Positions 1-29,572 of a DNA stretch of 29,572 nucleotides are shown here, one piece after another. The translations under genes were made by a program, and so were the position numbers. The notes under the pieces are model-generated. The model had not been told where the DNA came from, ran no database searches, and saw only the letters and a list, made by a program, of their open reading frames with translations. How positions within the stretch are numbered: the stretch's first letter is position 1; each line of letters opens with the position of its first letter. The stretch is from a virus: positions 1-29,572 of IMG/VR virus record IMGVR_UViG_3300038682_000093. The stretch is one strand, 5' to 3'.

Positions 1-17
1 GTTTCCCAGTCACGATC
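1..17 (+). other. Random-PCR amplification primer (non-phage)
   Basis: The first 17 bases read GTTTCCCAGTCACGATC. This matches, from memory, the constant part of the round A/B random-amplification primer (Bohlander type) used for virome libraries. It resembles but is not identical to the M13 forward primer. The exact reverse complement closes the window at 29556-29572. It is technical sequence and should be trimmed. It also supplies the apparent stop codon of the leftmost gene. Confidence 0.93.
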
Positions 18-324
18 CGTCGGGCGGTGGGGCAGGCGCATCGAACTCAATCGCCTCACCATCCATAGAATCGTAGCCAGCTTGCGGGTCTTGTTGCGAT
101 GCACCTCTACCAACCGCTATGCCCATACGTTGTGGTGTTGGGTCAACATGGTCGAACCCCAACGCACGTTTTACCTCTGCCCTTGCAAACTTATCATGTT
201 GAGCGTTTAGGTCTTCCCTGTTTCTATAGGGTGCGGTTGGTATAGCAGTGGGTTTACCTCTAGCTAGACGCTCTTTCTCCTCGTCACTAAGTGTACGCAC
301 ATCAACATTGTTTTGGTTTTGCAT
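10..324 (-). CDS. Hypothetical virion-region protein, C-terminus missing (partial)
   Basis: This is the last gene of the leftward series, starting 3 nt after the stop of the 548-aa gene. About 102 residues are visible. The protein is hydrophilic and charged near the start (SDEEKERLARGK) and ends in a Pro-rich run. Bases 10-17 are primer: the last codons (part of a Gly, then Ser and the TGA at 10-12) are primer-derived, so the stop is artificial and the natural protein continues past the contig edge. I do not recognise a family. Its position after two probable internal virion proteins suggests a third virion or ejection protein, which is inference only. Confidence 0.75.
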   Translation of the reverse strand: MQNQNNVDVRTLSDEEKERLARGKPTAIPTAPYRNREDLNAQHDKFARAEVKRALGFDHVDPTPQRMGIAVGRGASQQDPQAGYDSMDGEAIEFDAPAPPPDGS

Positions 325-327
325 CGA

Positions 328-1974
328 TTAGGTTCCAAAGTTTGTAGTATCGGGAATTCCCTGCGGGTCTGCTTCGTGTTGCATTGTACGCATTTCGTCC
401 TCCACTTTCCTACGTTTTATTTCCGCTAGCATTTTTAACTCACGAGGTGAGTATTGGTTGCCAGTACCTCTAGTCGGTATGGCCGTTGTGTTTGCTGCTT
501 GTGATTGAGTAGGTGGAGGTTTACGCTCCATGAACTCACTAAATATACTAAGCAGGGAAGAAGGAACTCCTACTTTACGGTGATTAGATTTATAGGTGCC
601 GTTAGATATCAGCCCCGTATACGCCTCTAAGTTGCCATCTTCGGTAGGTTTTATATTCAACACACGGTTGTTACCAAGGGTTATAAGTACACCACTTCCA
701 AATGGTTTAATTACGTCCCCGACATCCTTACCATCCTTCGCCATAATCTGGCCGGCCGCTCCAATAATACCCTCATAGGTTGTACCGAGTGAACCGCCGT
801 TAGATGGCGATGGATTCAACCGCAAGAACTCACCTAGATTCTCCTGCCTAAGAACTGCAGTTTGTGCAGCATTAGTCATGTCATTAGTGACCTTATCTAA
901 ATCCGCTTTGGCTTTATCATACGCGACTAATTGCTCATCGTTTAAATCTGCCTCATCCATAAGGCCATCCAACACGTCACGTACATCAGCGTCAACACCC
1001 TTGCGGATATTTGTAGTTTGTAATTTGAATAGCTTATCCCTTGCTGTATCAGCCTTATCCATAGATTTCTGTAGCGTGTTTATCGCTGCGTCATTCCAAC
1101 CAAGTCCTTTAGCGACTTTCTTGTTTAGCCTCCACATTTCTCTGGTGTGTTGGTTAGTGATGTTAAGGTAATCATTCGCTACTCGCATTGGTGCAAGGTC
1201 TGCATCAACACCAACTTTCCTTGCGTTCGCTTTTGTATGCTCAGTTAGCGCCGCTTGATAATCCAACTTGGATTCTGTTATCTTATCAAATACATCGTTA
1301 GCTAATTGCTGCGCTTTTGTAGCAGCTTTCGTATGTGTATTGCCAGCACGAGTTTTTTCTAAGTTGGCTTGGGCTTGTAGCATAGGGATTGACATTGCCC
1401 TAAATAACTCTGGACGCTCAGTAAACTTAGACATCATATCTCGAATCTGCTGTCCGTTCTGGATAATAGTACCCCCAGTTCCTGTACCTGCAGGTCCTCG
1501 GTGGTCATCTTCTTCTACTACCCCGCGCACTACCAACCCTTTAGGTGAAGGCATAAACTCAAGGCGTGTGTTGTTAGGCATCATCGCATAGGCGGCCTTC
1601 ATAACATCACTTGCTTGGTCTAACCTACCTGCATCCGCTAACATGGCGGCTTTGTTCATACCCCCCTGAAATTTTTGAAACATTTTCATTGAGGTCTGGT
1701 CTAAAAACTTACGGCGTTGGTCAGGGTCTAGGTCGAGGGTAGATAGTTTTTGCGTAATGTACTGTGAAAAATCCTGCGTGGTCGGCACTGCAGTATCAGT
1801 AGGTGCAGAGTTAGGTGTGGGTATAGCGCCGGAATCCACCGCGTTATCTATCTCCCCAAGCCCCGCCCGTATTTTAGCAGCGCGGTCCCTATCCTCCTCC
1901 TCATTGATACCCTTACGAATTCTATCGAATGCACCAGCCGAGTTAGCAAATGCGCCTGATAAGTTAAATGCCAT
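328..1974 (-). CDS. Probable internal virion (ejection) protein, 548 aa
   Basis: A large soluble protein with no signal peptide or membrane segment. Residues 1-50 are charged (INEEEDRDRAAKIR); the middle (about 190-390) is rich in Ala, Lys, Asp and Gln with long helical or coiled-coil character; the C-terminus is charged with a KMLAEIKRRKVEDEM helix. The start is well supported: AGGAGGT lies 7 nt upstream of the ATG, and the ORF overlaps the 541-aa gene by 11 nt. Position at the distal end of the late operon and the helical composition resemble the internal/ejected core proteins of T7- and P22-like phages, but I see no catalytic motif. It could equally be another structural protein. The function call is inference from context. 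Confidence 0.8.
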   Translation of the reverse strand: MAFNLSGAFANSAGAFDRIRKGINEEEDRDRAAKIRAGLGEIDNAVDSGAIPTPNSAPTDTAVPTTQDFSQYITQKLSTLDLDPDQRRKFLDQTSMKMFQKFQGGMNKAAMLADAGRLDQASDVMKAAYAMMPNNTRLEFMPSPKGLVVRGVVEEDDHRGPAGTGTGGTIIQNGQQIRDMMSKFTERPELFRAMSIPMLQAQANLEKTRAGNTHTKAATKAQQLANDVFDKITESKLDYQAALTEHTKANARKVGVDADLAPMRVANDYLNITNQHTREMWRLNKKVAKGLGWNDAAINTLQKSMDKADTARDKLFKLQTTNIRKGVDADVRDVLDGLMDEADLNDEQLVAYDKAKADLDKVTNDMTNAAQTAVLRQENLGEFLRLNPSPSNGGSLGTTYEGIIGAAGQIMAKDGKDVGDVIKPFGSGVLITLGNNRVLNIKPTEDGNLEAYTGLISNGTYKSNHRKVGVPSSLLSIFSEFMERKPPPTQSQAANTTAIPTRGTGNQYSPRELKMLAEIKRRKVEDEMRTMQHEADPQGIPDTTNFGT

Positions 1975-3589
1975 AACGATTACCTCCTAGTGGCACACCC
2001 TGTTTCGATGGAGGCGTAACAGGTGCTGCGTCAATCTCTTGTATCATAGCGTCACGTTCAGCATAACGATTCTTAGCCTTGTGTGCTTGGATAGCATCGC
2101 CCTTTTGCTCCAGTAATTTATCGAAGAAGTCGGTACCTTTGCGGCGCACTACTTCTGCGGGTATAACGTACTCCCCATCACTTAAGCTCGCGGGTATTAA
2201 ATCCTCTTTTGGTCCGCCCGGACCATCGACTTCGCCGCCATCATTGTACATACGTACATACCCACCATCCCTGTATTGGTACATTTGGCTTGGTGCGGCA
2301 TCAGTCAACATACCAGATGGTGGTTGTAGTGCCGGTAACGCTTGAGGCGTAGGTGCGGTTACGGGAGTATCTATTTCGGTAGGGTCGTCGGGCGCGTTAA
2401 GCATTTGGTCAAGGCTAACCATCTTACTAAATGCCTTAGACATGCTGCCGCCTCCAAACGAGGCGAGCGCCTTAGCGCGGTTATGGCGCTTATGGAACTC
2501 TTCGTTAGTTTCTACCGGACCGCCATCAGCATACTTCTTGGACATTTCCCTGACAGCGCCTTCGAGTCTTGCTACCTTAGCGTTCAGGTCAATCCCCATT
2601 TGCTTACCCTTGGGAGAGTTAACCATAGTACGCACGGCAGGGTTTTCATCTTCTGCCAGTGTACCCATGTGTTTGCCCATAGGTTGTCCATACCCGTCCT
2701 TGTATTCATACTCGTAGTTCTTACCTTCTTTAACTTGCTTCAAAGACTCCTTATCAGGGATAGCCTTAATATTCTTCTTGGTCTTCTTGCTCGACATCGT
2801 AGCCCATGCACCAAGACCAGTACCTATAATGTCACCCATCATTTGGTTTCTCGAATTCGACAGGTTGAATTGGTTTTGCCATTGCGAGTTCTGTAAATTA
2901 CCAGACTGGCCATAACCTGCAAGGGCTTGGTTCCCCCACTGCCCTGCGCCGTTAGCGATGTTGCTCTGTGTGCCGAGGGTGGAGTTCAAATTGCCCACCC
3001 CACTCGAACCGGCTTGTAACGCTAGGCCATAACTCTGTGCTGCTTGGGAAGGTAGACCACGACCGATGTTTATAGCATCTGCTCTTAGGGCACGGCCTTT
3101 ATCACGTACGTTCTCGCGTCTAGTATTAGCGACAGATGCTGCACCTAATGATTCTGCGAGGCGGGATTGTTTATCAATGGCGGCACTACGAACTTGTGAT
3201 GGGTCGATGCCCATACTAGCTAGACGCGCTTCTGCATTATTACGCTGGGCTTGGAACTGCGTGCGTACGTCAGCAACAGCTTTACCAGCTTCCGATTCCT
3301 GTCGCTCGATAGAATCGTATGAGGTAAAGTCCTCAATCAAATCATTCTCTATCGGCTGGAATATGTCTTGGTAGCGTTGCCTATCGTCCCTAGCCCATGC
3401 TTGGTTCTCGGCCATAGCATCCATCTGGACACCAAGTACCTGCTCAAGCACGTCCTGTTGTTGGCCCCATTGCTCACGAGCCCATGCTAATTGTTCCCGT
3501 TGCGTTTCTTGCGCTATACGAGCGACCGCTTCGCTTGATTCAGCTAAGCCGCTCATATCTGGTGGAGGTGGTGGTTCACTGCAACACAT
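1964..3589 (-). CDS. Mosaic virion protein, 541 aa (probable internal/injection protein)
   Basis: The protein starts MCCSEPPPPPDM, an N-terminus of a kind seen in podovirus internal-protein genes. It then has a Gln/Arg-rich helical region (about 20-200) and a Gly/Asn/Gln-rich stretch (about 195-250). Residues 266-310 (SSKKTKKNIKAI, then YEYEYKDGYG and GKHMGTLAED) resemble the front of S74-type intramolecular chaperone domains, which read like SDxRLKxNI followed by YxFxYK. Near the C-terminus, residues 470-481 (SDGEYVIPAEVV) after DGGEVDGPGGP match the LSxGEFVxPA motif common at the ends of phage tape-measure and internal proteins. GAGGT lies about 8 nt before the ATG. It overlaps the upstream GNAT gene by 14 nt. 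The S74 resemblance is partial and no full catalytic dyad was confirmed. Confidence 0.82.
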   Translation of the reverse strand: MCCSEPPPPPDMSGLAESSEAVARIAQETQREQLAWAREQWGQQQDVLEQVLGVQMDAMAENQAWARDDRQRYQDIFQPIENDLIEDFTSYDSIERQESEAGKAVADVRTQFQAQRNNAEARLASMGIDPSQVRSAAIDKQSRLAESLGAASVANTRRENVRDKGRALRADAINIGRGLPSQAAQSYGLALQAGSSGVGNLNSTLGTQSNIANGAGQWGNQALAGYGQSGNLQNSQWQNQFNLSNSRNQMMGDIIGTGLGAWATMSSKKTKKNIKAIPDKESLKQVKEGKNYEYEYKDGYGQPMGKHMGTLAEDENPAVRTMVNSPKGKQMGIDLNAKVARLEGAVREMSKKYADGGPVETNEEFHKRHNRAKALASFGGGSMSKAFSKMVSLDQMLNAPDDPTEIDTPVTAPTPQALPALQPPSGMLTDAAPSQMYQYRDGGYVRMYNDGGEVDGPGGPKEDLIPASLSDGEYVIPAEVVRRKGTDFFDKLLEQKGDAIQAHKAKNRYAERDAMIQEIDAAPVTPPSKQGVPLGGNRYGI

Positions 3590-4079
3590 CAGGTCGTACC
3601 TCTTTAAAATAATGGATAGCTATTGGCGCATATCCCTGTGACGTCATCAATTTCTCTAGTGACTTACCTCCAATGGGAGACTTATCACTCATACCAATAT
3701 AGGTTACGCCGAGTTTATATAATACACCCTCTGCATAACTGAGTAAATTCCTAGCAAGTTCGCCACCCCTATGTTCAGGGGTTATGTAGAACCAGTCTTC
3801 TTTGGCGATTCTTGTTCCGCGTACATGTACGTTAGGGCCAATGTAATACCCTAGATGTCCGACCATATTCTCTTCGTAGCGAATTGTAAATTCTAGTATA
3901 GCTCCTACTGATTCGTAATGTAGGACGCCCGTAGTATCTGGGTCAAAGGTATCGGGTAAGTATTTCGATTCAGTCTCAGCCCAATGGCTTTCCCATAACG
4001 ACTCTACTTCATCTACATTTTCCGATATACGCTCTATCGCGTATGTGTAGTCCCCTATTGTTTCTGGTTTTAATTTCAT
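3576..4079 (-). CDS. GNAT-family N-acetyltransferase, 167 aa
   Basis: The fold order matches GNAT enzymes, which move an acetyl group from acetyl-CoA to an amine. There is an acceptor-side strand around 52-68, then motif A at about 96-112 (YITPEHRGGELARNLL), giving the pyrophosphate-binding loop R104-G-G-E-L-A109, then a motif B-like region around 124-150 (GVTYIGMS, LEKLMTSQGY). The usual Q/RxxGxG/A loop has Glu107 where Gly is typical. Length is normal for the family. AAGGA lies 7 nt before the ATG, which overlaps the stop of the 181-aa gene by one base. The gene sits among virion genes. Substrate is unknown; acetylation of a virion or host protein is speculation. Confidence 0.82.
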   Translation of the reverse strand: MKLKPETIGDYTYAIERISENVDEVESLWESHWAETESKYLPDTFDPDTTGVLHYESVGAILEFTIRYEENMVGHLGYYIGPNVHVRGTRIAKEDWFYITPEHRGGELARNLLSYAEGVLYKLGVTYIGMSDKSPIGGKSLEKLMTSQGYAPIAIHYFKEVRPDVLQ

Positions 4080-4624
4080 TATAAATCCTTAGTACTGAAA
4101 AACTTTTTGAAGGTTAGTAATTTGGTTAGTATATATTCTCCTATACTCCCAATAGTTGTTATAGACGTTGTAGGTTCAGACCACACGGCTGTTGCTATAG
4201 CATCAATATCACTAGGCGTTACTCCAGAACCAGTATTCACTGTTATTATTTCAACCTGTGGAGGCTGGTAATCAATATTAACTGTTGTACTTGGACTTAA
4301 AGGAGTTCTATCAAAACAATCAATCCCGCTAAGACCATCATCAGTGATTATCTCGCCAATTACTTTAAGATTTTGGTCTGTATCAAAAGGAACAACTCGA
4401 GTTCCTTTCTCTAATCTAACTCTGCGCGGAGTAGATGAAGATGGTCCTGTTGGCTCATTTCCTTGTGAAATCATAAACACATCATAAGGCCGTAAAGTTT
4501 CATCCGTCCTACGCAATACACGCATTTCCTTATACATATCCATAGGCTGAAAATCAACGCCTACAGTATCAGCATGGAGGTACACGCGTCTATTGACCGC
4601 ATCTATATTAGCAATAATTGTCAT
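4079..4624 (-). CDS. Conserved phage tail-associated protein, 181 aa
   Basis: Third member of a 492/102/181-aa triad that I recall as recurring in marine and vibrio phages. Residues 14-50 (VYLHADT, FQPMDMYKEMR, DETLRPYDVF) and the central GEIITDDG and PPQVEIITVNTG segments are the recognisable parts. The C-terminal DIDAIATAVWS followed by a GSIGEYILTKL helix is a common ending of phage tail-tip or neck proteins. Residues 41-47 (DETLRPY) echo DESLRPY in the 492-aa protein, so the two may share a domain. The gene overlaps the 102-aa gene by 4 nt (ATGA). No enzymatic motif is seen. A virion role is inferred from context. Confidence 0.8.
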   Translation of the reverse strand: MTIIANIDAVNRRVYLHADTVGVDFQPMDMYKEMRVLRRTDETLRPYDVFMISQGNEPTGPSSSTPRRVRLEKGTRVVPFDTDQNLKVIGEIITDDGLSGIDCFDRTPLSPSTTVNIDYQPPQVEIITVNTGSGVTPSDIDAIATAVWSEPTTSITTIGSIGEYILTKLLTFKKFFSTKDL

Positions 4625-4929
4625 TGATCATCAATCTCTAAAACACCGTTAATCACTTGACCACCATGCTTGTCAATTATCCAAAGATAAGCGGCGTTAG
4701 CGACTAATGTAAATAGCTCAATACCATCAATAACACCATCGTCCCCCACACCAAGGTAATCCATTTGTATGGGAATAGACGAGGCACGTTCATAAATTCT
4801 ATCAAAACCCCCAATAGTCTGTTTTATAGAGCCATCAGGGTTTGTTATGATTTTATCTATTTCAATAGCAATAAATGGGTCATCACCGACCACATCTATC
4901 GCTATCTTACGTGCTTTTAAGTAACTCAT
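4621..4929 (-). CDS. Small protein of the tail-associated triad, 102 aa
   Basis: A small acidic protein rich in Asp and Ile with no membrane segment. It begins MSYLKARKIAIDVVGDD and alternates short strand-like stretches, with a more helical hydrophobic stretch at 70-86 (IELFTLVANAAYLWIID). It overlaps the neighbouring gene starts by 1 nt (TAATG with the 492-aa gene) and 4 nt (ATGA with the 181-aa gene), so its synthesis is probably coupled to both. I do not know a named family; a tail or fibre accessory role is inferred from position alone. Confidence 0.75.
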   Translation of the reverse strand: MSYLKARKIAIDVVGDDPFIAIEIDKIITNPDGSIKQTIGGFDRIYERASSIPIQMDYLGVGDDGVIDGIELFTLVANAAYLWIIDKHGGQVINGVLEIDDQ

Positions 4930-6407
4930 TATACGTTTGTTTCAACCGTTGGTGCACAACTAAACGCAACGGTTGTGGTACGTGTGACAGTGAATAAAGT
5001 TTTTGCTTGAGTAGCGCCACCATCACCCTCACAGAGATAAACACAATCCTTATCTGTACCTGCTGAACCGCCCACTGTATCGCCATCATAATCAAAGGCA
5101 TCGATAATCTTGTTGTTACCATCTGCCGTACTTGCAAGCCCTTTGATTACTGAAGTATCAGATGCTTGAACTTCGACAGCACCAGCAGTATTGAACGCAG
5201 CAGCAAAGTAACAGTGATACCAAGCATTGGCGTCGGCTTTTGCTATTGACCCGACAGTAGCTTCGATAGATACAGAGAAAGGTCTAGTTTTAGTACCACC
5301 TACATCGTCTGTGAATACAACTCGCTGTTCATCAGATACAGGGACATTTTCAATAAACAAACCCTGCCCTGAAAATGGTGCATCAGTAACTATCTGTCCT
5401 GCGCCGTTATAGGAATACCATGTACCAACCCGCTTACCGTTAGTGACATTAGTGATATGGTCATTAATATCATCATCAGTTTGCGCAAGCGCATCTAAAA
5501 ACGCAACGCATTCATCTAATGAACCAGATGCAGCATTGTTAAGAACCCATGTAAAATTACCATCGGCCTCGTTGAAGCCCGTTTCAACTTGTGGTGTATC
5601 AAGTTCCTCAAGTCCCATACTTGTCCAAGGCGCAATTTGCGCACCGCCATAAACATCAGCTAGTGTGTAGTTACCCGTTGTTAGGTGAGGTGTTTCTGAT
5701 ACCGCGAAACCCGCAAAATATTCACCAAGTTCTGTGATACCCAAATCAGTAGTTGATTCTTTACGGTCATAGTTTTGTCCAAAAGTTCTTACCGATACAG
5801 CCATATAAGTTCTACTGTCAAAATCTCCTGCACTTGCATCACTTGGCGTATTACCTGTAGAACCGAAAACTTGGATTAATTCATCAAAATTACCTGCCTT
5901 AGCAAAATCTACAGGGGCCCCACCTACGGACAGTTGTAAGTAAGGTTGGGAGGTAGGGAGTATTGAACCAAGACCTCTTGCACCCATAGATATTCTATCT
6001 GTACCACCGTCAGTTGCTAACTGTTTTACTCCTGAACCACGGATAATATCAATGTCTGCTTGTGTAGAAAATTTACGGGAGTTAACCAAGTTGAATGAAC
6101 CAGCGAATTTGAAATTGGCATTTGTCCAACGCTCATAAGGACGTAGTGATTCATCAGAAGCACGTTCCCTATTTTCAAAAGCATATAATGCTTCCATACG
6201 AATACCATCTTGTTGCGATAACGGATTGGGGTCAGACGCGCCACCACCAACACTCGTTAAATCTAAGGTCGGAAGTTCTTCCACAGGAATTATTTCAAGC
6301 AGTCCGTTAGTCTTATCGAAGTAGATATTCCCGTCAGGCGTACCTGCTCTACCTTGTGTACTCTGAACCAATGTAGTCGCTTGATTCGTTAAGTCTATAA
6401 TAGCCAT
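4929..6407 (-). CDS. Tail/fibre structural protein of marine-phage type, 492 aa
   Basis: The N-terminus (residues 1-50: MAIIDLTNQATTLVQS, GTPDGNIYFDK, LEIIPVEELPTLDL) is a pattern I recall from marine phage structural proteins. The rest is beta-rich, high in Gly, Thr, Asp and Ser, without signal peptide or membrane segments. Residues 86-93 (SDESLRPY) recur as TDETLRPY in the 181-aa protein. The C-terminus PTVETNV resembles the ends of the 411- and 911-aa LamG-like proteins (P, any residue, V/I, ETN, E/V). Probably a tail-tip, baseplate or fibre component. No enzymatic motif is seen. The exact role is not determinable from the sequence. Confidence 0.82.
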   Translation of the reverse strand: MAIIDLTNQATTLVQSTQGRAGTPDGNIYFDKTNGLLEIIPVEELPTLDLTSVGGGASDPNPLSQQDGIRMEALYAFENRERASDESLRPYERWTNANFKFAGSFNLVNSRKFSTQADIDIIRGSGVKQLATDGGTDRISMGARGLGSILPTSQPYLQLSVGGAPVDFAKAGNFDELIQVFGSTGNTPSDASAGDFDSRTYMAVSVRTFGQNYDRKESTTDLGITELGEYFAGFAVSETPHLTTGNYTLADVYGGAQIAPWTSMGLEELDTPQVETGFNEADGNFTWVLNNAASGSLDECVAFLDALAQTDDDINDHITNVTNGKRVGTWYSYNGAGQIVTDAPFSGQGLFIENVPVSDEQRVVFTDDVGGTKTRPFSVSIEATVGSIAKADANAWYHCYFAAAFNTAGAVEVQASDTSVIKGLASTADGNNKIIDAFDYDGDTVGGSAGTDKDCVYLCEGDGGATQAKTLFTVTRTTTVAFSCAPTVETNV

Positions 6408-6411
6408 TATT

Positions 6412-6699
6412 TTAGCCCTCTTTGACTAGTTTAAGTTCAGGAGTTTTGAAGGGACTCTCTGGGTCAAACCCTTTTAAATTCTGCTCTTTGGCAAAATCAA
6501 TACCTGCATTAAATGCTTTCAATTCATATTTTCTTGCGAACTTAATTATCTGGAACATAAGTTCATCAGACACACCGGAAGGGAATTCTGCAAGAACTGC
6601 ATCAGTAATGTTTTCCCTAACTAGCCAGTCTTGCTTAACACCATTATTTGTTAATTGGAACATATTTGCATTCTGTAATTGAATATAGTCTTTACTCAT
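6412..6699 (-). CDS. Small hypothetical protein, 95 aa
   Basis: A soluble, mainly helical protein (for example AVLAEFPSGVSDELMFQIIKFARKY in outline, residues about 34-58) ending in a Lys/Glu-rich tail. The ATG lies inside the end of the 911-aa gene (8-nt overlap), so it is likely translated by coupling. It sits directly after a receptor-binding candidate and before the 492-aa structural protein; many phages carry a small fibre-assembly chaperone in such a place, but nothing in the sequence proves that. I do not recognise a family. Confidence 0.72.
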   Translation of the reverse strand: MSKDYIQLQNANMFQLTNNGVKQDWLVRENITDAVLAEFPSGVSDELMFQIIKFARKYELKAFNAGIDFAKEQNLKGFDPESPFKTPELKLVKEG

Positions 6700-9427
6700 T
6701 AGTTTCTACCTGTGGTTGTAATGTAATTGATTGGTTAGTTGACTGTAAATTAAATGGTAAGTTAATCTCAACGTAACCCGTAGCTATATGCTGAATCCTT
6801 ATACCGTTTATAGTTCCATTATGCGAGTAAGAAAAGAATGTACCTGCATTAGATTCCACTCCATCTAATTCAGTATTATACTGGCCATCGCCATCTATCT
6901 CATCATCGTAAATTCTAACTTCTGCACCATCAATAACCCCATTTATAATAAGTGTAGCAGGTCTAAGCACCGTAACTGTACCACCATACGGTGTGGCCAC
7001 CTTACCGTCATCTATAATAGTGCCTGTAGCAGCAGTAAGTGTAAGCACATCAGAGCCTATGTATCTGATTTGTATGGAAACTCTATCATTAAAAGTAACA
7101 TTATCCATAGTTAGAGAAAAATCACCATCGGTACATGATTGTACTTCTATAGAACAAGGCCAGTCAGGGAAGTTTGAGTTTGCTATAGCGTCAACAGCGA
7201 GTTGCATATTAGCTTGGGTGTCGCTAGAAATAGTCACCTCTGCGGGAGCGCCTTTCTCAAACAGTGTTTGCCTTATATCCAAAGTATTATCTAGACTTGT
7301 ATTTGACCAACTATACCAATGAGCATACCAACAAGAGGTTGGTGATACAAACTCAATGACTGTTGCATCAACACCCCTGTCGTCCCCAACTTTTAAATCT
7401 TCTGTGCCTTCATGCCCCCAAGATATATTACCTGAATGCGTTGGGAAAACTGATACTTCCCAAGGATTTCCATTAGTTCGAGATTGGAAAACCCCATCAA
7501 GATGAACACCACATATACCACCTTTTTGCGTAGAAGAATTGAATTCACCTAGTATATGGTATGGCCTATTTGGAGTAAGAGCTATATCAAAAAATGCTTG
7601 GGCGTAGTCCCCATTGGCATCAGCAAACTGAAAAATCAAGTTGTTACCAAACCCTCCAAGTAACGCAAAGTTATTAACCTGAGCACCTTCCTCCCATATA
7701 ACATAGAGGTTTTGTGATATGTTACTTAGCATTATCCAACCACCAACATATCTCCTATTGGCTGTAATTGTCACATTCATATCAGATTGGTCTGCGGGAC
7801 TGATATACTCAGTCTGACTAGATATCAAGAAAGAGTGGGTATCGCCTTTTACTAACTGCGTAGTAGCATCAAAACCGGGCGAACCCCCAATAGAATTGTT
7901 AGCTGTGGCAGACTGAACTTCATCTATGTAAGTATTTTGGAAAGTCCAATAGTGGTCAGGGGCTAAAGTCATGTTCAAAACTGCTTCACGGTACGTTTCA
8001 GGGGGAGTTCCAACAACTACTGAAATACTGGCAACTGAACCTGAGTCCGTAGTTACAAATAAAAAACAATCAGTATCAGCAAGTGAGCCGGAAGTAACAT
8101 CAAATTGAATGACTGTATCAGACCAAGAGTCTATATTAGTTTGATTTACTATAACCCCTGAATAATCGGAGTTCTGTACTAATTCCACTTTACCTGTTCC
8201 TTGTAAAGCCTCGAACCCACCAGAAGAATTTACCACAACATTTAACTGCGAGTTACCAATTGCATTATCGCCATCTACGTCTGAGATTGATAGCTTCAAT
8301 GTGCCATCGATACCTGTTAGTTCTAAGACACCCCAATCTGCTCTAACATTGTTTCCCGAACGGTGGACCCAGTATTCAATTGTTCCAGAAGCAGCAGTTA
8401 TCCTTGCAGATAGTCGTCCACGTGCATGAGCCGTACCCACACCAGAAGTATCTGAGAACCATTCTAAAGAAAGCTCGTCCAGAAGCGCACTTGTCGATGA
8501 ACCAGAGGGCCATGTAGCATTAGTTGCATAAGTTCCATTACCTTCACTAATGTTAGTATTACTGTCGCGGTTTATTACAAAGGCAGGGTGAGATAAAACA
8601 TGACAATACGCAACACCGTCATTTCTAGCATTAGAATCTTGTTGCAGTATAAATTGTGCCTGTGTTGTAGAATCGGGAACCCACACACCGAGGTTATCAG
8701 ATATCCCAGTTTCAGAAGTATCACCTTCTAACGAACTTTCTATTATTATCGCATTACCCCAACTACCAACATCAAAGGCTAAACCATTTAGTCCAGTTGA
8801 GTCGGCGTTTAGAGTTATGGTTTCTGCCGTGGAATTATGACTAGCTGACCTTCCATGGCCTACTGAAAAATTAGCACCAACAAACTCAACTACGGTTATA
8901 TAAACAACCAAGGTTCCAGTAGTTGCGCCCCTCTCCACCTGTATTGTGTCAGTAGCATCTATGTATACACTGACAGTTGAAGAATCATAATCATCCACGC
9001 TAGTTGCGTCTGTTTCAGAACCTGTCCAAAAGGGAATACATTTATTTCTATCTGATATACCGGTAACAACTTGAGAGGCAGCAGCACTACCCGAAGATAG
9101 AGTAATACTGTATCGACCCCTCACAATGAATTCATCTGGACCGCTAACTGCCCCAGTGTATCGCCAAACTTCACCAATTATCTTTTGGCTTGTCGTAGTA
9201 TTCTGTCTAAATGAAATCTGATTTGTTGCGGATAGAAATGCAGCACCAGAACAAATATTTGGTGCTGAGTTACCAGTGCTAGCCGTAGGTCCAGATTGCT
9301 TATCTATCGATGTAGTTCGTCTAACAAATGCGTTGTTAAGTGAACCAACGTCATTAGAAAGTACATGCGTCTGCGTGTTAGTCGCAGTCACATCAACATC
9401 AAAACTTTCTACCTTAATAACACCCAT
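6692..9427 (-). CDS. Large LamG/ConA-like tail fibre or receptor-binding protein, 911 aa
   Basis: A long beta-rich protein, high in Ser, Thr, Asn and Gly, with no signal peptide. Roughly 1-480 is a module of its own (FDVDVTATNTQTHVL, then Ig-like strand patterns). Residues about 487-715 look like a laminin-G/concanavalin-A-like jelly roll (DHYWTFQN start, YHILGEFNSSTQKG, HLDGVF, SWGHEG). Residues about 720-911 are paralogous to the C-terminal half of the neighbouring 411-aa protein: LFEKGAPAEVTI, ATLIINGVIDGAEVRIYDDE, TELDGVESN, ATGY and a final VETNE. LamG-like domains commonly bind glycans, so host attachment is the likely job. It overlaps the 411-aa stop by one base. Confidence 0.85.
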   Translation of the reverse strand: MGVIKVESFDVDVTATNTQTHVLSNDVGSLNNAFVRRTTSIDKQSGPTASTGNSAPNICSGAAFLSATNQISFRQNTTTSQKIIGEVWRYTGAVSGPDEFIVRGRYSITLSSGSAAASQVVTGISDRNKCIPFWTGSETDATSVDDYDSSTVSVYIDATDTIQVERGATTGTLVVYITVVEFVGANFSVGHGRSASHNSTAETITLNADSTGLNGLAFDVGSWGNAIIIESSLEGDTSETGISDNLGVWVPDSTTQAQFILQQDSNARNDGVAYCHVLSHPAFVINRDSNTNISEGNGTYATNATWPSGSSTSALLDELSLEWFSDTSGVGTAHARGRLSARITAASGTIEYWVHRSGNNVRADWGVLELTGIDGTLKLSISDVDGDNAIGNSQLNVVVNSSGGFEALQGTGKVELVQNSDYSGVIVNQTNIDSWSDTVIQFDVTSGSLADTDCFLFVTTDSGSVASISVVVGTPPETYREAVLNMTLAPDHYWTFQNTYIDEVQSATANNSIGGSPGFDATTQLVKGDTHSFLISSQTEYISPADQSDMNVTITANRRYVGGWIMLSNISQNLYVIWEEGAQVNNFALLGGFGNNLIFQFADANGDYAQAFFDIALTPNRPYHILGEFNSSTQKGGICGVHLDGVFQSRTNGNPWEVSVFPTHSGNISWGHEGTEDLKVGDDRGVDATVIEFVSPTSCWYAHWYSWSNTSLDNTLDIRQTLFEKGAPAEVTISSDTQANMQLAVDAIANSNFPDWPCSIEVQSCTDGDFSLTMDNVTFNDRVSIQIRYIGSDVLTLTAATGTIIDDGKVATPYGGTVTVLRPATLIINGVIDGAEVRIYDDEIDGDGQYNTELDGVESNAGTFFSYSHNGTINGIRIQHIATGYVEINLPFNLQSTNQSITLQPQVETNE

Positions 9428-10662
9428 TATTCATTAGTCTCAATTTCAGGGAACAGTGTCTCTGTTGAGTTAGAACTAGATAGACTAACTTTTTTTATAA
9501 CTTCTTTATAACCGGAGGCAAGCATTTGTATCACAATGTCATTGGTGGACCCATCATGATTGAATGTAAAAGATGTTCCAACATTAGATTCGACGCCACT
9601 GAGTTCTGTATCGTATTGGTTGTTGGAATCAATTTCATCATCATAGATTCGAACCTCTGCGCCATTTATAATTCCGTTTATTGTTAAAGTAGCAGGGTTG
9701 ACAAAGTTAATCGTTCCTCCTGCTGTAGTTGAGCCAATCGAAGCATTAGAACCGTTTGAATTAGTCCAAGTTAACGTACCTGTTCCATTGTATTGTACAT
9801 GTATGCTAGCTAGTGGACTAAATGTAATGTTATCGGCAGTCAGACTAATAGAACCGGAAACATCAACTAATATACAAAGTGGAGAGTCTGGTCTAACAGT
9901 GGACGATATTGCATCTAATTCAAGTTGACTTGTTATTGTAACATCAGGAATAGCACCTTTCTCAAATAATTCTTCGCGGATTTGAGTGTCTGTGAGTTGA
10001 GCATTTGCTCCATCAAAGAAAGCCCATTGCGCATAATTACCATTAATGGGCGCAAGTAATATAACTGGTGTACCGCCAACGCCCACAACACCTGCTGGAT
10101 CGCCAAACTCGCCCGCGCTTCTAGCGGTTAAAGTGGTGGCATCGGGCTGTCTATTAATTGGTTCAGCATTGAATTGTTTGACACCATCCACATAGCCACG
10201 CAACTCATTACCGAAACCATTACCTTCAAACACCATAGTTAGATGGTAAGCGCGGTCAACTGCTAAAGTAATATCGCTAAAAATTTGTAGTGTGAATGCA
10301 GGGTCGTTAACCTCGAACATTACAGTATTGCCCCAACTAAGAATTAATCTAAACGATTGTATTTCATTACCGTCCCCATAAATGCTTTTGGGCGGACTTT
10401 GAAGCCCAGTAGCTGAGAACCATCCACACACTGCTTTTCTACTTTGTGCAGCGTTATTAATTAGAGGGGTTGTAGGTAGTGTAATCCTATCGTTGACTCC
10501 ATTTGTAGTCCAAGAACCTACCGAGTCTAAACACAAGTTTGGACCCGTGAATACTCCACCCGCATTAGTCCCATTGAGCGAACCTATAGAATCATTCGCA
10601 TCTGTAGCTAGCTCATATCTGGCTACTGGGTTGAGAGCATCGATGTCTTGACTGTAAGTCAT
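9427..10662 (-). CDS. LamG/ConA-like tail fibre or receptor-binding protein, 411 aa
   Basis: Residues about 8-228 form a LamG/concanavalin-A-like domain. It starts LNPVARYELA, has DSIGSLNGTN and a central YHLTMVFEGN, GYVDGVKQFNAEP pattern, and ends at WAFFDGANAQLTDTQIREELFEKGA. Residues about 229-411 are shared with the end of the 911-aa protein (ATLTINGIINGAEVRIYDDE, TELSGVESNVGTSF, LASGY, ending IETNE). The two genes are adjacent, so this is probably a duplication with divergence of the N-terminal heads. There is a 5-nt gap from the PagL-like gene upstream. Glycan binding at the host surface is inferred from the fold. Confidence 0.85.
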   Translation of the reverse strand: MTYSQDIDALNPVARYELATDANDSIGSLNGTNAGGVFTGPNLCLDSVGSWTTNGVNDRITLPTTPLINNAAQSRKAVCGWFSATGLQSPPKSIYGDGNEIQSFRLILSWGNTVMFEVNDPAFTLQIFSDITLAVDRAYHLTMVFEGNGFGNELRGYVDGVKQFNAEPINRQPDATTLTARSAGEFGDPAGVVGVGGTPVILLAPINGNYAQWAFFDGANAQLTDTQIREELFEKGAIPDVTITSQLELDAISSTVRPDSPLCILVDVSGSISLTADNITFSPLASIHVQYNGTGTLTWTNSNGSNASIGSTTAGGTINFVNPATLTINGIINGAEVRIYDDEIDSNNQYDTELSGVESNVGTSFTFNHDGSTNDIVIQMLASGYKEVIKKVSLSSSNSTETLFPEIETNE

Positions 10663-10667
10663 TAAAC

Positions 10668-11174
10668 TTAGAACTCATATCCAACACTGATGAAATCCAT
10701 TCCACCATTATTTGAGGATGACCCACCAGTGCTGAAATGCTTATAGTTGATTAAAAAGTTATCAATCCTATAGCCTACGCCTAGAACATAGGGCGTATTG
10801 CTATTCCAAGACGGTGTTTGGTTATGCCAGTAGCTCATTCCAAATAGCATTTCAAAATCTTTATACTTAACCAAACGTCCTAAATAGATGGCTTGATTAG
10901 CACTAGTTAATTCGCCACGCTTACATGGATTGCCTTCTTTACAGTCTAGTCTTAGCTGTAGCATGATTCCGACTTCATACTTATCATTGAATACTTCCTC
11001 AAATGATAAGTTTTCTGAATCATAATACTCGCCACCGACAAAGGTTGCTCCTGCTGAAAGATTGAACCTTGTAGCGCCTTTTGACTCTTTAGATAAAACA
11101 AAGAGGAATAGAAATATAAACACAATTATTGCTATTGTAGTGCCATTTTTCCACGGACTTCTGAATTTACCCAT
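10668..11174 (-). CDS. PagL-like outer-membrane lipid A deacylase / acyloxyacyl hydrolase, 168 aa
   Basis: Residues 1-35 look like a signal peptide: basic start (KFRSPWKNG), hydrophobic core about 12-28 (TTIAIIVFIFLFLFVLS), possible cleavage near KGA/T35. The mature part alternates hydrophobic residues as in a small beta-barrel, has a Cys pair (C79 and C85 region, LDCKEGNPCKRG) and ends in aromatic YEF, as outer-membrane proteins often do. The last strands read KHFSTGG...NNGGMDF. PagL uses His and Ser two residues apart plus a Glu 14 after the His; here His146, Ser148 and Asp160 keep the spacing, with Asp for Glu. PagL removes the 3-O-acyl chain of lipid A in the outer membrane. Placement beside the lysis cassette suggests action on the host envelope. 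Another small barrel remains possible. Confidence 0.68.
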   Translation of the reverse strand: MGKFRSPWKNGTTIAIIVFIFLFLFVLSKESKGATRFNLSAGATFVGGEYYDSENLSFEEVFNDKYEVGIMLQLRLDCKEGNPCKRGELTSANQAIYLGRLVKYKDFEMLFGMSYWHNQTPSWNSNTPYVLGVGYRIDNFLINYKHFSTGGSSSNNGGMDFISVGYEF

Positions 11175-11175
11175 T

Positions 11176-11259
11176 TTAACAATCCCATATAGTTTTTGAT
11201 TTTCGATTCTTCTTTTTAGCGTTATCTAAGGCCCGCTCATGCCAGTTCTTACTTTTCAT
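11176..11259 (-). CDS. Possible 27-aa basic small protein
   Basis: A short ORF (start MKSKNWHERAL, end KTIWDC) exactly fills the gap between the 73-aa holin-like gene, whose end it overlaps by 11 nt, and the PagL-like gene, whose ATG follows its TAA after one base. It is rich in Lys/Arg. There is no clear ribosome-binding site; translation would rely on coupling. The fit of both boundaries to the coupling pattern of the operon supports it, but a 28-codon ORF can arise by chance. Confidence 0.35.
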   Translation of the reverse strand: MKSKNWHERALDNAKKKNRKSKTIWDC

Positions 11260-11470
11260 GGATAGCAGTATCAGTTTTGTAAGTGCGTATCAACGAATTA
11301 AGCACTAACCCAAGCAACGCAAATGATTCAACAGACATGAAATTAGTTGTCACCCATGATTTAAACTCGGGAGACATAAGAATGCCCATCATGAGCGTAG
11401 CGCCTACAGTATTAAACCAGTTAGCAGTAGACCTAAAGAACGCTTTAGTTTTAGCTAAGAAATCATCCAT
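11249..11470 (-). CDS. Small membrane protein, second holin candidate, 73 aa
   Basis: Residues about 19-34 (FNTVGATLMMGILMSP) and 49-62 (SFALLGLVLNSLIR) form two hydrophobic segments, followed by a short charged tail. The NWFN start and the LNSLIRTYKTDTAI ending resemble a common family of small phage holin-like proteins in which a WFN motif precedes the first segment and an N..IR...T..AI motif closes the second. GAGGA lies about 8 nt before the ATG. It overlaps the end of Rz1 by 8 nt and sits at the end of the lysis cassette. It may be the holin, an antiholin or an accessory pore protein; the 85-aa protein upstream competes for the role. Confidence 0.72.
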   Translation of the reverse strand: MDDFLAKTKAFFRSTANWFNTVGATLMMGILMSPEFKSWVTTNFMSVESFALLGLVLNSLIRTYKTDTAIHEK

Positions 11471-11849
11471 TGTTATAGTCCTCTATACATTGAGTTAAAT
11501 AATTGATAATTAAGTTTCGGTCTTTAATTGCTTTCAACGCAAGCTGAGTATTAGCCGCTAGGTTCTTATAGTATTGCTCTTCAATCCCTATAATTTTTCT
11601 ACCATCTTCTGCTGTGGCAACCACCCATATAATCTTCTCCCAATCAGGCTTAGTTTGCTGCGGTGGTTCTGGACAGACTAGGATTTCCCGCTTGTATTCT
11701 ACTACCGGAACTTTAATTTGTTTCGGCTTTGAACTCGTCATACACCCTGCCAGTAGCGCGGTTAGCATAACGAACAATAAGACTGGCTTTCTTGTCCATA
11801 AGTCTTTCAATACGTCCACACTCTTTGTCAAATACGGCGAGGGCATCAT
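11463..11849 (-). CDS. o-spanin, Rz1-like outer-membrane lipoprotein, 128 aa
   Basis: Residues 19-36 form a lipoprotein signal: basic TRK, hydrophobic VLLFVMLTAL, then lipobox L33-A34-G35-C36. Cys36 would be lipidated and the protein anchored in the outer membrane. The mature part has a short Pro-rich stretch (CPEPPQQTKPDW), typical of Rz1, followed by helical sequence. It starts 137 nt before the end of the Rz-like gene in another frame, the classic overlapping Rz/Rz1 arrangement, although its length is above the small lambda Rz1. Together with the i-spanin it would span the periplasm and fuse the two membranes in the last step of lysis. Confidence 0.85.
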   Translation of the reverse strand: MMPSPYLTKSVDVLKDLWTRKPVLLFVMLTALLAGCMTSSKPKQIKVPVVEYKREILVCPEPPQQTKPDWEKIIWVVATAEDGRKIIGIEEQYYKNLAANTQLALKAIKDRNLIINYLTQCIEDYNNG

Positions 11850-12189
11850 CTTTCTCCTGCTTTACGGCAATCAATTTGCCTTCTAATTTCTTTCTGTTCA
11901 GTATGGCATTATCGAATTCTTCACGCTGCTTTTGAATTTCTTCTGTAGCTTGGGATAACTGGACCCCTAGATCCTCATTGGCTTTATAAGCTAACTGTAA
12001 ATGTAATTCCTTCTCCGACAATTCAGCTTGCATGGACGAATACTTGTACGTTATGTATGTAGCTGTAACAGTCAGGGAAATAAACAGCAAAACAATCATA
12101 GTAATTTTAGCTCTTTTAGACGTACTAAATGCGAAACCAAATACAGATTTTAAAACCGCTAATATAACATCAGGATTCATCATACTCAC
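11713..12189 (-). CDS. i-spanin, Rz-like inner-membrane protein, 158 aa
   Basis: One membrane segment (about 30-47, MIVLLFISLTVTATYITYKY) after a basic KRAK, then a long coiled coil (about 52-118, rich in Glu, Gln, Lys and Leu) that would lie in the periplasm. This N-in/C-out design with periplasmic coiled coil is that of Rz spanins. The gene overlaps the 85-aa holin candidate by 20 nt and its 3' part carries the Rz1-like gene in a different frame. The N-terminal extension before the membrane segment (about 29 residues) is longer than in lambda Rz; a later Met start is possible but Met3/4 are the only ones nearby. Confidence 0.83.
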   Translation of the reverse strand: MSMMNPDVILAVLKSVFGFAFSTSKRAKITMIVLLFISLTVTATYITYKYSSMQAELSEKELHLQLAYKANEDLGVQLSQATEEIQKQREEFDNAILNRKKLEGKLIAVKQEKDDALAVFDKECGRIERLMDKKASLIVRYANRATGRVYDEFKAETN

Positions 12190-12427
12190 CTAGCTTTTGT
12201 TTTAGTAGTCTGACTTCAAGACGATGTCTTCGTATAGCAAGCGTTAAGAGTATGAGTGTTGATATAATGCCGACAATACTGGCTATCGTACCAACCTCCC
12301 AAGGTATGATATTGTTCGTGGTCGCCGCGCCTGCTGCAGTAGTCACTACACTACTAACTGCCGTTGCGGTCTTTGGGTTACTAACAATATCCTCAGATAT
12401 ACGCTGCATAAGATACGCTCGCCACAT
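12170..12427 (-). CDS. Small membrane protein, first holin candidate, 85 aa
   Basis: A strong membrane segment at 43-65 (WEVGTIASIVGIISTLILLTLAI) is followed by a positively charged tail (RRHRLEVRLLKQKLG). A weaker Ala/Thr/Ser/Val-rich stretch (20-37) could be a first segment. Size, charged C-terminus and placement between the endolysin and Rz genes fit a class II-like holin that opens the inner membrane for the endolysin. Met7 is an alternative start. I could not match it to a named holin family. Confidence 0.7.
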   Translation of the reverse strand: MWRAYLMQRISEDIVSNPKTATAVSSVVTTAAGAATTNNIIPWEVGTIASIVGIISTLILLTLAIRRHRLEVRLLKQKLGEYDES

Positions 12428-12445
12428 GTATGTAGTCCTTACTGC

Positions 12446-12835
12446 TCATTTTTTAAGTTGGAAATGCGGCATGTCTATGAAACCTTTCCAGTCACCGCCC
12501 CATGTTATGTCGATATTGTGGATGTTTGCCGCTGCCTTTATTACGTCAGCTACCTGCTCTAAGTGATAAGGGTCCCACGATGCTGCGCCATCTACATACG
12601 CATATACATCCACTGCGTTACCCGATTGGTGGTACGACTTGCGTTGGTACCCATCACACTTGGACTTACCCTCGTTAAATAGAGCGCGCTGTTCCTCTGC
12701 GGTACGAAGGCCCCCAGAACTAGGTATGCCAAAATCTATATCCGACATACTTATAGCCTCGTTAAATACTTTCTGTAGGTCGGGGTGGACCTTACTAAGT
12801 ACTAGCTTGGAGCGCTTGGAAAATTCGTAATTCAT
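12446..12835 (-). CDS. M15-family peptidoglycan peptidase (endolysin), 129 aa
   Basis: This carries the Zn-peptidase signature of the M15 (VanY / L-alanyl-D-glutamate peptidase) family: S67-Y-H69-Q-S-G72-N-A-V-D76 and, near the C-terminus, D121-M-P-H124-F. His69, Asp76 and His124 would bind zinc, with Asp121 in the position of the catalytic acid. GGLRTAEEQRALFNEGKSKCDG (42-62 in outline) is the usual substrate-side helix. The length matches single-domain phage endolysins such as that of T5. There is no signal peptide, so release depends on a holin. It is the first gene of the lysis cassette, 18 nt before the holin candidate. Confidence 0.92.
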   Translation of the reverse strand: MNYEFSKRSKLVLSKVHPDLQKVFNEAISMSDIDFGIPSSGGLRTAEEQRALFNEGKSKCDGYQRKSYHQSGNAVDVYAYVDGAASWDPYHLEQVADVIKAAANIHNIDITWGGDWKGFIDMPHFQLKK

Positions 12836-12838
12836 AAA

Positions 12839-13438
12839 TCACCCGTATGTAAGTGAGGCCCTATCGGTCCATACGTTAGTAAATGCGTTACTACTGTCGG
12901 CGTACAAAGTCGTAGTATCTCCATCGGCCGCTATAGTTATCTGCTTTATCTGCCATGCTGAATCACTATCGCCGGAACCTACTGCTGCCTTACCGGAATA
13001 TATTAGCGTGTCGCCTACGAAATCTGTTCTCGTTGTATAGTCCACTTCATCATCCACCCACTCTGTATCATAATCTATATCGGTTGCTTTTTGTAGTACT
13101 TGTCCTGTAGTTCCCCCCGCAGGTACGCCTACACCGTCCTGTCCGTCCGCACCCGGACCTCCGGGTGGCCCTACTGTACCTGTGTCGGAGCTGGAGGACG
13201 TAGATACGACACCGGTAACAGGGTCTATAATACCTAATTCTACTAGGTCACGTACGGATATGAAGCTGTCCATGACATCCCCCCGCTGACGCGTCGCTAT
13301 CTCAACAAGCTCCTTCATCGCGGCGATTGACTCCTCGACGGAGCCCTTATAAGGGTCCACTGGAGTTGGATAGATTGTGGCGTTTGACACCACATCCTCC
13401 CGCAGCTGTTTAATTCTTTGTGCTAAGACGTCAGACAT
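12839..13438 (-). CDS. Fibre-like protein with short collagen-like stretch, 199 aa
   Basis: N-terminal 75 residues are helical; residues about 87-105 hold a short Gly-X-Y run (GPPGGPGADGQDGVG), followed by VPAGGTTGQVLQK...YDTEWVDDE, a motif I recall as common in phage fibre and baseplate proteins; the C-terminus is strand-rich. Collagen-like runs usually trimerise fibre shafts. The gene overlaps the end of the 613-aa nozzle-like gene by 8 nt and precedes the endolysin by 3 nt. Probably a tail fibre or tail-tip component attached to the nozzle; no enzymatic motif. Confidence 0.8.
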   Translation of the reverse strand: MSDVLAQRIKQLREDVVSNATIYPTPVDPYKGSVEESIAAMKELVEIATRQRGDVMDSFISVRDLVELGIIDPVTGVVSTSSSSDTGTVGPPGGPGADGQDGVGVPAGGTTGQVLQKATDIDYDTEWVDDEVDYTTRTDFVGDTLIYSGKAAVGSGDSDSAWQIKQITIAADGDTTTLYADSSNAFTNVWTDRASLTYG

Positions 13439-15272
13439 TGCGTAGTTCCCGCGCAGTACTTGCTGCCTTTATCGATTGTATTGGGCGCTGTCCTTCTACT
13501 TCAAACATCCACCGTGTCGCACGGAATGAGCTTGGCAACCGGATTAGGTTTTCCGTAGTATTAACTGTACCCTCAAATTTGAGGTATTCAGTTCCCTCGA
13601 TAATTACATATACTCGAAAGATAACATCGGGGGATACGCTCGTAGTATCTATATCAAATAACGGACTACCTGCCAAAGACAATCGGTTATCCGGTAGTCC
13701 CGTGCCCGTGTCGATTGGAGCGGCATCCCCTGCGACAGCGGTGCCTCCAATCGTATTTAACGGCGAAGCTATACGTACGTTGTTGTATGTCTGTTCATCA
13801 CTACTAACCACACCTAAGTCGCTATCAACACCTTCAAATGTAATCCTAGCTGCACCTAAATTTATCGGTGTTGGGGTGACGTACTCTTTGCTCCTCCATG
13901 TATAAGTTAACGGGGCTGCGGACTCGGCATCCCAGTTATACAGAGCGGTGCCGGTAAACAATAGTATCTCCCCTGTATGGGTATTAGTCTGTACACCGAC
14001 TACAGGCAAGTCGTTAGATATTTCAATGAATGCCGACATTGGCTCATTAGGGTCAAATATAAACCCCTGCGTATCGCCAAAGAACGCGATGTACTGGTTG
14101 TGGTACGATGATGCACGGATATTATCTGGGTTGTATTCATCCTGCCACTCATACTTAGATAGCAACTGTTTGGTTACTATAGAGGGGTTCGGGCCATTTA
14201 CAAGAACAAGTCCGTTTGATGAAGCATACAGTACGCCATAGATGGTAGTAGCTATAGACTGCCTAGACAAACAGGGCTCTACCGAACTCGATGTCCGTAA
14301 TGTAATTGAGGCAGGGTTCACCCCTACCCCAATAAATGGGGCGGCGTTTGTACAAGCGACTATGCTCTGTCCGAATACACCCATACCTACCACGTCATAT
14401 TCTATGGCTTGTTGATAATTGTCCGGCCACGCATGAGGGCGGTATACCTCGGACATATAAATATTACGGCCGGACCACCCAACTAAAAACCCATTCGGCA
14501 TAACAACAGCCCCCTCCAAATCAGAGGGGGGTTCAGTCCACGTGGTGGACTCTAGTAATGGCCCTTGCGTGGCCTCATAATCTGTAGATGTATCCGTATA
14601 CGTGACTTGGTTGCCTACTGCCGGTATAGATAGCGTAGCTATACGGAAGTATGTAGCTGAGTTATACCCTGTCACACTTCGGTATATGTGGATACTGGTG
14701 ATAGACCTGTCTGCCATTTCAGTTCTTGGGAATGAATCACTTCGTATCGTTACAATCCAGTCTCCACTAATCTCGCCCGAGGCTAATGTAGGTTCTGACG
14801 GGGCAGACTCTTCTCCGAACTCAGACACCAATGTATAAATGTAACTGCGGGATTCTATTAGCGTAGTATCGGGATTATCTGTAGTAGTCAGTGATGGTGG
14901 CTGTCGTGGTGAAGGTACACCTAAGTGTAACCACGGGTCTCCACTTATCAATCTAGCGGCGGTATTGTATTGCGGTACGCCCTCACCGAACTTATAGAAC
15001 CTATCATAACTATCATTAAGTAGTGGTGATTGCAGTATATCCGCGTCTTTTGTAGTGGTCGTTTCTATATGCTGCGTACCGTCATTGAAACGTAATACGT
15101 GCGCTGCGGCTCCAGAGAGTCCACCAGCTATAGCGAGTGTACTTCGCAAGGCCCGTAACGTGCCAGAGAGTAGTCTAGCGTTAGTAGCTACAGAAGCATT
15201 GACTGCAGGTAGTAGCGCATCTGCTCTACGTGGGACCATGCCAGTGAATTGGTTTATGTTTATCGATGTCAC
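13431..15272 (-). CDS. Podoviral tail nozzle-like protein, 613 aa
   Basis: The N-terminus (MTSININQFTGMVPRRADALLPAVNASVATNARLLSGTLRAL in outline) fits the GMVPRxDPRLLPxxxAxxAxNxxLxSG pattern found, from memory, in nozzle-type proteins of short-tailed phages. The remainder has repeated strand patterns typical of a beta-propeller-like nozzle barrel (YIYTLVSEFGEESAPSEP, SITSIHIYRSV, GFLVGWSGRNIYMSE, WPDNYQQAIEYDVVGM). Length is in the usual range for T7 gp12/P22 gp10-type proteins. The nozzle closes the tail tube and carries fibres. It overlaps the following 199-aa gene by 8 nt and the preceding 250-aa gene by 1 nt. Confidence 0.78.
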   Translation of the reverse strand: MTSININQFTGMVPRRADALLPAVNASVATNARLLSGTLRALRSTLAIAGGLSGAAAHVLRFNDGTQHIETTTTKDADILQSPLLNDSYDRFYKFGEGVPQYNTAARLISGDPWLHLGVPSPRQPPSLTTTDNPDTTLIESRSYIYTLVSEFGEESAPSEPTLASGEISGDWIVTIRSDSFPRTEMADRSITSIHIYRSVTGYNSATYFRIATLSIPAVGNQVTYTDTSTDYEATQGPLLESTTWTEPPSDLEGAVVMPNGFLVGWSGRNIYMSEVYRPHAWPDNYQQAIEYDVVGMGVFGQSIVACTNAAPFIGVGVNPASITLRTSSSVEPCLSRQSIATTIYGVLYASSNGLVLVNGPNPSIVTKQLLSKYEWQDEYNPDNIRASSYHNQYIAFFGDTQGFIFDPNEPMSAFIEISNDLPVVGVQTNTHTGEILLFTGTALYNWDAESAAPLTYTWRSKEYVTPTPINLGAARITFEGVDSDLGVVSSDEQTYNNVRIASPLNTIGGTAVAGDAAPIDTGTGLPDNRLSLAGSPLFDIDTTSVSPDVIFRVYVIIEGTEYLKFEGTVNTTENLIRLPSSFRATRWMFEVEGQRPIQSIKAASTARELRNV

Positions 15273-16024
15273 TATTCACCGCCCGCATTACTTGTGAGAT
15301 TAATACTTAGCGTTACTGGCCATGTCACTTCCACGCCATCGTCAGACTTCCTATGTATACTCAAATCAAAAGTAGCTGTGCGGCTAAAAGTACTCTCTCC
15401 ATTATAATACGCCTGAAAAATAACTTGGGCAGACATATACTCTGGGACTGAACCTATGGGATAGTTACCGCCGTTGGACGTAGTATCCCCAGATGTTAAA
15501 TCCATCTGAGTACCAGACCAATTGGACGTAGCTAAGTTTGGTCCATCTTTGACGTTAACGGTCAGTAATGAGGTACCCGACGTAACCTCTGACATTACAC
15601 CAGACGGTCCCGTTAAAACTAAGTTAGTAACTAAAGCATAGTAACTATCGCCAGTACCTGCAGCGTTGGGAGAGAACCAATCTGCTACGTGAGTGAAAGA
15701 CGTGCTGTGTCCTGTAGTAGTTGCGCCGTTGGGATTGCCGCCATCAAAGTGTCCACTACCCGTTACGACTAGGTTCGATGTCTTAATCCCATTAAAGGTA
15801 CTTACCTGTACAGGACTGTGGGTTATACCCGTAGGGGTTACGAATCCGGGATTCGTCGCGCCTGTAGTGAATACTTGTTTGAAGTCTACCCCATCATGCA
15901 CCCACATTTCCTGTATCTCCACTGGTTCAGATGGGTTGGGGTCTACTGGCTCTGTGAAATACCACAACTTCTGCACCTGTTGCGGTGCATCCAACGCGTC
16001 GTGGACCCAAAGCTCTATAGCCAT
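15272..16024 (-). CDS. Beta-rich virion protein, 250 aa
   Basis: Residues 1-55 hold an internal duplication, IELWVHDALDAPQQVQKLWY and IQEMWVHDGVDFKQVF, a type of short repeat seen at the start of phage minor tail proteins. The remaining 190 residues are Ser/Thr/Gly-rich with alternating strands, compatible with Ig-like or fibre-like folds. No membrane segment or catalytic motif. Single-base overlaps (TAATG) join it to both neighbouring genes. Probably a minor tail or fibre protein decorating the nozzle. Confidence 0.78.
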   Translation of the reverse strand: MAIELWVHDALDAPQQVQKLWYFTEPVDPNPSEPVEIQEMWVHDGVDFKQVFTTGATNPGFVTPTGITHSPVQVSTFNGIKTSNLVVTGSGHFDGGNPNGATTTGHSTSFTHVADWFSPNAAGTGDSYYALVTNLVLTGPSGVMSEVTSGTSLLTVNVKDGPNLATSNWSGTQMDLTSGDTTSNGGNYPIGSVPEYMSAQVIFQAYYNGESTFSRTATFDLSIHRKSDDGVEVTWPVTLSINLTSNAGGE

Positions 16025-16533
16025 TAATTATGTACCATAACAATATCACCATAGGCTCCCCCAGCGGGTTGGCCTGCGGTGGTGGTGATGGTTATTTTAC
16101 CTATAGGTGCGCCATCTTGTATTTGGGCTACGCCTTCTATGTTTGCGTCCCCGCCTGCGTTTACGTCAGTAGTGGCATTAACTGACGCTCCTGCTGTCAA
16201 GCTGCCCGTAGTGGAGGCATCGTCGTCCGAGGGTAAAAACGCAGACGCATCAATAGCGTTTACATCCCACCGTTGAAAAGCCCCTGAGACATATATCATC
16301 AGTCGTTGGTTAGTAGAATCTACCCAAAGCATGTGGGACCATGGGTTTGCTGGTTCCGTATCGGAAATAACTACGCCAGAGAACTCCACGACATCGCCAG
16401 AATCCGCCATCTTGAACCACATGCGTGGCGCATCGCCGTGCTGTTTAAGGGTAGGTTCGCCTTCTACTACGTTAGCGGGGTTGGGCGCGCCATCACTTGC
16501 GTCGCTCGAACGCCTGAACTGTATTCGTGCCAT
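16024..16533 (-). CDS. Fibre-associated protein, 169 aa
   Basis: It starts MARIQFRRSSDASDGAPNP followed by EGEPTLKQHGDAPRMWFKMADSG, the pattern of N-termini of phage fibre or spike proteins that read xIQFRRGTxxxW and then list display values (VVISDTEPANPWSHMLWVDS). The C-terminal third is a Gly/Ala/Asn-rich repeat-like stretch (TGSLTAGASVNATTDVNAGGDANIEG) resembling shaft repeats. Single-base overlaps (TAATG) link it to both neighbours. It probably joins or extends a tail fibre. No enzymatic motif is seen. Confidence 0.78.
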   Translation of the reverse strand: MARIQFRRSSDASDGAPNPANVVEGEPTLKQHGDAPRMWFKMADSGDVVEFSGVVISDTEPANPWSHMLWVDSTNQRLMIYVSGAFQRWDVNAIDASAFLPSDDDASTTGSLTAGASVNATTDVNAGGDANIEGVAQIQDGAPIGKITITTTAGQPAGGAYGDIVMVHN

Positions 16534-16859
16534 TAGTATGTTCCTCCATCTACGTCACCAGATGCAGCTAGGGCTGCGAAAGTACCTGCCGTTATCCTAC
16601 ATTCTACCCTAGCTCCTGCGGCAAAGGCAAAAGGAGTAGTACTTTCCTCGGCGCGGGTAACTGTGAATGAGTCTCCGTTACGGTCAGTGGCATAGACTAT
16701 TTCTCGATTGCCAAACGCATCCTCTATTACCAAGGGTGTCTGGTCCCCGACTCCGGGGGTGGCGAACGAACTACCATCTGCTACTGGGAGGTTAGTCTGT
16801 ACTGCATCTATTGACGATGTTAGCGTCGTTGATGAGAAGTTAGTTAATACAAAAGCCAT
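16533..16859 (-). CDS. Small beta-rich virion protein, 108 aa
   Basis: The sequence (LTSSIDAVQTNLPVADGSSF, then VIEDAFGNREIVYATDRNGDSFTVTRAEESTTPFAFAAGARVECRITAG in outline) matches a widespread phage structural pattern: TSSIxAxQTTIxVxDGSxFP, GxxEIVxVTxRxGDxLTVxRGxEGTxAxAFxxGxxVExRxTA. This pattern is found in small tail or fibre-linked proteins. It is entirely strand-forming and fits one small beta-sandwich. TAATG overlaps connect it to both neighbours. The function is probably structural; the exact position in the virion is not known. Confidence 0.8.
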   Translation of the reverse strand: MAFVLTNFSSTTLTSSIDAVQTNLPVADGSSFATPGVGDQTPLVIEDAFGNREIVYATDRNGDSFTVTRAEESTTPFAFAAGARVECRITAGTFAALAASGDVDGGTY

Positions 16860-17176
16860 TACACATCCTCCACAGTTATTTCCAATTCATCTTCCCACAG
16901 TATATTAGTGTCATCTGGGATAGACGTTATCGTTATTCTATACGTGTTTCCATCTACGCCCCCGCCTACATAAAGGTACGCTTTAGTAACGCTAGTTGCG
17001 TCACCCGCGACGTCCTCGATTAACTGTACGGATGTCGTAATGGGTGGTACAGAATCAGGAGACGATGCGGTGATAACCGACGTAATATACTCGCCTGAGT
17101 CTAACGCTGCTTTAGAATAGTCTAGTTTAAACCTGCGTGTTTCCGACGGTTGTTTAGTTGTTCTACCTAATAACAT
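16859..17176 (-). CDS. Small beta-sandwich phage protein, 105 aa
   Basis: It starts MLLGRTTKQPSETRRFKLDYS and continues LDSGEYITSVI, VTKAYLYVGGGVDGNTYRI, WEDELEITVEDV. I recall this order (KQPxExRxFxIDYSxxLxxGExI, VxGGxxGxxYxVT, EDxxxVxV) from small phage proteins annotated as Ig-like or tail-associated. It is nearly all strand, fitting one Ig-like sandwich. It begins 9 nt after the 1207-aa gene ends and overlaps the next gene by 1 nt. A structural, fibre-associated role is likely. Confidence 0.8.
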   Translation of the reverse strand: MLLGRTTKQPSETRRFKLDYSKAALDSGEYITSVITASSPDSVPPITTSVQLIEDVAGDATSVTKAYLYVGGGVDGNTYRITITSIPDDTNILWEDELEITVEDV

Positions 17177-17185
17177 TATACACCC

Positions 17186-20100
17186 CTAAAATAAATGCCG
17201 TGAATAAATCCATTCGCCCGAGATTGTCTTACCTGCATCTGCGGCGTTAAACCACAACGTACCATCATACAACATAGTTACTTCGCCGGCGGCAGGCGGT
17301 TGGGTAGGGTCGCTAACATATACAACGTCCACCCCATCTAGCTGTAGAGACATGCGTTCTGGTGTGTCCGTACAAAGCCCGAGGAATAAATCATCCTCAA
17401 TCAACCCGTGGCCTGAGCCATTGGACCCGACATGTATGTAACGTCTACCAGTGAACGTAGTTGATAATTTCATATCGGTGAAGAACGCAAATGTCTCGTC
17501 CGCTGCAGTATCTCCTAATTGATAGAAGCGGGTTTTCATAGGGCATCCTATTACACCTGCTGTTGTAGGTACGTTGGGGCGAGAAAGCACTTCGACTCCG
17601 TTCAATTCCAAACTAAGTGTAGTGCCCGTGCGGATTAAAGACCACTCGTCATCTATTCCTGTTCCGTTGGCGGTGGTAATCGTACCCACAAGCGAACCAT
17701 TCTCAGAGAATATAAAGGATTTTTCCACCCCGCCATCATCTAACTGGGAGTGCCAGATATTCACGCCGACAATACAATCTGTTCTGTCCGCACCGAGATA
17801 CCCTGTCTGTACCATTTCACCTGATGTCATAAGTCCAATGAACCCAAACCCACCGACCGTAGTATCTGTCCATGTACTTGTTATAGCAGGATCGAATGCA
17901 TCGCTGAATTTAAACTTAAATGTAAAGTCGCCTGTTATTTCGTGGTGGTGTGTAAGTCCTACCCAATCTGTCGTAGTCTGCGAGTTATCGGCCTGTGTGA
18001 CTGTGGAGTTACCTCGCTTGGTATAGAATACCGGCGAATTTAATTTTATCGGCCGGTCGACCCAAACTTCATCGGTAGCAGGCACAGTGGTTGTACTGAA
18101 TGTGTTACTAACGATATTCGGGAATACATAAGTTTTAGCGCCATCGAAGTTAACCGTAGTTGAGTCGTCTTTCAAAATACCGTCGAACATCCACACGTCA
18201 TAATATTCATCTGTTAAATAATCCGAAGCAGTAGAAGTAGTATCCTCGAAACCCAGTTGTAATCCGTCTAAGAAGTCCTCGTTGGCAACATGGGTTGTTT
18301 TAGATGATGGGTTATCTTTCTCCCAAGCACTCCCATTCCATCCGTAAGAATGCCAGATATCAGGAAAGTCAAACAACTCGCCGCCGATTGACTCGTATCC
18401 CATACCATATACAGTAGTATTTACTGAAATTAAATCCGTAGTTGATCCGTACAATGTACAGGTTCTTGTATGGATATAGATACCATTGCCAATGTGGATG
18501 CCTCCATTAGCGCCAAATACCATCACAGTTGCACTTAGGTTATCGCGCATGAGTTTACGCCCAACGCCATCACCATGTAAGTTATAAGTATAAGTAGTTA
18601 CTCCGACCTCCAATGTATCAAGGTTTCTGAGTACGAAGGGATAATCATCGGCTGAGACATTTGCCCCACCCATGATAAACTCTACACCATCGTCCCGATA
18701 AAAAATATTAACCGAGTGGGTAGAAACAGGGCCTCCTGCTTCCGATACTGATTGGTCGAGTACTGCTACACTACCTCCATAATCAAAAATCTGGGTTACG
18801 ACAGTAGAAACCTGCCGCCTATCCACTCGGATTAATCTTCCCTTAGTAGAAAACCCTATCTTAACCTGGGCAAGAAGAGGGACCGAACCCGAATCCGCCG
18901 AGGTATCGTTATTTAAAGTCGCCTCGTCACTAGTAGGCGATGAACCCTCCAGTGACCACCATGTCGCTTCTTGTCCATAAAGCGCCGTTGGTATCGGTAT
19001 ATAAAACTGGTCAACGCCAGCCGCTTGCGTATCGCGCCTAAATATTCCGGCGGTAAAAGAAAAATCACCCCCACTCGTATGGCCTGTAATCAAGAACTGT
19101 GGGTCGGTAGACTCATTATACACGGTCCATGTTGTGCCACTATCATCGGACCAACACATTTCCGCGCCCATCAATGCCCATAGCTCGTCATTACGCCCAA
19201 CCTGTACACCATAACATTTAGTATCGTCTACGGCGCTAGCATTGGTGAGTAGGCCTACAGCCGTTGTCGCGCCTAGTGGAGTACGTGTTATTTTCCATAG
19301 GCCGGTATTGCGGCAAGCGGCATAAATATTACCGGTACTATCATGGACTATCTGGGTTAGGTCAGTAGGGGAGAACGGGAAGGTGTGAGTAGAATCAAAC
19401 AGTTCATACCCATAGTTAAGGTCGTGTATTACGAGGCCAGTGGCATTTGCCGTTATCCACTCAGGGTAAATATATTTAATGATAGGACGGAACGCAGCGA
19501 CATTAGTGTCCGATGTGACGGTTACTGTAGTGGAAGCGGGGTCGATACCTGCCCCCGGTAGTGTTAAAGGTACATCACTATTTGCACCGAATTGATTGTT
19601 AGTAATCACTAGGGAGGAAGAGGAGTGGGTGTTTAGGTGGGATAAGGGTAATGCGAAAGATGCCCATAGGTTTCCTGCAGTTTGTGTAGTCGCTTTCTTG
19701 TATACTCGGTACGCTGCTGCGCCAGAGGCACCACCACTCGTAATATGTACACGATAACAGGACGCTAAACTATTATCTGCGGGTAACCACCCATTGTCAT
19801 TAGCGGTTACTGCCCCCAAACCCAATGCTTGATTGGGGGTATCTGAGTAAGGTGACGAACTTATAGCTGCACGCGAATAGATATTTTGTACTTTAGAGTC
19901 CGTACTTTTTAGTAGTTTATGGTATGTCATAGGCGCAGAGTCTGTGGTATATAAGTAAGTACCGCCTATATGACACCCTACAATACTGTTTGTAGCCAGT
20001 TCCGATGCTGTAATAGTACACACACCACTTTGCGCATTGATGTCATAGAGACCGATGGTAGTAAGTGAGTTATACGCAGCGGGTAGGTCCGAAAGCGCAC

Positions 20101-20809
20101 CTTTACCAAACGCATAAAGCGGGGTCCCTTCTGGGGCGTTGACGGGTGTAGAACAGAAATTACGCAAAACATACCTGTTAGAGACTGCGGTCCTAGAAGT
20201 AGACTGGTTGTTAAACATGGCTTGTATGTAATAATCGGTCGGGTCTTCTGCATTCATTAACCCTGTATAGCTTACTTCGATACGATATAAAACATCCAGA
20301 ATCTCCGCGCTACCCTGAACACAGCCTGATGCGAACGGTGTGGTGCATATAACGTAAGGTGCTCCATTAGCTAGAGTAGCAGAGCCACCACCACAAAGTC
20401 CCGCACCCCAGACGGTTCTGTCACTCCCAGTAGGGTCGAACCGATAATGAAATAGGTAATAAGGTGGGTTCTGCCCATCATCTACATACTGATACCAATT
20501 AATAGAGGAATCGTAGGTACGTATTACATTATCGTTCCTTATTGATTCAGTATTAGCATAACTAACGGGGTTAGCACCACGGTGAAATGGCTTCATATAG
20601 ATTACCCCACGGGCGTTACCGCCGCGTGGCATCGGACATTCTACATCAAGAATATCACCTACAGAATAAAGCGCGTATTGAGAGGTGGGGGTGAAGTCAT
20701 TTTGTACTTCTGGATAAGTAGTGAACTCTCCATCAGGAACCCATTTACCGTTAATCTTCTTAGCGGGTGCAGTACGCACACTGACGAACCCTTTAATTTG
20801 TTTATCCAC
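17186..20809 (-). CDS. Giant tail fibre/spike protein with Asp-box and lectin-like domain, 1207 aa
   Basis: The largest gene of the window. Residues 1-120 form an N-terminal domain (VRTAPAKKINGKWVPDGEF, YALYSVGDILDVECP), probably the virion anchor. The middle has propeller-like strands (LTQIVHDSTGNIYAACRNTGLWKITR) and one clear Asp-box, SDDSGTTW at 554-561, the SxDxGxTW motif of sialidase-like and related beta-propellers. Residues about 940-1120 look like a SPRY/concanavalin-like sandwich (TFKFKFSD, GFGFIGLM, NIWHSQLDDGG, LELNGVEVL). The C-terminus (LWFNAADAGKTISGEWIY) is a separate small domain. It likely binds or degrades a host surface glycan. No full sialidase catalytic set is visible. 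It overlaps the 322-aa gene by 8 nt. Confidence 0.83.
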   Translation of the reverse strand: MDKQIKGFVSVRTAPAKKINGKWVPDGEFTTYPEVQNDFTPTSQYALYSVGDILDVECPMPRGGNARGVIYMKPFHRGANPVSYANTESIRNDNVIRTYDSSINWYQYVDDGQNPPYYLFHYRFDPTGSDRTVWGAGLCGGGSATLANGAPYVICTTPFASGCVQGSAEILDVLYRIEVSYTGLMNAEDPTDYYIQAMFNNQSTSRTAVSNRYVLRNFCSTPVNAPEGTPLYAFGKGALSDLPAAYNSLTTIGLYDINAQSGVCTITASELATNSIVGCHIGGTYLYTTDSAPMTYHKLLKSTDSKVQNIYSRAAISSSPYSDTPNQALGLGAVTANDNGWLPADNSLASCYRVHITSGGASGAAAYRVYKKATTQTAGNLWASFALPLSHLNTHSSSSLVITNNQFGANSDVPLTLPGAGIDPASTTVTVTSDTNVAAFRPIIKYIYPEWITANATGLVIHDLNYGYELFDSTHTFPFSPTDLTQIVHDSTGNIYAACRNTGLWKITRTPLGATTAVGLLTNASAVDDTKCYGVQVGRNDELWALMGAEMCWSDDSGTTWTVYNESTDPQFLITGHTSGGDFSFTAGIFRRDTQAAGVDQFYIPIPTALYGQEATWWSLEGSSPTSDEATLNNDTSADSGSVPLLAQVKIGFSTKGRLIRVDRRQVSTVVTQIFDYGGSVAVLDQSVSEAGGPVSTHSVNIFYRDDGVEFIMGGANVSADDYPFVLRNLDTLEVGVTTYTYNLHGDGVGRKLMRDNLSATVMVFGANGGIHIGNGIYIHTRTCTLYGSTTDLISVNTTVYGMGYESIGGELFDFPDIWHSYGWNGSAWEKDNPSSKTTHVANEDFLDGLQLGFEDTTSTASDYLTDEYYDVWMFDGILKDDSTTVNFDGAKTYVFPNIVSNTFSTTTVPATDEVWVDRPIKLNSPVFYTKRGNSTVTQADNSQTTTDWVGLTHHHEITGDFTFKFKFSDAFDPAITSTWTDTTVGGFGFIGLMTSGEMVQTGYLGADRTDCIVGVNIWHSQLDDGGVEKSFIFSENGSLVGTITTANGTGIDDEWSLIRTGTTLSLELNGVEVLSRPNVPTTAGVIGCPMKTRFYQLGDTAADETFAFFTDMKLSTTFTGRRYIHVGSNGSGHGLIEDDLFLGLCTDTPERMSLQLDGVDVVYVSDPTQPPAAGEVTMLYDGTLWFNAADAGKTISGEWIYSRHLF

Positions 20810-21770
20810 CTATGTTTCCTCCATTTAGTCGGGTAGCTACAACAGATGCAGCGATGGGTTTTGTAGTAACGACACTCGTTGCTAGTGTATCTGTTATAGT
20901 ATCACATGTAATAGCGGAGTAGGATGTCTTAACAAACGACGATGAAACGCCACTAACTTTAGCATAATCAGAAGATAGCGTATCTGTAATCAGTTTTTTT
21001 ACTGAGCCGAGGATGTCTCTAACAACAATAGGAGAAGTAATGTTACTATTTACTTTGGTATAATCTACTAATAAGTTAGAACGGATATGCTTCCCAAACG
21101 TATTAATATTGCGGGTAGATAGCTGGACTGTTCGAGAACGTACAACACCGCCGCCATAGAACTGAGCCTCAACATAATACCTACCTGCAGGTTGGATAGT
21201 TCTATGCAGTCCCAAAACCTCGGTATCGATATAAACCGGTATCCCCTGCTCAGTATATAATACGTATTGGATAAACGGTTTATTAAACGAAGGGGAATTG
21301 CCGAACGTAAACCATACCCTAGCAGGCTGTTCACCCGAGATATATTCTCCGTTATTATCTACTGCCTCGACCCCTATCAGTAACTCATCAGACGTTATTG
21401 AATTCTGATGTAATAGAGGCGATAACGTAGGTGCGATATTTGCTGTGAGGTTAGATTGTATCGTATCGGTTACAGTATAATCCTCGGATACCTCGACGCT
21501 AGTGTACCGGTCCACATACAGGCGGAATACGTGGTCGACTGTTTGTTCACGAATGAATGATAGCGTGAGGCCATCGGAAGATACGTTAAAATCTACCGTA
21601 GGCCCCGTTATCTGTTCCCACACAAAGCTATGGACTTCGGGGTCGGATACGGACGCAGTGATAACAATCAAGGCTCCACATACATCCACGATAGGGTCAG
21701 GTGTTTCTATCTCTGCCTGCGAGTAAATCGGTGGTGGGTATTGATTTATGTATCGTGAACGGTACGGCAT
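20802..21770 (-). CDS. PKD/Ig-like virion protein, 322 aa
   Basis: Residues about 28-95 (ITASVSDPEVHSFVWEQITGP, LTLSFIREQTVDHVFRLYVDRY) follow the pattern of PKD/REJ-type Ig-like domains, where a D-P-x-x-x-x-F-x-W-x-Q-x-x-G-P core is followed by a FxLxVxD strand. A second strand-rich part (115-220) includes VWFTFGNSPSF and YYVEAQFYGGG. The C-terminal 100 residues are Ser/Thr/Val-rich repeats (DTITDTLATSVVTTKPIAASVV). It lies between the connector genes and the giant fibre, so it may link the fibre to the tail, which is inference. The ATG overlaps the stop of the 44-aa gene. Confidence 0.78.
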   Translation of the reverse strand: MPYRSRYINQYPPPIYSQAEIETPDPIVDVCGALIVITASVSDPEVHSFVWEQITGPTVDFNVSSDGLTLSFIREQTVDHVFRLYVDRYTSVEVSEDYTVTDTIQSNLTANIAPTLSPLLHQNSITSDELLIGVEAVDNNGEYISGEQPARVWFTFGNSPSFNKPFIQYVLYTEQGIPVYIDTEVLGLHRTIQPAGRYYVEAQFYGGGVVRSRTVQLSTRNINTFGKHIRSNLLVDYTKVNSNITSPIVVRDILGSVKKLITDTLSSDYAKVSGVSSSFVKTSYSAITCDTITDTLATSVVTTKPIAASVVATRLNGGNIGG

Positions 21771-21904
21771 TAGCGCGCCCGCTTAGGGATTATATACGTG
21801 GTTGTCTTCTTAGGAGCGTACGTTACTCGCCTACTTCCTATAGGAAATATAGCGGACTTCACTTTGAAAACGAAAGTTTGTTTCGTTATTACTGGGTAGT
21901 TCAT
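21770..21904 (-). CDS. Small basic protein, 44 aa
   Basis: A 44-codon gene fills the gap between the 206-aa adaptor and the 322-aa protein. It begins MNYPVITKQTFVFKVKS three bases after the adaptor stop and ends in PKRAR at a TAA that overlaps the next ATG (TAATG). About a quarter of residues are Lys or Arg. This boundary pattern is the same as at its neighbours, which supports it as a real gene even though it is short. No family recognised; a basic virion or connector peptide is possible. Confidence 0.68.
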   Translation of the reverse strand: MNYPVITKQTFVFKVKSAIFPIGSRRVTYAPKKTTTYIIPKRAR

Positions 21905-21907
21905 ATC

Positions 21908-22528
21908 TTACGCCCACGGAGGAAAAACCCAACTCGCATTGCCGCGTGAGAATCTAGCTAAGACTTCCTTACGGGCCATCAAAGTTTCGTTTTTGAATTT
22001 ACGTTGTTCGCGTATCGCCTTGTTATCATTAGACCATGGGCGGTTTGGCCAATTCAAAAGCTCTGCAACCGTACCACATATAATCGATTGGCGGTGGTGT
22101 ATCCATGTATCGTCTGGTACCAACGTATCGAAAGACTCTGGGATTAATGAAACGTCCACCAATAAATCCTTACCATTATCTATCTCTTCTGGCTGTGGAA
22201 ATAACTGCATTGTACCTGAATCGTGCAGATAAAATCCTCTTGGTAATCCAGCTTGGGGGTCATCAATTGGCTCAACCGTGAGGGGGTTAATAACCCTTTC
22301 ATCGTATATCACTCTAAGGACAGTGCCGACCATCGCCCCCTCTACTGTTGGTGCGAGGTATACGTAGGTCTTGGTGTTGTCTACAATGAATGGTAATCGT
22401 ACTGTCCATGCGCGGGATTCCCTAAAGAATTGCTGGGCTGTATTAAATAACTGATTCTCTACGACACTGCGGGTGACTCCCGGCAATCGTAGCATAATGT
22501 CCTGTACCCAATCATCTAACTGTCTCAT
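21908..22528 (-). CDS. Tail tubular / head-tail adaptor protein (gp11-like), 206 aa
   Basis: Begins with a helix (QLDDWVQDIMLRLPGV), continues AQQFFRESRAWTV (the xxFFRxSxxW pattern of podovirus adaptors), a strand-rich centre with FPQPEE, and then a C-terminal helical segment HRQSIICGTVAELLNWPNRPWSNDNKAIREQRKFK. The last part fits the GTxARLxxxPxkPWxNxxxAxxYxxxF signature I know from short-tail adaptor proteins. It would sit beneath the portal and connect to the nozzle. ATGA overlap with the 121-aa gene upstream. Confidence 0.8.
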   Translation of the reverse strand: MRQLDDWVQDIMLRLPGVTRSVVENQLFNTAQQFFRESRAWTVRLPFIVDNTKTYVYLAPTVEGAMVGTVLRVIYDERVINPLTVEPIDDPQAGLPRGFYLHDSGTMQLFPQPEEIDNGKDLLVDVSLIPESFDTLVPDDTWIHHRQSIICGTVAELLNWPNRPWSNDNKAIREQRKFKNETLMARKEVLARFSRGNASWVFPPWA

Positions 22529-22890
22529 CGCATGGGTCTCCCTATAGCGTTAGAGAAAGATTTAAGTAATAGTGCTGCGCGGCCATCGACAGTGAACTCG
22601 TCGTCAATAAGTTCTAGGTTGCCTGCTATGTAATAAATGATTGGCTGTAGGAATGTATTGTCTAACGCAATTACTGTTGGGTCATCTATCGCCGCTGTTG
22701 GGGTTACTGTATCCTGCGGGTATGACGGTATTGCGTCGAGCCTATCGATAAACGCATCGGGCCTAAGCCGATACAAATCATAAAGCGATGTTTCTAACTG
22801 CTCATACAAATGGGCATCTGAATAGCGGTAAGGCGTATCGACATCATTGACAATACGCCTTACACGTAAGAATAGCTCTCCAACTAACAC
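22525..22890 (-). CDS. Phage head-tail connector/adaptor, 121 aa
   Basis: Sequence pattern VRRIVNDVDTPYRYSDAHLYEQLETSLYDLYRLRPDAF in outline, then IALDNTFLQPIIYYIAGNLELIDDEFTVDGRAALLLKSFSNAI in outline. This is a typical adaptor of marine and related podoviruses (DUF6682-like in my memory), all-helical with a conserved LxPIxYYxAGxLxLxDDEFxxDGRAAxLxxxF end. It probably binds the portal bottom and starts the tail. It overlaps the following 206-aa gene by 4 nt. Confidence 0.8.
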   Translation of the reverse strand: MLVGELFLRVRRIVNDVDTPYRYSDAHLYEQLETSLYDLYRLRPDAFIDRLDAIPSYPQDTVTPTAAIDDPTVIALDNTFLQPIIYYIAGNLELIDDEFTVDGRAALLLKSFSNAIGRPMR

Positions 22891-22896
22891 TAGGGT

Positions 22897-23037
22897 TTAC
22901 CCCTTAGTCTTCTTGGCAGCTTTCTCTTTCTTAGCTGGTTTAGGTTCGTGTAATTCCCAGTCTTCGTGTTCCTCAAAGCGGAACGAATCTCCGACCATTA
23001 CTACCCGACCATCCTTCTTGTTTTTAACACAAGGCAT
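22897..23037 (-). CDS. Small Lys-rich protein, 46 aa
   Basis: A 46-codon gene between the capsid hairpin and the 121-aa connector. It starts MPCVKNKKDGRVVMVGDSF, has an acidic middle (FRFEEHEDWELHE) and a strongly basic end (PKPAKKEKAAKKTKG). GGAG lies about 8 nt upstream of the ATG, and the stop lies 6 nt before the connector gene. Small charged proteins in this position of phage operons are common but not characterised. The N-terminal strand pattern plus basic tail could mean contact with DNA or capsid. Confidence 0.72.
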   Translation of the reverse strand: MPCVKNKKDGRVVMVGDSFRFEEHEDWELHEPKPAKKEKAAKKTKG

Positions 23038-23055
23038 AGTATAACTCCAAAGTTA

Positions 23056-23078
23056 TAGGTGGGGGTTATCCCCACCTA
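23056..23078 (-). terminator. Strong hairpin after the capsid gene (possible attenuator)
   Basis: A perfect 9-bp stem (TAGGTGGGG at 23056-23064 pairing with CCCCACCTA at 23070-23078) with a 5-base loop lies 8-30 nt after the capsid stop on the minus strand. Only a short weak U-rich run (TAACTTT) follows on that strand, so it is more likely a partial terminator or mRNA-stabilising hairpin that sets capsid above downstream expression than a full terminator. Confidence 0.65.
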
Positions 23079-23085
23079 AGTTGGA

Positions 23086-24063
23086 TTACTGCTTAACAAT
23101 ACCTACCGCAAGGCCAGTACCGTCAACAACTTTGTAACCATACACCTGTAGTCCTCGCATCATGTGCCCGAAGGTACGCTCTGCTCGGATGGTTTCGGTT
23201 TTAGTAACCTGCGACGCGAAGGTTAACCCATGTTGATGTCCTGCGAATACAGTCCACTCTAGGTTATCCCGTGGTAACAAGTTAGATACATAAACCGTAG
23301 TACGGTCAATCATACCAACACGTCCGTTACGCAAGATAGAGGTAGAGTCCCCTGCGATAGACGCGTCTTTCAACTCACCTGTTTTGATTCTGTTACAGAA
23401 CCATGCAGGTAAGATAACGTAACGCCCAGTCTCTGGGATGTTCTGCTCGTCAAGCGCTTGGTTAAGGTCGACGATAAAGTCAACAGCGTTTCGGATACTG
23501 GTTGAACCATCGCCACCACCTGTCGCTAGGATTTGGGTAGCTGTAGTACCGGCACCTGCCGCTGCAACACCTAACTGCAAGCTACCTGAAATAGCGCCAG
23601 CGATATTACCTTGGTTTGATGCGTCAACATCAACAGCGATATTACCTAACACGTCAGTATCAATTTGAATCTTCATCTGCTCAGAAGCATCTTCTGCCCA
23701 GATATTCATCATATTGATATCGCTTTGTGTTTCCATAACATCATCAACAATCGCGTTCCAGTACTTACCTTTATCGATGTTCAGTGACACGATATTAGAA
23801 GTAGGACGCTGTACCGCTAGCTCTTGTCCAGCTTGGTAATCGTTGATAGTCAACGTAGGGCGAGTTCGGATATTAACTTGGTCGCCTTGGCTTTTAATCT
23901 CACCCTCATAATCAGTATTAGCCATTACGTTTAATACTGTGGTGTTGTAGAACTTCTCAATTAATTTAGAAGACCACAACGTAGGGATGAACGTGCCTGA
24001 ATAGGCGGGAGACGGTGCGGCGGCACCATCATAATACTGCGACGCAGCAACTGTAAACGGCAT
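23086..24063 (-). CDS. Major capsid protein, HK97 fold, 325 aa
   Basis: The N-terminus (FIPTLWSSKLIEKFYNTTVLNVMANTDYEGEI in outline), then KSQGDQVNIRTRPTLTINDYQAGQ, is the recognised N-arm/E-loop start of a family of podovirus major capsid proteins (WSxKLxxxFYxxTVxxxxANTDYEGEI). The centre contains A-domain-like segments (ETGRYVILPAWF) and the end holds DNLEWTVFAGHQHGLTFASQVTKTETIRAERTFGHMMRGL in outline, the typical final strands and spine helix. The length is normal. AGGAA precedes the ATG by 8 nt. It lies between scaffold and connector genes, and a hairpin follows it. It forms the icosahedral shell. Confidence 0.9.
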   Translation of the reverse strand: MPFTVAASQYYDGAAAPSPAYSGTFIPTLWSSKLIEKFYNTTVLNVMANTDYEGEIKSQGDQVNIRTRPTLTINDYQAGQELAVQRPTSNIVSLNIDKGKYWNAIVDDVMETQSDINMMNIWAEDASEQMKIQIDTDVLGNIAVDVDASNQGNIAGAISGSLQLGVAAAGAGTTATQILATGGGDGSTSIRNAVDFIVDLNQALDEQNIPETGRYVILPAWFCNRIKTGELKDASIAGDSTSILRNGRVGMIDRTTVYVSNLLPRDNLEWTVFAGHQHGLTFASQVTKTETIRAERTFGHMMRGLQVYGYKVVDGTGLAVGIVKQ

Positions 24064-24077
24064 GATTTAATTCCTCA

Positions 24078-25103
24078 TTACATCGACATCCTTCGCTTTA
24101 TCTCAGAGTTGGGTAATACCCGTCCTTCTTTGATGGCAGCGTTGATGTCTGCTTCTATCCTCGCGTACTCTTCCTGTCTATGGGTATAGAGTCCTTTACG
24201 AGAATCATCATAAAACTTCTTAATCTCTCCCTCGCTATACACAACCATCTTACCGCCAGTATCCTGTGCAGGGTTAGGCGCTGTTGACGGTGCTGCGAAC
24301 TCAGTAAGGGTTGGATTCTCACTTTCTGTACTGTTAGGTTCAGTAGCGATTGTCTTCCCATACATAGAGAAAAACGAAGCAACTCGTGGAGCATTGAGTT
24401 GGGAGTATGCTTGCCCGATAAGGTCTTTGCGGGTACTGCCGCTTAGCTCATCGACTGCATCTAACCATTCTACAAAGCTTTCGTCTTGGTTAATTTCACG
24501 CCAGTTATCAACATTTTTATCGAGGTACGCATAAAATGCTTCCTCTTTGTTGGACTGGGATTCTTCATCCAGACTTTCTATGCGGTTACGGAGGTGCTGG
24601 TTCTCGTTGGCGAGGTGTGTCATCGTACTTGACATCTCTTCTTTCGCGGTTCTCTTCACTACGTCCAAGAACTCTTCCCCATATTCCTCTACTTCCGCTG
24701 ATGTAATAAGGCGCTTATCCTCGGGAGGGTTCGCTTTATTAATTTCATTATTATCCATATCTTTCGGCTTTGCAAGTATTTGTTTCTTGAGTGATTCAAC
24801 CTCACTCAATAAGCGGGGTACCTCTGCTTCATACTTCCCACGCAAAGAATTGTATCTCGCTTCTGACTTACGTAGCTGTTCAGATAGATTAGCGATTGTT
24901 TCGTTTGGGCCAACCGGTTTTAAATCTGGCTTAGGGTCTTCATCTGGCTTTGAGTCTTCTTTCGACTTAGGGTCTTCATCTGGTTTAAGGTCTTCATCTG
25001 GCTTTGGGTCTTCATCTGGTTTAAGGTCTTCTTGGATGTATATTTCCGCGTGTAGTTTATCGGCCGCTTCCGCTGCAGCGGAGACTTGCTTAGGTACTGA
25101 CAT
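24078..25103 (-). CDS. Scaffolding protein with acidic tandem repeat, 341 aa
   Basis: Residues about 26-63 consist of a KPDEDP/L-type six-residue repeat, encoded by an 18-bp tandem repeat at the DNA level. Then come coiled-coil stretches (70-115 and 150-200, for example EQLRKSEARYNSLRGKYEAEV in outline), a WREINQDESFVEWLDAVD helix and a basic C-terminus (EIKRRMSM). This layout, acidic/helical with a basic tail, right before the capsid gene, is typical of phage scaffolds, which guide procapsid assembly by binding coat through a basic C-terminal helix. Confidence 0.85.
   Translation of the reverse strand: MSVPKQVSAAAEAADKLHAEIYIQEDLKPDEDPKPDEDLKPDEDPKSKEDSKPDEDPKPDLKPVGPNETIANLSEQLRKSEARYNSLRGKYEAEVPRLLSEVESLKKQILAKPKDMDNNEINKANPPEDKRLITSAEVEEYGEEFLDVVKRTAKEEMSSTMTHLANENQHLRNRIESLDEESQSNKEEAFYAYLDKNVDNWREINQDESFVEWLDAVDELSGSTRKDLIGQAYSQLNAPRVASFFSMYGKTIATEPNSTESENPTLTEFAAPSTAPNPAQDTGGKMVVYSEGEIKKFYDDSRKGLYTHRQEEYARIEADINAAIKEGRVLPNSEIKRRMSM
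24936..25025 (-). repeat. Five 18-bp tandem direct repeats inside the scaffold gene
   Basis: Five in-frame copies of an 18-bp unit (GTCTTCATCTGGTTTAAG on the plus strand) start at 24936, 24954, 24972, 24990 and 25008, with partial copies on both sides (about 24918-24935 and 25026-25033). The copies differ at a few positions; the second and third are the most altered. Each encodes six residues such as Lys-Pro-Asp-Glu-Asp-Leu/Pro. Slippage would change copy number in whole codons. Confidence 0.9.
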
Positions 25104-25120
25104 GGTTAATCCTCTTTGAG

Positions 25121-25336
25121 TTATGGTTTCATCCTATCCATGTCGGATAGGAATTCGGTGTACGCAGACGCACGCGTAGAAAAGTGCGCTTGCAGAACAG
25201 GGTCCGTGGTACTCATAGCGGATTTAAGATGGTCATCGCGTTTATCTTCTATTGCTTTAAGCAATATCTTAAACTCAGGAATATCTCTGAGTGTTATACA
25301 AGCGCGGTGGTGTTGGTCGGTTTTTATTACATTCAT
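25121..25336 (-). CDS. Small helical protein between portal and scaffold, 71 aa
   Basis: A soluble protein with two probable helices (DIPEFKILLKAIEDKRDDHLKSAMS in outline, then DPVLQAHFSTRASAYTEFLSDM). The ATG overlaps the portal stop by 4 nt (ATGA). Small helical ORFs in this spot are common in podoviruses and remain without a known function; the segment HHRACITLRDIPEFK recalls proteins annotated only as hypothetical. A role in capsid assembly or portal regulation is inferred from position. Confidence 0.78.
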   Translation of the reverse strand: MNVIKTDQHHRACITLRDIPEFKILLKAIEDKRDDHLKSAMSTTDPVLQAHFSTRASAYTEFLSDMDRMKP

Positions 25337-27372
25337 ATATTGCCGCTAGGTCCACGCACGGATTGTTGCTGCGGGGCTGCGGCCTGTTGAGGTGAACCTT
25401 CCCCTTGGGGATTTGGTGCTTGCTCGGATGCCGCTTGCGCCTGCTGCTGTTCAGCAATCTGTGCAAGTATGGTCTCTTCATCGGGCATAGAATCCTGAAC
25501 TCGATTGAGTCCAATTCCGCCCGCCACTTCTTTCAAAATCTCACTACGGACACCGGGACCCACAATCTGCGAATCTATCGGGTTGGCCGTAATGTTCAAG
25601 AATTCTAGCTGTCTCATACGCTCTGTTTCGCGTTGGAGGGCTTTAGTTACTCCGGTAATACGGAGTTCGATGTCGCCTTTGTACGTTCCCTCGGGTGAGG
25701 TCAACGCTAATAGCTCATGTACGTGTGTCAGTGCGGGGGTAAGAATATCCTTGTCCACATGACTAGCGACAGTCTGAATTAATTTCGATGCGTTCTGCAT
25801 GAGCATGTTCAGTCCACTAGCCGTACGTCCCGCACCTCCACTCGCTCCAGAGCCTTGCATATAGCGCGGGATGCCACTGGCCTCGTCCGTCGCTACATTT
25901 AATTGGGAATACACAGAGAGTAGTTCTTGTGCGTTTGATTGTGGTTGGAAGAACCTAACCACCGGTTGATTAGAACCTGTAGGGTCAGACGCAGTGAGCC
26001 ACCGTTTCCACGGGTATAATTCCATTTCATTGTCCGTCGCCTGCATGCGGTCCATATTCACCTCGACCTGTGGTCCCGATGCCATGGCCATATTGTTGAC
26101 CAGACTACGCAGGCTTGCGTTCATCACGTCTTCGTAATCCGACAAAATCTCAGGTAAGCCTTGTCCGACACTCGCACCCGGAGTCTTATCATATGAGGTG
26201 ATGTAGTATATGGGGCGCTCGGAGGTATGTGGGTTGAGCGTAATGCGTATGATACGGCTGTCCACAAGCCATACTCGGCATGAATATTCTGCGGATGGGT
26301 CTTTAATCTTCGTAATCCCATAGGTCTGGAGCATACTACCCTGTACATAACCGTGGAATTCTAAGGCGTCAATGGTGTCCGTCTGACTCGTTGGGTCTTC
26401 TTTGTTCTCCAAATCACTACGTTCGGAATCAATTGAATCCACCCAATCCGTTAAACCCCCCATACTATACTGCTCCAGTATGGCGTCGATGGCGTCTTTG
26501 TTATACCCCTCTAGGTCTCGATATGATGACAAGTCACCCCGCGTTAGTGGTACTCGCTCAATAATCTCACGGCGATGGGGACGAGATTCCCTAGGAGAGA
26601 AATAAATATCGAATGGGCTTATCCGCTTCCACACCATTTCTGGCGCAACAACTTTCTTCGCCTTACCATTGACCCACTCCATCTTGGTCCTCATTTCAAC
26701 AATGGGTCCCTTGAGTACTGCATAAGGGAACACAGGTAAGTCGATGAGGAAATCTGCTAACGCTTCATAGAATCCGCCTTGTACTAGTAAGTCTTGTATA
26801 CGGTCGCCCTGTTCCTCCGCTTCCTTCTCCGCCGTTTTCCGCTGCTGCTTCTCAATCATCTTACGGAGCGCTAACGTACGTTCAATGACTAACTCCTCAG
26901 TTATCTGCATCCCTTCGGATTCTGCTTGGGCAACTTCTGCCTGAACCAACTGGGCAACTAGTTCAATTACCTCACCGGGTAAATCAGGTACCGGTGTTGG
27001 CCTTGTGAACCAAGGGCGGTCGGTGGATAAGTAGATATCGCGTAGTAACGCCGTAGCACTACGGCACTTACTCGCTACCACTTTAGAATACACCTTACTA
27101 CCGCCAAACTTATTTATCTCGTTGAGCTTTTCCGCATCGTACTTCCCGCGATATGCGCGTAAGGCAGAGATTAATAACTCAGAAATCCCCTGTGTTTCCC
27201 TTTCATTTCTAAAATGGCTATACTTAGTTCGGACTAAATTGACAATCCCAGATTCAGACATTGGCGTGAGCTTTAGGTTCGCCAGAGCACCTGCTTCCAT
27301 CGTCTGCTTAGTAGTTTCCGCTGCAGCCTGTGCCTCTGCATCAAGTTGTATAGGAGATTTTACTTGTATCAT
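25333..27372 (-). CDS. Portal protein, 679 aa
   Basis: Length and sequence match the portal of large podovirus type. N-terminal helical stretch, RSATALLRDIYLSTDRPWF near 105-122, then a stem/clip region including RISPFDIYFSPRES, DYEDVMNASLRSLVNNMAMASGPQVEVN in outline, and ASGIPRYMQGSGASGGAGRTASGLNMLMQNASKL in outline, a conserved portal segment. The end is Gln/Ala-rich (AQIAEQQQAQAASEQ). It forms the dodecameric ring at the capsid vertex through which the terminase pumps DNA. First gene of the leftward late series, divergent from the terminase genes. Confidence 0.9.
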   Translation of the reverse strand: MIQVKSPIQLDAEAQAAAETTKQTMEAGALANLKLTPMSESGIVNLVRTKYSHFRNERETQGISELLISALRAYRGKYDAEKLNEINKFGGSKVYSKVVASKCRSATALLRDIYLSTDRPWFTRPTPVPDLPGEVIELVAQLVQAEVAQAESEGMQITEELVIERTLALRKMIEKQQRKTAEKEAEEQGDRIQDLLVQGGFYEALADFLIDLPVFPYAVLKGPIVEMRTKMEWVNGKAKKVVAPEMVWKRISPFDIYFSPRESRPHRREIIERVPLTRGDLSSYRDLEGYNKDAIDAILEQYSMGGLTDWVDSIDSERSDLENKEDPTSQTDTIDALEFHGYVQGSMLQTYGITKIKDPSAEYSCRVWLVDSRIIRITLNPHTSERPIYYITSYDKTPGASVGQGLPEILSDYEDVMNASLRSLVNNMAMASGPQVEVNMDRMQATDNEMELYPWKRWLTASDPTGSNQPVVRFFQPQSNAQELLSVYSQLNVATDEASGIPRYMQGSGASGGAGRTASGLNMLMQNASKLIQTVASHVDKDILTPALTHVHELLALTSPEGTYKGDIELRITGVTKALQRETERMRQLEFLNITANPIDSQIVGPGVRSEILKEVAGGIGLNRVQDSMPDEETILAQIAEQQQAQAASEQAPNPQGEGSPQQAAAPQQQSVRGPSGNI

Positions 27373-27445
27373 GGCATCGCCCAGATAGAGGGTATTGTCG
27401 GATTAGGTTTCATTATTAACCAATATTAACCGTTGATGAGGATTT
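27373..27445. promoter_or_regulatory. Divergent intergenic region with TATTAACC direct repeat
   Basis: This 73-base gap is the only place where transcription diverges between portal (leftward) and terminase (rightward). It is AT-rich in its right half and holds two TATTAACC copies at 27414-27421 and 27424-27431, 10 bp apart, close to one helical turn. I see no confident sigma-70 boxes on either strand, so promoter and operator function is inferred from position and repeats. GAGG lies 5-8 nt before the small-terminase ATG. Confidence 0.5.
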
Positions 27446-27904
27446 ATGCAAAGTTTACCCAAACAAATGCCCGTACCGTCGGATACATTTATCTCCGAAC
27501 TCGCCAGTGAAATCTACCCCGCCGAAGAAGTCGCCTCTCGGCATGGGTACTCCATTGAACAATTATCCCACCTTCTTAACCAAGGGTGGTTCAAGGCGAG
27601 ACTCAGGGAGGCCAAGGGTGTATGGTCGGCCGACAGCAACGCAACGGAGCGCGTACGTATCAAGGCAGCACTCGCGGCTGAACACACCTTACTCGATATC
27701 ACTAAGATTATCCAAGATATGGACGCGCCACCCGCATCGAGAATCACTGCACACCAACATATCACTAAGCTTAGTGGTATCGATAATGCCGAAGGCATCC
27801 AGTCGAACGATGTGTTCCGTGTAGTCATTAACCTGCCCACCGGTAATCTCGATGTGTCCGCTAGTAAGGCAAAGGTAATTGAGGGGGAGACCGTCGATGA
27901 GTAA
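27446..27904 (+). CDS. terS: Terminase small subunit, 152 aa
   Basis: A hydrophilic protein with a helix-turn-helix-like N-terminal part (about 16-62: SELASEIYPAEEVASRHGYS, SIEQLSHLLNQGWFKARLREAKGVW in outline), a central helix pair (ALAAEHTLLDITKIIQDMD), and a C-terminal strand-rich tail. This is the typical layout of phage small terminases, which bind the packaging site and stimulate the large subunit. The end overlaps the large-subunit start. A good ribosome-binding site precedes it (GATGAGG). It runs opposite to the portal gene. Confidence 0.82.
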   Translation: MQSLPKQMPVPSDTFISELASEIYPAEEVASRHGYSIEQLSHLLNQGWFKARLREAKGVWSADSNATERVRIKAALAAEHTLLDITKIIQDMDAPPASRITAHQHITKLSGIDNAEGIQSNDVFRVVINLPTGNLDVSASKAKVIEGETVDE

Positions 27905-29306
27905 CACCTTCACTTACAACGCACCGGATACCCTCGTCGACTTCTTCACCTCTCCTGCATTCGCCTCGTTCCAAATGGGACCCGTCGGAAGCACGAAGTC
28001 CACCGCGTGCATAATGAAACTTTTCGTTAACTCCTGCACCCAACCCCCTGACGCACAGGGTGTCCGCCGTACACAACACGCTATCATCCGTAACACCCGC
28101 CAACAACTCGAACAGACCTGCCTTGAACCTGCAAAGGATTTACTCGGCGACCTTGTGATATTTAAGCGCAGCGCGATGACTATCCAAATAAAGGGACTAA
28201 AACTCCCTGACGGTACTACCGTTGAGAGTAAATGGCTTGGTATACCCCTCGAAAAAGAAGACGACCAACGCCGACTACTCTCCCTCAACCTACATTCAGC
28301 ATGGGCTTCGGAATTCAGAGAGCTACGCCCCGACCTAGTGACAGCCGTGATGTCGCGGTTAGGCCGATACCCCTCTCCCGCCGTTGCCAAAGCAGACGGT
28401 TTCCAAATGCTCTGCGAGACTAACCCCTTCTCCGAGGGTTCCGATTGGTACAAGCTGCTTGTCCTAGATATCCCTGACGACTGGGCCTTCTTCCGACAAC
28501 CCTCTGGACTTAGCAAGGAGGCGGATTGGCTTAAGTATCTCCCCGGTGGGCGGGAATACTACGAGCGGTTAATCGGCGGTCATAGTGAAGAGTGGGTGAA
28601 TGTCCACGTACATGGTGAGTTCGGCGAGGACTTAACTGGTGCGGCGGTGTTCCGACACTCCTTCTCCCCAGAGAGGCACGTTGAGGGTGAAATACTCGTG
28701 AACCCACAACTCCCACTCTACATCGGACAGGATTTTGGTCGAACGCCGGCCTGTCTTATCAGTCAAAATAAACTCGAAGGGGGTATCAATATCCTCGAAG
28801 AACTAACGGGGGAAGACATGGGCATTGAGGTATTCGCTAAGACTATCCTCCGCCCCAAGCTCATGGAGGAACGATACCATGGACTTAAAGTCTGTGTGAT
28901 ATGTGACCCCGCCGGAGAGTACAAACAGCAAATAGGGGAGAAGTCGATGGCTGACGTTCTGCGTGAGCTTGGCTTTAAGGTGGTGGCTTCGAGTACGAAT
29001 AACATTGAACCACGTTTACGTAGTGTGGAAGCGATGATGAATGAGAGTTTTGGAGGGAATCCGTCGCTATCAATCGATGCGGGTCAGTGTCCTCTACTGG
29101 TCCGAGCACTTAGTCATGAATATAAGTACAAACGATTGAAGACAGGGCGGACAGAAGAGACGCCAACAAAGGACCACCCGTGGTCTGACCTATGTGACAG
29201 CCTGCAATATCTCTGCGTTATGCACAACAGTCCTATGATTACTCGTGCATTAGCGCCACCAAGACTCGCACCGCAGGGTAAAGTAACTGCAGCAGGGTGG
29301 ACATAA
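27897..29306 (+). CDS. terL: Terminase large subunit, 469 aa
   Basis: I chose ATG 27897 (MSNTFTYNAP), which overlaps the small-subunit stop by 8 nt and has GAGGGGGAG about 7 nt upstream; a TTG start at 27879 would add six residues. Motor motifs: Walker A-like GPVGSTKST at 28-36 (Lys34, with Thr33 where Gly is usual), a Walker B-like HSAWASEF with Glu139, and TNP at 175-177 as a coupling-type motif. Nuclease domain: QDFGRTPAC (Asp279), VICDPAG (Asp337) and DHPWSDLCDSLQYL (Asp434), the RNase H-like acidic set. It cuts the concatemer and drives DNA into the procapsid. The length is normal for this family. Confidence 0.92.
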   Translation: MSNTFTYNAPDTLVDFFTSPAFASFQMGPVGSTKSTACIMKLFVNSCTQPPDAQGVRRTQHAIIRNTRQQLEQTCLEPAKDLLGDLVIFKRSAMTIQIKGLKLPDGTTVESKWLGIPLEKEDDQRRLLSLNLHSAWASEFRELRPDLVTAVMSRLGRYPSPAVAKADGFQMLCETNPFSEGSDWYKLLVLDIPDDWAFFRQPSGLSKEADWLKYLPGGREYYERLIGGHSEEWVNVHVHGEFGEDLTGAAVFRHSFSPERHVEGEILVNPQLPLYIGQDFGRTPACLISQNKLEGGINILEELTGEDMGIEVFAKTILRPKLMEERYHGLKVCVICDPAGEYKQQIGEKSMADVLRELGFKVVASSTNNIEPRLRSVEAMMNESFGGNPSLSIDAGQCPLLVRALSHEYKYKRLKTGRTEETPTKDHPWSDLCDSLQYLCVMHNSPMITRALAPPRLAPQGKVTAAGWT

Positions 29307-29332
29307 AAAACCCCGCCAAGTGACGGGCGGGG
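29305..29332 (-). terminator. Intrinsic terminator, minus strand, at the end of terL
   Basis: A 7-bp perfect GC stem (CCCCGCC 29311-29317 with GGCGGGG 29326-29332, 8-base loop) is followed on the minus strand by six T (29310-29305). On the plus strand the A run precedes the stem and no U-tract follows. It therefore stops leftward transcripts arriving from beyond the right edge before they run antisense through terL. It could still stall rightward transcripts weakly. The stem starts 4 nt after the terL stop. Confidence 0.82.
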
Positions 29333-29487
29333 AAGACTCAGGACTTAGGAGGCCACATTGAGAGATTTGATAGTACGCTAGGTGTGTGGCGTGGTCAAGT
29401 GTTGATGTGTGGTTAGTGTGGGCTGTAGGTGAGGTCTCGCGGGCGCGCGCGAGGGATGCGGTGTGTGACGTACGTACAGGGGGAAAA
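29333..29487. other. GT-rich non-coding region with hairpins
   Basis: No ORF of note on either strand. The plus strand from about 29380 to 29435 is G/T-rich with few C, with repeated GTGTGG words. A perfect 6-bp stem CTCGCG (29436-29441) with CGCGAG (29448-29453) follows, then an alternating palindromic ACGTACGT-type stretch near 29468-29476. It may be a leader/regulatory or packaging-site region; nothing decisive is visible. Confidence 0.5.
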
Positions 29488-29555
29488 ATGGATTTAGAAA
29501 AAATTGTGCGCGGGGTACCTAAGACACCCCGCACCCCCCGCCCCCCATGTCCATG
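29488..29555 (+). CDS. Possible start of a truncated rightward gene
   Basis: An ATG preceded by AGGGGG at 5-nt spacing opens a frame (MDLEKIVRGVPKTPR, then Pro/Arg-rich) that stays open for 22 codons to the primer at 29556. The Shine-Dalgarno quality supports a real gene start, but the downstream part is low-complexity C-rich DNA and lies over a hairpin, and only 22 codons are seen. Its product cannot be identified. Confidence 0.35.
29510..29532 (-). terminator. Second GC hairpin near the right edge
   Basis: A 7-bp stem (GCGGGGT 29510-29516 with ACCCCGC 29526-29532, 9-base loop). On the minus strand it is followed, after GCACAA, by a six-T run (29503-29498). This resembles a rho-independent terminator with a displaced U-tract for leftward transcripts. 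It overlaps the possible rightward ORF at 29488, so one of the two calls is probably wrong or the site is regulatory. Confidence 0.4.
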
Positions 29556-29572
29556 GATCGTGACTGGGAAAC
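29556..29572 (-). other. Random-PCR amplification primer, inverted copy (non-phage)
   Basis: GATCGTGACTGGGAAAC is the exact reverse complement of bases 1-17. Its presence in opposite orientation at both ends marks the contig as assembled from primer-tagged reads. Neither end is a natural genome terminus. Confidence 0.93.

Follow-up and report, generated by a model that had tools for sequence, protein, structure and literature searches.

Does a phage carry its own enzyme for editing lipid A? Phages alter O-antigen and carry outer-membrane barrels. The question arises from a metagenomic virus record of 29,572 b (the window, meaning the whole stretch of DNA analysed), in which a gene between a lysis cassette and two probable fibre genes encodes P0001, a protein that resembles the outer-membrane enzyme PagL. 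PagL takes the 3-O acyl chain off lipid A. In a study of that enzyme (PMC4958258), recombinant PagL in Salmonella increased vesiculation and deacylated lipid A built up in the vesicles, whereas a His/Ser double mutant was inactive. We propose that P0001 is a phage-borne lipid A deacylase, divergent and probably active, that is produced late in infection, and we give this reading a probability of roughly 0.6.

The Gene and Its Surroundings

A longer contig of the same phage, IMGVR_UViG_3300038566_000115 (54,799 b), is 100% identical to the window over the 12,504 b compared. Its first 20 kb are occupied by replication genes on the opposite strand. The minus strand of the window encodes, in this order, the portal, the major head protein, an internal virion protein, the endolysin, a likely holin, a pair of spanin candidates, a 73-residue membrane protein, P0001 and two probable fibres with similar C-termini (Table 1). 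Judged by the portal protein, the closest isolated phages infect Rhizobium, RHph_TM3_14A (43% identity) among them; Roseobacter phages and Puniceispirillum phage HMO-2011 follow at 23–25%. The presence of spanins implies a Gram-negative host.

An earlier sequence-only reading had placed a 168-residue exported protein at positions 10668 to 11174. Coordinates and length are correct, and the coding strand is the minus strand; the plus strand is full of stop codons there. The claimed signal peptide was recognized by eye, as a hydrophobic export segment ahead of the cut listed in Table 1. The export signal, a homologue in a second phage and the position in the late region led us to reject a chance open reading frame. 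Ahead of the gene lies a gap of 74 bases (11175-11248, minus) in a late region that is otherwise tightly packed, and by eye this gap contains no clear Shine–Dalgarno motif. On the other side, 5 bases separate the stop codon of P0001 from the start of the 411-residue possible fibre.

The same reading described the neighbors as a holin candidate and two fibre candidates, which is right in outline. Its holin candidate, the 73-residue protein, remains a guess: this protein matches no family in Pfam, PHROG or NCBIfam, and is possibly a second holin or an antiholin. The case for the two fibres is made by position and similar C-termini; for both proteins, of 411 and 911 residues, the PHROG search was empty and Pfam gave no significant match. 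Their C-terminal segments of about 90 residues (6692-10662, minus; GAEVRIYDDEID...ETNE) are alike, which suggests a common attachment or trimerization domain. The last ~70 residues of the 411-residue protein (9427-9690, minus) also match the C-terminal domain of TonB (PDB 6sly, E 6e-5). The similar C-terminus of the 911-residue protein gives no such match, and the TonB similarity may reflect chance or a small common fold.

Table 1. Features of the window discussed in the text
Feature	Position	Strand	Basis
Portal	25333-27372	minus	phrog_332
Major head protein	23086-24063	minus	phrog_267
Internal virion protein	13431-15272	minus	phrog_511
Endolysin, M15 peptidase, 129 aa; opens the lysis cassette	12446-12835	minus	phrog_465, 1.5e-50; PF13539, 1.3e-11
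Likely holin, 85 aa	12170-12427	minus	phrog_13707, 7e-13 (without function label); phrog_20 holin, 0.028
Likely i-spanin, 158 aa; overlaps the o-spanin gene	11713-12189	minus	phrog_739 Rz-like spanin, 0.028; N-terminal hydrophobic stretch by eye
o-Spanin, 128 aa; lipobox LLAGC	11463-11849	minus	phrog_812 Rz-like spanin, 8e-6
Membrane protein, 73 aa	11249-11470	minus	hydrophobic stretches in the sequence
PagL-like coding sequence, P0001, 168 aa	10668-11174	minus	open reading frame and translation; PF09411, 19.1 bits; relative P0002, 28.4 bits, BLASTP 6e-10
Predicted export signal, residues 1-33, cut between SKG and ATRF	11076-11174	minus	sequence read by eye; counterpart in P0002 cut between QG and AERM
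Mature part, residues 34-168, predicted eight-strand barrel	10671-11075	minus	AlphaFold2 on alignment A12, pLDDT 82.7, pTM 0.76
Strands 7-8 with putative catalytic hairpin FLINYKHFSTGGSSSNNGGMDFISVGYEF, residues 140-168	10671-10757	minus	alignment to bacterial PagL HFSNGG..NPGLDF
His146 codon (PagL His126 column, His 87/87)	10737-10739	minus	PagL alignment
Ser148 codon (PagL Ser128 column, Ser 87/87)	10731-10733	minus	PagL alignment
Asp160 codon (PagL Glu140 column; Glu 32, Asp 18, Asn 22, Thr 11 of 87)	10695-10697	minus	PagL alignment
Possible tail fibre, 411 aa	9427-10662	minus	position; C-terminus like that of the 911-aa protein

Sequence Relationship to PagL

PF09411, the PagL family proposed for this protein by the sequence-only reading, is the sole Pfam match of P0001 in a search up to E 10 (E 0.0015). 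The match was thus obtained, yet it lies below the curated cut-off of 23 bits, which P0002, a relative from a second phage, exceeds. Since P0001 scores under 23 bits, we call it PagL-like, that is, a divergent homologue, and not a formal member of PF09411. Of 299 Pseudomonadota genomes, 90 contain a match to this family at E ≤0.01, 80 of them above the cut-off. With P0001 as a single query, the solved PagL (2ERV) was not recovered up to E 10, and none of four genomes carrying PagL was matched by P0001. Its best PHROG hit was a family of unknown function at E 0.14, and NCBIfam gave none.

For comparison we assembled 87 PagL sequences from 30 PF09411 loci and 55 further stretches, supplemented by an iterated search and by five sequences of the Pseudomonas type. 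Two rows were left out, one without His-x-Ser (L181) and one with His-x-Ser but without the rest of the motif (L179). Unrelated outer-membrane barrels were drawn from 30 PF13505 loci, 26 of which yielded an open reading frame, 20 of these ending in F, W or Y. Against the profile of the 87 PagL, P0001 scores 18.5 bits, and the best of 20,000 shuffles 10.3 bits. The unrelated barrels reach 17.0 bits, so this profile partly scores barrel-ness, and we dropped the whole-profile score as proof of PagL.

The pattern H.S.{7}N.G.[DEN] is present in 64 of the 87 bacterial PagL. Of 20,000 shuffled versions of P0001, 3 contain it, and none of the 26 other barrels does. Among 788 open reading frames from viral loci it picks four rows that represent two proteins, P0001 (in three overlapping loci) and P0002. 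It is this putative catalytic hairpin pattern, not the whole profile, that sets P0001 apart from unrelated barrels. On a profile of the hairpin only, P0001 scores 7.4 bits and the best barrel 2.8 bits; every one of the 87 PagL scores higher than P0001, and so do at least five shuffles out of 20,000. Judged by sequence alone, P0001 is clearly a divergent case of PagL.

A BLASTP search against the mature parts of the 87 PagL and P0002, together with 6,000 shuffles, gave a more specific order. P0002 came first among the non-self matches, with 37.0 bits across 81 columns at the C-terminus, ranks 2 to 11 were ten PagL, and the best shuffle followed at rank twelve with 23.9 bits; the 26 unrelated outer-membrane barrels gave zero matches. 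A two-row profile of P0001 and P0002 hit six of 398 genomes, and three of these hits are PagL genes of the 87-member set (G272, G131, G281). The match of the A12 profile to 2ERV (1.4e-44) was set aside as evidence, because the rows of A12 are mostly PagL. Taken together, we regard homology of P0001 to PagL as very likely.

A Relative in a Second Phage

A scan of viral contigs with a PagL alignment gave one confirmed locus, which encodes P0002, also 168 residues long, at positions 5620-6126 of stretch L182 from IMGVR_UViG_3300021420_000314, a virus contig of 56,311 b. This protein carries an export signal and HFSNAGTSSPNQGRD, passes the PF09411 cut-off at 28.4 bits, and has the full motif with Asn129 kept and Asp as the acid. 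An alignment of P0001 with P0002 covers almost all of both proteins, with about 25–26% identity (BLASTP 6e-10). Their phages also have in common a replication module of six coding-strand open reading frames (L190, L182), including polymerase (34% identity), exonuclease (34%) and helicase (44%).

The gene of P0002 lies inside this module, among replication and nucleotide genes. On one side is a DUF6899 protein, itself following a 'DNA transfer protein', and on the other a protein matching nucleoside deoxyribosyltransferase; no lysis gene was found within 6 kb on either side. The open reading frame L182:6569-7234, 0.44 kb downstream, matches a PHROG family labeled 'endolysin; inhibits RNA polymerase' (2.9e-53). 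It was dropped as a lysis gene, as Pfam matches it to dATP/dGTP diphosphohydrolase (4e-18) and the PHROG label looks wrong. Because P0002 sits among replication genes, we infer that the PagL-like gene was probably moved, or gained twice, and that its use would not be tied to the lysis cassette.

Scans of viral contigs with PagL-type queries identified only IMGVR_UViG_3300038566_000115 and IMGVR_UViG_3300021420_000314 as carriers; such scans rely on short conserved peptides, and divergent copies can escape them. Up to E 1, none of 50,697 phage records matched either P0001 or P0002; a search of 72,556 plasmids with P0001 likewise found no match. In genome contigs, P0001 gave 22 pattern matches and zero relatives. 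Two matches of P. aeruginosa PagL to the phage records at E 4, and one of a bacterial PagL (L120) at E 0.5, were taken as chance. In a set of ten records, PF09411 was found in that of L182 and in none of the nine others with related endolysins. The syntenic stretches of Rhizobium phage RHph_TM3_14A and Agrobacterium phage Atu_ph08 (15.8 and 19.7 kb) contain no convincing PagL, with a best score of 3.4 bits.

Putative Active-Site Residues

In P. aeruginosa PagL (2ERV) we take the active site to consist of His126, Ser128 and Glu140, with Asn136 and Gly138 presumably acting on the oxyanion side. As the sequence-only reading had proposed, P0001 contains His146-x-Ser148 and Asp160 at these positions, and a check against the sequence positions of 2ERV confirmed that the acid stands at His +14, as in the P. 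aeruginosa enzyme. The residues of the hairpin by position are His146, Phe147, Ser148, Thr149, Gly150, Gly151, Asn156, Gly158 and Asp160. The His126 and Ser128 columns are invariant in the 87 PagL; Asn136 and Gly138 are each found in 85, Asn129 in 77 and Gly131 in 58. P0001 retains the His, Ser, Gly131, Asn136 and Gly138 columns, the last two as Asn156 and Gly158.

The earlier reading had flagged Asp instead of Glu as a caveat. This concern proved unfounded, and we dropped it as an argument against PagL, because Asp is ordinary at this column (18 of the 87 bacterial PagL). The other residues found there are Asn (22) and Thr (11) besides Glu (32), and an acid at His +14 is not universal within the family. 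At the Asn129 column P0001 has Thr149, a residue that never occurs there in the 87 PagL; those without Asn have His, Asp or Gln, and Asn129 is therefore common in PagL and not universal. At the Phe104 column (Phe in 83 of 87), P0001 has Tyr in one alignment.

Predicted Fold and Competing Readings

Without relatives, AlphaFold2 gave no usable model of P0001 (pLDDT 43). A good model was obtained from alignment A12, which adds P0002 along with ten fragments of Pseudomonas PagL that span strands 4–8 only. This model has exactly eight strands (pLDDT 82.7, pTM 0.76), in line with the barrel expected by the sequence-only reading. Strands 4–8 were guided by the PagL fragments, and strands 1–3 closed the barrel from the two phage sequences alone. 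Three of the five A12 models reached pLDDT 79–83 and two about 51; the aligner shifted strand 6 relative to the register of the profile match.

Residue alternation in the last two strands places His146 and Ser148 on one face of strand 7 with Phe140, Ile142 and Tyr144, and Asp160 on one face of strand 8 with Ile162, Val164, Tyr166 and Phe168. The opposite faces are mixed (Leu141, Asn143, Lys145, Phe147; Met159, Phe161, Ser163, Gly165, Glu167). In the model, His146, Ser148 and Asp160, with the flanking Asn and Gly, thus probably face the lipid where strands 7 and 8 run into their loop, as we assume for the catalytic set of PagL. The predicted strand ends (107–115 and 125–134, mature numbering) would put His113 and Asp127 opposite each other. 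This arrangement agrees with the proximity of His146 and Asp160 that the sequence-only reading would require of a model: the two residues are predicted on adjacent antiparallel strands, with alternation setting them on the lipid-facing side.

Could P0001 be a barrel that descends from PagL and has lost catalysis, serving at the surface like phage barrels of the Lom/Ail/OmpX type in adhesion, receptor masking or superinfection exclusion? The structural comparisons leave room for this reading. The five top matches in Foldseek are to Ail, PagP and PagL, with Ail first, and several of the best matches in a viral structure library are outer-membrane barrels from phages. With VIA-align, 2ERV superposes on the model with Z 13.1 (rmsd 2.9, 120 residues), Ail (11.5) and OmpX (10.4–10.8) score lower, and OmpA (14.3), OmpW (14.3) and OprF (13.8) fit as well or slightly better, the range for these three non-enzymatic barrels being Z 13.6–14.3. 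Fold likeness was consequently dropped as proof of PagL; the model supports an eight-strand outer-membrane barrel, and the fold does not pick the family. The Thr in place of Asn129 and the weakest hairpin score among the PagL-like proteins compared point the same way. Against a non-catalytic barrel stand the His, Ser, acid, Asn136, Gly131 and Gly138 columns, which are retained despite only ~26% identity to P0002, and P0002 itself, which has the full motif including Asn129. We consider loss of catalysis rather unlikely.

A second reading accepts an active outer-membrane esterase and assigns it another substrate: a different position of lipid A, a phospholipid or a host-specific glycolipid. Strands 1–6 are strongly unlike PagL, the Phe104 column reads Tyr in the alignment mentioned above, and strands 3 and 4 are joined by a long loop that contains Cys 78 and Cys 84, all of which would fit a changed substrate. 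The hairpin is nonetheless PagL-like, and in the database tested the nearest non-phage matches are all PagL, which makes this reading improbable. That P0001 is an unrelated eight-strand barrel with HxS...NxGxD by coincidence is very improbable: unrelated barrels do come close on the whole PagL profile and shuffles do produce the motif (3 of 20,000), but none of the 26 barrels has it, the BLASTP order is specific (P0002, ten PagL, then a shuffle) and the homologous P0002 lies above the Pfam cut-off.

Proposed Role in Infection

The preferred reading of P0001 as an active lipid A deacylase allows the following scheme. The gene is probably expressed late, because it ends the lysis cassette and precedes the fibre genes. 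P0001 would then be synthesized late, exported by its N-terminal signal and assembled as a barrel in the outer membrane. There Ser148, activated by His146 and Asp160, would release an ester-linked acyl chain from LPS in the infected cell's outer leaflet, with the 3-O chain of lipid A as the likeliest target. That P0001 acts as an esterase on lipid A is in our view fairly likely. The underacylated LPS would loosen and curve the outer membrane, promoting vesicle shedding and easier release, and would change the surface met by progeny or rival phages.

A direct role of P0001 in lysis is doubtful. The outer-membrane step of lysis is already supplied by the spanins, and the location of the P0002 gene among replication genes weakens a lysis-specific role. 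Since the use of the gene does not appear to be tied to the lysis cassette, membrane remodeling or receptor change would be favored over a dedicated lysis step. More generally, the prospect that phages related to Puniceispirillum phage HMO-2011 carry a mobile PagL-type lipid A deacylase, which remodels host LPS in infection, seems to us about even.

If the proposal is correct, a PagL would here be described from a phage for the first time; no report of a phage PagL was found in the literature covered (PMC6863877 and PMC9804370 among it), most subscription journals lying outside that coverage. The virus-made change would affect lipid A, not O-antigen, and would act on the anchor of the entire outer leaflet. 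One small protein would join phage release, vesicle shedding and receptor change, and P0001 may be a new source of lipid A deacylase.

Comparison with Known Systems

With PagL of P. aeruginosa (2ERV; PF09411), P0001 shares the export signal, the predicted eight strands, His-x-Ser on strand 7, the acid at +14 on strand 8, and the loop Asn and Gly. It differs in being phage-borne, in its 12–19% identity to 15 Pseudomonas-type PagL, in its Asp acid, its Thr for Asn129 and its score below the Pfam cut-off; the turn between strands 6 and 7 is shorter, and a long loop with two Cys connects strands 3 and 4. P0002 resembles P0001 in length, layout and Asp acid, and their phages share a replication module with 34–44% identity. 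In contrast to P0001, it keeps Asn129, lies above the Pfam cut-off and is encoded among replication and nucleotide genes.

Barrels of the Lom/Ail/OmpX type are likewise eight-strand outer-membrane barrels. To our knowledge, they do not carry the His-x-Ser...acid set. In Pfam (E up to 10) only PagL matched P0001, and the 26 barrels that gave no match represent a general outer-membrane set. LpxR (PF09982), also a lipid A deacylase, belongs to another family, with a larger barrel and another active site than PagL. Its gene has been placed in phage regions: a preprint (PMC13192938) describes two prophage sRNA genes whose hits in E. coli have, in >98% of cases, LpxR and the antitermination gene Q no more than 10 kb away. 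These are lambdoid prophage regions, unlike the phage of P0001. The PagL family and LpxR near prophage genes were known already; a PagL in a phage would be the new element.
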